64,000 bases of DNA from positions 1 to 64,000 of the forward strand of contig JAUYSM010000109.1 of assembly GCA_030696315.1 (NCBI GenBank), read 5' to 3'. The number at the start of each line of letters is the position of its first letter. Position 1 is the stretch's first letter. This DNA is from Pseudohongiella sp. Lineage in GTDB: Bacteria; Pseudomonadota; Gammaproteobacteria; Pseudomonadales; Pseudohongiellaceae. A model generated the notes under the pieces. That model worked only from the letters and a program-made list of their open reading frames with translations, was not told where the DNA came from and made no database searches. Positions 1-64,000 of this stretch are shown here, piece after piece. A program made the position numbers and the translations under genes.

Positions 1-894
1 TGACAAGGGCATCACCCGATGAATGGCAACCTGGTCCTGGCCACTGACCTTGGTCGCTACCGGTTCGCGTCGGATGCGACCCGCGCCCAGAATCGCCACC
101 ATGGGAGGCACCACCACCGGGCTGGCATAACGCCCTGCCAAAGTACCGAAGTTGGACAGCGTGATGGTAGCGCCGGTCATTTCCTGAGGCGGAATACTGC
201 GGGCGTTGACCGCAGCACGCAGATTATCCAGACCGGTGCGCAGATCGTCGCGGCTGCGACCGGTGATATTGCGTAACACGGGCACAAACAAACCTTGTTC
301 GGTGTCGACAGCAATGCCCAGATCAATGTGTGGCATCAGGCGCAATGACAGCTTGCGGCCGTCAAACCAGGCGTTGAGTTTAGGCTCGGCTGCACAGCCG
401 GCGGCGATGGCGCGCACCAGTCGCATGGTGGCATCTTCGCCGGGCGCCCACGCCTCGATGTCGACGTCATCATGCAGGGTGACTTTCACCACTTCTGCGT
501 AAGCGCGGGCCATATTCAGAGCCATCGAACGTTGCACACCTTTTAATGCGTGTGGGTCTTCGGCCCGCTGGGGACTGCCGATGACAAAGTCTTCGTCGAG
601 TACATCCGCACTGCCTGCGGTTTGCATTTTGCCTACCACGGTGCCGGTGTCGTCATCATCAGCATCGGCGTATTCCAATAGTGGCGTGCCCACATGCACC
701 AGATCACCTGCTTTGCCAAACAGTTTGCCGATACGCCCGGATTGTGGTGATGGCAAATCGACAATGGCCTTGGCCGTTTCCACCGACAGAATCAACTGGT
801 CTTCGCTGACCTCATCACCTTCGTTGACATGCCACTCGACAATCTCGGCTTCCTGTAAACCTTCACCCAGATCCGGTAGTTTAAAAAATTTCAT
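1..894 (-). CDS. bkdB: Dihydrolipoamide acyltransferase (E2) of branched-chain 2-oxoacid dehydrogenase complex, partial (C-terminus beyond window)
   Basis: Reverse translation begins MKFFKLPDLGEGLQEAEIVEWHVNEGDEV...ETAKAIVDLPSPQSG (lipoyl domain with ETAKA lysine); open through position 1; adjacent to E1 genes. Confidence 0.9.
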   Translation of the reverse strand, partial: MKFFKLPDLGEGLQEAEIVEWHVNEGDEVSEDQLILSVETAKAIVDLPSPQSGRIGKLFGKAGDLVHVGTPLLEYADADDDDTGTVVGKMQTAGSADVLDEDFVIGSPQRAEDPHALKGVQRSMALNMARAYAEVVKVTLHDDVDIEAWAPGEDATMRLVRAIAAGCAAEPKLNAWFDGRKLSLRLMPHIDLGIAVDTEQGLFVPVLRNITGRSRDDLRTGLDNLRAAVNARSIPPQEMTGATITLSNFGTLAGRYASPVVVPPMVAILGAGRIRREPVATKVSGQDQVAIHRVMPLS

Positions 895-1880
895 AGTGCC
901 TCCAGGATTTTGTCACAGGCGTTCACAATATCGTTGACGGTGGGCAGATAAAAATGTTCGTGACGCGGGTAGGGCATGGGCGTATCAAAGCCGGTTACCC
1001 GTTGAACAGGCGCACGCAGATATGTCATGGCTTCTTCGGACAAACGCGCGCTGATTTCCGAGGCGATGCCACCACTGCGCGCCGCTTCCTGCACAATCAC
1101 GCAGCGGCCTGTGCGCATGACTGAACTGAGGATCGTGTTCATGTCCAGCGGGCTGATAGTTGCCACATCAATGACCTCTACACTGACCCCGCGTTGCTGC
1201 AGCAAGGTCGCCGCTTGCAGGGTTTCATGCATGGCTGCGCCCCACGACACCAGGGTAATGTCGTCACCCTGGCGCAAGGTGAAACAGGTATCCAGCGGCA
1301 GGCCTTTGCCATGATCAGTCACGCGTTGACGCACGATGCGATAAATACGCTTGGGTTCCAGAAACAGCACCGGATCCGGGTCGCGAATGGCCGATAACAA
1401 CAAGCCATAGGCGCGTACCGGGGAAGACGGCATCACCACGCGCAACCCGGGGATGTGGGCAAACAAGGCTTCGGTGCTTTCCGAGTGATGTTCCGGCGCA
1501 CCAATGCCGCCACCAAAGGGCGCGCGAATCACCAGCGGACAGTGCAGACGTCCTCGCGTGCGGTTACGCATGCGCGCTGCATGGCAGACGATCTGCTCCA
1601 TGGCGGCAAAAATAAATCCCATAAACTGGATTTCCGCGACCGGTCGCATGCCCTGCGTGGCCATGCCCACACTCATGCCTGCAATCATGGATTCGGCCAG
1701 GGGTGTATCCATTACACGTTTGTAACCAAACTCGGCTTTTAATCCTTCCGTGGCGCGGAACACGCCGCCGTTGGTGCCAATATCTTCACCCAACAGCACA
1801 ACAGAAGGGTCATCCAGCATGGCGCGGCGCAAGGCCAGCGTCACGGCTTCTACCATGGTCATTTCTCGCGCGTCCATCAC
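891..1880 (-). CDS. bkdA2: 2-oxoacid dehydrogenase E1 component beta subunit
   Basis: MTMVEAVTLALRRAMLDDPSVVLLGEDIGTNGGVFRATEGL; transketolase-like; overlaps neighbours by 4 bp. Confidence 0.92.
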   Translation of the reverse strand: MMDAREMTMVEAVTLALRRAMLDDPSVVLLGEDIGTNGGVFRATEGLKAEFGYKRVMDTPLAESMIAGMSVGMATQGMRPVAEIQFMGFIFAAMEQIVCHAARMRNRTRGRLHCPLVIRAPFGGGIGAPEHHSESTEALFAHIPGLRVVMPSSPVRAYGLLLSAIRDPDPVLFLEPKRIYRIVRQRVTDHGKGLPLDTCFTLRQGDDITLVSWGAAMHETLQAATLLQQRGVSVEVIDVATISPLDMNTILSSVMRTGRCVIVQEAARSGGIASEISARLSEEAMTYLRAPVQRVTGFDTPMPYPRHEHFYLPTVNDIVNACDKILEAL

Positions 1881-2977
1881 TGTGCTCCTTGCGGCTGTGT
1901 TTTGCTGCCATCCACTGCGAAACGTGTGTGCTGGTATTGCTGCTGCGCGCTTAAGGGTGTTGTCATGCTGGCAAACATATATTGCAGAAACTCATCGGGC
2001 GCTTGCGGCGGTAATGCCAGATAGGCCGCAACGGCGGCATCTACCTGGGCGCGAACTTCCTCAAGTAACCCGGTTTCCTGCGCAGGATCCCACGCATCTT
2101 GCTCATGTAGCCAGGTTTGCAGGCGTTTGATGGGTTCGCGCTCCCAGGCGTCGTTGACTTGTTTCAGGTCACGGTATCGTGTGGCGTCATCAGCGGTGGT
2201 GTGGTCGGTCAAACGGTAACTGACCGCCTCGATGAGTGTAGGGCCTTTGCCGCTGCGGGCTTTTTTCAGTGCAAGATCCACGGCGTGATACACCGCCACC
2301 ACGTCATTGCCATCCACCCGGACACCTTCCATACCGGCAGCCACGGCTTTCTGAGCCAGCGTGGCGGCAGCAGTCTGCATGGTGAGTGGCACAGAAATGG
2401 CCCACTGATTATTGTTGATCACACTGACCAAGGGCAGTTGCCAGAGGCCGGCCAGATTCAGTGCTTCCGAAAAATCGCCCTTGGAGGTGGCGCCATCACC
2501 GCAGGTCACCAGCGCCGCATGTGGTTCGGCGCGGCTTTTTAATGCCACAGCCACACCGGCAGCGTGAGTCATCTGCGTCGCAATCGGGATGCACAGCGGT
2601 AGATCACGTTGGGCATGTCCGCTGAACAGATGACCACGTTCATCACCGCCCCATACTTGCATAATCTGGGTCAGTGTCACCCCGCGCAGGTACAGAGTTG
2701 CCTGGTCGCGGTAATACGGTACAAAAATATCGTTTTCCTGCAGAGCCAGACCAATGCCGACTCCTACGGCTTCCTGCCCCAGACACGACGGATAGGTGCG
2801 CATCTGACCAGTACGTTGCAGTGCAACCACTTTCTTGTCGAGCGCCCGAATCAATACCATGTGCCGGTAAGCGGCGCGTAACCAATCAAGGGAAATATCA
2901 GCAGGCAGGGGCACAAGGTTTTGACCCTGGGCATCCAAAAAACAATAAGGCGTGTTGCGTTGTGTGACTTGGCACAT
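1877..2977 (-). CDS. bkdA1: 2-oxoacid dehydrogenase E1 component alpha subunit (thiamine diphosphate-binding)
   Basis: GDGATSKGDFSEALNLAGLWQLPLVSVINNNQWAIS ThDP motif; operon with E1beta and E2. Confidence 0.92.
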   Translation of the reverse strand: MCQVTQRNTPYCFLDAQGQNLVPLPADISLDWLRAAYRHMVLIRALDKKVVALQRTGQMRTYPSCLGQEAVGVGIGLALQENDIFVPYYRDQATLYLRGVTLTQIMQVWGGDERGHLFSGHAQRDLPLCIPIATQMTHAAGVAVALKSRAEPHAALVTCGDGATSKGDFSEALNLAGLWQLPLVSVINNNQWAISVPLTMQTAAATLAQKAVAAGMEGVRVDGNDVVAVYHAVDLALKKARSGKGPTLIEAVSYRLTDHTTADDATRYRDLKQVNDAWEREPIKRLQTWLHEQDAWDPAQETGLLEEVRAQVDAAVAAYLALPPQAPDEFLQYMFASMTTPLSAQQQYQHTRFAVDGSKTQPQGAQ

Positions 2978-3215
2978 TGGCGTTCTCCACCGCGGTCAGA
3001 CTGGGTAAGTCATCAGCAAGAATGGCGGCTTCGGGGTGTTGAAGCCACTATCCTGCGGTTTTTGTCAGGCGCTTTGGGTAAAAGCTATCCTGCTCATATG
3101 TTCTGAGAATAAACCAGAATCGGGTCACAAAACAAACTTGATGCAAATCGCTGGTTTTTTAACGCGGAAGTCCTGGTGTAAACTCCAGTGACACGCACAC
3201 TTATGGAACAATCCC

Positions 3216-3542
3216 ATGGCAGGTCAATACCCCGACAGATTTCGCAGTTTGCCGCTTTACGACGGGCGCTTTGATGCCTTCAAACTGGCTGCCGATGGCG
3301 CTGACGTGTTGCTGGCATCGTACACAGCCGGCACACACATTGCGGAGCATCACCACGATACCGACAACTATGGAGTCATTATCAGGGGAGAACTGATTCT
3401 GACCATGAATGGCGAAACCACCCGCCATGGCTGTGGTGCCTGGTATCACGTGCCAGCCTTTGTGCCGCATGCTGCGACATTTGATCAAGACACCGATGAG
3501 ATAGAATTCTGGTTCAAGGTGGATACAGGAGCAAAGGTATGA
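3216..3542 (+). CDS. Cupin-domain protein
   Basis: HIAEHHHDTDNYGVIIRGELILTMNGE cupin motif; 4-bp overlap with downstream gene. Confidence 0.75.
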   Translation: MAGQYPDRFRSLPLYDGRFDAFKLAADGADVLLASYTAGTHIAEHHHDTDNYGVIIRGELILTMNGETTRHGCGAWYHVPAFVPHAATFDQDTDEIEFWFKVDTGAKV

Positions 3543-3931
3543 AAGGCAGTTGTTTGTGCAAAGCCGTTGTTTACGAAGTTGACGCGTTTGATAAACCCTT
3601 GAGTCACTGCCATTGTTACACCTGTCGCAAGGCGAACGCGGCGGCGTTTAATACCTCGGGTGTTGCCTTGCGTGAACATTTCAGATGGCTGGCGGGAGAG
3701 GACAAGCTCTCGCATTACGAATCGTCACCCGGCAAACTTCGTCACTTCTGTTCGGTGTGCGGGTCACAACTGGTGGCTGAGAAGCCGGCCATGCCTTACA
3801 TGATCGTGCGGGTTGCAACACTCGATGATGATCCGGGTGTGCGCCCCCTGCGTGCGATCTGGACTTCACACAAGGTGCCGTGGCTGGATTATGAGCATCT
3901 AGACGAATCTTGGCCCGAATGGCCAGCGTGA
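3539..3931 (+). CDS. GFA family (glutathione-dependent formaldehyde-activating-like) zinc protein
   Basis: GSCLCKAVVYEV, CHCYTCRKA, FCSVCGSQL cysteine pattern. Confidence 0.85.
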   Translation: MKGSCLCKAVVYEVDAFDKPLSHCHCYTCRKANAAAFNTSGVALREHFRWLAGEDKLSHYESSPGKLRHFCSVCGSQLVAEKPAMPYMIVRVATLDDDPGVRPLRAIWTSHKVPWLDYEHLDESWPEWPA

Positions 3932-4052
3932 AGAACTACCTGCGTTGCTATTGCGGCGTTAAAAACAGGCCCAAAATGCTCATTTACTCATTGTAAACTG
4001 CGCTTTTGTGCCTGTTTTTGCCTTGCACTAGCGGCCTCGCCTACGTTCTTCA
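3929..4052. repeat. Nested inverted-repeat element between convergent genes
   Basis: Outer arms TGAAGAAC (3929-3936)/GTTCTTCA (4045-4052); AAAAACAGGC (3961-3970)/GCCTGTTTTT (4010-4019); TTTAC (3983-3987)/GTAAA (3993-3997). Confidence 0.7.
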
Positions 4053-4079
4053 GAGCACAGATGCTTTGATATTGCAGGT

Positions 4080-4895
4080 TTATTTTTTGCCGATCATGTC
4101 AAAAAAACTCATGATCTTGCGCATATTGTTGCGGTCACGGGCGATAAAGTCGGTGTGATCGGCACCTTCCAGTTCAACATAGATGTGTTGCATGCCAATG
4201 CCGCGCATGCCGGCCACCCACAATCGGGTCTGCTCGACAGGCACCAGTTCATCTTGCGTGCCTTGCAAAACCAGAATGGGAATGTCGCGTACTGCTTGCA
4301 GCACCGTGGGTGTCAGATCAGGACGTGGTGCCGGTGCAGCAACGGCGAGCGCGGCAAACATGGAAGGATTGTTGACCGCAATCTGATACGTACCGGCACC
4401 GCCCATGGAATGTCCCCACAGGTACAGCCGATCCGCGTCAATGGTAAATTCATCCCGCATCAGGCCGATGACATTCATCACATCCTGTTCGCTGTACGAG
4501 GCAATCACCGGGACTTCGGTCGGGCGCGATCCGTACCAGCCCCGGCGGATGTAGCCGAGTGGTGTCACCACGATATATCCGTATTCTTCGGCGTAATCGA
4601 GAAATCCTTCATATCCCATGAGCCAGTCATAGGTGCGGCCGAGTCCGTGCAGTGATACCAGTAACGGTGTCGGCGAACCTGCACGGTAGGACGATGGCAC
4701 AAACACCGCATAGGGCAGCGTCTCGCCCGTGGGCGTGAACAGGTAACTGCGATGCTGTACGCGCGGATCACTGATCAGGCGCTCATCATCGGCGGGTTCA
4801 CGTTGTGCATGTGCACACGCGGCAAGACCGCAGACGCTGATCACGGTGAGCAAAAGATTGAGTAGGGTTTTGTGCAAAGTGATTCCAGCTGTCAT
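4080..4895 (-). CDS. Secreted alpha/beta hydrolase (esterase/PHB depolymerase-like)
   Basis: Signal peptide; LYLWGHSMGGAGTYQIA nucleophile elbow GHSMGG; LVSLHGLGRTYDW. Confidence 0.8.
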   Translation of the reverse strand: MTAGITLHKTLLNLLLTVISVCGLAACAHAQREPADDERLISDPRVQHRSYLFTPTGETLPYAVFVPSSYRAGSPTPLLVSLHGLGRTYDWLMGYEGFLDYAEEYGYIVVTPLGYIRRGWYGSRPTEVPVIASYSEQDVMNVIGLMRDEFTIDADRLYLWGHSMGGAGTYQIAVNNPSMFAALAVAAPAPRPDLTPTVLQAVRDIPILVLQGTQDELVPVEQTRLWVAGMRGIGMQHIYVELEGADHTDFIARDRNNMRKIMSFFDMIGKK

Positions 4896-4923
4896 GGTGG
4901 TGAAGTCCTGTTGTTGTTTTTAG

Positions 4924-5976
4924 TCAGTGTGATGGTCTGATCATAAATTGCTCGAACACACGGGCAGCATGCTCAATATCGGCCGCGCTGATGTCCAGAT
5001 GCGTGACCAAGCGGATATTGTCGCGGCCCAGACAGTCGGCTTTGACATTGTTCTGGTTCAGCCAGTTTTGCAGTGCAGCACGATCCAGTTGCTCCGCATC
5101 AAGAAACAACATATTGGTTTGTGGAGGCTCCAACACATAACCGGCGCGCAGCAGTCTTTCCGCCAGCATTTTTGCATGCTGATGGTCATCCGCCAGGCGG
5201 TCGATGTGATGTTCCAGCGCATACAAACCTGCGGCAGCCAGAATGCCAGCCTGGCGCATGCCGCCGCCGGTGACCTTTCGCCAGCGCCGCGCAGTGTGTA
5301 TGAAGTCCTCTGATCCCAGTAATACGGAGCCCACGGGTGCGCCCAGACCTTTGGACAGGCAAATGGACACCGTGTCAGCGTTACGGCTTATCTCGATCAG
5401 GCTGCAACCCAGTGCGACTGATGCGTTGAACACGCGGGCGCCGTCCAGATGCAAGGGCAGCCCATGCTGTTGGCACAGTGCATAGGCGCGGGTCATATAG
5501 TCCAGTGGCAGCACTTTGCCATGCACGGTGTTTTCCAGTGCCAGCAAGCGGGTGCGCGCGAAGTGAATATTATCCGGTCGGATAGCGTGTTCTATCGCCT
5601 GCAAATCCGGTCCGCCGATGGCAGACATTGGTAAGGGATGCGGTTGTATGCTGCCCAGCGCGGCGGCGCCTCCGCCTTCATATTTGTAGGTATGCGCCTG
5701 TTCGCCGACAATAAATTCATCACCGCGGCCGCAGTGGGTCAGCAGCGCCACCAGGTTGGACTGCGTGCCGGAGGGCATAAACAGACCTGCTGCTTTGCCA
5801 GCCATGGTGGCCAGTGTGGTCTCTAACAGCGTGACAGTGGGGTCTTCTCCCCAGACATCATCACCGACCTCGGCATCAAACATGGCCTGACGCATGGCAG
5901 GTGTTGGGCGTGTCACTGTGTCGCTTCGAAAATCTATCCAATCTGTGGAGTGGTTCATGCGAGTCATGCGAGTCAT
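4924..5976 (-). CDS. ltaE: Low-specificity L-threonine aldolase
   Basis: IDFRSDTVTRPTPAMRQAMFDAEVGDDVWGEDPTV; PLHLDGARVFNA; CLSKGLGAPVGSVLLG; start placed at 5976 (SD-like GGAA 8 nt upstream), ORF extends to 6129. Confidence 0.9.
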   Translation of the reverse strand: MTRMTRMNHSTDWIDFRSDTVTRPTPAMRQAMFDAEVGDDVWGEDPTVTLLETTLATMAGKAAGLFMPSGTQSNLVALLTHCGRGDEFIVGEQAHTYKYEGGGAAALGSIQPHPLPMSAIGGPDLQAIEHAIRPDNIHFARTRLLALENTVHGKVLPLDYMTRAYALCQQHGLPLHLDGARVFNASVALGCSLIEISRNADTVSICLSKGLGAPVGSVLLGSEDFIHTARRWRKVTGGGMRQAGILAAAGLYALEHHIDRLADDHQHAKMLAERLLRAGYVLEPPQTNMLFLDAEQLDRAALQNWLNQNNVKADCLGRDNIRLVTHLDISAADIEHAARVFEQFMIRPSH

Positions 5977-6115
5977 GCAAAGAGTTCCGTCATTGTCGCC
6001 CTTGGCAGGGCGATTGTTGTTCAAGTGTCCGCGCTCACAAAGCAAACAGTCGTCGCCGTGGTTGCGCTCGGTTAAGATGACTGCCTCAGTGTAATCCGGG
6101 AGTAAACCTCTGACC

Positions 6116-7246
6116 ATGACTTTGTCCACCGTCGATTCGATGATGCCCGCATCAGCAAGCCCACTGATACTGGTAGGCGCCGGTCATGCGCATCTGGTGA
6201 TGATGCGATTGTGGTTGCAGCAAGGCTGGCGACCACCCGCCGGCACGGTGTTGCTCAGCTCGGGTGCACAAGCCTGGTACTCCGGCATGATGCCCGGTTT
6301 GATTGCCGGCCGATTTGGCCTGAAGGACTGCGCAATTGAGTTACTGCCTTTGTGTCAGCAGCTTGGCATCATCCTGGAAACGGCGCTGGTGACAGCGTTG
6401 GACAGTCGCCATCAACACCTGACACTGGATAACGGAAAACAACTGCAATACCGCTTGCTGTCCATCAATTCAGGCTCTCTACCCTTGGGGCCAACACAGC
6501 TTGATGGGTCTGTGAGTGTCCTGCCCGCCAAACCATTCCCGGAATTTATCCGTCATTGGCAACACTGGCATGACCGGGCACCTGACCGCATGATGGTACT
6601 GGGCGGGGGCGCCGCTGCCTTTGAGTTGGCACTGGCGCTCAAAAAGCAATTTCCGGCCAGTGAACTGAGTCTGGCGTGCAGCGGAGAACTTTTGCAGAGC
6701 CATGGGCCGCGCTTGCGCAGTCTGGCTCTGCACTGGCTGGGGCAGGCGGGTATCCGGGTGTTTCAACACAGTCGGGTTGATCGGATCAACTACAAACAGG
6801 TGTTTGCAGGCGATCAGATCTTGCAGTCGATTGATGCACTGATTGTGGCCACCGGTGCCAGTGCGTTGCCGTGGTATGCGCAGTCCGGGCTGGTGTGTGA
6901 TAGCCATGGCTTTGTGGGTGTTGACCGCTTTTTGCGCAGCAGCCATCCACAGGTGTTTGCTGCCGGCGATGCGGCATCATCCCGAGGGAGTGTGCGTTCG
7001 GGCGTGTTTTCAGTGCGACATGGCCCGGTATTGGCACACAATCTGCGGGCCGCGATCTTGGGACAAGACCTGCAGCCCTATCGGCCGCAAAAGAACGCCC
7101 TGGCCTTGCTGGCAACGGGTGATGGTGGCGCGGTGATGAGTTACGGCAAGCTGGCGCTGGGCAGCCGGCTGACAGCACCATTACTGGGCCGCTGGAAGGA
7201 CTATCTGGACCTGTCGTTTATGAAACATCATCGGACTGGGGTTTAA
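6116..7246 (+). CDS. Stand-alone FAD/pyridine nucleotide-disulfide oxidoreductase of the type found as N-terminal domain of SelD fusions
   Basis: LILVGAGHAHLVMMRLW...GTVLLSSGAQAWYSGMMPGLIAG; VFAAGDAAS; no SelD domain follows. Confidence 0.75.
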   Translation: MTLSTVDSMMPASASPLILVGAGHAHLVMMRLWLQQGWRPPAGTVLLSSGAQAWYSGMMPGLIAGRFGLKDCAIELLPLCQQLGIILETALVTALDSRHQHLTLDNGKQLQYRLLSINSGSLPLGPTQLDGSVSVLPAKPFPEFIRHWQHWHDRAPDRMMVLGGGAAAFELALALKKQFPASELSLACSGELLQSHGPRLRSLALHWLGQAGIRVFQHSRVDRINYKQVFAGDQILQSIDALIVATGASALPWYAQSGLVCDSHGFVGVDRFLRSSHPQVFAAGDAASSRGSVRSGVFSVRHGPVLAHNLRAAILGQDLQPYRPQKNALALLATGDGGAVMSYGKLALGSRLTAPLLGRWKDYLDLSFMKHHRTGV

Positions 7247-7257
7247 TGAAGAAAGTT

Positions 7258-8403
7258 TCAGGAGGGCGAGCCGAGTGTAAAGCTGCCCAGTAAAAAATGT
7301 TGGCCATTAATCAACAGCTCAACCTGATGCTCGCCCGCATAGTGCTGTCGGGTGGTCATCGCCGCCAGTGACAAACGCTTGGACAATTGAATCTGCTGAC
7401 CGGCAGCAAGTTCACAGGAAGTGAGTTTAAACACTTTGGGCCGGCTGCTGCCGTTGGCTTTGATGTAATGCACCACAAAATCAATCAGCAGTGTCTGAGT
7501 GTGATCGCTCAGACTGCGCAGCGTGCAGGACAGCGTGACCACATCACCCTCTTTGGCCTGTACCGGGCTGACGCTGGCATCCAGGATGTGTACGTTTGCT
7601 TCGCCCCCGAAACCCATAAGCGCCAGCGCACGTGGATGGGCGTCTTTTACCGCAACCCGCAAAGCATGTTTCACCAGCCAGGCGCGATGTTCAGACGCAC
7701 CCATCATCCAGCGCTCGGCAGTGTCCAGCATGACATCAGGATTGTCTTTACCAATATCGTTGAGATTATTGGCAACCGAGCGCCTTACGTACAATGAATT
7801 GTCGTCCTTCAGCGCCTCCAATAACCTGATGACGGGTGTCGGATCTTTTTGAAATGCCGGCAGCCGCGAAGCCCACGGCAGGCGCGGACGTGTGCCTTCC
7901 GAAACCAGTCGCCGCACGTGTTCGCTGGGATCGTCCAGCCAGGTTTCCAGCGTCGCCAGTGTCGCCTGTGTGTGATGTTGCAAAAACGGTCGAATGCTGA
8001 ATTCTGCTGTAAAGCGCTGCGTCAATTCATACTGCGCACGCATGGAGGCTTCAAAATGATCCAGGCCATAACGGGCCACAAAAAATGTGTGGGGCATAAA
8101 CAAAAACGGCGCCAAGGTGTTGCCTTCACGATCCTCGGTTGCCGAGTTTACCGCGATATCCGGACGTGCCGGCGGCAGCGAATTCAGCAACATGTCAATG
8201 GCGAGTTCGAAGTTGTCAGGCAAGGCGTGTCGCAGGCCATCAGCCATGTGCCAGCCCCGCGGCATCAGTTCAAGGGATTCATAATCGGGTAACACGTAAT
8301 CGAGGAATTTTTGCCCGTCAAACGCAGGATTGGCATGGCTGATCATGCTGGCAATACGCCGCGGAATTTCCGGGCCATACATGTTTTTTAAGGGTTCAGC
8401 CAT
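7258..8403 (-). CDS. DNA alkylation repair protein, AlkC-like (HEAT-like repeats plus C-terminal Ig-like domain)
   Basis: MAEPLKNMYGPEIPRRIASMI..., DPTPVIRLLEALKDDNSLYVRRSVANNLNDIGKDNPD; beta-rich C-terminal 110 aa. Confidence 0.8.
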   Translation of the reverse strand: MAEPLKNMYGPEIPRRIASMISHANPAFDGQKFLDYVLPDYESLELMPRGWHMADGLRHALPDNFELAIDMLLNSLPPARPDIAVNSATEDREGNTLAPFLFMPHTFFVARYGLDHFEASMRAQYELTQRFTAEFSIRPFLQHHTQATLATLETWLDDPSEHVRRLVSEGTRPRLPWASRLPAFQKDPTPVIRLLEALKDDNSLYVRRSVANNLNDIGKDNPDVMLDTAERWMMGASEHRAWLVKHALRVAVKDAHPRALALMGFGGEANVHILDASVSPVQAKEGDVVTLSCTLRSLSDHTQTLLIDFVVHYIKANGSSRPKVFKLTSCELAAGQQIQLSKRLSLAAMTTRQHYAGEHQVELLINGQHFLLGSFTLGSPS

Positions 8404-8422
8404 GGCGTTGCATCCTTGCCTG

Positions 8423-9289
8423 TTAACGCATCACTTTTTGTTTGCTTTCGCGCAGTGACCAGATGAGGCCAAGCCCGAAGCCTGCATTAAATTTGTTTTC
8501 AAATAGCGGGCTATGCACGTTCTTGGCGCCGTGATGAAAACTGGTCTGCACCGTGGCAAACATCCTGGCTTTGTTACTGATGTGCCAGGTGCCAGAGAAA
8601 TTTAAACCCGTACCAAAATAGCCGCCACGTGCGCGGTAAGGGGTACGGTCTACCTGACTGAACTCATTGGCGACATCAAAAAAGTAGCCGTGAACATCGC
8701 GTGTTGCCCATAAAGGTTTCAGCGATACGGTTGCTTCGAGTTGCGGGTGGAAAGCACCGTAATGCCGATAACGCAGCATTGGCTCAAACACGTAGCCATG
8801 ATGATCAACTGCGCCAAAGTCCGTAGAAAATGCTGCGCGCGCCTGCAAAGCAAGCTGGAGCTCGGAGCGACTGGTGTCACTGAACTCAAATTTTCCGAGA
8901 TTAAAAACCAGTTGTGGACCCACTTCAAAAATGAAGTCCAGATCGGGCATGCCTTCTCGCAACTCATTGCCTTCACTTTCAGAGTCGAACGCTGCCGCAA
9001 ATGACAGTGACAATTCATAGTTGCCATTTTCTGCTGCGACAGCGCGTGCGGCACCGCCGTCACCAATGCGCAGAATATCGCCACGATAAACCACGTAAGG
9101 CAATCCAAGTCCCCGGGTTTGATACTCATCGGACGAGGGATAATGCGGTTGTACCAGCACGCCCCCACCCAGGCCAAGCTCCCACAAGGGTTTTTCAATC
9201 ATCACCGGCTCTGCTGCCTGCACAGAACCCCATAAACAGCTTGATATCAGCAGTGCTGCACGTGCATTCAAATGTTGTCGAGACGTCAT
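8423..9289 (-). CDS. MipA/OmpV family outer membrane protein
   Basis: Signal peptide; WELGLGGGVLVQPHYPSSDEYQTRGLGLPYVVYRGDILRIGD. Confidence 0.85.
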   Translation of the reverse strand: MTSRQHLNARAALLISSCLWGSVQAAEPVMIEKPLWELGLGGGVLVQPHYPSSDEYQTRGLGLPYVVYRGDILRIGDGGAARAVAAENGNYELSLSFAAAFDSESEGNELREGMPDLDFIFEVGPQLVFNLGKFEFSDTSRSELQLALQARAAFSTDFGAVDHHGYVFEPMLRYRHYGAFHPQLEATVSLKPLWATRDVHGYFFDVANEFSQVDRTPYRARGGYFGTGLNFSGTWHISNKARMFATVQTSFHHGAKNVHSPLFENKFNAGFGLGLIWSLRESKQKVMR

Positions 9290-10317
9290 AAATTTTCCAG
9301 AGTATAAGCAATTCGCGCGCCGGCTTCGGCAATTCGCTTGGTAGCGATATCGCGCATCTGTTGCTCATACGCTGCGCTCAGCGTAACGGTTCCCAGTTCA
9401 TTGCCGGTATTTTCGCTACGCAGCACATTGTCGATCACGGTTTGAGGGTATACGGTGCTCAGCAAAATATCGCGACTTTGTTGCAACCAGTATGTGGGGC
9501 GAAAACCAAGCTGATCGGTATCGGAGGAAATGTCGGTGGCGATTGCCATTAACGCCGGCATTGATTGAGAAACAGGTATTTCACGCAGAGCTCTGTCCCA
9601 TGTGGAGTGCAGATTGCCGTTGTTCACACGGATACCATTGCCACCACGGTCGCCTTCAGGGAACAGGCGCTCAGATACCAGGCCACCGGTATGCAAAGGC
9701 TGATGAACATCACCGATCAGGTGCAGCAACCAGCTCAACGCCACCGCTTTGTCGGCGGTATTGGTGGCGTTTTGCAGTTCATAAATCGCAAAATCCAGTC
9801 CATTCGCCACATTGTCGACATGGCTACGCTCTTGTATCTGCTCGGCAGCTACACCTTGAATATCAGGACGGGGCGCGGTATTGACGTAAACATTGCCTTG
9901 GCGAACTGTCTCATCGCGCACCCAGGCGCCGTCAATCCAGTGCCAGTTCGGATTGTCAAAGCGCTGCTGATCGTCGCCCTCAAAACCTCGCGCCATATCC
10001 GGCCAGATAGCCGCTTGGCCCAGCAGCCAGCGCGCCTGAGTATCCGCATCGGTGCTCTTAAGCGCATCAGGCATGGCGGCCAGGAAATCCTGCTCAAAAC
10101 GTGGGTGTGCTCTCAGGATGGTGATGAATTGCTCGCGTGTATCGGTGGACATCAACTCCCAGGCGACTTCAGCCGTCAAACGATGCCCTGTGGCATCCCA
10201 GGCGTTTGCGGTGAACGGCAATAACATCAGCAGCGAGGCTTGTACTGACGAGATGACACATCTGCGTGTCTGATGACACATGAGCGAAGATAAGAAAACT
10301 GCGCGCTTTAAAAACAT
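9286..10317 (-). CDS. S1/P1-type nuclease
   Basis: NAWDATGHRLTAEVAWELM; LSWLLHLIGDVHQPLHTGG; HSTWDRAL; 4-bp overlap with MipA gene. Confidence 0.9.
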   Translation of the reverse strand: MFLKRAVFLSSLMCHQTRRCVISSVQASLLMLLPFTANAWDATGHRLTAEVAWELMSTDTREQFITILRAHPRFEQDFLAAMPDALKSTDADTQARWLLGQAAIWPDMARGFEGDDQQRFDNPNWHWIDGAWVRDETVRQGNVYVNTAPRPDIQGVAAEQIQERSHVDNVANGLDFAIYELQNATNTADKAVALSWLLHLIGDVHQPLHTGGLVSERLFPEGDRGGNGIRVNNGNLHSTWDRALREIPVSQSMPALMAIATDISSDTDQLGFRPTYWLQQSRDILLSTVYPQTVIDNVLRSENTGNELGTVTLSAAYEQQMRDIATKRIAEAGARIAYTLENL

Positions 10318-10390
10318 GAAAAAGCTTCCTGTCTTGTGGTTTGCGCACAGTGTACCAGAGCAGTATAGTCGCGTATCTCCAGATTGCAGG

Positions 10391-10431
10391 CAAAAAAATG
10401 CCCACGTGAAGCGCTTGGCTCACACGTGGGC
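10391..10431 (-). terminator. Rho-independent terminator (minus strand)
   Basis: 9-bp perfect stem GCCCACGTG (10431-10423)/CACGTGGGC (10408-10400) followed on minus strand by ATTTTTTTG. Confidence 0.8.
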
Positions 10432-10503
10432 TAGGTATCACCCATCAATGGAAAAGGGGAGAGTCTGTTCCATTCAAGCCACCAGCAGGGGAATGCCGGT
10501 GCT
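10391..10503 (-). ncRNA. Candidate structured small RNA or 5' leader (three hairpins, C-rich loops, terminal Rho-independent terminator)
   Basis: Minus-strand hairpins CACCGGCA-UUCCCC-UGCUGGUG, AAUGGAA-CAGACUCUCCCCUU-UUCCAUU and GCCCACGUG-N14-CACGUGGGC-AUUUUUUU; TATACT hexamer at 10514-10509. Confidence 0.55.
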
Positions 10504-10733
10504 TGATCAGTATAATGCATGAGCTGTGCCAGTATTTTTTGGGGTTGCGCTAGTTATTGAAAATAAAGGGAAAATATTTTTTAATTTGGGTTTTGAAGCT
10601 TTTTAGGCCTATGGTTCTGTGTAGGGTTGCAGGAAAACACGATTCGTTTTGGTTCTTCGGTGCTGATTTTGCACCAGCTTGGTGCGCTTAAATTTTATTG
10701 TTGGTAATGTGTTGTCATAAAAGGATGTAGCGA

Positions 10734-11147
10734 ATGGAGCCAATCCGGTCGAGGCAAGTTTCAGTCCAAGAGATTGAATGTTCTGCGATTCGAGCACAAG
10801 GTGCCGGCGGACAAAACGTCAACAAGGTGTCATCTGCCATTCATTTACGGTTTGACGTGAAATCCTCGTCACTGCCGGATGATGTCAAAGCGCTGGTACT
10901 GGCGTTGCGCGATAGGCGGATGAATGCCGACGGCGTCATAGTGATCAAAGCACAGCGTTTTCGTACTCAGGAGAAAAACCGCGAAGATGCCATTGCGCGC
11001 TTGCAGGCCCTTGTTGACAAAGCCTGTGAGGTGGCCCCGCCACGACTCGCAACACGCATCCCCAGAGCGCAAAAGCAGCAGCGACTGGAGAGCAAGCGCA
11101 AGGTAGCGACCATCAAGTCCTTACGTGGCAAGCCGGTTGCTGACTAA
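10734..11147 (+). CDS. arfB: Alternative ribosome-rescue factor ArfB (GGQ peptidyl-tRNA hydrolase)
   Basis: IECSAIRAQGAGGQNVNKVSSAIHLRFDV; basic C-terminal tail RIPRAQKQQRLESKRKVATIKSLRGK. Confidence 0.92.
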   Translation: MEPIRSRQVSVQEIECSAIRAQGAGGQNVNKVSSAIHLRFDVKSSSLPDDVKALVLALRDRRMNADGVIVIKAQRFRTQEKNREDAIARLQALVDKACEVAPPRLATRIPRAQKQQRLESKRKVATIKSLRGKPVAD

Positions 11148-11206
11148 GCCTGCATGTGTCATAAAGCGGCTATTTCGTTCACACAATCTGTTCAGGATAT
11201 TTAATC

Positions 11207-11638
11207 ATGTTGAGACCTTTTCATCTGGCCATTCCGGTGCGCGATCTGAACGAAGCGCGTGAGTTTTACGGCACGCGGCTGAATCTGCCGCAAGGGCGCA
11301 GCTCTGATCATTGGATTGATTACAACTTCTTTGGTCACCAGCTTGTGGTGCACCTGAACCCGAATCTGGGCAAAGACGGCTCTGTGCATCAGCACGCCAA
11401 TCATGTGGATGGTCATGGTGTACCAGTGCCACATTTTGGTGTGGTACTGAGCATGGAGGAATTTGCCGACTTTGAGCAGCGCCTGCGCGCGATGGGAACG
11501 GAGTTTGTGATCGAACCTTACATCCGGTTCAAAGGCCTGGCAGGTGAGCAGGCTACCATGTTTTTTAAAGATCCGTCCGGGAATGCCCTGGAGTTCAAGG
11601 CATTCCGGGATATCGAATCGCAGCTATTTGCGGTCTGA
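11207..11638 (+). CDS. VOC family (glyoxalase/dioxygenase superfamily) protein
   Basis: [44 protein letters not shown]. Confidence 0.85.
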
Positions 11639-12820
11639 TCAATATACCTCAAACAACCCGGCGCCGCCCATGCCACCACCAATACACATGGTGCACACAA
11701 CGTACTTGGCGCCGCGGCGTTTACCTTCAATCAAGGCGTGACCGACCATACGCGCACCACTCATGCCGTAGGGGTGGCCGATAGAAATAGCGCCACCGTT
11801 CACATTCAGCAGTTCATCAGGGATGCCGAGTTTGTCACGGCAGTACAGCACCTGAACAGCAAACGCTTCATTGAGTTCCCACAGGCCGATGTCTTCCATT
11901 TTCAGGCCAAAACGCTTGAGTAGCACGGGAATTGCAAACACCGGGCCTATGCCCATTTCATCGGGCTCACACCCTGCCACCGCCATGCCGCGGTACGCAC
12001 CCAGCGGGGTCAAGCCACGTTTTTCAGCCTGTTTGCTTTCCATCAGGATGCTGGCAGATGCGCCATCGGATAACTGGCTGGCGTTACCTGCAGTGATGCA
12101 GCCGCCTTCTATGACCGGCTTCAGACTTGAAAGGCCTTCCAGTGTGGTTTCCGGGCGGTTGCCTTCATCTTTGGTCAATCGGACAGTTCTGAAGCTGATT
12201 TCACCCGTTGCTTTGTCGGCAACACCCATGGAGGATTCCATCGGTGCGATTTCCTGGTCGAACTTGCCAGCTGCTTGTGCGGCTGCAGTGCGTTGCTGGC
12301 TCTGAAAGCTGTATTCATCCTGGGCTTCGCGACTGATACCGTAGCGCTTGGCGACAATTTCAGCTGTTTGCAGCATGGGCATGTAAGCATGCTGAGACAA
12401 TGCCAGCACGTTAGCGTCAACGGTGCGGAATTTATTACGGTGATCGTTTTGTACCAGGCTGATAGATTCCAGACCCGCGCCAACCACGATGTCCATGTTG
12501 TCCACGATGATCTGTTTGGCGGCAGTGGCAATCGCCATCATGCCTGAGGCGCACTGGCGATCCATGCTCATGCCGGATACGCTGCTGGGCAAGCCGGCCG
12601 CAACACCAGCAAGGCGGCCAATGTTGTAGCCCGTGGTACCTTGTTGTACGGCGCAGCCCATCACCACATCATCAATTTCGTGTGGCGCAATGCCGGCACG
12701 GTTTACCGCTTCGCGAATGGCGTGGCCACCCAGCGTTGGACCTTCGGTGTTGTTAAAGGCGCCGCGATAGGCTTTACCAATCGGGGTTCGGGCGGTTGCC
12801 ACAATGACTGCTTCTCTCAT
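11639..12820 (-). CDS. Acetyl-CoA C-acyltransferase (thiolase)
   Basis: [70 protein letters not shown]. Confidence 0.92.
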
Positions 12821-13212
12821 GATGGGTCCTTCTAGTCGTTTGACTTTTTGTTTAGACAAAATGGATCAGAATTAGAACAGTTGTTCGTTCTCAAGTGTAG
12901 CCGAAGCAGGCACCATTTCCCAAGTGCAAAAATGCATGTGTTTCTGACGCGTTTTTAGGGGTATCTGCCCCGAAACCTGTTTTTCCTGACGTTTGGTACA
13001 TTGCTGTCCGTATGCGCTTGTGCTAGCGTCACCGGGTCCTTTTTTAGAATCAGACTGCGGTTTGGGGCATATGTATGCCTCTGACAAGTGACCTGATTGG
13101 GCTCCTTCAGGAAGAATCCGCCCGGGTACCTCAGCACGAAGCTGAATGACCAACAATAACAACGAAATACACAGCGCATCTGTCCAGGCACATGCGTATT
13201 CCGGAGGAAAGT

Positions 13213-14991
13213 ATGAATAAGGTTCCATTCAGGCGTTCGTTCAGCCTGGTCTCTCTGCTGTCTACGGCCGCATTGGCGGCAGCACTGTCGGGTCCAGTAT
13301 CAGCGCAGGCGCCAGACATCAATAGTCGTGTAGGTGATTTTTCGTTGCTGGATCAAAACGGTTATTTCCATCACATGAGCTGGTACGACAATCGCAAAGC
13401 GATTGTGTTATTGGTTCAGGCGAATGGCAGCAACACGTTCCGTCAGGCACTGCCAACATTTTCCGCGTTACATACAACCTATAAAGATAATTTCCAGTTT
13501 TTTATGCTGAACCCTCTGGGTGAGTCGCGCGCGTCTGTGATTGATGCCGTGGCGGCTGCCGGTCAGGAAATTCCTGTGCTGATTGACGATGCACAAGTCA
13601 TCGCCGAAGCCATGAATGTGCAAACCGCTGGTGAAGCACTGATCTATGATCCGCGCTCATTCCGTCTGGTTTATCGCGGTCCGGTCGCTGGACTGGAAAA
13701 AGCACTGTCCGAAATTGATGCCGGTCAAGCGGTCAGTAATCCGGTGATGGCCGCCACGGGTGAAGCCATTCAGTATGCAGCACGCGACGCCAATATGGCG
13801 CGCACTGTGTCCTATTCGCAGGAAGTGGCACCGATTCTGGCTCAGAACTGCGCCAGTTGCCACCGTGATGGCGGTATCGCGCCATTTGCGCTGGACAGCC
13901 ATTCTATGGCTCAGGGCTGGTCGCCCATGATCCGTGAAGTCTTGATGACCAAACGTATGCCGCCAGGTCAAATCGACCCGCACGTGGGCGACTTTGTGAA
14001 CAGCTACACCGTCAGCCCGGAAGATCAGCAGACTCTTCTGCACTGGATTGCCCAGGGAGCGCAGCGCGATGGTGAGGTAGATCCGTTGGCCGAACTGGTC
14101 TGGCCGGAAACGGAGTGGGCCTTTGGTGAACCGGATCTGATTGTTGAATTGCCTCCGCAAGTGATTCCGGCAACCGGGGTGCTCGATTACATTAATGTAG
14201 TAGTCCCGTTTGAAGGTCTTACGGAAGATCGTTGGGTACGCGCCAGTCAGTACATTGCGGGTGACCGCACCGTGCTGCACCACACGCTCAACAGCATCTT
14301 GCCACCTGGTGCCAATGGTAATCGTCGGTTCTTAGGCGGCGGAAACAGTGCGGATGAAGCCAATATCACGGCGTATATCCCAGGAGCAGAGCCCAGCCAC
14401 GAGCCGGAAAATACCGGTGGTTTGCTCAAGGCCGGTTCGGAGCTGGCCTTGCAACTGCACTACACCACCAATGGTCGTGAAACAGTGGACAACAGCAAAA
14501 TTGGCATCTGGTTCTATCCAAAAGATGTTGTGCCCGAGAAGCGCATGTCAGGTCAGTGCGCCTGTATCTTCACACCAGAGTGGACTCACATTCCGCCCAA
14601 TGATCCTGATTTTGAGCAATCACAATCGATCACTGTGCCTCGTGATGCCTACCTGCACGCGTTCCTGCCACACATGCACTTCCGTGGCAAGCGTATGCGT
14701 TTTGAAGCGACCTACCCGGATGGCAGCAGCGAAGAGCTGATCAATATCGCCAACTACAACTACAACTGGCAGCTGCGTTATCAGTTGCGTGAGCCCAAAC
14801 TTGTGCCAGCCGGAACAATCATCACGGCAACCGGTGCGTTTGATAACTCATCACAAAACAAGATGAACCCGGATCCGAATCGACTGGTACCTTGGGGCCT
14901 GCAGAGCTGGGACGAAATGTTCTTTGGCTCAGTGAGCTGGCAGTATGTTGATCCGGAACCTGCAGCCGTTGAGACTGCATCGGTTCAGTAA
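13213..14991 (+). CDS. Fusion protein: redoxin-like domain + CxxCH heme-type motif + copper type II (PHM-like) monooxygenase-like domain, secreted
   Basis: Signal peptide; VGDFSLLDQNGYFHHMSWYDNRKAIVLL; NCASCHRDGGIAPFAL; TVLHHTLNSI, LQLHYTT, FLPHMHFRGKRMRFE. Confidence 0.75.
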   Translation: MNKVPFRRSFSLVSLLSTAALAAALSGPVSAQAPDINSRVGDFSLLDQNGYFHHMSWYDNRKAIVLLVQANGSNTFRQALPTFSALHTTYKDNFQFFMLNPLGESRASVIDAVAAAGQEIPVLIDDAQVIAEAMNVQTAGEALIYDPRSFRLVYRGPVAGLEKALSEIDAGQAVSNPVMAATGEAIQYAARDANMARTVSYSQEVAPILAQNCASCHRDGGIAPFALDSHSMAQGWSPMIREVLMTKRMPPGQIDPHVGDFVNSYTVSPEDQQTLLHWIAQGAQRDGEVDPLAELVWPETEWAFGEPDLIVELPPQVIPATGVLDYINVVVPFEGLTEDRWVRASQYIAGDRTVLHHTLNSILPPGANGNRRFLGGGNSADEANITAYIPGAEPSHEPENTGGLLKAGSELALQLHYTTNGRETVDNSKIGIWFYPKDVVPEKRMSGQCACIFTPEWTHIPPNDPDFEQSQSITVPRDAYLHAFLPHMHFRGKRMRFEATYPDGSSEELINIANYNYNWQLRYQLREPKLVPAGTIITATGAFDNSSQNKMNPDPNRLVPWGLQSWDEMFFGSVSWQYVDPEPAAVETASVQ

Positions 14992-15001
14992 ACGAAAGAA
15001 C

Positions 15002-15044
15002 ATATGAATTGCAGATGAATTATCAATTCACCTGCAATTCATAT
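15002..15044. terminator. 43-bp hairpin between convergent genes, overlapping the 3' end of the AbgT gene
   Basis: ATATGAATTGCAG/CTGCAATTCATAT plus inner TGAATT-atc-AATTCA with one mismatch. Confidence 0.5.
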
Positions 15045-16600
15045 CCGCTGCCAACACCTGGGCCCAGCGGTAAACCCAATCCAATCCACACCATCGCCAA
15101 CACCATACCGGTGATCATCAGCCAGATGCTGTATGGAATCATGGTGGCGGCCAGTGAACCCAGCCCAAACTCTTTATTCCAGCGCTGGCAAAATGCAAGA
15201 ATCAAGGGGAAGTAGGGCATCAAAGGCGTAATGATATTGGTTGCACCGTCACCAACCCGGTAGGCCGCTGTTGTCATCTCGGGGCTGACGCCCAGCAACA
15301 TCATCATGGGCACCAACACCGGTGCAAGCAGCGCCCATTTGGCACTGGCAGAACCAATAAACAGGTTGATCGACGCCGTCAGCAGAATGATCAAGGCAAT
15401 CAGTATCGGCATCGGCAGTTCCGCTGAGCGAATCATATCGGCGCCATTAATCGCAAAAATCAATCCAAGGTTTGACCAGTTAAACATCGCCACAAAGTGT
15501 GCGGCTGCAAAAGCCAGCACCAGATAATAAGCAAGATCCCCCATGGCGCCGGACATCATGGTCACCACATCCCGGTGACTTTTAACGGTGCCGGCGGCAG
15601 ATCCATACGCCCAGCCCGTTGCCAGAAACAGCAGGAAAAATGCGGCAACCAGGGATTGATAAAACGGTTGCAGCCGTGCAGCCCCGGCATCTTCATTGAT
15701 TAAAGGCGTGCCTGGCGCAAAACACAGCACCAGCCATAAGGCCACAATCCCGAGCGCTGCCCAGCCCGCTCTGCGCAAACCAGCCTGCTCAGGCCCGGTC
15801 AGTGTGCTGTCTTCGCGTGTGCTCAGGCCCACACTGTTGTTGGCGATGATTGCTTTGGCAGAGCCCAGTCTGGGTTCAATGATTTTGTCGGTCACGTACC
15901 AGATCACTGGCAGGTAAACAAACACCATGGCGGCAATAAAAAACCAGTTCCCTGCAATGTTCATGACCCAGCTTTGGTCCAGCGTCACCACGGCAGCTTC
16001 AGTGATGCCAAACAGCAAGGCATCCAGTTGCCCGGGAATCAGGTTGGCAGAAAATCCGCCCGAGACACCTGCGAATGCAGCTGCGATACCCGCGATGGGA
16101 TGGCGCCCGGCTGCCGCATAGACAACGCCTGCCAGTGGAATCAGTACCACGTACGCGGCATCAGCCGCGAGATTACCCAGCATTGCCAGCAGCGCAACCA
16201 CAGGTGTCAGCATGGCAAGAGGTGCTTTTTTAACCGCGCTGCTCATGGCGGTGGCAAACAAACCGCTGCGCTCTGCCACGCCTGCACCCAGCATGACCAA
16301 GAGCACATATCCCAGCGGATGAAAGTGGGCGAAGGTGGTTGGCATTTGCGTGAGCAAACGCTGCAGATTTTCCGCAGACAGCAGGCTTGCAGATAACACG
16401 ATCACCGGGCTGCCGTCGGCCTGTACTTGCGTGGGATGGACAGCAGATATGCCCAAAAGCGACGCAATGACGCTGATTACAATGACCCCGCCAATCAACC
16501 AGAAGAATATAAAAACCGGATCAGGGAGTCGGTTGCCGGTGTCTTCAATCCAGCCAAGGATGCCCTTGGATTTGTCACCGGTAGTAGGAATTTGTGCCAT
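15023..16600 (-). CDS. AbgT family (p-aminobenzoyl-glutamate-type) transporter
   Basis: LGWIEDTGNRLPDPVFIFFWLIGGVIVIS; multi-TM; VGDGATNIITPLMPYFPLIL. Confidence 0.9.
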   Translation of the reverse strand: MAQIPTTGDKSKGILGWIEDTGNRLPDPVFIFFWLIGGVIVISVIASLLGISAVHPTQVQADGSPVIVLSASLLSAENLQRLLTQMPTTFAHFHPLGYVLLVMLGAGVAERSGLFATAMSSAVKKAPLAMLTPVVALLAMLGNLAADAAYVVLIPLAGVVYAAAGRHPIAGIAAAFAGVSGGFSANLIPGQLDALLFGITEAAVVTLDQSWVMNIAGNWFFIAAMVFVYLPVIWYVTDKIIEPRLGSAKAIIANNSVGLSTREDSTLTGPEQAGLRRAGWAALGIVALWLVLCFAPGTPLINEDAGAARLQPFYQSLVAAFFLLFLATGWAYGSAAGTVKSHRDVVTMMSGAMGDLAYYLVLAFAAAHFVAMFNWSNLGLIFAINGADMIRSAELPMPILIALIILLTASINLFIGSASAKWALLAPVLVPMMMLLGVSPEMTTAAYRVGDGATNIITPLMPYFPLILAFCQRWNKEFGLGSLAATMIPYSIWLMITGMVLAMVWIGLGLPLGPGVGSGYELQVN

Positions 16601-16833
16601 TGTGAGGTCCTTTTGTCTTGTTGTCGTTTTGCGACTGAGTTTTCAGCTTCGTGTGCCAAGCATAATGCAGGCATGGCTGTGCAGCAAAGTGAAGATATGC
16701 AGGACAAAGGGGTAGCAGACTGGTGGTCGGGAGAATGCAGCAACAGCGGTTCTTGATTGAACAACTGCTACTGCATTCCCCTGCCTTCCGACCGGACCAT
16801 TGCTTCCTGCTGGCAGATTTGTATAACGCGTTT

Positions 16834-16878
16834 GAACCGCTTGTGGTTCGTTAACAGCAGTATAAACCATGTATGGTT
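16834..16878. promoter_or_regulatory. Two palindromes AACC-N6-GGTT 30 bp apart, candidate XRE operators
   Basis: GAACCGCTTGTGGTTC (16834-16849) and AACCATGTATGGTT (16865-16878). Confidence 0.5.
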
Positions 16879-17217
16879 CACTTGCGTTCAAGATTGGCAG
16901 CATTTATCAGGCAGCGGCGCGGCAGCATGCCTCAGCGAACTTTTGCCCGAAAAACCGGATTGGCGCAGTCATCTATCATGCGCATAGAAAATGAAGATCA
17001 GAACGTCACGCTGGAAACCTTGGAGATGTTGTGCCAGACCTTCCACATTGATGTCGCGGAGTTGTTCCCTCCAGTTGACAGCATTCGGGTGTATCAACCG
17101 CCCGCGCGTAGCGGGGCCGGCATGCCCATGGTCCATGAGCCCGAGTCGTCAGAGAGCAGTTCATCGGCGCCTTTAGCAGGCAAGATCAAACACAAGCCCA
17201 ACAAAAAGCTTAAATAA
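16873..17217 (+). CDS. XRE-family HTH transcriptional regulator
   Basis: RLAAFIRQRRGSMPQRTFARKTGLAQSSIMRIENEDQNVTLETLEMLCQTFHIDVAELF; start codon uncertain. Confidence 0.85.
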   Translation: MVHLRSRLAAFIRQRRGSMPQRTFARKTGLAQSSIMRIENEDQNVTLETLEMLCQTFHIDVAELFPPVDSIRVYQPPARSGAGMPMVHEPESSESSSSAPLAGKIKHKPNKKLK

Positions 17218-17533
17218 AACTCAGTGTTGCCAACGCATTGGTCATGACCAGCAGCAGAAACAACATGGCAATACGCCCTAAGGCTTTGCCAGGGTCTTCG
17301 CCCTTAAACCCGCGTTTGATACCCAGCAATAACAAAAACGTCCAGACAAGCAGCAGCGACAGCAGAATCACAAAACGCTGCCACGCCTCGTCGGCCACTG
17401 CCGCACTGCCCAGTACAAAAAATACCGCCGACATGCTCAGAAAGAGTGACCAGTAGGTCAATGCCAGACCGTAATGTCCCTGGATCAGACGTTTAAATGG
17501 GCTGATGTTGTGTTGTTCAGGTGAATTCATCAT
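17210..17533 (-). CDS. Small integral membrane protein of unknown function
   Basis: Hydrophobic segments; no family recognised; convergent 8-bp overlap with XRE gene. Confidence 0.6.
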   Translation of the reverse strand: MMNSPEQHNISPFKRLIQGHYGLALTYWSLFLSMSAVFFVLGSAAVADEAWQRFVILLSLLLVWTFLLLLGIKRGFKGEDPGKALGRIAMLFLLLVMTNALATLSFI

Positions 17534-17681
17534 CGCGTATGACAGTGCTCGAGGCTGTTTGACTGGTCACGATAGTAACAGCGCCAGCGAAATCATCCAA
17601 GCCAGCCAGACCAAGGTTGACTATGCCGGATGGCACATCGAGAATGCCCTCTGGTGTTACTGCCCGGAGCCTTTATCCCTC

Positions 17682-18278
17682 ATGTCTGATTTTATCCGAA
17701 GTCATTTTTATGCCTATATCAGCAAACTGCGCTGGTTGCAGCGTTGGGGTATGAAGCGCAATGTCATTACTGAAAATGTGATGGAGCACAGCTGGGAAGT
17801 TGCCACCATTGCTCATGTGCTGGCCTTGGTCAAAAACCGCTACTTTGATGGCAAACTGGACGTCAACGCTGTGGTGGTGGCGGCTCTGTATCACGATTGC
17901 AGTGAAGTGATTACGGGCGATATGCCATCGCCCATCAAGTACCACTCGCCGGAAATTACCCGCGCGTACAAAGCCATCGAACAGCAGGCTGGCCACGAAT
18001 TGCTCAACTTACTGCCAGCTGATCTGCAGGCAGATTTCCGAAAGGTCTTGATCGAAGAAGAACTGCCTGACGACGTTCACTCGGTGATCAAGGCGGCTGA
18101 CACCATCTGCGCGTATCTGAAATGCAAGGCCGAAGTTCAGGCAGGCAATACAGAATTCTCGAAGGCTGAAGAAGACGTGCGCCTTCGTCTGGAACGCATC
18201 AATAGTCCGGAAGTCCGCTATTTTATGCAGACGTTTGCGCCCAGTTACGGTTTGACGCTGGACGAGTTGCTGAAGTGA
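17682..18278 (+). CDS. yfbR: HD-domain 5'-deoxynucleotidase YfbR-like
   Basis: MSDFIRSHFYAYISKLRWLQRWGMKRNVITENVMEHSWEVATIAHVLA; ALYHDCSEVITGDMPSPIKYH; start set to the Met at 17682. Confidence 0.9.
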   Translation: MSDFIRSHFYAYISKLRWLQRWGMKRNVITENVMEHSWEVATIAHVLALVKNRYFDGKLDVNAVVVAALYHDCSEVITGDMPSPIKYHSPEITRAYKAIEQQAGHELLNLLPADLQADFRKVLIEEELPDDVHSVIKAADTICAYLKCKAEVQAGNTEFSKAEEDVRLRLERINSPEVRYFMQTFAPSYGLTLDELLK

Positions 18279-18303
18279 AACACATGAATGACGTGAGTCG
18301 CGG

Positions 18304-19563
18304 GTGTTGTGCATGACGGGCTATTTTTCATTTATAAAACAACATTGGGCCTTGCTCGGGTTCGGGTTCCTGACGGTGTTCTGGGGCAACTTTGGGCAAT
18401 CGTTTTTTGTTGCCTGGTTTGGCGCGGATATCCAGCGCTCGCTGGAGCTCAGTGCAGCTGAGTATGGCAGTGCTTATTCACTGGGAACGTTGATGTCGGC
18501 CGTTGTGGTGTTATGGGCCGGCGGTTTGATTGATCGAGTCAGCCTGCGCACGTATACCCTGCTGGTATCAGCTGGCCTGGCATCCGCGATGCTTGTGCTG
18601 TCACAGGCCAATAACCTCTGGATACTGCTGTTGGGTTTTTTCCTGTTGCGCATGTTTGGTCAGGCACTGTTGCCACATACCGGCATAACCAGCATGACGC
18701 GGCACTTTGACAATCAACGTGGCAAAGCGGTCAGTGTGGCAATGTCTGCCGTACCGGGCGGCGAAATCGTATTGCCCGTGTTGGCTGTTGCGCTGATTGC
18801 GGCAGTGGGTTGGCAATCCACATTTTTCTGGCTCGCAGTCGCGGTGCCCGTGCTGCTAGTGCCCTTGTTATTGTGGCTGTTATCACGCACACAGATGTCG
18901 GTCGCTGTATCGCAGACAGACCAGACAACAGCAAGCGCTGATCCATTGCCCACGGATTTTTCAGCCGGTCGCCGGGAAGTGCTGTGTGATTACCGCTACT
19001 GGTTGGCAATGCCAGGTATTATTGCCAACCCTTTTCTGATCACAGGAATTTTTATCCATCAGAACTTTCTGGCGGATGTGAAAGGCTGGAGTCTTAGCTG
19101 GCTGGCGACCTGTTTTGTGGTGTACGGCATTGTGCATTGGATCAGCTCATTGGTGACGGGTGCTCTGGTTGATCGTTATAAAGGTGTGCGTTTGTTATCG
19201 GTGTTTCTGCTGCCACTGCTGCTGTGTATGCTGGTTGCAGCTTTTGTGCAAGGACAATGGGCGGCGCTGTTGATGATGGTTTTGCTGGGCGTGTCGGCTG
19301 GCAGCAGCCCTCCTATTACCGGGGCGCTCTGGCCGGAAATCTACGGGACGCGTAAACTGGGTTCCATCAGAGCCATGAATATGTCAGTGATGGTGCTGTC
19401 AACTTCAGTAGCACCGGTGTTGTTTGGTTATTTTATTGACAGCGGCGTGACTGCCGCTGGCTTGTACGGTAGCTGCGCCTTATATGTCTTGCTGGCGCTG
19501 ATCCTGATGAATTTTTCGTATCCGTCAAATCCGGCACCCACAGGGCTGAGAGGAGTTGTATGA
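18304..19563 (+). CDS. MFS transporter
   Basis: 12-TM-like hydrophobicity; FFLLRMFGQALLPHTGITSMTRHFDNQRGKAVSVA. Confidence 0.85.
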   Translation: MLCMTGYFSFIKQHWALLGFGFLTVFWGNFGQSFFVAWFGADIQRSLELSAAEYGSAYSLGTLMSAVVVLWAGGLIDRVSLRTYTLLVSAGLASAMLVLSQANNLWILLLGFFLLRMFGQALLPHTGITSMTRHFDNQRGKAVSVAMSAVPGGEIVLPVLAVALIAAVGWQSTFFWLAVAVPVLLVPLLLWLLSRTQMSVAVSQTDQTTASADPLPTDFSAGRREVLCDYRYWLAMPGIIANPFLITGIFIHQNFLADVKGWSLSWLATCFVVYGIVHWISSLVTGALVDRYKGVRLLSVFLLPLLLCMLVAAFVQGQWAALLMMVLLGVSAGSSPPITGALWPEIYGTRKLGSIRAMNMSVMVLSTSVAPVLFGYFIDSGVTAAGLYGSCALYVLLALILMNFSYPSNPAPTGLRGVV

Positions 19564-22127
19564 CTGATCAGGGCGCACGTTTGTTCGAAGAATTGGTGGA
19601 GCTGAATTTTCAGTTATACAGCAGCCTGTTTCTGACCTTGCCTCTGGATGCCATCGAGCAGACCGGCACGTTGTTACCCTTGTTAAATGAGTCGTGTGCT
19701 GAGGGTCTACAACAGGGGCAATCTCCGGTTGCCATCATCGACGAATTTTTTCAGCAACATCGCGCTCACTTCAGCGAACACGAACGCATACAGTTCATGT
19801 TCAAAATTATTCAATATGTCGAGCGCCAGGTGGTGCTCATTGATGCGCTTGAAGATGCGGCTTACAGCCGTATTCATCAATTGGGCAACAAAAACGCATT
19901 GATGCGCTTGAGTGATCGTGCAGCCGATGAAGGCTTAGCAGGTGACCTGGCCAATCTGCTGCAAACGTTTGGCGTGCGTGTCGTGCTGACGGCACACCCG
20001 ACACAGTTTTATCCTGGGCAGGTGCTGGCGATCATTTCTGATTTGACTGATGCCATTAGCAACGCGCGTGCCGGGTCGGTACGTGATTTGTTACAGCAAC
20101 TCGGCAACACACCGTTTTTCCAGAAAAAGAAACCATCGCCACTGGATGAAGCAGTGTTGCTGACCTGGTATCTGGGTAATATTTTTTATCCGGCTATCGG
20201 CGATCTGGTTGACCCTCTGGCGGCGCGCTTTCCCGAACAAGTCAACGCCAATAAGGAGCTGGTGAGTATCGGGTTCTGGCCGGGCGGGGATCGCGATGGC
20301 AATCCATTTGTAACCACGGCGACCACCTTGCAGGTTGCCAACAAATTACGTTTCACAATCTTGCAGTGTTATCACCACGATTTGCGCTTGATCAAACGCC
20401 GGCTGACCTTTGCCGGGGTTTACGACATGCTGGACAGGTTGGAAAAGCGCATCCACGACGAATTGGTGGAAAAACCTGAGCGCGCTGAGGTCAGCCTGAC
20501 CGAAATCTTTGACACACTTGATCGCGCAGAAGCATTGGTCAAAACACATTTCCAGTCGATGTACATCGAACAATTACAATCGTTCCGACGCAAGGTGACG
20601 TTGTTTGGCATGCACTTCGCCAGCATTGATATCCGTCAGGACAGTCGGGTTATCGCTCGCACTTTGAATGCCGTGCTGGCAGCTAACCCGGGCATTCTGC
20701 CGACAGATTTTGAGCAGTTGTCTGAAACACAACAACTGGATTGTTTGTTTACCTGTTCAGGCACTGCAGAAGGCACGCTGTCCGACGATGCGGTGATCTG
20801 CGACACCCTTGAGTCCATGGGTGTGATCCGGCAGATTCAGGCGGTTAACGGCGAGCGCGGCGCGCATCGCTACATCATCAGTAATTGCCGAGGGCCAGTG
20901 GACGTTGCGAGAGTTTTTGCGCTATTCCGGCTGTGTGGCTGGGCCGATGCGCCTATCACGGTTGACGTGGTGCCCTTGTTTGAGACAGTCGCCGATTTGC
21001 GCAGTGGTGGTGAGTCCATGGCCAGCCTGTACGCCAATACGTATTACCAAGCGCATCTGGCGCAGCGCCGTCGTCGCCAGACAGTCATGCTGGGTTTTTC
21101 AGATGGCACCAAAGATGGTGGTTACATGATGGCCAACTGGGCGATTTATTCCGCCAAGGAAACCATCACGGCGACCTCGCGCAATGTCGGTGTGGAAGTG
21201 ATCTTTTTTGATGGCCGTGGCGGACCCCCGGCGCGTGGCGGCGGCGACTCCTATCTGTTTTATGCCGCACATGGCAAAAACATCGAGAGCAATCAGATTC
21301 AGATGACCGTGCAAGGGCAGACCATCAGTTCGCACTACGGCATCAAAGCCGCCGCGGCTCACAACCTGGGGCAGCTGATGACGGCAGGGCTGGAGAATAA
21401 CCTGATCGATCGGGCTGACCGTGAGCTGGACGATCTGCAGCGTAATCTGATGCGCGAACTGGCTGAATGCAGTTACCAGAAGTACGAGGCATTCAAACAG
21501 CATCCCTTATTCCTGCCCTATCTGGAGGAAATGAGCGCATTAAACTACTACGCCATGGCCAATATCGGCAGCCGGCCTTCCAAACGCGGCGCTGGCGCGT
21601 TGCGCTTTGAAGATCTGCGCGCCATCCCGTTTGTTGGAGCATGGAGTCAGCTCAAGCAGAACGTGCCCGGGTTTTACGGACTCGGCACCGCCTTGAAAAA
21701 CGAGGAAGATCTTGGTCGCCTGGATGCCTGCAAAGACTTGTATCAGCGTTCACGATTTTTCCGTGCACTGATTTCCAACAGCATGCAAAGTATGAGTAAA
21801 ACCAATTTTGAGCTCACCCGTTATATGCAAAACGATGCGCGCTTCGGTGCATTCTGGCAGGACATTTATGACGAATATTGCCTGAGTCGTGAGATGGTGT
21901 TGAAAGTGGCCGGCCAAACGCAACTGCTGGATGACAATCCGCGCACGCGCCTGAGTATTCAGCTGCGAGAGCGCGTGGTGCTGCCATTGTTGATGATCCA
22001 ACAGTATGCCTTGATTCGTGTTCGCGAAATGCGCGAGCACAATGATCCCGAGCATTTGGTGCTTTACGAAAAAATGGTTGTGCGCACCATGTTTGGCAAT
22101 ATTAACGCAGCCAGGAACTCCGCCTGA
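19560..22127 (+). CDS. ppc: Phosphoenolpyruvate carboxylase (divergent type)
   Basis: VVLTAHPTQFYPG; GFWPGGDRDGNPFV; GFSDGTKDGGYMMANWAIY; FFDGRGGPPARGGGDSY; ATGA coupling to MFS gene. Confidence 0.92.
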   Translation: MTDQGARLFEELVELNFQLYSSLFLTLPLDAIEQTGTLLPLLNESCAEGLQQGQSPVAIIDEFFQQHRAHFSEHERIQFMFKIIQYVERQVVLIDALEDAAYSRIHQLGNKNALMRLSDRAADEGLAGDLANLLQTFGVRVVLTAHPTQFYPGQVLAIISDLTDAISNARAGSVRDLLQQLGNTPFFQKKKPSPLDEAVLLTWYLGNIFYPAIGDLVDPLAARFPEQVNANKELVSIGFWPGGDRDGNPFVTTATTLQVANKLRFTILQCYHHDLRLIKRRLTFAGVYDMLDRLEKRIHDELVEKPERAEVSLTEIFDTLDRAEALVKTHFQSMYIEQLQSFRRKVTLFGMHFASIDIRQDSRVIARTLNAVLAANPGILPTDFEQLSETQQLDCLFTCSGTAEGTLSDDAVICDTLESMGVIRQIQAVNGERGAHRYIISNCRGPVDVARVFALFRLCGWADAPITVDVVPLFETVADLRSGGESMASLYANTYYQAHLAQRRRRQTVMLGFSDGTKDGGYMMANWAIYSAKETITATSRNVGVEVIFFDGRGGPPARGGGDSYLFYAAHGKNIESNQIQMTVQGQTISSHYGIKAAAAHNLGQLMTAGLENNLIDRADRELDDLQRNLMRELAECSYQKYEAFKQHPLFLPYLEEMSALNYYAMANIGSRPSKRGAGALRFEDLRAIPFVGAWSQLKQNVPGFYGLGTALKNEEDLGRLDACKDLYQRSRFFRALISNSMQSMSKTNFELTRYMQNDARFGAFWQDIYDEYCLSREMVLKVAGQTQLLDDNPRTRLSIQLRERVVLPLLMIQQYALIRVREMREHNDPEHLVLYEKMVVRTMFGNINAARNSA

Positions 22128-22233
22128 TTTTTTAAAGTGCGCTGGCCAGCTGTTCGCTTTTTGAATTCAGGCGTATGATGCGCCGCCCGAACAGTGGATT
22201 CAGGCCCTTTCAAGACGTTGCACCGGGGGTTAT

Positions 22234-23316
22234 ATGGTCATTGCTTTCCTGATAGCAGGATTGGTGTTGTTGGTGATTGGTGCTGAAATTCTGGTGCGAG
22301 GCGCCTCACGGCTGACGTCCAGCCTGGGCATATCTCCGCTTGTTATTGGTCTGACAATTGTCGCGTTTGGCACCAGTGCCCCTGAAATGGCCGTCAGCAT
22401 TGGCGCGTCCTGGTCTGGTCAGGCTGATCTGGCGTTGGGTAACGTGGTCGGCAGCAATATTTTTAATGTCCTGCTGATTCTTGGTTTGTCCGCATTAGTT
22501 GCCCCGCTGGTCGTTTCCCAGCAACTGGTGCGCCTCGACGTCCCACTGATGATCGCGGCGTCAATTGCCGTGCTGCTGATGGGGTTGGACAACAAAATCT
22601 CCCGCCTTGATGGATTGATCCTGTTCGGATCTGTAATTGCCTACACGTTTTTTCTGATCCGGCAAAGCCGCCGCGAGTCCAGCGTCGCGGTGCATGAGCA
22701 ATACGACGCCGAGTACAGCGCAAAATCCGATACCCGAATGCAAATGCTCCGCGATATTGCGTTTATTGTTGTTGGTTTGGTGCTTTTGGTTTTGGGTTCG
22801 CGTTGGCTGGTCGACAGTGCTGTGCAAATAGCCCAGTACCTTGGCATGAGCGAGCTGGTGATTGGCTTGACCATTGTAGCCGCCGGCACCTCCATGCCAG
22901 AGTTGGCGACATCCGTGATTGCCAGCTTGCGTGGAGAGCGTGACATCGCGGTGGGCAACGTGGTCGGCAGCAACCTGTTTAACCTGCTGGCAGTGTTGGG
23001 TTTGTCCAGCGTACTTGCCCCCGATGGGGTTAGCGTTGCAGATGCCGCACTGGTGTTTGATATCCCGGTCATGATTGGTGTGGCGCTGATCTGTTTGCCG
23101 ATCTTTTTCACCGGTTATCTGATATCGCGCTTCAGCGGTGGTCTGTTCCTGTTTTATTACATTGCTTACACCGCGTATTTGCTCATGGCAGCGCAGCAGC
23201 ACGAAAACTTGCATACTTTTGGCCTGGCAATGGTCTGGTTTGTCATCCCCGTAACCGTGGTGATGTTATTGACCATGGCCTGGCGTTACCAGCGCAGCTG
23301 TAGAACTCCTTCCTGA
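22234..23316 (+). CDS. Calcium/sodium antiporter (CaCA family, YrbG-like)
   Basis: Two alpha-repeats: LVIGLTIVAFGTSAPEMAVSI...GNVVGSNIFNVLLILGLSAL and LVIGLTIVAAGTSMPELATSVIAS...GNVVGSNLFNLLAVLG. Confidence 0.93.
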   Translation: MVIAFLIAGLVLLVIGAEILVRGASRLTSSLGISPLVIGLTIVAFGTSAPEMAVSIGASWSGQADLALGNVVGSNIFNVLLILGLSALVAPLVVSQQLVRLDVPLMIAASIAVLLMGLDNKISRLDGLILFGSVIAYTFFLIRQSRRESSVAVHEQYDAEYSAKSDTRMQMLRDIAFIVVGLVLLVLGSRWLVDSAVQIAQYLGMSELVIGLTIVAAGTSMPELATSVIASLRGERDIAVGNVVGSNLFNLLAVLGLSSVLAPDGVSVADAALVFDIPVMIGVALICLPIFFTGYLISRFSGGLFLFYYIAYTAYLLMAAQQHENLHTFGLAMVWFVIPVTVVMLLTMAWRYQRSCRTPS

Positions 23317-23485
23317 TTTGAGCGCCAGTACTATCCATCATTAAAAATGCTATTCGCAGGGAAGCGACCTTTCTAAAATCCCGGCCTTTATTTTTGATAT
23401 TGTCTGAAAAATTGCTATAACTACAGGAGAGCAATACATAAGAAATTAAAAAGTTCAAAAACACTGTCAAGCAAGGAGAGCAACT

Positions 23486-24697
23486 GTGATAGCACCCGTT
23501 GAACAGCGAATTGACGCATTGGATGCCTTACGTGGTTTTGCTGTGCTGGGCATTCTGGTCATGAACATCCAGACTTTTGCCATGCCCATGGCAGCCTATC
23601 TGAACCCAACGTCCTATGGGTCTCTGGACGGCATTCATGGCTTGGTTTGGGCACTCAGTCATTTGCTGGCCGATCAAAAAATGATGGCGCTGTTTTCCAT
23701 GTTGTTTGGGGCTGGCATCGTATTGTTCTGTGAGCGCGCCGCAGCATCTGGCAAATCGGAGGCTGGGTATCACTATCGTCGCAATGTCTGGTTGATGGTT
23801 TTTGGTCTGCTACATGGCTATCTGCTGTGGTCTGGCGACATTCTGTTTGTGTACGCGTTGTGCGCGTTTTTATTGTTTCCCCTTCGCAAACGCTCACCAC
23901 GCGCTCTGTTCAAACTCGCTGTTTTTTTCCTGTCTGTTTCATCCATTGTTTATCTGCTGACCGGCGTTGGTGTGCAGGTGATGCCGCCAGAGGCGCTTGA
24001 TGAGCAGTTGATGCCCATGTGGCTGCCGGATCAGGCCACCATGGCCGACGAGATTGCCGCCATGCAAGGCAACTGGCTCACCCAGATGTCTGTGCGCGTG
24101 CCCATGACTCAAGAGATGCAGGGTGTTGCCTTGTTCTTGTGGGCGTTCTGGCGCGCCAGCGGCATGATGTTGCTGGGCATGGCCTTGTACAAAACCGGTA
24201 CGCTCACGGGTGCAGCAGACAATAAAACATACCGACGGCTGCTGTTGCTTGCGTTGTGTGTGGGTCTGCCTTTGATTGTGTATGGCATGGTTTGGAACGA
24301 CCGTAATGAGTGGCAGATTACCTCCATGTTTTGGGGTTCCCAGTTCAATTATTGGGGCAGTGTGCTGGTCAGTCTGGGTTGGATGTCAGCCATTCTTCTG
24401 TTGCTGAAAAAGGGTGCCATGCCCGCGCTGACCGAGCGCCTCGCTGCCGTTGGGCGCATGGCCTTTACCAACTACATCATGCAGACCGTGTTGTGTGGCC
24501 TTGTTTTTTACGGTCACGGGCTTGGATTATTCGGTCAGGTGGAGCGTGCCGGGCAACTGCTGATTGTGCTGGCTATCTGGGCCCTGCAGTTGTGGCTGTC
24601 GCCGATCTGGCTACGTCATTTCCGCTTTGGGCCGCTGGAATGGTTATGGCGCTCACTGACGTATTGGCAGCGACAGCCTCTGCGCATTAATGGTTAA
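23486..24697 (+). CDS. DUF418/YeiB-type membrane protein
   Basis: RIDALDALRGFAVLGILVMNIQTFAMP; AAVGRMAFTNYIMQTVLCGLVFYGHGLGLFG. Confidence 0.88.
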   Translation: MIAPVEQRIDALDALRGFAVLGILVMNIQTFAMPMAAYLNPTSYGSLDGIHGLVWALSHLLADQKMMALFSMLFGAGIVLFCERAAASGKSEAGYHYRRNVWLMVFGLLHGYLLWSGDILFVYALCAFLLFPLRKRSPRALFKLAVFFLSVSSIVYLLTGVGVQVMPPEALDEQLMPMWLPDQATMADEIAAMQGNWLTQMSVRVPMTQEMQGVALFLWAFWRASGMMLLGMALYKTGTLTGAADNKTYRRLLLLALCVGLPLIVYGMVWNDRNEWQITSMFWGSQFNYWGSVLVSLGWMSAILLLLKKGAMPALTERLAAVGRMAFTNYIMQTVLCGLVFYGHGLGLFGQVERAGQLLIVLAIWALQLWLSPIWLRHFRFGPLEWLWRSLTYWQRQPLRING

Positions 24698-24728
24698 CAA
24701 AATTTGAAGGTGGCCGGCGATTGAATGG

Positions 24729-25922
24729 TCAAACCATCTCAATCGCGACCGCAACGGCCTCACCACCACCAATACACAAACTCGCCACACCTTTAGTCTT
24801 GCCCAGTTTTTTCAGCGCGTACATTAAGGTCACAATAATCCGCGTGCCCGATGCGCCTACCGGATGGCCCAGCGCACAGGCGCCGCCGTGAATGTTGACT
24901 TTGCTGTGATCAAGCTCAAGCTCACGCATCGCCAGCATGGGCACCATGGCAAAGGCTTCGTTGATTTCCCACAAGTCGACATCGGCAGTGGTCCAGCCCG
25001 CACGTGCCAGGACTTTTTCAATCGCACCAATCGGCGCAATAGTGAATTCACTGGGGTGACGTGCGTGGCTGGCCTGCGCAACAATGCGTGCCATGGGTGT
25101 TAAACCTTTTTCTTGTGCCGTGCTTTCACGCATCAGCACTATTGCAGCCGCGCCATCAGAAATCGACGAAGAATTGGCGGCCGTAATGGTGCCATCCGCC
25201 GAAAATGCTGGACGCAGTTGCGGAATTTTGTCGGCGTTGGCTTTGCCGGGTTGCTCGTCGTGCAGGATGACTGTGTCGGTTTTGCCGGCTTTAACCGGCA
25301 CGCCGACAGATTCTGCATCAAACCAACCATGCTTGATGGCATCCTGTGCACGGGTTAGTGAGGCAATGGAATAATCATCCATGTCTTTGCGTGTAAGACC
25401 GTGTTTGTCCGCGGTTTCCTGCGCAAAACTGCCCATCAGGCGGCCGGTGTAGGCATCTTCCAGTCCATCCAGAAACATGTGATCTTTGAGTTCACCATGA
25501 CCGAGACGCAATCCGCCACGCGCTTTGGGAATCAGGTAGGGAGCCTGAGTCATATTTTCGATGCCGCCAGCCAGAATGGCATCAGCGCTGCCGGCCAGAA
25601 TCTGATCCACACCCATCATCACGGTTTTCATGCCGGAACCGCACATCTTGTTGACGGTGGTGCATGGCGTTGTCACAGGCAGGCCGGCTCCCAACGCAAC
25701 CTGACGCGCCGGTGCCTGAGCGAGACCCGCCGGTAATACGCAGCCCATCAATACATCATCAATGACATTGTCATGTTTGTCCGGGTGCAGACCGGCGCGT
25801 TCCAGCGCGGCACGTGCGGCCAAGACGCCGAGTGCTGGTGCAGTGACACTGCTGAAGACACCCTGAAATCCACCAATAGGCGTGCGCGCGCCACCCAGAA
25901 TCACAACTGAATCTTTGCTCAT
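24729..25922 (-). CDS. Acetyl-CoA C-acetyltransferase (thiolase)
   Basis: VVILGGARTPIGGFQGVFSSVTAPALG; NKMCGSGMKTVMMG; GGACALGHPVGASGTRI; CIGGGEAVAVA. Confidence 0.93.
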   Translation of the reverse strand: MSKDSVVILGGARTPIGGFQGVFSSVTAPALGVLAARAALERAGLHPDKHDNVIDDVLMGCVLPAGLAQAPARQVALGAGLPVTTPCTTVNKMCGSGMKTVMMGVDQILAGSADAILAGGIENMTQAPYLIPKARGGLRLGHGELKDHMFLDGLEDAYTGRLMGSFAQETADKHGLTRKDMDDYSIASLTRAQDAIKHGWFDAESVGVPVKAGKTDTVILHDEQPGKANADKIPQLRPAFSADGTITAANSSSISDGAAAIVLMRESTAQEKGLTPMARIVAQASHARHPSEFTIAPIGAIEKVLARAGWTTADVDLWEINEAFAMVPMLAMRELELDHSKVNIHGGACALGHPVGASGTRIIVTLMYALKKLGKTKGVASLCIGGGEAVAVAIEMV

Positions 25923-25936
25923 GCTCTAAAACCTTT

Positions 25937-26395
25937 TTAGTGATTGCTTCTCATCTGACGCAGGCGTGTACGACACTGCGACTCGAATTCTTTCAGTTCA
26001 TGCAGACTGAGCTGAATATCTTCCATTTGCTGGCGCAATACCTGTTTGCGTGCTTCCACTTTATCCAGCACATGTCTCAACTGGGCCAGTTCACCGGTCG
26101 CTGAATCATACAGCTCAAACATTTCGCGGATTTCTTCCAGCGCAAACCCCAGGCGTTTGCCGCGCAGGATGAGTTTGAGACGGGTGTGATCGCGCTGGCT
26201 GTATAGGCGATTACGGCCATCACGGTCGGGATTGAGCAGGCCCTCGCTTTCGTAGAAACGAATGGCGCGGGTAGTGATATCAAACTCTTTGGCCAATTCG
26301 GAAATGGTGTAGAGCTTGTGCCCATGGTTGTCGCGTGGATCGAGCGCGTTGCTGCGCAGGAAGCTGTCACTGAGTATTTGTGTTAGATCTGACAT
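25937..26395 (-). CDS. MerR-family transcriptional regulator (LiuR-like)
   Basis: LYTISELAKEFDITTRAIRFYESEGLLNPDRDGRNRLYSQRDHTRLKLILRGKRLGFALEEI. Confidence 0.85.
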   Translation of the reverse strand: MSDLTQILSDSFLRSNALDPRDNHGHKLYTISELAKEFDITTRAIRFYESEGLLNPDRDGRNRLYSQRDHTRLKLILRGKRLGFALEEIREMFELYDSATGELAQLRHVLDKVEARKQVLRQQMEDIQLSLHELKEFESQCRTRLRQMRSNH

Positions 26396-26409
26396 AGACT
26401 GATCTTCGA

Positions 26410-26437
26410 TTGACGTTGACGTTAACGTCAATATAAT
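26410..26437 (+). promoter_or_regulatory. Promoter with palindromic operator as spacer: TTGACG-(TTGACGTTAACGTCAA)-TATAAT
   Basis: -35-like TTGACG 26410-26415; perfect 16-bp palindrome 26416-26431; TATAAT 26432-26437; between divergent MerR and mutase genes. Confidence 0.75.
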
Positions 26438-26501
26438 AATCCAGCATCGCATTCAGTTCAATTTATGGTTTTGGCGCTCTTGATGAGCCCGGGAGTCAGT
26501 C

Positions 26502-29500
26502 GTGTCCTCAGTTGTATCCATCCGGCCAGATCTGGCATCCGCAGCTACTGCGTCTGACACCCATGCCCAGCCTCAAAGCGCGCTTTACCCTCGTTTTATA
26601 ACCGCAGCCAGTCTGTTTGACGGCCATGATGCCGCCATCAACATCATGCGCCGTATGCTGCAGGCCTCGGGCGCTGAGGTGATACATCTTGCGCATAACC
26701 GATCTGTGCAGGAGGTGGTGGAGGCTGCTTTGCAGGAGGACGCACAGGCCATAGCCATCAGCTCCTATCAGGGCGGGCACATCGAATACTTCAAATACAT
26801 GGTGGATATGCTGCGTGAGCGCGGCGCCGGCCATATTCAGGTGTTTGGTGGCGGGGGCGGTGTGATTATCCCCAGCGAATTAAAAGAGTTACATGCTTAT
26901 GGCGTCAGTCGGCTGTATTCGCCGGAAGATGGTCAGACCATGGGGCTGCAAGGCATGATTGACGACATCATGCAGCGGGTAGCCAACGGGTCGCGCGGTC
27001 CGCTGGTCACTCACGCAGCTGACCTGGCAGGCGGTGATCGTTTGCAGTTGTCGCGGCTGATCAGTGCGCTGGAAAATGCTCAGGTGGATGAGGCCGGCAA
27101 ACAACAGTTGCATACGCTGGCGCAAAAAGTGTCTGCCAACGTGCCTGTACTGGGTATTACCGGTACCGGCGGCGCCGGCAAATCATCACTCACCGATGAA
27201 CTGATTCTGCGTTTTCGTCAGGACAGTGATGATACTTTAAAAATTGCGGTATTGGCGATTGATCCGACCCGCCGCCGAACCGGTGGCGCCTTGCTGGGTG
27301 ACCGTGTGCGCATGAACGCGATATATCATCCCTCGGTGTATATGCGTTCGATTGCAACCCGGCGTTCTGAAACCGAAGTGCCAAGCTACATGCGCGATAT
27401 TATTGCGGCAGTGCGCGTGTCGGGTTTTGATCTGGTGATTGTGGAAACGCCCGGCATTGGTCAGGGAGATGCTGGCATTGTGCCTTACGTGGATGCCTCT
27501 CTGTATGTGATGACACCGGAGTTCGGCGCAGCCAGTCAGCTTGAAAAAATCGACATGCTGGACTATGCCGATGTGATCGCCATCAACAAATATGATCGCA
27601 AAGGCGGAGAAGACGCGCTGCGTGATGTCAGCAAACAGGTGCAACGCAATCGTTTGGCGTTTGATAAACCCACTGAGGCCATGCCGGTGTTTGGTTCTAT
27701 TGCCTCACGCTTTAATGATGATGGTGTCACCGCCTTGTATCAGGGTTTGATGCCGGTGCTGCGTGACAAAGGTTTAAAAGCCTTTGAGGGTAAACTCGCG
27801 CGTGTATCAACACGCACATCAACCCGTCAGTCAGCCATTGTGCCGCCGCAGCGTCAGCGCTATCTGGCAGAGATTGCGGAGACCGTGCGCAATTACCGTC
27901 GTCATGTTGAACAACAAGCGGTGCTGGCGCGTGAAGTACAGCAACTGCAGGCGACGGCACAAATGTTAAGCAAAAATGGTCAGGTAACCGACAGTGTGCA
28001 GGCCCTGATCAAACAGCGCGAGTCTTTGCAGCATGGTGAGTGCAAAATTTTGCTGGAGCAATGGCCGCAGCTGCAAGCTGAATACGTCGCAGATGAGTTG
28101 ATTACAGAAATTCGTGGCAAACAGATGCGCACAGAATTGACCTGGACCAGTATGTCCGGCACCCGTGTGCCCAAAGTGGCACTGCCGCGTTTTAACGACC
28201 ACGGTGATGTGTTGCGCTGGCTGATGCTGGAAAACGTGCCGGGTCGCTTCCCATATACTGCTGGTGTATTCCCGTTTAAACGTGAAGGTGAAGATCCCAC
28301 ACGGATGTTTGCCGGTGAAGGCGATGCTTTCCGCACCAATCGTCGTTTTAAAGCCTTGTCAGAGCACTCCGATGCCAAGCGTCTGTCGACTGCGTTTGAC
28401 TCTGTAACCTTGTACGGTTTTGACCCGGATGAACGCCCGGACATTTATGGCAAAGTGGGCAACTCCGGTGTGTCAATTGCGACTCTCGACGACATGAAGG
28501 CCTTATACGATGGATTTGATTTATGCCATCCGTCGACCTCGGTGTCCATGACCATCAACGGTCCGGCACCCACCATTCTGGCCATGTTCCTTAATACTGC
28601 GATTGCGCAGCAGATGGCTGTGTTTAAAGCACAACATGGGCGCGAACCCGATGCCGCTGAATCCATGCAGGTAAAAGCAAAAACACTGGAGTCGGTGCGC
28701 GGCACCGTGCAGGCCGATATTCTGAAAGAGGATCAGGGGCAGAACACCTGCATATTCTCCACGGAATTCAGCCTGAAACTGATGGGCGATATCCAGCAAT
28801 ATTTTATTGCCAACAAAGTGCGCAATTTTTATTCGGTGTCTATTTCGGGTTATCACATTGCCGAAGCCGGCGCTAACCCGATTTCGCAACTGGCGTTTAC
28901 GCTGTCCAACGGCTTTACTTTCGTGGAAGCCTGGCTGGCGCGTGGCATGCACATTGATGACTTTGCCCAGAACCTGTCGTTCTTTTTCTCCAACGGTATG
29001 GACCCTGAATACACTGTGCTGGGTCGCGTCGCGCGACGTATCTGGTCAACAACCATGCGCGAAAAATACGGTGCCAACGAGCGTAGCCAGAAACTCAAAT
29101 ACCACATTCAGACCTCAGGGCGATCCTTGCACGCACAGGAGATGTCCTTCAACGATATCCGCACCACGCTGCAGGCCTTGATCGCGATTTATGACAACTG
29201 CAACAGTCTGCACACCAATGCATACGATGAAGCGGTGACTACACCCACCGAAGAATCCGTGCGCCGTGCGATGGCGATTCAGCTCATCATCAACAAAGAA
29301 TGGGGGCTGTCCAAAAACGAAAACCCCAATCAAGGCGCGTTTATCATCGATGAACTGACGGATCTGCTTGAAGAAGCTGTGATGCTGGAATTCGAGCGCA
29401 TCGCCGAACGCGGTGGTGTGTTGGGAGCGATGGAAACCGGTTATCAGCGCGGCCGGATTCAGGATGAGTCCATGTACTATGAACATAAAAAACACGACGG

Positions 29501-29804
29501 CTCATTGCCGATTGTGGGCGTTAATACCTACCTCAATCCCCACGGCGATGGCAATGACGGCGAATTCTCCATTGCGTTGGCACGCTCCACCGATGACGAA
29601 AAGCAAAACCAGATCCGACGATTGCGTGACTTTCACCAGCGTCATCAATCCGAATCAGAACGTGCCATTGAGCGACTGAAACAAGCAGCCATCCACGACC
29701 AGAACGTGTTTGAAGTGCTGATGGACGCTGTGCAGTATTGCTCGCTCGGCCAGATCACCAATGCATTTTTTGAGGTGGGTGGCCAGTACCGCAGAAACAT
29801 GTGA
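26502..29804 (+). CDS. icmF: Fused acyl-CoA mutase (IcmF type: B12-binding + MeaB-like GTPase + mutase domains)
   Basis: 1100 aa; [18 protein letters not shown]12 domain; [22 protein letters not shown]-loop; [26 protein letters not shown] and [19 protein letters not shown] mutase. Confidence 0.92.
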
Positions 29805-29805
29805 G

Positions 29806-29834
29806 CGCCGTTTTTGCAGGAGCAAAAAACGGCG
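29806..29834. terminator. Bidirectional-type hairpin between convergent genes
   Basis: CGCCGTTTTTGC-agga-GCAAAAAACGGCG. Confidence 0.65.
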
Positions 29835-29841
29835 ATCCTGT

Positions 29842-30255
29842 TCAGACCCAGGGATTGTAACTGCCTACCGCCCAGAGATGCCCTTCGGGATCCCGGCAGG
29901 AAAATCCCCTTCCACCGTAATCTTTGTCCTCAATGTCCAACACAATAGTGCCGCCATGTTTTTTTACTAATTGATAGACCGCGTCAGGATCATCGACCTG
30001 CAATGATGGGCTCTGAGTTTCAGCAAAATCTATTTCATCAGGTTGCCGGATCAATGTAGCCCACGGCTGATTTGATTCTGTACCACGGGTTGATCCTAAC
30101 ATCAGCATGCCTGCGCCCCGAGTGAGTTCAGCATGTGCGACCTTTTCTCCATCCAAATAGACGGCTTTTTTGCTGAAACCGAACACGGTGCACAACCAGT
30201 CAATCATGGCGGGTGCATCGCGGTACAGCAGACAGGGGACAATGGTAGAAGCCAT
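29842..30255 (-). CDS. VOC family (glyoxalase-like) protein
   Basis: TIVPCLLYRDAPAMIDWLCTVFGF; GFSCRDPEGHLWAVGSYNPW. Confidence 0.88.
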   Translation of the reverse strand: MASTIVPCLLYRDAPAMIDWLCTVFGFSKKAVYLDGEKVAHAELTRGAGMLMLGSTRGTESNQPWATLIRQPDEIDFAETQSPSLQVDDPDAVYQLVKKHGGTIVLDIEDKDYGGRGFSCRDPEGHLWAVGSYNPWV

Positions 30256-30338
30256 CAGATGATCTCCGTGATCAGAAGTTTTTGGTCAGTGATGTCAGTG
30301 TAAAGGGAGCAATTTGCCTGTCTTGTAAAAAAACGAAA

Positions 30339-31187
30339 TCATGACACTGCGACGTGATTTTCAAACTCACCAATTAATGGCAGATAACTGGTCGGCGTAA
30401 AACCCGAAAAATCTCTGAACTCTCGGGAAAAATGTGCCTGATCGTAGTATCCATAACGCAGTGCAAGGTCAGTCCAGTCGATCAGACCTTTTGATTTATG
30501 CAGATGACTGACTACCTGGCGGAACCGCAGAAGACGGGCAAAACGTTTGGGTGTCATGCCGGTCTCAAGCTCAAACAGGCGGGTCAGCCTTCGACTGCCT
30601 ACGTTGCCGCTTTGCAGACACTCTTCCACTCTGATGCTGCCGGGATTATTTTGAATCTTGTCAAGCGCGTACTGGACAGCGGAATGCCGTTGCAGAGGTT
30701 TGTGCAATTTGCGCAGCAGTACTTGCTCCAGAACAAGCAATGCCAACGAAGGTGTTTTCGCCAGCAACAATTGTTCACGCAGACTTTCAGCATCCTGTCC
30801 CCAGAGGTCTTTCAGTGACAGATGGGTATTCAGCAATTCATCCTGGGCTGCTTTTACAAATGGCCAGGCACCACCGGGGCGGAAATTGACCCCCGCTACA
30901 TAAATCTGTTCCCGGGTATCAATCACAAAAGGGCGCATGTGCGCACCATCAAAGCCGCAGCCGTCGAGGCGCTGGCTCAAGGTATTATCACTACTTTTGT
31001 AAATGCGGGTCTCGTCTTCGAGCAGGTTGAAAATCAGGCCCGGTGCACCAGTTGGCAAAATGCGATCAAATCCGCTTGGTCTGGGCGCTCCAGACCAGAT
31101 CCACAAATTCTCAATATAGAGGGAGAGGGCTTGGGGCACCTGCCGGGTGATAAAAAACTGCGAAGAATGGCCGCCGATGTCTGTCAT
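30339..31187 (-). CDS. AraC-family transcriptional regulator
   Basis: SRRLTRLFELETGMTPKRFARLLRFRQVVSHLHKS...LALRYGYYDQAHFSREFRDFSGFTPTSYL. Confidence 0.88.
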   Translation of the reverse strand: MTDIGGHSSQFFITRQVPQALSLYIENLWIWSGAPRPSGFDRILPTGAPGLIFNLLEDETRIYKSSDNTLSQRLDGCGFDGAHMRPFVIDTREQIYVAGVNFRPGGAWPFVKAAQDELLNTHLSLKDLWGQDAESLREQLLLAKTPSLALLVLEQVLLRKLHKPLQRHSAVQYALDKIQNNPGSIRVEECLQSGNVGSRRLTRLFELETGMTPKRFARLLRFRQVVSHLHKSKGLIDWTDLALRYGYYDQAHFSREFRDFSGFTPTSYLPLIGEFENHVAVS

Positions 31188-31358
31188 GACAGAATTTTTT
31201 TGTCCCGGGCAGTTTGAAGAATTTTTTTTACTACTCAAGATAGTTGCACAGAGCGAATGCAGGGCACAATTATTTTTATGGCCGGTCGGAAATCCTTCGT
31301 TGCAGGGAGCATTCAATTTTTGCATGATTGCACCCTGTTTGGATTGAGTGCTGGAACT

Positions 31359-32162
31359 ATGTTAGACCTGTGGTTGTTAGCCTATGTGCTGCTGGGTGTT
31401 GTCACCGGATTTTTAGCCGGCCTGTTTGGCATTGGTGGTGGCGCTGTTATGGTGCCGGTGCTTACCGTGATGTTTGCCGCGCAGGGTTTTGCACCCGATT
31501 ATATTGTGCATCTGGCGCTAGGCACCTCCATGGCCACCATTATTCCTACCTCGCTCTCCAGTATGCGTGCCCATCACAAACACGGTGCGGTGTTATGGCC
31601 TGCGGTGCGCGGGTTAGCCCCCGGTATTTTGCTGGGAACCTTTGCGGCGACATTTCTGGCGGCAATGTTATCGCCGCGTCCGCTGGCGATCTTTTTCTGC
31701 ATTTTTATGAGTTATGTGGCGGCGCAGATGATTCTGAACCGTAAACCCAGTCCCTCACGACAACTGCCCGGCGCCATCGGGCTGGCGTCAGTCGGTGCGG
31801 GTATTGGCAGTATCTCTGCGCTGGTTGCGATTGGTGGAGGCACCATGACAGTGCCGTTTCTGACCTGGTGCAATGTGCGTCTGCAAACCGCGATCGGAAC
31901 CTCGGCTGCGGTCGGTTTGCCGATAGCCCTTGCTGGCACTACCGGCTATCTGATCAACGGCTGGGGCATGGCAGGGCTGCCAGACAACACACTCGGATTT
32001 GTCTACTGGCCGGCGGTGTTGACGATGGCTGCCGCCAGTTTATTCTCGGCGCCTCTAGGTGCAAAACTGGCGCATAAATTGCCAGTGGCCACACTTAAAA
32101 AATTGTTCGCTGCACTGATTATTGTGCTGGCGATGCAGATGCTCAGAACGGTCATCGCTTGA
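31359..32162 (+). CDS. TauE/SafE family sulfite exporter-like permease
   Basis: LGVVTGFLAGLFGIGGGAVMVPVL; HLALGTSMATIIPTSLSSMRAHHKHG. Confidence 0.9.
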   Translation: MLDLWLLAYVLLGVVTGFLAGLFGIGGGAVMVPVLTVMFAAQGFAPDYIVHLALGTSMATIIPTSLSSMRAHHKHGAVLWPAVRGLAPGILLGTFAATFLAAMLSPRPLAIFFCIFMSYVAAQMILNRKPSPSRQLPGAIGLASVGAGIGSISALVAIGGGTMTVPFLTWCNVRLQTAIGTSAAVGLPIALAGTTGYLINGWGMAGLPDNTLGFVYWPAVLTMAAASLFSAPLGAKLAHKLPVATLKKLFAALIIVLAMQMLRTVIA

Positions 32163-32174
32163 AGGAGTTGACTC

Positions 32175-32630
32175 ATGGCCAAGTGGCTCGCCAAAACCGA
32201 ACCCTCAGAATGCAGCATCGATGATTTTGCCAGGCACCCGGACAAACCCATTGTCTGGGAAGGCGTTCGCAATTATCAGGCGCGTAACTTTTTGCGCGAT
32301 ATGAAAATTGCTGATGAAATTTTTATTTATCACTCAAGCTGCAAACACATTGGCATTGCCGGCATTGTAAAAGTTGTGCGCGAGGCTTATCCAGATCCGG
32401 CACAGTTCGACGAATCGTCAGCGTATTTTGATGCCAAAAGCCCAAAGGACAATCCGCGCTGGAGTGCTGTCGACATGAGTTTTGTCTGCAAATTTCCTCA
32501 GATCATTAGCCTCGATCAACTGAAGTCGATGCCTGAACTGGAATACTTGTCACTGGTGCAAAAAGGCAACCGTCTGTCGGTGATGCCGGTCAGCGATGCG
32601 GAATGGAAAGCCATCAAGTCACTCGTGTAA
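32175..32630 (+). CDS. EVE domain protein
   Basis: MAKWLAKTEPSECSIDDFAR...WEGVRNYQARNFLRDMKIADEIFIYHSSCKHIGIAGIVKV. Confidence 0.92.
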   Translation: MAKWLAKTEPSECSIDDFARHPDKPIVWEGVRNYQARNFLRDMKIADEIFIYHSSCKHIGIAGIVKVVREAYPDPAQFDESSAYFDAKSPKDNPRWSAVDMSFVCKFPQIISLDQLKSMPELEYLSLVQKGNRLSVMPVSDAEWKAIKSLV

Positions 32631-32667
32631 GGTGCTTGCTGGCAGGTTTTTGACGCGGCAGACTGGT

Positions 32668-32704
32668 CACAGCGGATGCCAATTTACTCGCGACATCCGC
32701 TGTG
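32668..32704. terminator. 11-bp perfect hairpin between convergent EVE and dadA genes
   Basis: CACAGCGGATG (32668-32678)/CATCCGCTGTG (32694-32704); no strong T tract. Confidence 0.45.
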
Positions 32705-32738
32705 GAAACCTTATGGTGACGTCTGACCGTTAATCGTC

Positions 32739-34037
32739 TTAATGCGCAGGCACAGGGTCAAATCCATTGCCCGCTCGCTTGCCAGATTCATACCGATCAA
32801 TGCCATAACCGTCCGCACTGATGGCGGTTTTGCGGCCACTGATCAAATCTGCCAGCAAGCTCGCCGAACCGCAGGACATTGTCCAGCCCAGTGTGCCATG
32901 GCCTGTGTTGAGGTACAGGTTTGACAGTCTGGTTGCGCCAACGACGGGTGTGCCATCCGGTGTCATCGGACGCAATCCGGTCCAGTATGTGGCGTTTTTG
33001 ATGTCGCCTGCACCAGGGAACAGATCGTCCAGCACCATGCGCAAAGTGCCCAGCGGGCGATCGCGTAGTCGGGTGTCAAAACCTGCCAGTTCCGCCATGC
33101 CACCCACACGAATCCGGTCATTAAAACGCGTGATCGCAATTTTGTAGGTTTCATCCATGATGGTTGATACCGGTGCATGGCTGGCGCCGCTGACAGTGGC
33201 TGTCATGGAATACCCCTTCACCGGGTAAACCGGAAGATTTATGCCCAGCGGCTTCAGCAAGTGCGGTGAATAACTGCCAAGCGCCAACACATAACGGTCG
33301 GCCGTGATGGCTTTTTCACCCACACGTACGCCGGTGATGCGCTGGCCATCACTGAGCAGTTCATCCATCGCTACACCGTATTGGAACTTGACGCCCAGCG
33401 CTTCACACTGCTGAGCCAGGCGTGTCGTAAACAGGTGGCAGTCACCGGTTTCGTCGCGCGGCAAACGCAGGCCGCCCACAATTTTGTTAGCGCTGTTGGC
33501 CAGGCCCGGCTCAACGGCAATACAGGCTGCGCGGTCCAATACTTCAAACGGCACGCCACATTCCTTGAGCACGGCAATGTCTTTAGCAGCCGCATCCATT
33601 TGTTTTTGGGTTCTGAACACCTGCAAGGTGCCCAGTTCACGGTGCTCGTAGTCCAAACCGGTCTGCTGGCGAAGATCCATCAGGCAATCGCGGCTGTACT
33701 CAGCCAGCCGCATCATGCGTGACTTGTTCACTGCGTAGCTGTTGCTGTTGCACTGCATCAGCATCTGCCACATCCAACGGTACTGTGACAGGTCAGCGGT
33801 AGGTCGCACAGCCAGAGGCGCGTGTTTGGCCAACATCCACTGAATGGCTTTAACGGGAACGCCAGGCGCTGCCCACGGCGCAGAGTAACCGGGGGAAATC
33901 ATACCGGCATTGGCAAAGCTGGTTTCCAGTGCCGGGCCGGGCTGGCGATCAATCACGGTCACCTCGTGGCCGGCGTTTGCCAGATACCACGCGCTGGTGA
34001 TGCCAATGACACCGCTACCCAAAACCAGAACTTTCAT
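32739..34037 (-). CDS. dadA: D-amino acid dehydrogenase (FAD)
   Basis: [59 protein letters not shown]. Confidence 0.94.
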
Positions 34038-34121
34038 CGCACACTCCTGAAGTGAAAAAGTACAACCTTGATGGCGCTATTGTAAGAGCGCTGGCATAAG
34101 TGTATTTTCTGTATTAAAGGA

Positions 34122-34149
34122 ATATCGCAGGAATTTATCCTGCTGATAT
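34122..34149. promoter_or_regulatory. Imperfect 28-bp palindrome in dadA/Lrp-family intergenic region, candidate operator
   Basis: ATATCGCAGGA-attta-TCCTGCtGATAT. Confidence 0.45.
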
Positions 34150-34180
34150 GGCTTATAGCGAAATAAAGGTTTGAAAAAAC

Positions 34181-34684
34181 ATGAAAACACGGAGAGCTTC
34201 CAGCCGCGAGCTGGATAACATCGATCGTAACATTCTGCGCATCATCCAACGCGAGGGGCGCATCTCGTTTGTAGAATTGGGCGAGAAGGTGGGTTTGTCG
34301 ACAACACCGTGTATGGAAAGGGTGCGCAGGCTTGAGCGTGAAAAGTTTATTCTGGGTTATGGCGCGCGTTTAAACCCACAGAAGTTACAGGCCAACCTGC
34401 TGGTGTTTGTGGAAATCAGTCTGGATTCCAAATCAGCCAGCATTTTTGATGACTTCCGCCGTGCAGTCAGCAAACTGCCACATGTACTGGAGTGCCACTT
34501 GGTATCCGGGGATTTTGATTACCTGATCAAGGCGCGTATTTCCGAGATGGCGTCCTACCGCAAACTGCTGGGTGACATTCTGCTGAAGTTGCCCGGCGTG
34601 CGCGAATCCAAAAGTTACATCGTGATGGAGGAGATCAAAGAAACTCTGGATCTGATTGTGCCTGACGAGTCTGAGCAGGCGTAA
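34181..34684 (+). CDS. Lrp/AsnC-family transcriptional regulator
   Basis: LDNIDRNILRIIQREGRISFVELGEKVGLSTTPCMERVRRLEREKFILGY. Confidence 0.92.
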   Translation: MKTRRASSRELDNIDRNILRIIQREGRISFVELGEKVGLSTTPCMERVRRLEREKFILGYGARLNPQKLQANLLVFVEISLDSKSASIFDDFRRAVSKLPHVLECHLVSGDFDYLIKARISEMASYRKLLGDILLKLPGVRESKSYIVMEEIKETLDLIVPDESEQA

Positions 34685-34718
34685 CAGCCGACGTAACAGC
34701 TGGCTCAGTCAAAAACGA

Positions 34719-35336
34719 TCATGTTTGCTGCCACTCAAACTCCATCTGCCGCGCGGTTGCGATGGCCAGTTCGCGACCGGCGAGACGCTCAACCAGATGC
34801 AGGCTCATATCAATACCTGCAGAAATGCCCGCTGACGTCACAATTTTTCCCTGGTCTACCCAGCGCACGTTATTTTGCACATCCAGGTCAGGAAACTGCA
34901 GTCGTAAGTCTGAGATATCTTCCCAATGGGTGGTCACGGCGTGGTCGGTCAGCACACCGGCTTTGGCTAACAAAAATGCGCCGGTACACACCGACGCTGT
35001 GATTTGCGTGTGTGCGGCGATGTGGGAGATCCACTGTATCACTGCCGGTTTTTGCATTTCCTGACTCACTACGCCGCCGGGCACAATCAGTACGTCAAAC
35101 GCTGTGGCATCCGCAAAGGTGACATCCGGCAACACCCGCATGCCTGCGCGCAGTTTCACAAGGTCAGCATGCTCAGCCACAGACACCACAGAAAATAAAG
35201 TGGGGGACATTTCCTGAGATTGCTGATGTGGGTGGCGCAGTGCCACACGAGAAGCAGTGGTAAATACCTCGTAGGGGCCAGCAAAATCCAATGCTTCCGC
35301 CTCGTCAAACAGGAAAATGCCCACGCGTATGGTCAT
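34719..35336 (-). CDS. DJ-1/PfpI family protein
   Basis: VGIFLFDEAEALDFAGPYEVF; ASVCTGAFLLAKAGVLTDHAVTTHWEDISDLR. Confidence 0.88.
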   Translation of the reverse strand: MTIRVGIFLFDEAEALDFAGPYEVFTTASRVALRHPHQQSQEMSPTLFSVVSVAEHADLVKLRAGMRVLPDVTFADATAFDVLIVPGGVVSQEMQKPAVIQWISHIAAHTQITASVCTGAFLLAKAGVLTDHAVTTHWEDISDLRLQFPDLDVQNNVRWVDQGKIVTSAGISAGIDMSLHLVERLAGRELAIATARQMEFEWQQT

Positions 35337-35650
35337 GGCTCATAACCTTCAATAATGACCAGATCCAGAGTCGACACCGGTTGGCGCAAAGCGATTGCAC
35401 ACTGATATTCCGGCGAGTGCCAACATGCCAATGCGCTCTGATAGTCTGGAAACTCAAGTACCACATGCCGTGATCGGCTTGAGCCTTCGACAGTTTCAAA
35501 GCGACCGCCGCGTACCAGAAACTTGGCATCATATTTTTTGAATGGCGCTGCGTTGGCCGCCACGTAATCTTTGTATTTTTCCAGGTCATCAATGTCGACC
35601 TGCACAATCCAGTAAGCCTTTGGCATGGTAGCTCCGTGTTTAACAGTCAA
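35333..35650 (-). CDS. DUF1330 family protein
   Basis: KAYWIVQVDIDDLEKYKDYVAANAAPFKKYDAKFLVRGGRFETVEG. Confidence 0.88.
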   Translation of the reverse strand: MTVKHGATMPKAYWIVQVDIDDLEKYKDYVAANAAPFKKYDAKFLVRGGRFETVEGSSRSRHVVLEFPDYQSALACWHSPEYQCAIALRQPVSTLDLVIIEGYEP

Positions 35651-35880
35651 TTTTCGACGTCACCAATCTCACCAATCTCACCAATATCCAGCAAATCCCC
35701 TGGAGAACAATCAAGTTCCTCGCAAAGACTGGCCAGCGTGTCAAAGCGCACGCCTTTGACTTTACCGGTGCGCAACAACGACAGATTGGCTTCCGTAATA
35801 CCTATGCGTTCTGCCAGTTCTTTGGAGCGCATTTTTCGCAACGCCAGCATCACATCAAGACGAACAATAATCTGTTTCAT
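35647..35880 (-). CDS. Cro/CI-type HTH regulator
   Basis: MKQIIVRLDVMLALRKMRSKELAERIGITEANLSLLRTGKVKGVRFDTLASLCEELDCSPGDLL. Confidence 0.88.
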   Translation of the reverse strand: MKQIIVRLDVMLALRKMRSKELAERIGITEANLSLLRTGKVKGVRFDTLASLCEELDCSPGDLLDIGEIGEIGDVEN

Positions 35881-36392
35881 ACAAATGCGTCATTTTCAGA
35901 TTTAATGTCAGTTGCGACGACAAGAATTTTTCCGACGGCGCACACAAACACCGCAAATGCCAACATCCCGATGTATTCGGGTTCTATCTGCAAATCAAAA
36001 CCGCCCTGTCGGTTTACCCAAAGTGTCAAATTGGGGGTGATCAACATCACCGCAACCATGGCGTAAATGGCAGCTGAACCGGCCTCACCAACATGTCGTG
36101 CGACATTGGTGCTGAAAAACTCGCCCTGACCAAATTTGCCAAGCGCTTGTCGCAGGTGGTTGATGGCCTCAACAAAGAAGAAGGCAGGCAGCAACTCAAT
36201 CAGAATCATGCCAATATTGTGCACACTTTGTCGCCAGGTGTTTTCCTGTGCAAACAGATTTCCTGCAATAGCAAAACCACCCTGGGTGATGATCGCGACA
36301 ATCAGCATCACCATGGCAATAATGGCGAGCGTCTGTGCAGTGGTGGCCAGATTTTGTGCGTTTTTCAGTTCTTCGAGTGTACGGTCTGACAT
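35877..36392 (-). CDS. DUF2975-type four-TM membrane protein
   Basis: Hydrophobic pattern and pairing with the small HTH gene. Confidence 0.75.
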   Translation of the reverse strand: MSDRTLEELKNAQNLATTAQTLAIIAMVMLIVAIITQGGFAIAGNLFAQENTWRQSVHNIGMILIELLPAFFFVEAINHLRQALGKFGQGEFFSTNVARHVGEAGSAAIYAMVAVMLITPNLTLWVNRQGGFDLQIEPEYIGMLAFAVFVCAVGKILVVATDIKSENDAFV

Positions 36393-36602
36393 GATGCTAG
36401 CTCCATTACTGTTTTGTGTTGTTAAATTATCGCTAAACAATAATAAAAGCAAATTTTATATTTATGTTTTGTTTGTCTGCTGGCAGTGAACTTACATATA
36501 AAGACTGATAGCGCTGGAACAGCAATCTGATCAGAGAGCAGGCTTGACACGAATACTTGCCAGGATCAATATCTTACCAGCGTCTTACATTAGGGTGATG
36601 GG

Positions 36603-36866
36603 ATGACAACTACACGATTGTCCAGCAAAGGTCAGATTATTATTCCCAAGTCAGTCAGGGATGCCCGGAAATGGCAAACAGGCCAAGAATTGGTGGTTGT
36701 GGATACTGATGAAGGGATTTTACTGACTCCACAGCGAGCTTTTTCACCAACGACACTTGAATGTGTTGCGGCTTGCCTGCACAAGCATGGAGTAGCAAAA
36801 ACAGAGAGGGAGATTGAGGCTGCGATGAAAAAAGCTGCAAGGAGTGCATGGCGTGATCGCGATTGA
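36603..36866 (+). CDS. AbrB/SpoVT-type antitoxin (VapB-like)
   Basis: TTRLSSKGQIIIPKSVRDARKWQTGQELVVVDTDEGILLTP. Confidence 0.88.
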   Translation: MTTTRLSSKGQIIIPKSVRDARKWQTGQELVVVDTDEGILLTPQRAFSPTTLECVAACLHKHGVAKTEREIEAAMKKAARSAWRDRD

Positions 36867-37242
36867 TACAAATGTATTGGTCAGGTTGTTAACCAGGGAT
36901 GATGAGCAGCAATACGTTTCTGCCTATGACTTGTTTGACAAGCAGGAGATTTTTATACCTGACACTGTCATTCTGGAAACAGAGTGGGTATTACGCCACG
37001 CGTTTGAGTTTTCCAATCAGGAAATTTCAACTGCGCTGAGCTCTGTATTTGGTTTGCCGAACGTCCATGTTCGTCAGGTGGATGCCATCGTTTGTGTTTT
37101 TGACTGGTACAACAAAGGCTTGGACTTTGCTGATGCATTCCATCTGGTTGGAGCGCAGAATTCCGAATGCATCAAGACGTTTGATAAAGGCTTTGTCAAA
37201 TGTGCTGCCGGTCTATCGGCGTGCCCGGCAGAACTGATCTAA
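36844..37242 (+). CDS. PIN-domain toxin (VapC-like)
   Basis: VIAIDTNVLVRLLTRDDEQQ...ILETEWVLRHAF...FADAFHLVGAQN...FDKGF; overlaps antitoxin by 23 bp. Confidence 0.9.
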   Translation: MHGVIAIDTNVLVRLLTRDDEQQYVSAYDLFDKQEIFIPDTVILETEWVLRHAFEFSNQEISTALSSVFGLPNVHVRQVDAIVCVFDWYNKGLDFADAFHLVGAQNSECIKTFDKGFVKCAAGLSACPAELI

Positions 37243-37661
37243 AGAGTGTCTGACTGTGGTCGCCCCATCCATAAACCTGTAAACAGGATGGCTGCTACCC
37301 CCACCAGTATCATGGCGGGATAAATACGATCGTCCATGCTGCCGGGATTGGGAAACCAACGCTCAAAATACAGGGTTCCCAGCACATCCAGGCACATGGC
37401 CGGAGCGGTGAGCGCAGCGGCGGCATGCACGCGCCACTGAGGCGGTGTACTGAACAGTTTGAATGTGATCACGGCGGTCAGCGATGAACCGATAACGCCG
37501 ATCGATAACCACATCCAGAGCACGGTTTTTGTTGTCTCGGGCTCGGTATTGCCTGGCCACCAGGTTCTGAACAGCAGCAAAAAACCTACCCAGCCTGCCA
37601 GCGAGATCAGCATCATCCAGGTCATCTGTTGCTTGATGTTTATGGGTTTGGCGGTCAACAT
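37239..37661 (-). CDS. Integral membrane protein (DUF5367-like), function unknown
   Basis: Four hydrophobic segments; divergent to TetR gene. Confidence 0.6.
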   Translation of the reverse strand: MLTAKPINIKQQMTWMMLISLAGWVGFLLLFRTWWPGNTEPETTKTVLWMWLSIGVIGSSLTAVITFKLFSTPPQWRVHAAAALTAPAMCLDVLGTLYFERWFPNPGSMDDRIYPAMILVGVAAILFTGLWMGRPQSDTL

Positions 37662-37689
37662 GGTGGTACCTCCTGAAAAATGTAATGGT

Positions 37690-37724
37690 TGCTACAGTCA
37701 GGAGTATTTGTAGCAGTCGCTACA
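37690..37724. promoter_or_regulatory. Three GCTACA/TGTAGC half-sites, candidate TetR operator
   Basis: TGCTACA 37690-37696; TGTAGCA 37709-37715; GCTACA 37719-37724 (TGTAGC-agtc-GCTACA). Confidence 0.6.
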
Positions 37725-37742
37725 GTAATAAGCAAGCAAAAA

Positions 37743-38345
37743 ATGGCATTGTCTGAGGGTGTGGCTGTGAGTAAAAAGCTGGATAAACGTGCAGAGGTGA
37801 TTGATCTGCTGACAGTCCATTTTCTGGATACTGGACTGAGCGACACCGGTTTGCGACGGCTGGCGGAGGTGGCTGGCACCAGTGATCGCATGCTGCTGTA
37901 CTATTTTGAGAACAAAGATGAATTGCTTGCTGCAGTGCTGACGAATATCGCGGGAGGGCTCAGTGCTTCGCTTACGCAATTGTTTGGGACAACACCTTTA
38001 TCTGCTGACACGGTCCTGGAGAAATTGTGGGTGGCGGCGAAAAGTGACGCATTTAAACCACATCTCCGCCTGTGGCTGGATTTGGCAGCCCATGCCAACC
38101 GGGGTGACCCGTTGTTTTTATCCATAGCACAACAAATAAGTACCGGCTGGATAAACTGGATGGCCAGTCTGCTCGATGTTCCCGAGGCGAACAAAGACGC
38201 GACAGCCGCCTTGATTCTGGCAGCGGTAGATGGTCAGTTGGTGTTGTTTCCCGGTGAAATTGCGCGAGGTGAACATGCCATTCTGCAATTGATTGCCTTG
38301 TTCAGGGGGCAGGCCAAGGCTCAGGCGCAGTCGGGCGCTGCATGA
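37743..38345 (+). CDS. TetR-family regulator
   Basis: KKLDKRAEVIDLLTVHFLDTGLSDTGLRRLAEVAGTSDRMLLYYFENKDELLAAVL; start (ATG 37743 or downstream GTG) uncertain. Confidence 0.85.
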   Translation: MALSEGVAVSKKLDKRAEVIDLLTVHFLDTGLSDTGLRRLAEVAGTSDRMLLYYFENKDELLAAVLTNIAGGLSASLTQLFGTTPLSADTVLEKLWVAAKSDAFKPHLRLWLDLAAHANRGDPLFLSIAQQISTGWINWMASLLDVPEANKDATAALILAAVDGQLVLFPGEIARGEHAILQLIALFRGQAKAQAQSGAA

Positions 38346-39175
38346 CGCCCCACTGTTTCATAAAAGCGAATCACCTGTTTGCGCTGCTCTCCCCAACGAT
38401 AACCACCCAATGCGCCACTTTTGCGGATCACCCGATGGCATGGAATCAGCAGAGCAACCGGGTTGGCGGCAATGGCATTGGCAACCGCCCGGGTGGCGTT
38501 GGGCGTTTGTATGTGCTGCGCGATCCCGGAATAAGTCTGCGAGTCTCCGGGAGCGATTGCCAGCAGCGCACGCCAGACCGCTACTTGAAAATTACTGCCA
38601 GCCACATGCAGCGGCATTTTTTCTGCGGGCGTCTCACCACGTAACAACCAGCAGATCGCGCTGGCGGTCATCTCGGTGTGCCGATGGTCCTGGACAATCA
38701 CCGCGTTTGGCCATTGTGCCTGCAATCGCAGAATTTCTGCGTCTTTTCCGTCAGTCTCGGTAAACACCGCTTTGCAAATTCCACGAGGTGTTTGTGCAAT
38801 CAGCAACTCACCAAACGGAGTCATATGCAGCCCATAATTAATCTGCAGATCAATACCGCCTTTTTTAAATTCCCCCGGAGTCACCGCTTCCAGCGATACA
38901 AAGTGATCGTACAGTCTGGAGCTGCTACTGAGTCCGACTGATCCGGAGATATCCAATAAAGAGCGTTGCGCGGACACCTGGCTCTTGGCCTTTTCCAGCG
39001 TCATGACTTGCAGAAACCGTTTTGGGCTAATGCCTGCCCACTGACAAAACAGGCGCTGAAAATGGAACGCACTCAGATGTACATGCGCGGCCACCTGCTC
39101 CAGGGTCGGCTGTTGCTCGACATGTTGGCTAAGAAAATCGATGGCCTTGGCAATGCGTTGGTAGTCATTCATCAT
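38321..39175 (-). CDS. Ada-type AraC-HTH / O6-methylguanine-DNA methyltransferase without the N-terminal zinc (AdaA) domain
   Basis: AraC HTH LEQVAAHVHLSAFHFQRLFCQWAGISPKRF plus active site NPVALLIPCHRVIRKSGALGGYRWG. Confidence 0.92.
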   Translation of the reverse strand: MMNDYQRIAKAIDFLSQHVEQQPTLEQVAAHVHLSAFHFQRLFCQWAGISPKRFLQVMTLEKAKSQVSAQRSLLDISGSVGLSSSSRLYDHFVSLEAVTPGEFKKGGIDLQINYGLHMTPFGELLIAQTPRGICKAVFTETDGKDAEILRLQAQWPNAVIVQDHRHTEMTASAICWLLRGETPAEKMPLHVAGSNFQVAVWRALLAIAPGDSQTYSGIAQHIQTPNATRAVANAIAANPVALLIPCHRVIRKSGALGGYRWGEQRKQVIRFYETVGRHAAPDCA

Positions 39176-39249
39176 GAGGGCAGTATGTAATGCCGGCTGC
39201 ACGCTGTCGAACCGGATCTTGCTGTTTTTGGGATAAACGTAAGGGAATG

Positions 39250-39885
39250 ATGATGACAATCACACTGGATGATGAGCAAAAAATCAAGGCTGTCAAACAT
39301 CTCAGTCGTCAGGACAAGAAGCTGGCAGAACTGATAGAAAGAGTCGGCGAGTGTCGACTCAGTGGCAAGGGGCATCCTGACTTATTTGGGACGTTGGCTG
39401 ATGCCATCGTCAGCCAGCAGTTGTCCGGAAAAGCAGCTGCGACTATTTTTGGGCGCTTTTGTGTGTTGCTTGGCGCCGAGGATAAAAAACCGCAGCCTGC
39501 GCAATTGTCTGGAGTGACGGAGCAGCAATTGCGCTCGGTTGGGTTATCCCGAGCCAAATCGCTGGCGGTGCTGGATCTGGCGGACAAAATTGAACAGGGC
39601 ACTGTGTTGCCGTTATCAGTACTTGAGGCGATGCCTGACGAAGACATCATTCAGAACCTGATTCAGGTGCGTGGTATCGGGCGTTGGACAGCGGAGATGT
39701 TTCTGATGTTCCAGCTGGGCCGTGCGGATGTGCTACCCGTGGATGATCTTGGGGTGCGTAAGGGTTTTATGCTGACCTATGGTTTAGAGGCGATGCCGGA
39801 CAAAAAACTGTTGGTGCAGCATGCTGCTCGGTGGCAGCCATATCGGAGTGTGGCGTCTTGGTATATGTGGCGGGCGTTGGAGTAG
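39250..39885 (+). CDS. alkA: DNA-3-methyladenine glycosylase (AlkA-like, HhH-GPD)
   Basis: LADAIVSQQLSGKAAATIFGRF; LIQVRGIGRWTAEMFLMFQLGRADVLPVDDLGVRKG. Confidence 0.92.
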   Translation: MMTITLDDEQKIKAVKHLSRQDKKLAELIERVGECRLSGKGHPDLFGTLADAIVSQQLSGKAAATIFGRFCVLLGAEDKKPQPAQLSGVTEQQLRSVGLSRAKSLAVLDLADKIEQGTVLPLSVLEAMPDEDIIQNLIQVRGIGRWTAEMFLMFQLGRADVLPVDDLGVRKGFMLTYGLEAMPDKKLLVQHAARWQPYRSVASWYMWRALE

Positions 39886-39907
39886 TGGTTTTTATCTGGA
39901 TCTGCAG

Positions 39908-39988
39908 GGCAGGTGAGTAGTCGGACGCTCCTCAGGATGACGCTGCGCGTCTGATCATCCTTCGCTCACCTCCGACTACTCACCTGCC
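39908..39988. repeat. 81-bp nested palindrome with 18-bp perfect arms, between convergent genes
   Basis: GGCAGGTGAGTAGTCGGA (39908-39925)/TCCGACTACTCACCTGCC (39971-39988); inner AGGATGA/TCATCCT and GACGC-tgc-GCGTC. Confidence 0.85.
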
Positions 39989-40027
39989 TTGTTGGACTGC
40001 ATTGCCACCTTGGCCAAATTGCGTGCT

Positions 40028-40435
40028 CTACTGAGCCGCGGTGGTGTTTTCCAGTACAAAGCCCTCGTCTATCCAGCCGCAAACACCGCCTATCATTTTT
40101 TTCACGGGACGACCAAGACGCGCCAATCGGATAGCAGCCTTTTCAGTGGCGTTGCAATGTGGGCCTGCGCAATACACAACAAACAGCGTATTGGCGGGAT
40201 AAGCCGCCAAGGTTTCCTCGTTGATACGGGCGTGCGGCAATGAAATGGACTGCATCACGTGACCTCTTTTCCATGCCTCCTCCCCACGTACATCCAGCAA
40301 TACAAAGTCCTGACGACCGTTGCTGACAGCGTGATGTACATCCCAGCAGTCAGTTTCAAAGGCGAGCAGGGATTCAAAGTGTGCCAGTGCGTCGATGCTG
40401 GCCGCGGCGGCTGGTCTGGATACGGCTGATGACAT
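40028..40435 (-). CDS. Rhodanese-like domain protein
   Basis: DFVLLDVRGEEAWKRGHVMQSISLPHARI; LFVVYCAGPHCNATEKAAIRLARLGRPVKKMIGGVCGWIDEG. Confidence 0.9.
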   Translation of the reverse strand: MSSAVSRPAAAASIDALAHFESLLAFETDCWDVHHAVSNGRQDFVLLDVRGEEAWKRGHVMQSISLPHARINEETLAAYPANTLFVVYCAGPHCNATEKAAIRLARLGRPVKKMIGGVCGWIDEGFVLENTTAAQ

Positions 40436-40460
40436 AAAAAATACTCCTGTAGTTTATTTA

Positions 40461-40497
40461 GGGGACGGAGGGATCAAATTTTGATCCCTCCGTCCCC
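40461..40497. repeat. 37-bp perfect palindrome (18-bp arms, 1-nt centre), REP-like
   Basis: GGGGACGGAGGGATCAAA-T-TTTGATCCCTCCGTCCCC. Confidence 0.9.
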
Positions 40498-40557
40498 TCA
40501 TGCGTAATTGGCTTAAAAGACAACTTTCGATAGAATCCAGCCAATCTATCCTTTTGC

Positions 40558-41538
40558 ATGCAGGTCATCATGATCAAAGTAGCCATTCTTACCCGTGACC
40601 ACGGCGCATTTTTTGAGTTGGGTTGTGCGCTGGAATTGTTTGCCCTGCCCAGGCCAGAGTTTGATTCCTGGTATCAGTGTGAGGTGGTGAGTTTTGCATC
40701 CTGCCCGCTCAATATGCTGGGGGGAGTGCAGCTGACGGTTCGACAGGTCGATAATCTGGATGAGTTTGACATGCTGGTGGTGCCGGGCTGGCCGGCATCG
40801 GGTGCTGAGTTGATGCAGCTGCATCGTGAAGCTTTGCTGCGTTTTTACAAGGCAGGCAAACGCTTGCTGTCGTTTTGCTCAGGCGCTTTTTTACTGGGCG
40901 AGTTGGGTGTGTTGGAGGGCCGCGAGGCGACCACGCACTGGCGTTACGCTGCGCTGTTCCAGCAACGCTTTCCAGCCGTGCGATATGTGGAAGATGTGTT
41001 GTATGTGTACGACGGCCACATCGGTTGCTCAGCGGGCAGTGCTGCAGCAATCGATCTGGGGATCGAGGTGATTCGCCGGGATTTTGGGTATCAGATTGCC
41101 AATCAGGTAGCGCGTCGGCTGGTGTTGTCAGCACATCGCAAGGGTGGGCAATCACAGTTTGTTGAAACCCCTGTACTTGAACGGGCCAATCAGTTTTCAC
41201 AGGCATTGGACTGGGCCGTGCAAAATATTCGAGAGCCCATTGATATTAACGAGTTTGCCCAAAGAGCCCGGATGTCCCGGCGTACCTTTGACAGAAAGTT
41301 CCGCAGCACATTCAACATGAGTGCCAATGACTGGCTGATACAGCAGAAGCTTAATCTTGCCAAAGGACTGCTGGAGTCGACGGTACAAAAGTCAGTTGAG
41401 CCAGGCACCAGAGCGTGCAGCATTGAATGGATTGCCGGGCAATCCGGATTCGTCAACGCCATCACCATGCGCCATCACTTTCGCAAAGTGCTGGGCGTGT
41501 CGCCGACTCAATACCAAGAGCAGTTTGCCGGGGCTTGA
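40558..41538 (+). CDS. GlxA-type transcriptional regulator (DJ-1/PfpI-like + AraC HTH)
   Basis: LLSFCSGAFLLGELGVLEGREATTHWRYAALFQQRFP; MSRRTFDRKFRSTFNMSANDWLIQQKL. Confidence 0.9.
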   Translation: MQVIMIKVAILTRDHGAFFELGCALELFALPRPEFDSWYQCEVVSFASCPLNMLGGVQLTVRQVDNLDEFDMLVVPGWPASGAELMQLHREALLRFYKAGKRLLSFCSGAFLLGELGVLEGREATTHWRYAALFQQRFPAVRYVEDVLYVYDGHIGCSAGSAAAIDLGIEVIRRDFGYQIANQVARRLVLSAHRKGGQSQFVETPVLERANQFSQALDWAVQNIREPIDINEFAQRARMSRRTFDRKFRSTFNMSANDWLIQQKLNLAKGLLESTVQKSVEPGTRACSIEWIAGQSGFVNAITMRHHFRKVLGVSPTQYQEQFAGA

Positions 41539-41613
41539 AAAGCCGTCCATTGACATCTGCATCATCGAACACCATGATCCGGTGAAATTTTACACAGTGG
41601 TAACCCTTGTCTT

Positions 41614-43059
41614 ATGTGCTCAACTACTACAGAAACCTTGCAGTCCATGACTGATCGCGCCCAAACGCTCAAACAACAGGGCGATCTGGCGGGAGCGTTG
41701 TCCGTTTACGAAACTGCTGTGCAAGCCTGGCCACAAAGTGCTGTCGCACACCATAATCTTGCGTCAACGCTTGGGGATGCGGGGCGCTATGAAGAGTCGG
41801 CGCAAACAGCCATGAAGGCGATAAAGCTTGGTATACGGGCGCCGGAAACCCGTCTGGTGCTGGCTCGAGCGCATATGCATGCTGGGCAGCTCACTGCAGC
41901 GCAACTGGCGTATCGAGAGGCGATCAGTATGCGCCCGGATATGGTCACTGCGCTGTTCGAGCTGACTCAATTGTTGTGGATGAGCAGTGCCGATCAGAAC
42001 ATTGCCTTGCAGCCCCTGGTGAATGCAGTTCGTGCTTTCCCGATGTCAGCAGACTTGCATATGGCACTGTCTCAAGCGCTTGAATTCACTGGTGATAAGC
42101 AGGGTGCCGTGCGTGTAATTCTGGATCTGGCAACACGCAATGCTGCCGATGGGCTGTTGATGGTGCGCGCAGCTGATCTGTTGTTGGATATTGGCAATCT
42201 CGAGCATGGACGTGAATTGGCAATTCGCGCCTTCACGGCGGACCGTTCCTCTTTTCCGGCGCTGATGGCGGTAGCGCGCGCTGCATTGGCCTGTGGCGAA
42301 GTAGAGGGAGCGAGCGCGGCGGTCATTGAAGCATTAAATCGTCGTCCCTTTGATCAGCACGTGCTGGCGCTGCAGGCGATGGTCTGGCGTATGAGCAACA
42401 ATCCGGGCTTTGATGCTTTGTACGACTACTCTTCCATGGTCAGATCCTATTTTATTGAGCCACCGGCAGGTTGGAGCACGCGGGCGGACTATCTGGCAGA
42501 TCTGGCCGTTGAGCTTAAGGAGGCGCATCACTTCCGCACCCATCCATTTGGTCATTCTGTCCGGCAAGGCAGTCAATTGGCCAATATTTTTACAGTCGGT
42601 ACACCTGCCATACAGGGCTTTCTGCAAGCCTTGCAGGCACCGGTTAACGCGCACCTGGAACACCTCGGCTCGGGTCCTGATCCGCTACGCAGGCGCAACA
42701 ACGGGTCCTGGCTGATACAGGGGATCTGGTCGGTGATGCTGAGGCCGGGCGGATTTCATGTAGACCACGTGCATCAGGAAGGTTGGCTGTCATCCGCGTT
42801 TTATGTGGAATTGCCGTCTGTGGTCACCAGCCCCGATGCCAAAAAAGCAAAAGGGCAGGGCAGTGCGGCAACAAAAGAGGGTTGGATACGTTTTGGACAA
42901 CCCGGGTCACCGGTACAACCGGCGCAGCCTGCCCAACACTTTGTGCAGCCGGAACCTGGCATGCTGGTGCTGTTCCCTTCTTATATGTGGCACGGCACGG
43001 TGCCGTTCAGTGGTAAACAGCCGCGCCTGACCATTGCGATGGATATCATCCCTGGCTGA
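41614..43059 (+). CDS. TPR-repeat protein with C-terminal putative 2OG-Fe(II) oxygenase domain
   Basis: N-terminal TPRs; LRPGGFHVDHVHQEGWLSSAFYVELP...PEPGMLVLFPSYMWHGTVPFSGKQPRLTIAMDI. Confidence 0.85.
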   Translation: MCSTTTETLQSMTDRAQTLKQQGDLAGALSVYETAVQAWPQSAVAHHNLASTLGDAGRYEESAQTAMKAIKLGIRAPETRLVLARAHMHAGQLTAAQLAYREAISMRPDMVTALFELTQLLWMSSADQNIALQPLVNAVRAFPMSADLHMALSQALEFTGDKQGAVRVILDLATRNAADGLLMVRAADLLLDIGNLEHGRELAIRAFTADRSSFPALMAVARAALACGEVEGASAAVIEALNRRPFDQHVLALQAMVWRMSNNPGFDALYDYSSMVRSYFIEPPAGWSTRADYLADLAVELKEAHHFRTHPFGHSVRQGSQLANIFTVGTPAIQGFLQALQAPVNAHLEHLGSGPDPLRRRNNGSWLIQGIWSVMLRPGGFHVDHVHQEGWLSSAFYVELPSVVTSPDAKKAKGQGSAATKEGWIRFGQPGSPVQPAQPAQHFVQPEPGMLVLFPSYMWHGTVPFSGKQPRLTIAMDIIPG

Positions 43060-43129
43060 GAAAGTTCTGACAGCAGAATCGCCGGCCGCTCTTTGATCGG
43101 GTCAAAAAGCAGCCGGGCGAAAACGACAA

Positions 43130-44767
43130 TCAGGCCTGGCGGATCACATGTTCACCGGCAAAGCTGTCCATCGGTGCGATGGCCTCCACCGCGTACTCTT
43201 GCTCCATGACAGTGGATACGTAGTAGTAAGCGTTGGACACTTTTTCGCGGGTAATGTCCAGCTCCATCCAACCGCGACCCAAGCCGCGCATGTAACGCAT
43301 TTCGGGGCTTGCCCTCATGAAGGCATTGACCAGTTGTTCCTCGGGTAATGGCATAAACGATTCAAAACCCGGCGAGCTGACACTGGGGGTGCCAAATTCC
43401 ACTGCAATGGCGTCGCCGTCATCATCATGCAGATCAAATGCCCAAGAGCTGTGTGTATCGCCTGCCAATACAACAGCGTTGTTGGCATGTTCGCGGAACA
43501 TCTGTAAGACCCGTTCGCGATTGGCGGGATAACCATCCCAGGCATCAAAATTCAGCGGCAGACCCAGTTGGCCACGTTCGCGTAACATCGCATAGCGACT
43601 ATTGGCGACGGCCTCACGTACCTCAGGTGCAAATTCTTCATTGGCGACCAGCGGGATATTCTTACGGCCCATGATCACCTGTTGTCCGATGATCTGCCAG
43701 GGATTGCCCGCATCTTTTGAGGTCTGCAGTTTTGCGGCCAGCCAGCTTTCCTGCTGACCACCAATAATTGACCGCGAGTCATCAGCCAGTTGGCTGCGCA
43801 GCATGTCGATATTCATATTGTGTGTCAGTTGCTCATCGCGGCCTACCAGACGGGTATCCATCATGATCAGCGAGGCAAGGTCGCCAAAATCAAAACTGCG
43901 GTAGATGATACCTTCTGCCATGCTGCCTTGTTCGCGGATGGGCAACCACTCGTGGAACGCCTGAATGGCTGCCAACCTGCGTGCACCAAAGTCGCCTTCA
44001 CCCTGGTCAGGATTGTGGTTCTCAGCGCCTTCTTTGAAGGTGTTGTTGGTGATCTCGTGATCATCCCACACGCAAATAAATGGATGCGCCTGGTGGATGG
44101 CCTGCAGATCTGCATCACTGCGGTATAAGCCGTAACGCATGCGGTAGTCTTCCAGCGACACAATTTCGTGGACGGGTTGTACGTGCCGGCCTTTTTCCAG
44201 TATCAGCGGGTTGGCATAACCACCATCGGGGTACTCATAAATGTAGTCGCCCAGATGCACCACGGCGTCACAGTCGCGGGCGGCGATTTCCCGATAAACG
44301 TTGAAGTAACCTTGTGGGTAATTTGAACACGACACAACGGCCAGTCGCGCTTGTTCCACACCCGCTGCCGGCAAGGTGCGTGTCCGACCAATTGGGCTGC
44401 TCACGCCTTGTGCGGTAAACCGGTAGAAGTAGCTTTGCCCGGGTTCCAGGCCAGATGCATCCACTTTGACCGTGAAGTCGCGCGCCGGGCCGGTACTTGC
44501 AGTGCCCGATGCCACAATATTGGCAAAGCGCTGATCGCTGGCAACCTGCCACTCTAGTTGTACGGCCTCAGGTACACCGCTGCCGGGTAATACCCGCGTC
44601 CACAAAATGACACGATCCTGCAGAGGATCGCCACTGGCCACGCCATGCGTAAAATGTGCTGCTGCTGCCGCCAATACCGGCATGCCGCGTACCGATAAAC
44701 TACCCAGCATGACGGCAGAAACTGCCAGAAAACGGCGACGGTTGAGCTGAAAAAGATTCTGGGACAT
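43130..44767 (-). CDS. phoD: PhoD-type alkaline phosphatase (Tat-exported)
   Basis: NRRRFLAVSAVMLGSLSV Tat signal; HGVASGDPLQDRVILWTRV; CDAVVHLGDYIYEY; FICVWDDHEITNNTFK; VVLAGDTHSSWAFDL. Confidence 0.94.
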   Translation of the reverse strand: MSQNLFQLNRRRFLAVSAVMLGSLSVRGMPVLAAAAAHFTHGVASGDPLQDRVILWTRVLPGSGVPEAVQLEWQVASDQRFANIVASGTASTGPARDFTVKVDASGLEPGQSYFYRFTAQGVSSPIGRTRTLPAAGVEQARLAVVSCSNYPQGYFNVYREIAARDCDAVVHLGDYIYEYPDGGYANPLILEKGRHVQPVHEIVSLEDYRMRYGLYRSDADLQAIHQAHPFICVWDDHEITNNTFKEGAENHNPDQGEGDFGARRLAAIQAFHEWLPIREQGSMAEGIIYRSFDFGDLASLIMMDTRLVGRDEQLTHNMNIDMLRSQLADDSRSIIGGQQESWLAAKLQTSKDAGNPWQIIGQQVIMGRKNIPLVANEEFAPEVREAVANSRYAMLRERGQLGLPLNFDAWDGYPANRERVLQMFREHANNAVVLAGDTHSSWAFDLHDDDGDAIAVEFGTPSVSSPGFESFMPLPEEQLVNAFMRASPEMRYMRGLGRGWMELDITREKVSNAYYYVSTVMEQEYAVEAIAPMDSFAGEHVIRQA

Positions 44768-44839
44768 GGCGACGTGCTCCTGTGTTAACGGAATGCGCTG
44801 TATCCTGCCACCTCAAAAAGACAACTTGGTGACAGGAGG

Positions 44840-45064
44840 TCAGTTGATTTTTCTAACGGAAACCAGCTTGTTGTCATCGTCAATATCAAGGCAAAAGCTG
44901 CCGTGGATTCCAGTATGCGTGACAAAGCGTTGCAGAATGGCAGATGGAAACTGAACTTTGCGTCCATCGCGGGCGGTACAGATCACTTGGCGCACGGCGC
45001 CTTGATAGTGGCGTTGGTACTGCTCCGGTGAAATATGCAGGTCAACAACAATAGATTTAGGCAT
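44840..45064 (-). CDS. DUF2835 family small protein
   Basis: IVVDLHISPEQYQRHYQGAVRQVICTARDGRKVQFPSAILQRFVTHTGIHGSFCLDID. Confidence 0.8.
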   Translation of the reverse strand: MPKSIVVDLHISPEQYQRHYQGAVRQVICTARDGRKVQFPSAILQRFVTHTGIHGSFCLDIDDDNKLVSVRKIN

Positions 45065-45104
45065 GGTTGTGATACTTTTCTAAAAACACAGGACGGTTTA
45101 AAAG

Positions 45105-45527
45105 TTACATCAGGCGACTTGCCAGGAAAATGAGTACAGCGTAGCGCAGACTTTTGCCGATCGCCACCAGCAGCAGGAACAGCCAGAATTGCACTCTGAG
45201 TGCGCCTGCGACAAAGGTAAGTGGGTCACCCACGACGGGTAACCACGCCAGCAACAGGCTCCAGACCCCATATCGATTAAATTGATCCTGTGCGCGACTG
45301 AGTTGCTCTGCTGATACCGGAAACCAGGGCTTGTCTCGAAATTTCACAATTTGACAACCAAGATACCAGTTAAGACAGGATCCCAGAGTATTGCCCACGG
45401 TTGCTGCCAACCAGAGCAGCCAAGGGGTGTAGCCTTGTTGGAACAGCGCCAATAGCAACACTTCGGATGATGCCGGAAACAGGGTCGCCGCAATAAATCC
45501 GGTCAATGCCAGGGATAAATACATCAC
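45105..45527 (-). CDS. DedA/YqaA-type membrane protein
   Basis: LALTGFIAATLFPASSEVLLLALFQQGYTPWLLWLAATVGNTLGSCLNWYLG. Confidence 0.9.
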   Translation of the reverse strand: MMYLSLALTGFIAATLFPASSEVLLLALFQQGYTPWLLWLAATVGNTLGSCLNWYLGCQIVKFRDKPWFPVSAEQLSRAQDQFNRYGVWSLLLAWLPVVGDPLTFVAGALRVQFWLFLLLVAIGKSLRYAVLIFLASRLM

Positions 45528-45546
45528 AAATGCAGGATCTCATAAC

Positions 45547-47631
45547 TCATGGAGCTAACTCAAACAAGGGCTGCTGAGCGCGTGCAACGCCCATCAACAC
45601 CGGTTTGAAGGCGGGTAACAAAAATCCATCCGCTATCAAGGTATCGGTCGCCGTCTCATATTGACGTAGATAGTCATCAAAATCCCGGTACAAACTTGCA
45701 ATGGAGGGACGCGGATCACCAGCCGCGTGTGCCGCCTGATCCGTGCGTGGCAAGGGCAAATAACCGCCGCTTAAAGTGGCCAGTTCGGTATCGGCTCCGG
45801 TAGCTGTCGCGCGCAGATTCCATGGCAGGAAAGTAGCCAGCGGTACCGAGGTCAGTGGGGGCAGAATGAGACCTGTTGCAAGATCATTATTGTCGCTGCC
45901 AGTTGCGGGAACCCGCGCGCCATATTTACGCTCGCTGCTGAAATCGCGCAGCGCAACAATGCCATGACTGAGAAAGGTTTCACCAAAATCGGCATGGATG
46001 ACCTGGTACATGGTGCGGGGATGTTGGATGCCGGGTATGGCTCGCCAGACCGCAGGATTGATCTCGCCACTGTCATTGCCGGCCTGGTTCAGATGCGAGC
46101 TCACCAGTGTGCCGTTGCTGATTTTTGGGTACACCGAGTCCGGCGGTGTTTTGCCTTCATTCACCCAGTCCAGCATGGCGGACAACAGTGATTCGGCAAT
46201 CGGGGTCCACAGATTGGGGTTGGCAGGCAGTTGCCCGGTGCTCGGCGCGCCAGCAACACCGTTACCCGCGCTGTGCGGGGAGCCGCCAATGGTGTAAAAA
46301 CGCACATTGTCCGGAATATCGGCATCACTGAGGCCCAAGGCATCGGTATGCGGCAGTGATCCGCCTCGCAGCCAATATTCATTACTGGTCTGGATGTGCA
46401 TCAGCCTGGGTTCAGTGCCGCTGGCACGCGCGTTTTTGAGAATGCCATCGCTGCGACCAGTAAAGGGGTCAATGCTGTCGCCATAGGTGAACGGAAAATA
46501 ATCATTCGGGAACAGATGGTTTTCGTGTTGGCCATTGGTACGTGTAGGCATGGCAAAACGCTGGTTGAACATACCAAAACCGGCTCCGGCAATCAGCGGG
46601 ACTACCCCGTCAAACACGTGTCGGCCGCGCAGGTCTTCATTAAAGCCCTGATACAGAAACTGTCGTAGCAGTCGACCACTTTGTGAATAGCCCCAGGCCA
46701 CAGTGGACGTAATCGGTCGCAATTTCAGGGCATTCATTTGCATCGCCAGTGCCGTTGGAGCCGGGTCATCCAAGGCGTAGCGCAGCGCTGAGACCACATC
46801 GCGAATACCCGCCAGTCCGGCGCCGCTGAGCACCGGATCTTGCGCTTCATAACTGAGTTCGTAGATATATCCGGCTTGTAAACCGCCCTGCAGGTTCAGG
46901 GTAATCAGCGGCTGATTACTGTCAGGCGCCGCCTGGATGTTGAGCGTAAACTGATCGCGTGCAATAGGCTGGCGATCAAAATCCTGACGCGCGCGTACGC
47001 TCAAAGTGGCATGTTCCGAACCGCTTGCGGTCGGCACATAGGCCAGATGGAAACTGCCGGCGATATTGAGGTCATTGCTGTTGCTGGACGGGATAATCTC
47101 GTAGCGCACCTGACCGCTGACAGGCGCCTCCTGATCGGAAACCACTGGTGCAAACAGGCGCAGTCGGTCCTCTGCCGGCGGAATTTCATTAATCCAGCCG
47201 GTGGCAATAAAGGTGTGTCCCTGCAATGCCAAGGGATGTGACAGGGACACTTCTGGTGGTAATCGGCTGCCACCACGATTGTTAACGTGATACAGCAGAC
47301 TGGTGCTGAGTGTTTCCCCGCGTGGTATCAGCAACTTGAAGTCGCTGGAAAATTCGATCAGGCCGTTGGTGTTCAGCGGCGCATAGTGGATATCCACTAT
47401 TTTCTGATTGCCCTGATGCTGCGGATCGAGCGTGAAATGCAACACCCCGGTAATTTTTTCATAGATCGCCGGGCTGCCCGGGTCGCTCAGCAAAACCCGG
47501 CTGCGAATCTCTATGCCGGACAGCTCTGCGTGCAGCGCGGTGCTGAACAGCTGCATAAACATCAGCATGACCATCAACAGCGGTCGGTGCAGTTTCAAGT
47601 GTGTCGAAAACCAGCGTGTCAACATAGACAA
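45547..47631 (-). CDS. Secreted large alpha/beta hydrolase-domain protein (Abhydrolase_10 type)
   Basis: Signal peptide; TVAWGYSQSGRLLRQFLYQGFNEDLRGRHVFDGVVPLIAG GYSQSG elbow. Confidence 0.8.
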   Translation of the reverse strand: MSMLTRWFSTHLKLHRPLLMVMLMFMQLFSTALHAELSGIEIRSRVLLSDPGSPAIYEKITGVLHFTLDPQHQGNQKIVDIHYAPLNTNGLIEFSSDFKLLIPRGETLSTSLLYHVNNRGGSRLPPEVSLSHPLALQGHTFIATGWINEIPPAEDRLRLFAPVVSDQEAPVSGQVRYEIIPSSNSNDLNIAGSFHLAYVPTASGSEHATLSVRARQDFDRQPIARDQFTLNIQAAPDSNQPLITLNLQGGLQAGYIYELSYEAQDPVLSGAGLAGIRDVVSALRYALDDPAPTALAMQMNALKLRPITSTVAWGYSQSGRLLRQFLYQGFNEDLRGRHVFDGVVPLIAGAGFGMFNQRFAMPTRTNGQHENHLFPNDYFPFTYGDSIDPFTGRSDGILKNARASGTEPRLMHIQTSNEYWLRGGSLPHTDALGLSDADIPDNVRFYTIGGSPHSAGNGVAGAPSTGQLPANPNLWTPIAESLLSAMLDWVNEGKTPPDSVYPKISNGTLVSSHLNQAGNDSGEINPAVWRAIPGIQHPRTMYQVIHADFGETFLSHGIVALRDFSSERKYGARVPATGSDNNDLATGLILPPLTSVPLATFLPWNLRATATGADTELATLSGGYLPLPRTDQAAHAAGDPRPSIASLYRDFDDYLRQYETATDTLIADGFLLPAFKPVLMGVARAQQPLFELAP

Positions 47632-48576
47632 TTACCTTTTGAGTTCACGCAGAAACTGTTGGATGTTATCGGCCGTTTTATCCAGTAAGGCCTGACGGGC
47701 CTCCGGTGTTATCCACGCGTTATGAGGCGTCACAATCAGATTCAGCGGGTGATGTAATGCATCAAGCAGCGCATGCCCGTCACGCGGCGGTTCCTGCGGC
47801 AATACATCCACACCATAGCCGCCCAGAATCCCGCTGTTAAGCGCATCCAATGCAGCCTGGTCATCGACCAAGCCACCGCGGGCGCAGTTTATCAGCAGAC
47901 AACCGGGTTTGATTTGTGAGAGCAAGCTGCGGCTGATCAGACCCTTGGTATGTTCGTTCAACGGACAGTGCAGGCTAATCACGTCTGCAGTTGGCGCCAG
48001 GTCGCTCAAGGCTGGGCGAGTGTCGTGCTGCGCGTTGCCTGGCCGGGCGCTGACGCTGACCCGCATACCAAACGCCTGCGCAAGCTGTGTTACCCGAGTA
48101 CCGAGTTCACCACTGCCAACAATCACCAGATGTTTGCCTTCAAGCTGCACTGTGCTGTGTTGTTGCAGACAGAAATCCGGGCTGCGCTGCCACTGCCCCT
48201 GCCGCACGGCGTCCTGATAGAGCGGTAATCGGTTTGCCAACGCCAGCATCAGCATCATCGTATGTTGAGCCACGCTGGCCGTGCCATAGGCTACGACATT
48301 CTTGACGCGTATGCCCAGTTGTTCGGCAGTGTTTAAATCCACATTGTTCATGCCGGTAGCGACCACGCAGATCAGTTTCAGTGACGGTAGTGCGCGCAGT
48401 GTGGCGGCGTCCAGTGTCACTTTGTTGCTGATGGCGATGTCAGCGCCGGCCAGTCTTGCCAGGCACTCAGCAGTGTGTGTCTGATCAAAAAGTACCAGGT
48501 CAGCGACGCTGTTTCTGATCGCAGTAAAGTCAACGCCAGCGCCCATGCTGGCGGTATCCAGAAATACTGCCTTCAT
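47632..48576 (-). CDS. D-2-hydroxyacid dehydrogenase (glycerate/hydroxypyruvate type)
   Basis: LVIVGSGELGTRVTQLAQAFGMRVSVSARPG; LLINCARGGLVDDQAALDALNSG. Confidence 0.9.
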   Translation of the reverse strand: MKAVFLDTASMGAGVDFTAIRNSVADLVLFDQTHTAECLARLAGADIAISNKVTLDAATLRALPSLKLICVVATGMNNVDLNTAEQLGIRVKNVVAYGTASVAQHTMMLMLALANRLPLYQDAVRQGQWQRSPDFCLQQHSTVQLEGKHLVIVGSGELGTRVTQLAQAFGMRVSVSARPGNAQHDTRPALSDLAPTADVISLHCPLNEHTKGLISRSLLSQIKPGCLLINCARGGLVDDQAALDALNSGILGGYGVDVLPQEPPRDGHALLDALHHPLNLIVTPHNAWITPEARQALLDKTADNIQQFLRELKR

Positions 48577-49931
48577 AAGGCGCGGGCAGCTGGTCGGTTC
48601 CAGGCGGCTTCCAGCACGGTGCTGTTGAGATTCTGTTTGGCTTGCTCCAGATACTGATGCAGACGCGTCATCACATCCGGGTTTTCACGTGCGAAACTGT
48701 AGGTTTCTGACGGGTCCAGTGCCAGATCAAACAACAGCCCCTCTGTGCCAAACTGCGATGCCTCATGATCAAAACGTGTGATGGCACTCAAGTAGTTTGA
48801 CTCCAGTACCAGTTTCCATTGACCGCTGCGGACACCGGCGATGCGGTCATTCTGGAACAGGAACAGCGCTTCGTGTGGTGAAGCTGCTCCGTCGCGTATC
48901 ACCGGCATGATGTCTTTGCCGTCAATGACCCTGTCAGTTGGCAGTTCACCACCCGCCAACGCCAATAATGTGGGGAACAGATCAATATTCATGACCGGCT
49001 CATCACTGGATTGTCCGGCCGGTATTATCGAAGGCCAGCGCGCAATAAAGGGCACGCGTGCGCCGCCATCCCAGGACACGCCTTTGCGGTCGCGCAGGTG
49101 GCCGGCGCTGCCTTCCATCCACGGGCCGTTGTCGGAGGTGAAGATCACCAGGGTATTATCGTCCAGCCCCAGACGGTCGAGTGTTGCCAGAATTTCACCG
49201 GTGCTCCAGTCAATCTCCTCTACGACATCGCCATAGAGTCCCGCATCAGACTGGCCTTCAAACTGATCCGATACATACAGTGGTGCATGGGGAAATGTAT
49301 GGGGGACATACAGGAAAAACGGCTGGTCTTTGTTCTGTTCAATGAATCGCACGGCCTCGGCTGTGTAGCGCTCTGTCAATGTGGACTGATCCACCGGGTC
49401 TTCAATGACCTGTTCGCCGCGATACAGTTCCAGCGGGTGCATATCGTTGCTATGCAGTAAGCCATAAAATTCGTCAAAACCATTGTGAATTGGCGAGCGT
49501 TCAGGCTGGTGGCCAAGGTGCCATTTGCCAATCATGGCAGTGCGATATCCTTCGGCCTGCAGCGCTTCACCAATGGTGATTTCGTCGGGTGACAAGCCGA
49601 TATTGTTGGTAGGTCTGGCGACATCCATCACCAGATCCAGCCGGATGGGATACCGGCCGGTCAACAAGCCGCCCCGCGACGGTGTGCAGGTGTTGGCACT
49701 GGCATAAAAACTGTCCAGTCGCATGCCTTCGGAGGCCATACGATCCAGATGCGGAGTTTTGATCAGGGTGGCACCGTAGATGCCCAAATCCCCATAACCA
49801 AGATCATCTGCCATGATCACCACGATGTTGGGTTTGCCCGGCGCAGGCGTTTGAGCCTGCGCAGATTGAAAACTGGCTGCAGCGTTCAACACAAGGGGGA
49901 TCAGCAGAAGGGTAGTCAGCAGAAGCTTCAC
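48573..49931 (-). CDS. Secreted sulfatase (formylglycine type); probable GTG start
   Basis: NIVVIMADDLGYGDLGIYGA; SANTCTPSRGGLLTGRYP (CxPSR); SD-like GGAGC upstream of GTG AAG CTT. Confidence 0.92.
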   Translation of the reverse strand: MKLLLTTLLLIPLVLNAAASFQSAQAQTPAPGKPNIVVIMADDLGYGDLGIYGATLIKTPHLDRMASEGMRLDSFYASANTCTPSRGGLLTGRYPIRLDLVMDVARPTNNIGLSPDEITIGEALQAEGYRTAMIGKWHLGHQPERSPIHNGFDEFYGLLHSNDMHPLELYRGEQVIEDPVDQSTLTERYTAEAVRFIEQNKDQPFFLYVPHTFPHAPLYVSDQFEGQSDAGLYGDVVEEIDWSTGEILATLDRLGLDDNTLVIFTSDNGPWMEGSAGHLRDRKGVSWDGGARVPFIARWPSIIPAGQSSDEPVMNIDLFPTLLALAGGELPTDRVIDGKDIMPVIRDGAASPHEALFLFQNDRIAGVRSGQWKLVLESNYLSAITRFDHEASQFGTEGLLFDLALDPSETYSFARENPDVMTRLHQYLEQAKQNLNSTVLEAAWNRPAARAL

Positions 49932-50046
49932 GGGGGTGCTCCGATCGTTGGAATTGTGGTCTAACAATATCACAAACAACATAGACGAACAGGGGCGAGG
50001 AGTTTATGCTCGAACGCATTCATAAAAAAATAACAAGCAGGGTTTT

Positions 50047-51732
50047 ATGGAAAACAACGAGTACGACGCGATAGTTGTAGGCTCAGGCATCAGTGGTGGC
50101 TGGGCTGCCAAAGAGTTGACCGAAAAGGGCTTGAAAGTGCTGATGCTGGAACGTGGCCGCAGCCTTGAGCATGTCAAAGACTACGTCAACGAGAACAAAG
50201 AAATCTGGGAGTTTCCGCATCGCGACCGGCCAACCCGCGAGATGCTGGCCAATTACCCGGTGCTGCGGCGTGACTACCCGCTTAATGAATCTACCTTCGG
50301 CTCGTGGACAGACGAAAACGAATCCCCCTACGAAGAAATCCGTCGGTTTGACTGGTACCGCTCCTATCAGGTCGGCGGTCGTTCCTTGTTATGGGGGCGC
50401 CAGAGTTATCGCTGGAACCGCATGGATTTTGAGGCCAATGCCCGTGAAGGCATCGCCATCGATTGGCCCATCCGATACGAAGATCTGGAATCCTGGTATC
50501 ACTACGTAGAAGGTTTTGCCGGTATCAGCGGTTCCATGGAAGGTCTGGATGTATTGCCCGATGGCAATTTTCTGCCGCCAATGGACCTGAACATTGTTGA
50601 AAAAGATGTGGCGGCGCGCATCAAGGCGCATTACAACGGTCATCGCCATTTGTTTATCGGCCGTACGGCCAACCTGACGGAGTCCCGTCCCGAGCAAAAC
50701 AGAGTGCAGTGCCAGTATCGCAATCGTTGCTGGCGCGGTTGCTCCTTTGGGGCATTTTTCAGTACACAATCAGCTACCTTGCCGCCTGCGATGGCCACAG
50801 GCAATTTGACGCTGCGTCCCTGGTCCATCGTCACGCGCGTGTTGTATGACAAGGACACACAACGCGCCACTGGCGTGGAAGTGGTCGACGCCGAAACCAA
50901 CGAGGTCATCGAGTACAAGGCACGCATTATTTTCCTGAATGCCTCCACCTTTAACACCACCTGGATTCTGATGAATTCCGCCACCGATGTGTGGCCGGAT
51001 GGTCTGGGCAGCAGCAGTGGTGAGCTCGGCCACAATGTGATGGATCACCATTTCCGGCTGGGTGCGCAGGGCCGTGTGGAAGGTTATGAAGATAAGTACA
51101 CCTACGGTCGCCGGCCTAATGGATTTTATGTGCCACGTTTCCGCAACCTGGGTGATGAAAAACGCGATTATCTGCGTGGGTTTGGTTACCAGGGGTCGGC
51201 CAGTCGTACCGGTTGGTCACGCAATATTGCTGAGATGAATGTGGGTGCTGATCTCAAACACACCTTGACGGAGCCGGGGCACTGGACCATAGGCATGACT
51301 GCGTTTGGTGAAATGCTGCCGTATCACGAAAACCGTATTTTTCTGAACCGTAACAAAACCGATAAATGGGGATTGCCCATTCTGGCGTTTGATGTCGCGA
51401 TGCGAGAAAACGAATACGCGATGCGCCGCGACATGGTGGCTGATGCGGAAGAAATGCTGGAAGCGGCCGGTGTCAAAGATGTGCAAGGCCGCGATGTGGG
51501 TTATGCCCCCGGCATGGGCATTCACGAAATGGGCACCGCGCGCATGGGGCGTGACCCGCGCACATCGGTGTTAAACGCACATAACCAGGTGTGGGATGCG
51601 CTCAATGTGTTTGTAACCGACGGCGCCTGTATGACCTCGGCGTCCTGTGTCAATCCGTCACTGACCTACATGGCTTTGACCGCGCGCGCCGCCGATTTTG
51701 CGGTGCAGGAACTCAAGCGAGGAAACCTGTAA
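50047..51732 (+). CDS. GMC-family FAD oxidoreductase (glycoside/polyol dehydrogenase-like)
   Basis: YDAIVVGSGISGGWAAKELTEKGLKVLMLERGR; GIHEMGTARMGRDPRTSVLNAHNQVWDALNVFVTDGACMTSASCVNPSLTYMALTARAADFA. Confidence 0.93.
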   Translation: MENNEYDAIVVGSGISGGWAAKELTEKGLKVLMLERGRSLEHVKDYVNENKEIWEFPHRDRPTREMLANYPVLRRDYPLNESTFGSWTDENESPYEEIRRFDWYRSYQVGGRSLLWGRQSYRWNRMDFEANAREGIAIDWPIRYEDLESWYHYVEGFAGISGSMEGLDVLPDGNFLPPMDLNIVEKDVAARIKAHYNGHRHLFIGRTANLTESRPEQNRVQCQYRNRCWRGCSFGAFFSTQSATLPPAMATGNLTLRPWSIVTRVLYDKDTQRATGVEVVDAETNEVIEYKARIIFLNASTFNTTWILMNSATDVWPDGLGSSSGELGHNVMDHHFRLGAQGRVEGYEDKYTYGRRPNGFYVPRFRNLGDEKRDYLRGFGYQGSASRTGWSRNIAEMNVGADLKHTLTEPGHWTIGMTAFGEMLPYHENRIFLNRNKTDKWGLPILAFDVAMRENEYAMRRDMVADAEEMLEAAGVKDVQGRDVGYAPGMGIHEMGTARMGRDPRTSVLNAHNQVWDALNVFVTDGACMTSASCVNPSLTYMALTARAADFAVQELKRGNL

Positions 51733-51734
51733 TC

Positions 51735-52295
51735 ATGAACAGACGTGAACTTTTGCAGATGATTGCCTCAGTAACCGGTTACGCCATGATTGGCAGCCCC
51801 TTATTGATGAGTGCTTGCACCAGTGCCAATCCGGCGCGCGGCATGGTGTTGACAGCCGATGACCAGACCTTGCTGGCGGAAATTGCTGACACCATTTTCC
51901 CGCGCACAGATACTCCTGGTGCCAAGGATGTTGGCGTACCGGAGTTGATAGTGAGATTGGTGAACAACACCTACGAAGATCTTGATCAGCAGCAGTTTCA
52001 CCAAGGGCTTGCTGCGATTCGCAGCGACACGCTGGCACGCTACGGGCAATCGTTTGAAAACCTGCCAGCGGGGCAGCGCGCTGAGTTTCTCAACGCACTC
52101 AACCAGAGCGCGCTTGTCTACCGTCGCCCTCTAGGCGTGTCAGCACACTATTTTATTATGATGAAACAGCTCACCATCTTTAGCTATTTTACGTCTGAGC
52201 AGGTGCAAACCTCTGTGTTGAGACTGGTACCGGTGCCGGGACGTTTTGATGGCGACTACCCGTATGTAAAAGGCGAGACGGCCTGGTCAATCTAA
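51735..52295 (+). CDS. Gluconate 2-dehydrogenase subunit 3-like protein, Tat/lipoprotein-type leader
   Basis: MNRRELLQMIASVTGYAMIGSPLLMSAC; ADDQTLLAEIADTIFPRTDTPGAKDVGVPELI. Confidence 0.88.
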   Translation: MNRRELLQMIASVTGYAMIGSPLLMSACTSANPARGMVLTADDQTLLAEIADTIFPRTDTPGAKDVGVPELIVRLVNNTYEDLDQQQFHQGLAAIRSDTLARYGQSFENLPAGQRAEFLNALNQSALVYRRPLGVSAHYFIMMKQLTIFSYFTSEQVQTSVLRLVPVPGRFDGDYPYVKGETAWSI

Positions 52296-52317
52296 AGACA
52301 GTTTCTGAGGACTATCC

Positions 52318-53175
52318 ATGAACAGAAGACATTTTTTACGCTCCGCCGGACTGTTGGCAGGTGCCAGTCAGCTTGCCGGTTTCAGTGCACTGGCACGCGC
52401 AGCCGAGGCCAGTAACCCGTTTGGAATTCAGTTATACACCTTGCGTGCGGATCTACCTGCCGGCCCTGATGCTGTGATCAGTCAGTTGGCGCAATTTGGC
52501 TACAAACAGATCGAAAGTTATGAAGGTCCGATGGGGATGTTCTGGGGAAAATCGCCAGCTGAGTTTGGACGTTTTATCACCGGATTGGGTATGGATCTGG
52601 TGGCCAGCCACTGCAGCATTGAAGAGAATTTTGAACAGAAAGCAGCCCAGGCGGCCGAAGCGGGTATGGAGTATTTGATCTGCCCCATGATCGGGCCGCA
52701 GGAATCCTTGGACGCCTACAAACGTTTTGCTGACCGGTTTAATCGGTGTGGTGAAATCTGTCGTGACGTCGGCCTGAAGTTTGGTTATCACAACCACCAT
52801 TATTCGTTTTTCGAGATGGACGGTCAGATTCCCCACGATGTCATGATGCAGAACACCGATCCTGCGCTGGTGGAATACGAGATGGATATTTTCTGGTTGG
52901 TGGCGGCGGGGCAGGATCCAGTGGCGTGGCTGCGCAAATACCCGGGGCGTTTTACCTTCGCGCATGTGAAAGACAGACTGCCTGATCAGCCTTCCAATTC
53001 GTTTACCGCGTCAACAACGCTGGGGCGTGGGTTTATTGATTACGCAAGCATACTGCCCATCGCCAAGTCGCTGGGCATGAAATATTTTATGGTTGAGCAG
53101 GAAGCGTTTGAGGGCACCACGCCGCTGGACAGCAGCCGTGACAATGCAGTGTATATGCGCAATTTAAATGTTTGA
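52318..53175 (+). CDS. Tat-exported sugar phosphate isomerase/epimerase-like TIM-barrel protein
   Basis: MNRRHFLRSAGLLAGASQLAGFSALARAAE; FGIQLYTLRADL; VGLKFGYHNHHYSF. Confidence 0.9.
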   Translation: MNRRHFLRSAGLLAGASQLAGFSALARAAEASNPFGIQLYTLRADLPAGPDAVISQLAQFGYKQIESYEGPMGMFWGKSPAEFGRFITGLGMDLVASHCSIEENFEQKAAQAAEAGMEYLICPMIGPQESLDAYKRFADRFNRCGEICRDVGLKFGYHNHHYSFFEMDGQIPHDVMMQNTDPALVEYEMDIFWLVAAGQDPVAWLRKYPGRFTFAHVKDRLPDQPSNSFTASTTLGRGFIDYASILPIAKSLGMKYFMVEQEAFEGTTPLDSSRDNAVYMRNLNV

Positions 53176-53204
53176 TCTGATGTGTTGATCGGTCTCAGGC
53201 ATCT

Positions 53205-53230
53205 ATCCGGGAGTCTCACAACTCCCGGAT
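53205..53230. terminator. Hairpin between convergent genes
   Basis: ATCCGGGAGT-ctcaca-ACTCCCGGAT then TTTTG on + strand. Confidence 0.65.
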
Positions 53231-53956
53231 TTTGATGTTGCGGAATCTCACCACGTCGCCATGATCCTGCAGGCCAATATGGCCTTGCTGCATAGCACCA
53301 AATTCGTTGTGATCTTTGAATTTGCTGTTGCGCAACATCTCAAACCATTGCACAGTCCAGCGTTCATAACGCAGCACCATTTCACCGTTCAGCCAGTGTT
53401 CAACCACTGGGCCTTGGGAGACAATGCGCGCCTGATTCCACTCGCCAAAGGGTTTTGCCGTTTTGGGATTGATGGGGATCAGATCGTACAGAGTGCCGGC
53501 CTGGCGATTGCCATTTACACCTAAAAAGCTATCCGGATGATTGGCATCATCCAGCACTTGCATTTCTAGCGCTGACCAATAAATCATCTGCGTGGGCTGT
53601 TCCAGTGCGTGATAGAAAATGCCACTGTTGCTGCCACGGTCAACCATCCATTCCAGTTGCAGATCAAAATCGCGGAAGATGCGCTTGGTGATGATGTCGC
53701 CGACCGGGCGTCTGTCTTCGCGCGGGCGAAACACCAGCGCGTCGTCTTCAATCACCCAGCCTTGCGCCGGGAACGTGTCGCTATTGTATTGTCGCCACTC
53801 TTCAGTCGAGCTGCCGTCAAATAATGTGATCCAGTCCCCTGCGTCGGCACTGCCAGCAGAGCGCCCATTCTGTCGTGATTCGGCCGCCAGCAAAAACAGC
53901 ACAGCGCTGCTCAGCAATGCGGTTATCAATGACACCATCAGCAGTCTTTTGATCAT
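53216..53956 (-). CDS. DUF1080 (3-keto-disaccharide hydrolase-type) secreted protein
   Basis: DWITLFDGSSTEEWRQYNSDTFPAQGWVIEDDALVF; FDLQLEWMVDRGSNSGIFYH; HIGLQDHGDVVRFRNIKIREL. Confidence 0.92.
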   Translation of the reverse strand: MIKRLLMVSLITALLSSAVLFLLAAESRQNGRSAGSADAGDWITLFDGSSTEEWRQYNSDTFPAQGWVIEDDALVFRPREDRRPVGDIITKRIFRDFDLQLEWMVDRGSNSGIFYHALEQPTQMIYWSALEMQVLDDANHPDSFLGVNGNRQAGTLYDLIPINPKTAKPFGEWNQARIVSQGPVVEHWLNGEMVLRYERWTVQWFEMLRNSKFKDHNEFGAMQQGHIGLQDHGDVVRFRNIKIREL

Positions 53957-53979
53957 AAGAAAACCCGGCGCGGTGCGCG

Positions 53980-55056
53980 TTAGATGCCCAGTATTTTGCG
54001 ATTGAGCGATTCGTCGGGCTGTTGCCCTACAAAATCATCAAAGGCTTTGTCTGTCACTTGAATAATGTGCTGGTTGATAAACGGTGCGCCTTCTGCGGCG
54101 CCTTGCTCCGGATGCTTGATGCAACATTCCCATTCCATCACTGCCCAGCCGTCGTACCCATATTGTGTCAGTTTGCTGAAGATGCCAACAAAATCCACCT
54201 GTCCGTCACCCAGCGAGCGGAATCGGCCAGGACGATCAATCCAGTCCTGATAGCCACCGTACACCCCGCTGCGTCCTGTGGGATTGAACTCCGCATCCTT
54301 GACGTGAAACATACCAATTTTTTCGTGATAGATATCGATAAATTGCAGATAGTCCAATTGTTGCAAAACAAAATGACTGGGGTCGAACAGGATGCGCGCC
54401 CGACAGTGATTGCCGCTGGCTTCCAGAAAGCGCTCGTAACTGACGCCATCGTGCAAGTCTTCACCGGGATGGATTTCATAACACACGTCCACTCCGTGTT
54501 CATCAAACACATTGAGAATAGGCAGCCAGCGTTTTGCAAGTTCTGCAAAACCCTGCTGCACCAGGCCAGAAGGTCGCTGCGGCCACGGGTAAACGGTGTG
54601 CCACATCAAGGCGCCCGGAAAACTGGCATGTACATTGATACCAAGATGCCGGCTGGCTTTTGCAGCCATTTTCACCTGATTGACAGCCCAGTCAGTGCGT
54701 GCAGACGGGTTGCCACGCAGCTGTTCAGGGGCAAAACCGTCAAACATCTCGTTATACGCAGGGTGCACAGCAACCAGCTGGCCTTGCAGATGTGTGCTGA
54801 GTTCGGTGATCTCCAGCCCGTGTGCATTGATGCGCCCTTTGTAGTCATCCGCAAAGGTTTTGCTGTCCGCCAGGCGTTCCAGATCGATCAGGCGTTTATC
54901 CCAGGTGGGTATCTGAATCCCCTTGTATCCAAGATCAGCTGCCCATTGGCAGATGCCGTCGATGGTATTAAAAGGCGCTTTGTCATCCACAAACTGCGCC
55001 AGAAAAATGCCAGGGCCTTTGATGGTTTTTGGCGTGGTTTTTGTTGTCTTGCTCAT
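53980..55056 (-). CDS. Sugar phosphate isomerase/epimerase-like TIM-barrel protein, no export signal
   Basis: GICQWAADLGYKGIQIPTWD; VCYEIHPGEDLHDG; ILFDPSHFVLQQLDYLQFIDIYHEKIGMFHVKDAEF. Confidence 0.9.
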   Translation of the reverse strand: MSKTTKTTPKTIKGPGIFLAQFVDDKAPFNTIDGICQWAADLGYKGIQIPTWDKRLIDLERLADSKTFADDYKGRINAHGLEITELSTHLQGQLVAVHPAYNEMFDGFAPEQLRGNPSARTDWAVNQVKMAAKASRHLGINVHASFPGALMWHTVYPWPQRPSGLVQQGFAELAKRWLPILNVFDEHGVDVCYEIHPGEDLHDGVSYERFLEASGNHCRARILFDPSHFVLQQLDYLQFIDIYHEKIGMFHVKDAEFNPTGRSGVYGGYQDWIDRPGRFRSLGDGQVDFVGIFSKLTQYGYDGWAVMEWECCIKHPEQGAAEGAPFINQHIIQVTDKAFDDFVGQQPDESLNRKILGI

Positions 55057-55062
55057 GAACGA

Positions 55063-56196
55063 TTAAACCTCGATGGCGGTCCACTTTTGCGCGGATGTTG
55101 ACGAGCGCACCATAGCTTCAATAAAGGCCATGCCTCTGACACCGTCCCTTATGCCGGGGTAGTCATGATCTTTGCTGGCGTTGCCCAGCAAATCCAGTGC
55201 AAACGCGCTATAGATATTGGCAAAGGCTTCAATAAATCCTTCAGGATGCCCGGCTGGCAGACGTGTAGCCAGCACTGCGGCTGCAGAGAGTCCGGATGAA
55301 CCACTGCGATAAATCTGCTCAGGCTGCCCGGTCATTTTTATATGCAAGGCGTTGTTGTCCTGATGTGACCATTCCAGCCCGCCCAGTTCACCATAGACAC
55401 GCAGACGCACATTATTTTCCTCTCCCGCAGCAACCTGTGTGGCAATCAAAACCCCGCTGGCGCCGCCTTCAAAATGTAATAACGCGCAGGCATCGTCATC
55501 GACTTGCCGACCCGGCACAATCGAATTGAGCTCGGCACAGACGTCGGTGATGTTCAAGCCGCTGACATACTCCGCCAGATGTGCAGCATGGGTGCCGATA
55601 TCACCGACTGCACCGGCACCGGCCAAAGTGGGATCGGTGCGCCAGGATGCCTGTTTATGCTGCTGATTCTCTAATGCGGTGCTAAGCCAGCCCTGAGGAT
55701 ACTCAATAAAAATCTTGCGAATGCGGCCAAACTGCCCGCTGGCCACGCGATGGCGCGCCTCTTTGATCATCGGGTAGCCGGCATAGGTATGTGTCACTGC
55801 CAGTTTGCAGGAGGAGTCTTGCAGCGCGCTTGCAATCTGTTTGGCCTGCAGCAAGGATAAGGTCAGCGGCTTGTCCACAATGACGTGAAAGCCATGTTGT
55901 AATGCCAGCAGGACAGGGCCGGCATGCAAATGGTTGGGCGTCACAATCGCAACTGCCTGCATGCGTTGACCCGCGGGCAAGGATGCTTCCGTTAGCAGCA
56001 GCTCAGTGTAAGAACCATAAACGCGCTCTGGCGCCAGATTCAACAACTCGCCGCTGCGACGGGAATTCGATGGATCACTGCTGAATGCGCCGCACACCAG
56101 TTCGTAGTGACCATCCAGTGCGGCTGCTTTGCGGTGTACGGCGCCGATAAAAGAACCTTCGCCGCCGCCTATCATGCCCAGTCTTATTTTTTTCAT
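55063..56196 (-). CDS. Gfo/Idh/MocA family oxidoreductase
   Basis: IRLGMIGGGEGSFIGAVHRKAAALDGHYELVCGAFSSDP; VIVDKPLTLSLLQAKQI. Confidence 0.93.
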   Translation of the reverse strand: MKKIRLGMIGGGEGSFIGAVHRKAAALDGHYELVCGAFSSDPSNSRRSGELLNLAPERVYGSYTELLLTEASLPAGQRMQAVAIVTPNHLHAGPVLLALQHGFHVIVDKPLTLSLLQAKQIASALQDSSCKLAVTHTYAGYPMIKEARHRVASGQFGRIRKIFIEYPQGWLSTALENQQHKQASWRTDPTLAGAGAVGDIGTHAAHLAEYVSGLNITDVCAELNSIVPGRQVDDDACALLHFEGGASGVLIATQVAAGEENNVRLRVYGELGGLEWSHQDNNALHIKMTGQPEQIYRSGSSGLSAAAVLATRLPAGHPEGFIEAFANIYSAFALDLLGNASKDHDYPGIRDGVRGMAFIEAMVRSSTSAQKWTAIEV

Positions 56197-56229
56197 ACGC
56201 TAAATAACGATTCCAAATTTCCTGTCAAT

Positions 56230-56261
56230 TCATTAGAGTTTGAACGTCATTAGAGTTTGAA
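56230..56261. repeat. 15-bp direct repeat, 17-bp period, in divergent promoter region
   Basis: TCATTAGAGTTTGAA at 56230-56244 and 56247-56261. Confidence 0.85.
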
Positions 56262-56344
56262 TGCATTCAGTAAGACAAGCAAGCCTCCACTGCCTGCAGT
56301 CGGGCACAGAATAACAACAAGCCAATAGCACGGGAAAACCACTC

Positions 56345-57643
56345 ATGACGTCCAGCCCATACCTCATTACTCGCCTCAGTCTGATGATGTTTTTGCAATT
56401 TTTTGTCTGGGGGGCATTTTTTGTCACGCTTGGCAGTTATCTGCTGGAAGTGTTCAAAAATGAATCCGGCATTAACACCATCATTGGTCAAGCGTTTGCA
56501 ACCCATAACTGGGCAGCACTGCTGGCGCCCTTGTTTGTGGGATTGTTGGCGGACCGCTTTGTGAACGCAGAGCGTCTGAACGCAGTCTGCCAGCTTGCCG
56601 GCGGTGGCGTGCTCTGGTACGCGGCCTCAGTCACCGACCCCGGCGTGTTTATCTGGACCATGTTTGCCTATTTTATGTTGTATATGCCAACGCTGGCGCT
56701 GGCTAACACCATTGCGTTTTCCAATATAGACGACCCGGACAAACAGTTCCCAGCCATTCGTGTGTGGGGTACTGTCGGTTGGATTCTGGCCGGGTTTATT
56801 GTGGCGCAGACCGTATTGGGATTTGTGAATATCCCGATTCTGCAGATGTTAACAGGGGCTGATAATGCTCAGAGCACCAACATTCCGCTCAAAATGGCGG
56901 CAATCCTGTCAGTCATCTACGGTCTGTACAGCCTGACCCTGCCCGCCACGCCTCCCAAAGCCAAAGGTCAGGCATTCAGTGTTAGCAAGGCCTTGGGCAT
57001 GGATGCATTGATGCTGATGAAAGAGCGCAACTTTTTTATTTTTGCGCTCAGCAGCTTTCTGATCAGTATTCCGCTGGCGTTTTATTACGCGCGCACCAAT
57101 GACTTTGTGGCCGCCATGGCATTTGGTAACCAGTCTGCGTCGTTTATGGCGATTGGTCAGATGAGCGAAGTCTTGTTTATGTTGCTGGTGCCATTTTTTA
57201 TTGTGCGCTTTGGTGTGAAGTGGATGTTGATGGTTGCCATGGCGGCGTGGGCGCTGCGTTATCTGGTTTTCGCCAGCTTCCCCGAATCCGCTGCGCTGTT
57301 GATTTTTGGTATTGCCCTGCATGGCATTTGTTACGACTTCTTTTTTGTCACCGGGCAATTGTATGTCGATCGCAAAGCGCCTGTGGCCATTCGGGCCAGT
57401 GCGCAAGGGTTGTTTGCCTTGCTCACTTACGGCGCGGGCATGTTGGTGGGTAACTATATTCTGGGCTGGTGGGGTGACAATATTGCGCTGGATGGTTCAA
57501 CACAGGCCGGCTGGTTACAAGGCGCATTCAGTTTCTGGATCATGCCAGCAGTGCTGGCAGCCGCAATTCTGCTGTTCTTTTCACTCACCTTTAAACGCGA
57601 AGAACAGAACGATGAACCTGGCAACAAGGGAGTCAGCGCATGA
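56345..57643 (+). CDS. MFS transporter, nucleoside:H+ symporter-like
   Basis: RLSLMMFLQFFVWGAFFVTLGSYL; AIRVWGTVGWILAGFIV; multi-TM. Confidence 0.88.
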   Translation: MTSSPYLITRLSLMMFLQFFVWGAFFVTLGSYLLEVFKNESGINTIIGQAFATHNWAALLAPLFVGLLADRFVNAERLNAVCQLAGGGVLWYAASVTDPGVFIWTMFAYFMLYMPTLALANTIAFSNIDDPDKQFPAIRVWGTVGWILAGFIVAQTVLGFVNIPILQMLTGADNAQSTNIPLKMAAILSVIYGLYSLTLPATPPKAKGQAFSVSKALGMDALMLMKERNFFIFALSSFLISIPLAFYYARTNDFVAAMAFGNQSASFMAIGQMSEVLFMLLVPFFIVRFGVKWMLMVAMAAWALRYLVFASFPESAALLIFGIALHGICYDFFFVTGQLYVDRKAPVAIRASAQGLFALLTYGAGMLVGNYILGWWGDNIALDGSTQAGWLQGAFSFWIMPAVLAAAILLFFSLTFKREEQNDEPGNKGVSA

Positions 57644-58554
57644 GCCATCAACTCAATCGTCGTGAGCTGCTGCGTAAAGCAGCTCAAGTGTCGATGCTGG
57701 CATCGGCCGGTGTTGTGCTTCCACGTGGGGTCAGTGCGGCCGAGTTTGTGGTTGAGCCTTTTCAGAATCGCGGCAATATCAGACACTCGGTTGCGCAGTG
57801 GACCTACGGGTTTTTATCACTGGAAGAACTGTGTGCGGCGGTCAAGGAAATCGGTTTTGCGGCGATCGACCTCATTGGCCCTCAGCAATGGCAGATTCTT
57901 AAAGATCACGGTATCGATTGCTCTATGTGTAATGGCGCTGAAATCAGTCTGACCGAAGGCTGGAATAATCCCGACAATCACAGCACATTGATCAACAACT
58001 ATCAAAATCACATCGAACTGATGGCGCAGGCCGGTTATAAAAATCTGATCTGTTTTAGCGGTAACCGCAACAGTATGGATGATGAAATCGGGCTGCAGCA
58101 CTGCTCTGACGGACTAAAACAAATCATGAGTCTGGCCGAGCGCAATAACATCGTGATCCACATGGAGCTGTTTAATAGCAAAATTGATCATCCTGACTAT
58201 ATGTGTGACAGCTCAGCCTGGGGCATTGAGTTATGCCAGCGTATTGGCTCGCCAAACTTCAAGTTGCTGTACGACATCTACCACATGCAGGTTCAGGAAG
58301 GTGATGTGATCAGAACCATTCGTGATCATCACCAATGGTTTGGTCATTACCACACGGCTGGCGTCCCGGGTCGTAATGAAATTGATGACACGCAGGAGCT
58401 GTATTACCCGGCCATTATGCGGGCCATTGTGGCAACCGGATTTGATGGATATGTGGCGCAGGAGTTTATTCCGCGGCGTGGAGAAAACAACAACCGCACT
58501 AACGCTGAACGAATCGCTTCGCTGGCGCAGTCGGTTGCTATTTGTGATATCTGA
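57640..58554 (+). CDS. Tat-exported hydroxypyruvate isomerase-like TIM-barrel protein
   Basis: NRRELLRKAAQVSMLASAGVVLPRGVSA; LLYDIYHMQVQEGDVIRTIRDHHQWFGHYHTAGVPGRNEIDDTQELYYPAIM. Confidence 0.9.
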   Translation: MSHQLNRRELLRKAAQVSMLASAGVVLPRGVSAAEFVVEPFQNRGNIRHSVAQWTYGFLSLEELCAAVKEIGFAAIDLIGPQQWQILKDHGIDCSMCNGAEISLTEGWNNPDNHSTLINNYQNHIELMAQAGYKNLICFSGNRNSMDDEIGLQHCSDGLKQIMSLAERNNIVIHMELFNSKIDHPDYMCDSSAWGIELCQRIGSPNFKLLYDIYHMQVQEGDVIRTIRDHHQWFGHYHTAGVPGRNEIDDTQELYYPAIMRAIVATGFDGYVAQEFIPRRGENNNRTNAERIASLAQSVAICDI

Positions 58555-58563
58555 AAGCAGTGG

Positions 58564-59145
58564 TTACTGAGGGCGGTGGAAGCGGCCCATGTACACTGAT
58601 TTGGCCAGCACGTGACCTTCCATGGCGGCCATCACCGCATCACGGGTTGCAATCGGATCATCACTTGCCGTCACGTCGATGCTTGTTGCCAGCGCATATA
58701 CTTCAAACAGGTAGTGGTGTTTAGGGCGGGTTGCTGGCGCGCCCGGGCCACGGTAAACACGGCCGGTGGCGCTGATTTGTGAGGCGCCGTTGGGGAGCTG
58801 ATCCCCTGCTGGCTGGCCCTCGGCGAGACCGCTGGCATCACCCGGGATATTCCAAACCACCCAATGTACCTGGGTTTTTGTGCCCCGGTTAGGTGCAAAG
58901 TCCAGGTCAACCATGTTGACCACAAAACTCTGAGTGCCTTCCGGGACATTAACCCAGCTAAGAGCGGGCGACGTACCACCACCGGGTGCTGCGCCTTCTG
59001 CCGCCTGCGTGAAACGCACGGGAATATCCGCGCCATCGTCAAAACCATCTACGTCCAGCATAAAGTTGGCAGGCGCTTGCGCCTGAGTTGCTGCAGCCAT
59101 CATTGTCATCACCAGAGTTGCAAAGATTTTTTTGAAAACGTTCAT
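58564..59145 (-). CDS. YbhB/YbcL-type (Raf kinase inhibitor/PEBP-like) secreted protein
   Basis: DGADIPVRFTQAAEGAAPGGGTSPALSWVNVPEGTQSFVVNMVDLD; HWVVWNIPGDASGLAEG. Confidence 0.92.
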   Translation of the reverse strand: MNVFKKIFATLVMTMMAAATQAQAPANFMLDVDGFDDGADIPVRFTQAAEGAAPGGGTSPALSWVNVPEGTQSFVVNMVDLDFAPNRGTKTQVHWVVWNIPGDASGLAEGQPAGDQLPNGASQISATGRVYRGPGAPATRPKHHYLFEVYALATSIDVTASDDPIATRDAVMAAMEGHVLAKSVYMGRFHRPQ

Positions 59146-59172
59146 GTTTCTCTCCTGTTTTTATTTCTATAA

Positions 59173-59192
59173 GTCGGTTTTTACTGACCGAC
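59173..59192. promoter_or_regulatory. GTCGGT-N8-ACCGAC palindrome, candidate operator
   Basis: Located 28-47 bp upstream of the PEBP-like start, next to a TetR-family gene. Confidence 0.4.
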
Positions 59193-59388
59193 AAGGCATT
59201 ACGGCACGTTGCCAGACCAAAATAATCCCGCCATGACTGTTTTTTTTGGTAACAGCCTTGATCATAAACAAAGGCGGCGTGCCAAGGAAGCATTTGATAT
59301 TCGCTTGCTCGAAAACAAACACGGGCGAATGTATAATCCGGCCGCTTTGATGAAATTGCGGCGGAATTTGGTCAGTAAGAGGATCAGT

Positions 59389-60000
59389 ATGGTGCGGCGG
59401 ACAAAAGAGGAAGCGCTAAAGACGCGAAGCCGTATTATGGATGCGGCGGTTGATGTTTTTTTTGACAGGGGCGTGGCAAATGCTACGTTGAATGATATCG
59501 CGACACGGGCAGATGTAACCCGCGGTGCAATCTATTGGCACTTCAAGAATAAACTGGATGTATTTGATGCCTTGCATGACCAGTTACAGTTGTCGTTTGC
59601 CGACACAATTCTGTCGGATCTGCGCAATGATCATCCGCATCCCTTGCTTCAGCTGGAACGCTTGTGCTCAGACTTGCTTATTGATCTGGAGAACAATCAA
59701 CATAAGTTCAAAGTGCTGAGTATTCTATTTTTCAAATGTGACTATAACGGCGAGATGGGACACTTTCTTGATTTGCAGAACGCGCGTAAGAAGCAGAATA
59801 TCCAGCTGTTTTCCGAGTATTTTGCGCGCGCAAAAAAGCACAAACATCTGCCAGCTGATGTGGATACCATGATCGTGAGTATGGCCTTGATGTCCTACGT
59901 CACCGGCATTGTGGTGGACTATCTGCGCGATACCAACAGCATTGTCATGCGAGAGCATGCACCCAAATTCATGCGGTTTTTCTTTAAAAACCTGGGCTGA
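59389..60000 (+). CDS. TetR-family regulator (AcrR/TtgR-type)
   Basis: MVRRTKEEALKTRSRIMDAAVDVFFDRGVANATLNDIATRADVTRGAIYWHFKNKLDVFDAL. Confidence 0.92.
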   Translation: MVRRTKEEALKTRSRIMDAAVDVFFDRGVANATLNDIATRADVTRGAIYWHFKNKLDVFDALHDQLQLSFADTILSDLRNDHPHPLLQLERLCSDLLIDLENNQHKFKVLSILFFKCDYNGEMGHFLDLQNARKKQNIQLFSEYFARAKKHKHLPADVDTMIVSMALMSYVTGIVVDYLRDTNSIVMREHAPKFMRFFFKNLG

Positions 60001-60036
60001 GCGCAGCGTAAGTGCGCCGTTCGCCATGCTTGCCCT

Positions 60037-60738
60037 TCAGTATTGAGGGCCGCTTGCAGTTGGTGCCCTACGTATTCGTCTGTCCGGTGTTAACGCAAGT
60101 TGTAGATTGATGCTACTGCTGCCCTCTGCCGAGACAGTTATCAGGTGCTCCTGCGCCAGGTCATTGGGCCGGGCGCGCGCATGCCAGACTTTGAAACGGT
60201 AATCGCCGGCCGGCAACGATGCCAAGGTGGCTTTGCCACTGGCATCACTCATCGCCATCAAGTGAGAGTCTCCCACGTAGACGTAACCCAGCATCCAGTC
60301 GTGGATGTTGCAGCCAATAACTGCAACACCCGCCTTGTCAAACAACACCGGTTCGGCGGTATCACCGGTGTACAGTGGCAATTCAAAACGTTTGGTATCG
60401 GAGTAGGAATAAACATGGTGATGGATGTCATCGCTGTTGGGAAACGATACCTGACTGTTTTTAACCACCATTAACACCGGCCCTACAAATTCCTTGTCGA
60501 CCTGATCCATGGCGCCGGTGAGTGACCAGTCCGCAGGAAGTGGGAGCTGTGGCGCAATAATTTCAATCACCGCCTCGGCGACTGGCTGACCCGCCGAGTC
60601 AGTCAGCACAACCTCTAGCTCACCCGCCTGGGTACCCAAAACACTGGCTGACGCGAGTAGCAGGGCAGCTATTGATTTCAACGGCAAATGATTCAAGGCC
60701 TGAGAAAGAGTCTTTTGATACACACGCGTAACAGTCAT
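60037..60738 (-). CDS. Secreted cupredoxin-like / methylamine-utilization-type protein
   Basis: SFPNSDDIHHHVYSYSDTKRFELPLYTGDTAEPVLFDKAGVAVIGCNIHDWMLGYVYV. Confidence 0.8.
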   Translation of the reverse strand: MTVTRVYQKTLSQALNHLPLKSIAALLLASASVLGTQAGELEVVLTDSAGQPVAEAVIEIIAPQLPLPADWSLTGAMDQVDKEFVGPVLMVVKNSQVSFPNSDDIHHHVYSYSDTKRFELPLYTGDTAEPVLFDKAGVAVIGCNIHDWMLGYVYVGDSHLMAMSDASGKATLASLPAGDYRFKVWHARARPNDLAQEHLITVSAEGSSSINLQLALTPDRRIRRAPTASGPQY

Positions 60739-60746
60739 AAGTCCAC

Positions 60747-61703
60747 TCAGAAGCGCACATTAAATTCGGCGCGCAGATTGTTGTTGAAGTACTTGTTGCC
60801 CTGATTGGCGCGTGACAATAAACGCTCGAAACCCAGCGTTAAACCGGTATCGCGGGCCAGCGGGATGTTCCAGTCCAGTGAAAGACCCTGCGTATCAGCG
60901 TTCAGCAAGTAGGTGACATAATCCTTGCCAATGCCAGCATCGCGCGCGATGGCTTTGGTGATGTTCAACAATGGTGTACCAGGGCGTGAGCTGGCATCTA
61001 TTTCACCTTGTCGATAACGATACCCGATGGTCACTGCGCTGGCGTTTAACAGTGTGTACTCCAGCCGTGCGGTGAATTCCTGGCTGTGTTGGGTGAACAC
61101 ATCGCTGCCGAAGCGCGGATTAAAAATCAGATTGTCATCGGGCTGTGCATGTCGTTGCCGAGAATTAACACCCATATTCAACAACCATTCCGGAGTCAGA
61201 CGTTTACTGACCGACAGAGACAGGAGTCTGACCCAGCTGTCACGCAAAGATTCGCTGAATTCCACGCGGTTCAGTGACAGGCCGACATTAAAGCGGGGGG
61301 CATATGGGCCCAGGCCGGCGCGATGGCTATAGGCCAAATTGAGTCCGGCCAGAATGCTTTCCAAACCCTGCGTGCGCAGATATTGACGGGCGCCGAGTTC
61401 AGCACCTATTGATAAGCGGTTGCCTGGGCTGGTCACAAAATAGCGATTTATCCGATAGTTCACATCGGCAAAATTATCGCCAAACACGTTGGGCTCAGCC
61501 AGCGCGTTCGGGATATTGCTGTGGGAGTTGACTGACAGACTCAATACAGAGTCTGTTTCGGCATGCGCGGGGCTGAGCATGCCCGTTACGCCAAGACCCA
61601 GCATAAAGATCCACGGTTTTAGTTGGTCAGCAGATGTCATTGTTGCGCTCAGCCAAGTCCATTTCCTGCGCCAGACAGTAGCACTGGAATGGACTTTAGC
61701 CAA
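60747..61703 (-). CDS. Outer-membrane beta-barrel-like protein, function unknown
   Basis: Signal-like N-terminus; alternating aromatic strands; C-terminal ...FNNNLRAEFNVRF. Confidence 0.6.
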   Translation of the reverse strand: MAKVHSSATVWRRKWTWLSATMTSADQLKPWIFMLGLGVTGMLSPAHAETDSVLSLSVNSHSNIPNALAEPNVFGDNFADVNYRINRYFVTSPGNRLSIGAELGARQYLRTQGLESILAGLNLAYSHRAGLGPYAPRFNVGLSLNRVEFSESLRDSWVRLLSLSVSKRLTPEWLLNMGVNSRQRHAQPDDNLIFNPRFGSDVFTQHSQEFTARLEYTLLNASAVTIGYRYRQGEIDASSRPGTPLLNITKAIARDAGIGKDYVTYLLNADTQGLSLDWNIPLARDTGLTLGFERLLSRANQGNKYFNNNLRAEFNVRF

Positions 61704-61718
61704 GTTTTGCAGAGACAG

Positions 61719-63731
61719 TTAACCAAATGTTTTTCGTACCCGAAGCTGCACAAACTCTCTCGGATCCATACGTTGCTGCTCCAGAAAAGCCAGCGACTGT
61801 GTTGTCCGGTCAGACCAGGTTTCCCGGATGGCCCTGAAGTCATCCCAGTGGGTGTATTCAGCACGCACCACAACACCATTGGAAAACGTCTTTTCTGTGA
61901 ACAACTGCACATTGTTGCGCAATTCACGAACACGTCGTTGATCCGGGTTGTACGTGGTATCACGGAAATAGGGGTTGTAGTTGACTCCCCAGCTCATGCC
62001 AAGCTGCTGCAGATCCTGCTCAAACGACACGCGGCCGCGAAATGGCCGTTGGTTGGAGATGGAGCGCACGCGCTCGCTGGTCGGGTCAGTCACTCGGGTG
62101 CGATCAAACTGGGCGCTCAAGGTCAACCTGGCGCCAGTCAACCCTAATGAGTCAAAGGGTAAGCGCAGGTTTACCGCAGCACGATCCAAAGTGCCGTCAC
62201 CAATATTGCCGGTGGCTGTCAGGCCTGCGGGCAAGGGAATCTGATCAATCACATCACTGATTTCATCATGACGTAAGGTCAGCCCAAGCACCGCGCGTTC
62301 ACTGAAGCGTTTTTCATATACCGCTTCGGCAACCCAGCGTTGTTGCGGGCGCAGGTCGAGATTCCCCCCAAAATATTGGTCATCAGTCAACGAACTGGAG
62401 GCCGCAAAATCCGAGAAATCCAACTGCCCTAGTTCGCGCTCTAGGCGAACACGCAATTGTTCGGTTTCGCTCATGTCCCACGTGGCAGCCACTCGGGGTT
62501 TCGGGTAAAAGAAGCTGCGCTCGGCGCCAGCACCACCGGTTTGTTTGATAGTGGATCGTTCCAGTCGAGTACCGGCTTCGATTTTCAGCGTGTCATTCAC
62601 TGTCCAGCTTGCGATGGAAGACAGCTCCGTACGCAATTCCGATACTTTGGTTGTCGACAGCGGAAGATCGATCATATTTCCGTTGTTGGTAAAGCGCTGC
62701 TGTGTGTCCAACACGTTATAAGCCACTTCCGCACTGGATTCGATGTTGAGATTGTCGGTAACAGACCAACGCATCACTGAGCGCAGAATAGATTCCTGGT
62801 TTTCGGTATCACTGACAAACAGTTGTTCGGCGTTGCTCAGGCTGGCGAGATTGATCAGATCCGTGCGTTCCAGATTATGAATCAGTCGGGTTTCAAGGCT
62901 CATGCGTTCGTTAAGCTGATTCTCCAGCCTGGCTGCAAAGTCCGCATTACGGACATCGTTTGTTGTATTGTAACGACGTGCTGCAGTTGCAGAGTCATAC
63001 GCTACCCACTCTTCGTACACGTAGTCGGTGAAACCTGAAGTCAGCTCCAGTTTGCCAATGCGCAAGGGCGCCGACCAGCTGGCGCGTCCTGACCAACCGT
63101 CACCGTCAAATCGATTGTTGATTGTTTCCTGCAGCAAGGTGTTGCCATCAGCATCGGTTCTGATCAATGTGCCGTGGCCGGTAGAATCATTCATGGCCAC
63201 TACGCGTGCCAACATCAGTGAAGTTGTGCGTCCGTTGTTATTGGCATTGAACTCATAACGTCCACCGGGCAGGGTCGGACCTCCATCAAAAAAGTATCCT
63301 TGCGCGACCACGGTGTGCTGACGGGACACATCTTCCTTTAACACCACATTAACAACCACAGAGTGACCCTGCATATCGATACCGGGTGTGGCGCCTCGTA
63401 TCAACTCAATATGCGACACGCGAGATGCCACCGTACGCCCCAACACCGAGCTTACGGAGTCAGATTTGGATGCCGGGCGTGCGCCATTGATCAGTACGTT
63501 TCCGCCAGCGCCCGCAAAACCTCGCACATCATCACCGTTGCTGATATTAAAACCCGGTATGCGGCTCACCATGTCCTGCGCTGTGGCGGGGTTGGAGCTG
63601 GCAAAAAAATCCGGTTGATACATCAACACGGTTTCACTGATTACCGGTATGGGTGCGCTGGTCTCCTGTGCTAATGCAGAACCTGCAACAAAGGATGACA
63701 GTGCGATAGATATGATTAACTTATTGTTCAT
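61719..63731 (-). CDS. TonB-dependent receptor
   Basis: Signal peptide MNNKLIISIALSSFVAGSALAQE; plug NPATAQDMVSRIPGFNISNGDDVRGFAGAGGNVLINGARP; beta-barrel; C-terminal ...VQLRVRKTFG. Confidence 0.9.
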   Translation of the reverse strand: MNNKLIISIALSSFVAGSALAQETSAPIPVISETVLMYQPDFFASSNPATAQDMVSRIPGFNISNGDDVRGFAGAGGNVLINGARPASKSDSVSSVLGRTVASRVSHIELIRGATPGIDMQGHSVVVNVVLKEDVSRQHTVVAQGYFFDGGPTLPGGRYEFNANNNGRTTSLMLARVVAMNDSTGHGTLIRTDADGNTLLQETINNRFDGDGWSGRASWSAPLRIGKLELTSGFTDYVYEEWVAYDSATAARRYNTTNDVRNADFAARLENQLNERMSLETRLIHNLERTDLINLASLSNAEQLFVSDTENQESILRSVMRWSVTDNLNIESSAEVAYNVLDTQQRFTNNGNMIDLPLSTTKVSELRTELSSIASWTVNDTLKIEAGTRLERSTIKQTGGAGAERSFFYPKPRVAATWDMSETEQLRVRLERELGQLDFSDFAASSSLTDDQYFGGNLDLRPQQRWVAEAVYEKRFSERAVLGLTLRHDEISDVIDQIPLPAGLTATGNIGDGTLDRAAVNLRLPFDSLGLTGARLTLSAQFDRTRVTDPTSERVRSISNQRPFRGRVSFEQDLQQLGMSWGVNYNPYFRDTTYNPDQRRVRELRNNVQLFTEKTFSNGVVVRAEYTHWDDFRAIRETWSDRTTQSLAFLEQQRMDPREFVQLRVRKTFG

Positions 63732-63821
63732 GTAACTCTCCCTGAAAACATTGGCAGTGACCGCAATCACTGTCTTGACCCAGGGGGTAAAGCAAAACCC
63801 GGGCCACAATAAATTATGTTT

Positions 63822-63838
63822 AATATCAATAAGATATT
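63822..63838. promoter_or_regulatory. 17-bp AT-rich palindrome upstream of TonB receptor, candidate operator
   Basis: AATATC-aataa-GATATT. Confidence 0.35.
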
Positions 63839-63869
63839 TCTATAAAAAGTGCGAGGTGTGGCGTGAGAC

Positions 63870-63902
63870 GCCAAGGCTTGGTGAGTTAAACCAAACCTTG
63901 GC
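63870..63902 (-). terminator. 12-bp hairpin (one mismatch, G-U possible) downstream of a minus-strand CDS end
   Basis: GCCAAGGCTTGG-tgagttaaa-CCAAACCTTGGC; no strong adjacent T tract. Confidence 0.45.
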
Positions 63903-63923
63903 GGAACACAGTGTTGCAGGCTT

Positions 63924-64000
63924 TCAACGGGCAGATGTCACATTGTCAGACGGATTACGGTCGATCAATTTGTTAATAGGGTCAATGCCCAGCGTCTCAG
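63924..64000 (-). CDS. C-terminal end of an unidentified CDS (continues beyond window)
   Basis: Reverse frame reads ETLGIDPINKLIDRNPSDNVTSAR-stop. Confidence 0.4.
   Translation of the reverse strand, partial: ETLGIDPINKLIDRNPSDNVTSAR

Follow-up and report, generated by a model that had tools for sequence, protein, structure and literature searches.

In Pseudomonas aeruginosa, the hairpin-containing small RNA (sRNA) NrsZ is induced by nitrogen limitation in an NtrB/C- and RpoN-dependent manner. It is at least 226 nt long, is processed, adjoins ntrC in the spacer that follows this gene, and carries ACAGGCAG (PMC9308961). Few NtrC/sigma-54 sRNAs are known, and NrsZ is the main proteobacterial example that we found. 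The open-access literature contained few papers on NtrC-dependent sRNAs and, in our search, no paper on the small RNAs of Pseudohongiella. The Qrr sRNAs of Vibrio also depend on sigma-54 and are Hfq-type RNAs of ~110 nt with multiple hairpins. RsaE/RoxS and the Neisseria sRNA NmsR carry UCCCC or CUCCCC in loops or single strands, where these motifs are able to pair with Shine-Dalgarno sequences. The RNA targets of ANTAR proteins have two hairpins with six-base loops, in which the first base is A and the fourth is G, and the second hairpin overlaps a terminator (PMC3369931, PMC7496416).

The window analyzed here is a 64,000-nt stretch of Pseudohongiella sp. DNA (contig JAUYSM010000109.1), in which the original prediction had placed a candidate sRNA or attenuator upstream of an S1/P1 nuclease gene. 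The best explanation of the comparative sequence data is that this locus probably encodes a stand-alone sRNA that is activated by NtrC and sigma-54 under nitrogen limitation and acts through C-rich anti-Shine-Dalgarno loops.

Predicted RNA, promoter, and NtrC-type site

Three minus-strand hairpins followed by a T-run were present exactly where they had been described (Table 1). H1 consists of CACCGGCA-UUCCCC-UGCUGGUG (10501-10480, with one G.U pair) and is extended to 10505-10475 by CAAG/CUUG. H2 consists of AAUGGAA-CAGACUCUCCCCUU-UUCCAUU, and H3 consists of GCCCACGUG-N14-CACGUGGGC followed by AUUUUUUU; the latter was also picked up by a consensus scan. The minimum free energy of the 117-nt stretch was -50.7 kcal/mol compared to -32.2 +/- 3.2 kcal/mol in shuffles (z = -5.7), and none of the 200 shuffles folded as well.

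A TATACT hexamer had been noted just upstream, with no good -35 element. This hexamer is not kept in relatives, and a sigma-70 promoter scan found no promoter. The conserved element is instead a sigma-54 box and, therefore, no -35 element is to be expected. The position of the box puts the start of the RNA at about 10505, giving a length of about 114 nt. TGGCA[CT]-N6-TGC was found ~26 nt before the predicted RNA start in every homologue kept; since homologues from the genus designated g4 were recognized partly by this box, its presence counts as independent evidence solely at loci that BLAST or the first covariance model had detected. A single match to the box alone is non-significant in 64 kb, and its weight comes from its occurrence in all homologues. 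At the sequence level, the locus has the traits of a trans-acting, Hfq-type sRNA: its own promoter, an intrinsic terminator with a U-tail, no conserved ORF, and a conserved unpaired seed.

An NtrC-type palindrome was found at the same spacing from the box in Pseudohongiella (genus g1) and in genus g5, though the intervening sequence has diverged. Across 31 loci, the mean best match to the site was 8.6/10, compared to 6.6/10 in shuffles. Several members from g4 and a few from g5 have only a weak site or none at all, and in several Pseudohongiella loci the site is imperfect (8/10). The count of GCACY-N5-RGTGC in the window's genome proves nothing alone, as 20 places were found compared to 18 for the reversed control. 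These places nevertheless include the regions just before glnA, ntrB, and glnK-amtB (ntrB, glnK, and amtB were recognized by inspection), and at glnA and glnK-amtB the palindrome is accompanied by sigma-54 boxes. The genome also has an ntrC gene above the curated cut-off and an Hfq gene above its own cut-off. From these sites we infer that NtrC would activate the RNA gene. Both this sigma-54/NtrC control and the kinship with a nitrate-assimilation leader described below had escaped the original prediction, and the control suggests what the RNA responds to.

Two other features were seen in the upstream region. One is an AT-rich stretch, TTTTCAATAACTAG (10550-10564), located downstream of the NtrC site and upstream of the sigma-54 box; it is TATCAA-like in relatives and may be an IHF site. 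One homologous locus (L038) has several GTGGGAGCGAGCCTTGCTCGCGAAGG-type repeats, similar to Pseudomonas REP elements, upstream of the box.

Table 1. Predicted features of the RNA locus and its surroundings (positions in the window).
Feature	Position	Strand	Remarks
NtrC-type enhancer palindrome, GCACC-AAGCT-GGTGC	10671..10685	-	154 nt upstream of the -24 element
Conserved block AAGAACCAAAACG	10645..10657	-	In nearly all genus genomes; putative function, possibly a weak second NtrC half-site ~30 nt from the first
Sigma-54 -24/-12 box, TGGCACAGCTCATGCA (TGGCAC-AGCTCA-TGCA)	10516..10531	-	TGGCA[CT]-N6-TGC in homologues
Small RNA, ~114 nt	10392..10505	-	Start predicted 12 nt past the C of the -12 element; ends at the T-run
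Hairpin H1, loop UUCCCC	10475..10505	-	Fold; other complementary stems in its place in relatives
Hairpin H2, 14-nt loop CAGACUCUCCCCUU	10447..10474	-	Stem covaries between genera; most homologues fold so alone
CUCUCCCC, most conserved loop motif, presumed anti-Shine-Dalgarno seed	10456..10463	-	15/15 genus genomes and most members elsewhere
Linker GGGUGAU	10437..10443	-	GGG able to pair with CCC of the terminator 5' arm
Intrinsic terminator H3 with T-run	10392..10431	-	Fold and consensus scan; kept in all homologues
S1/P1 nuclease gene	9286..10317	-	74 nt downstream of the RNA; Pfam PF02265; synteny in the genus; not beside the RNA in other genera

Conservation and covariation

BLAST detected the RNA in each of the 15 Pseudohongiella genomes searched, and ~39 bases surrounding H2 and the linker are almost invariant across the genus. 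A covariance model built from the genus sequences also detected it in genera g5, g7, and g4 of the Pseudohongiellaceae, and a second model added further g4 members. A scan of one genome per species for the pattern of sigma-54 box, CTCTCCCC, and GGGTRAT returned 16 stretches, all in Pseudohongiella or its sister genus g5. No certain member was found in the order at large: model 1 matched the genus alone among 295 genomes, and model 2 gave weak matches there without the C-rich hairpins.

Several candidates were rejected. The BLAST match in G112 (L017) was taken as chance since its surroundings have neither a sigma-54 box nor the hairpins, and the weak matches within the family (L092, L100, L101, L103, and L105-L109) were excluded because they lack a sigma-54 box followed by a terminator. 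Several model matches in other families of the order look like coding-gene ends with strong terminators. The second model also matched sigma-54-type leaders in f43 (L132, L135, and L137) and f13 (L134), where GGG[UC]-AAUGNN-GCCC overlaps the terminator. These matches resemble nas leaders (GGG[UC]AAUG..GCCC) without C-rich hairpins and were not counted as members.

The stem of H2 is AAUGGAA/UUCCAUU in Pseudohongiella and GCGAAUC/GAUUCGC, GCGGAUC/GAUCCGC, or GGGCCUC/GAGGCCC in g5. Despite this almost complete replacement of the stem, the loop in the other genera retains CUCUCCCC or a near variant. In the covariance-model alignment, 97% pairing was counted in the H2 helix, 6 of whose 7 pairs show two-sided changes, and on each of five structure-wide measures all 500 shuffles fell short of the observed value. 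Since such an alignment is biased toward structure, two independent checks were conducted. Folding of single sequences gave the same hairpins in nearly all homologues, with L008 and the g4 form L040 as exceptions, and a plain MAFFT alignment of the g5 sequences had 91% paired cells in H2, where 4 of the 7 pairs had changed on both sides. The compensatory changes and loop conservation looked for in the original prediction were thus found for H2, while the loop of H1 is less strict: most Pseudohongiella have UUCCCC or CUCCCC, one has CUCAAC, and the g5 loops are of the CCUCU/CUCUC type. The H1 stem is swapped for other complementary stems in relatives. An independent small RNA, as had been proposed, is supported by conservation, covarying stems, its own promoter and terminator, a C-rich loop that outlasts the stems, and homologues that stand alone.

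Gene neighborhood and alternative roles

The gene order in Pseudohongiella is VOC, arfB, RNA, S1/P1 nuclease, and mipA. The arfB gene upstream of the RNA is divergent, as the original prediction implied, and the nuclease ATG at 10317 agrees with the spacing originally given. As the attenuator proposed for this nuclease, the RNA would be a cis leader: the nuclease-MipA operon would be transcribed from the NtrC/sigma-54 promoter, termination at H3 would be regulated, and the nuclease would be made to scavenge nitrogen or phosphate only when some factor permits read-through. In its favor, all Pseudohongiella loci examined have the nuclease gene after the RNA on the same strand, even where identity is only 38%; base pairing is possible between the linker GGG and the terminator arm; and the related g5 RNA leads nrtABC or nasA. 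However, this is not the general role of the RNA family. In g7, arfB and VOC are unchanged but the gene downstream of the RNA looks, by inspection, like a 2Fe-2S oxidoreductase subunit. In the g4 genomes G173 and G042, the gene after the RNA (GyrI-like or FecR) is convergent and, thus, the RNA can lead nothing there. In addition, the spacer between terminator and nuclease is unconserved and varies in length, the upstream neighbors arfB and VOC are nearly as syntenic as the nuclease, and no genus-wide alternative fold was seen that could replace the strong terminator. We consider a nuclease leader improbable, and the best reading is that the RNA does not primarily serve as one. Another possible explanation is a non-ANTAR protein-binding RNA, such as a sponge for a regulator that recognizes C-rich loops. 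The RNA has two similar loops on separate hairpins, a loop more conserved between genera than its stem, and a long, nearly invariant stretch within the genus. Csr/Rsm sites carry GGA and Crc/Hfq sponges carry A-rich repeats, but the loops have neither, and this role is very unlikely.

In g5, the RNA has nitrate-assimilation genes as neighbors. It is located either directly before nasA or between nrtA and nasT-nasS, the latter encoding a response regulator with an ANTAR domain and an NMT1_2 sensor; the terminator lies ~32 nt before the nrtA start. The homologue lies between nasT-nasS and nrtABC at L034, L046, L048, L054, L055, and L060 and before nasA at L043 and L090. The g5 RNA has GGGU-AAUGU[AG]-GCCC, an A1/G4 hexaloop that occupies the P2 position (the linker in the window) and overlaps the terminator in most cases, and one g4 genome, G070, has the same nas setting and layout. 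The RNA of the window could therefore be an antitermination leader for NasT/NasR, either a relic or still active, or it could act as a decoy for an ANTAR protein in the manner of the EutX/Rli55 RNAs. Against this, the P2 position in Pseudohongiella is GGGU-GAUCUC-GCCC or has a longer insert; GGG/GCCC pairing is possible in the window, but the hexaloop consensus is absent. The two A1/G4 hexaloop hairpins were not found at the P1/P2 positions of the Pseudohongiella RNA, which has only 3-bp, chance-like A..G.. hexaloops, and no ANTAR-type P1 hairpin was found in the g5 RNA either. Seven genomes that keep the RNA (G001, G002, G008, G020, G173, G042, and G171) gave no ANTAR match. The RNA of the window thus seems able to do without an ANTAR protein, whereas the g5 RNA may need one. 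Moreover, a different contig of the window's genome carries a NIT-ANTAR (NasR-type) gene and a proper two-hairpin leader. An ANTAR role for the RNA of the window is, therefore, unlikely. Leaders of the two-hexaloop ANTAR type with a sigma-54 box, lying before nitrate-assimilation genes near a NIT-ANTAR gene, occur at L120 (11874-12070; contig C61 of G000, the window's genome) and L122 (G009).

The cis leader in g5 also counts against the sRNA reading, since trans action is then one of several roles that the family might share. One tentative possibility, which we hold to be somewhat doubtful, is a single family with two roles. In g5, the RNA would be an NtrC-driven, NasT-responsive nitrate-operon leader whose terminated form is an sRNA, and in Pseudohongiella and the other genera it would have been released from this operon to serve only as a nitrogen-stress sRNA that uses C-rich anti-Shine-Dalgarno loops. 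If true, such a family would show how an antitermination leader and a trans-acting sRNA interconvert.

Proposed function and target searches

In the preferred reading, that of a stand-alone nitrogen-limitation sRNA, phosphorylated NtrC bound ~150 nt upstream would activate sigma-54 polymerase at TGGCAC-N6-TGCA when nitrogen is limiting. The 114-nt RNA predicted to be transcribed would end at H3 and would presumably be bound by Hfq through its U-tail. Its C-rich loops, CUCUCCCC in H2 and UUCCCC in H1, could then pair in trans with the G-rich Shine-Dalgarno regions of mRNAs, which would be translated less while nitrogen is short. Since the unpaired element that is best conserved is rich in C and complements G-rich Shine-Dalgarno sites, trans pairing under nitrogen limitation would most simply explain a conserved, terminated RNA that in some of its hosts stands alone.

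The target searches did not single out an mRNA. The exact complement, AAGGGGAGAGT, had no occurrence outside the RNA gene and gave no conserved target. In the window's genome, AGGGGAG-N4-9-ATG sites showed no enrichment (5 compared to 9 in the reversed-pattern control), and the two genus genomes searched had no gene with such a site in common. For example, ETF-QO-like and DUF1428-like genes, recognized by inspection, have an AGGGGAG site in the window's genome that is absent in G009.

Comparison with known regulatory RNAs

The Rfam 15 search proposed in the original prediction found no family at the gathering threshold anywhere in the window and nothing credible at E <= 10 for the RNA stretch. 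The sub-threshold scores of this stretch were 16.5 bits for RsaE, compared to a gathering threshold of 79 bits, and 14.7 for NmsRb, compared to 52. The RNA resembles RsaE/RoxS and NmsR in its C-rich loop motif but has no homology to them and belongs to a different promoter class. It is like the Qrr sRNAs in its sigma-54 class, hairpins, and size; in contrast to these, it has no Rfam match and its activator site is NtrC-like rather than LuxO-like. With the NasR/NasT leaders of Klebsiella nasF and others, it shares the short length, the hairpins, and the intrinsic terminator. The g5 homologue comes closer to them through its sigma-54 promoter, the same position, and a P2-like A1/G4 hexaloop, whereas the RNA of the window lacks both the A1/G4 dual hairpin at P1/P2 and adjacent nitrate genes.

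The predicted promoter logic resembles that of NrsZ, with putative NtrC and sigma-54 sites that are conserved here. The RNA itself differs from NrsZ. It is only ~114 nt long and has C-rich loops, its sequence does not contain the motif ACAGGCAG, and it lies on contig C11 between arfB and the nuclease gene while ntrC is on contig C98. We therefore regard it as a new sRNA family with predicted NrsZ-like control and an unusual kinship to a nitrate-operon leader. It would add a second such family, unrelated to NrsZ, from the little-studied Pseudohongiellaceae; its promoter is clear, its conserved loop is seed-like, and its stems covary. The homologue before nrtABC/nasA provides a natural case of an attenuated leader and a free sRNA that share descent, which makes it possible to test whether a terminated leader can also serve as an sRNA.
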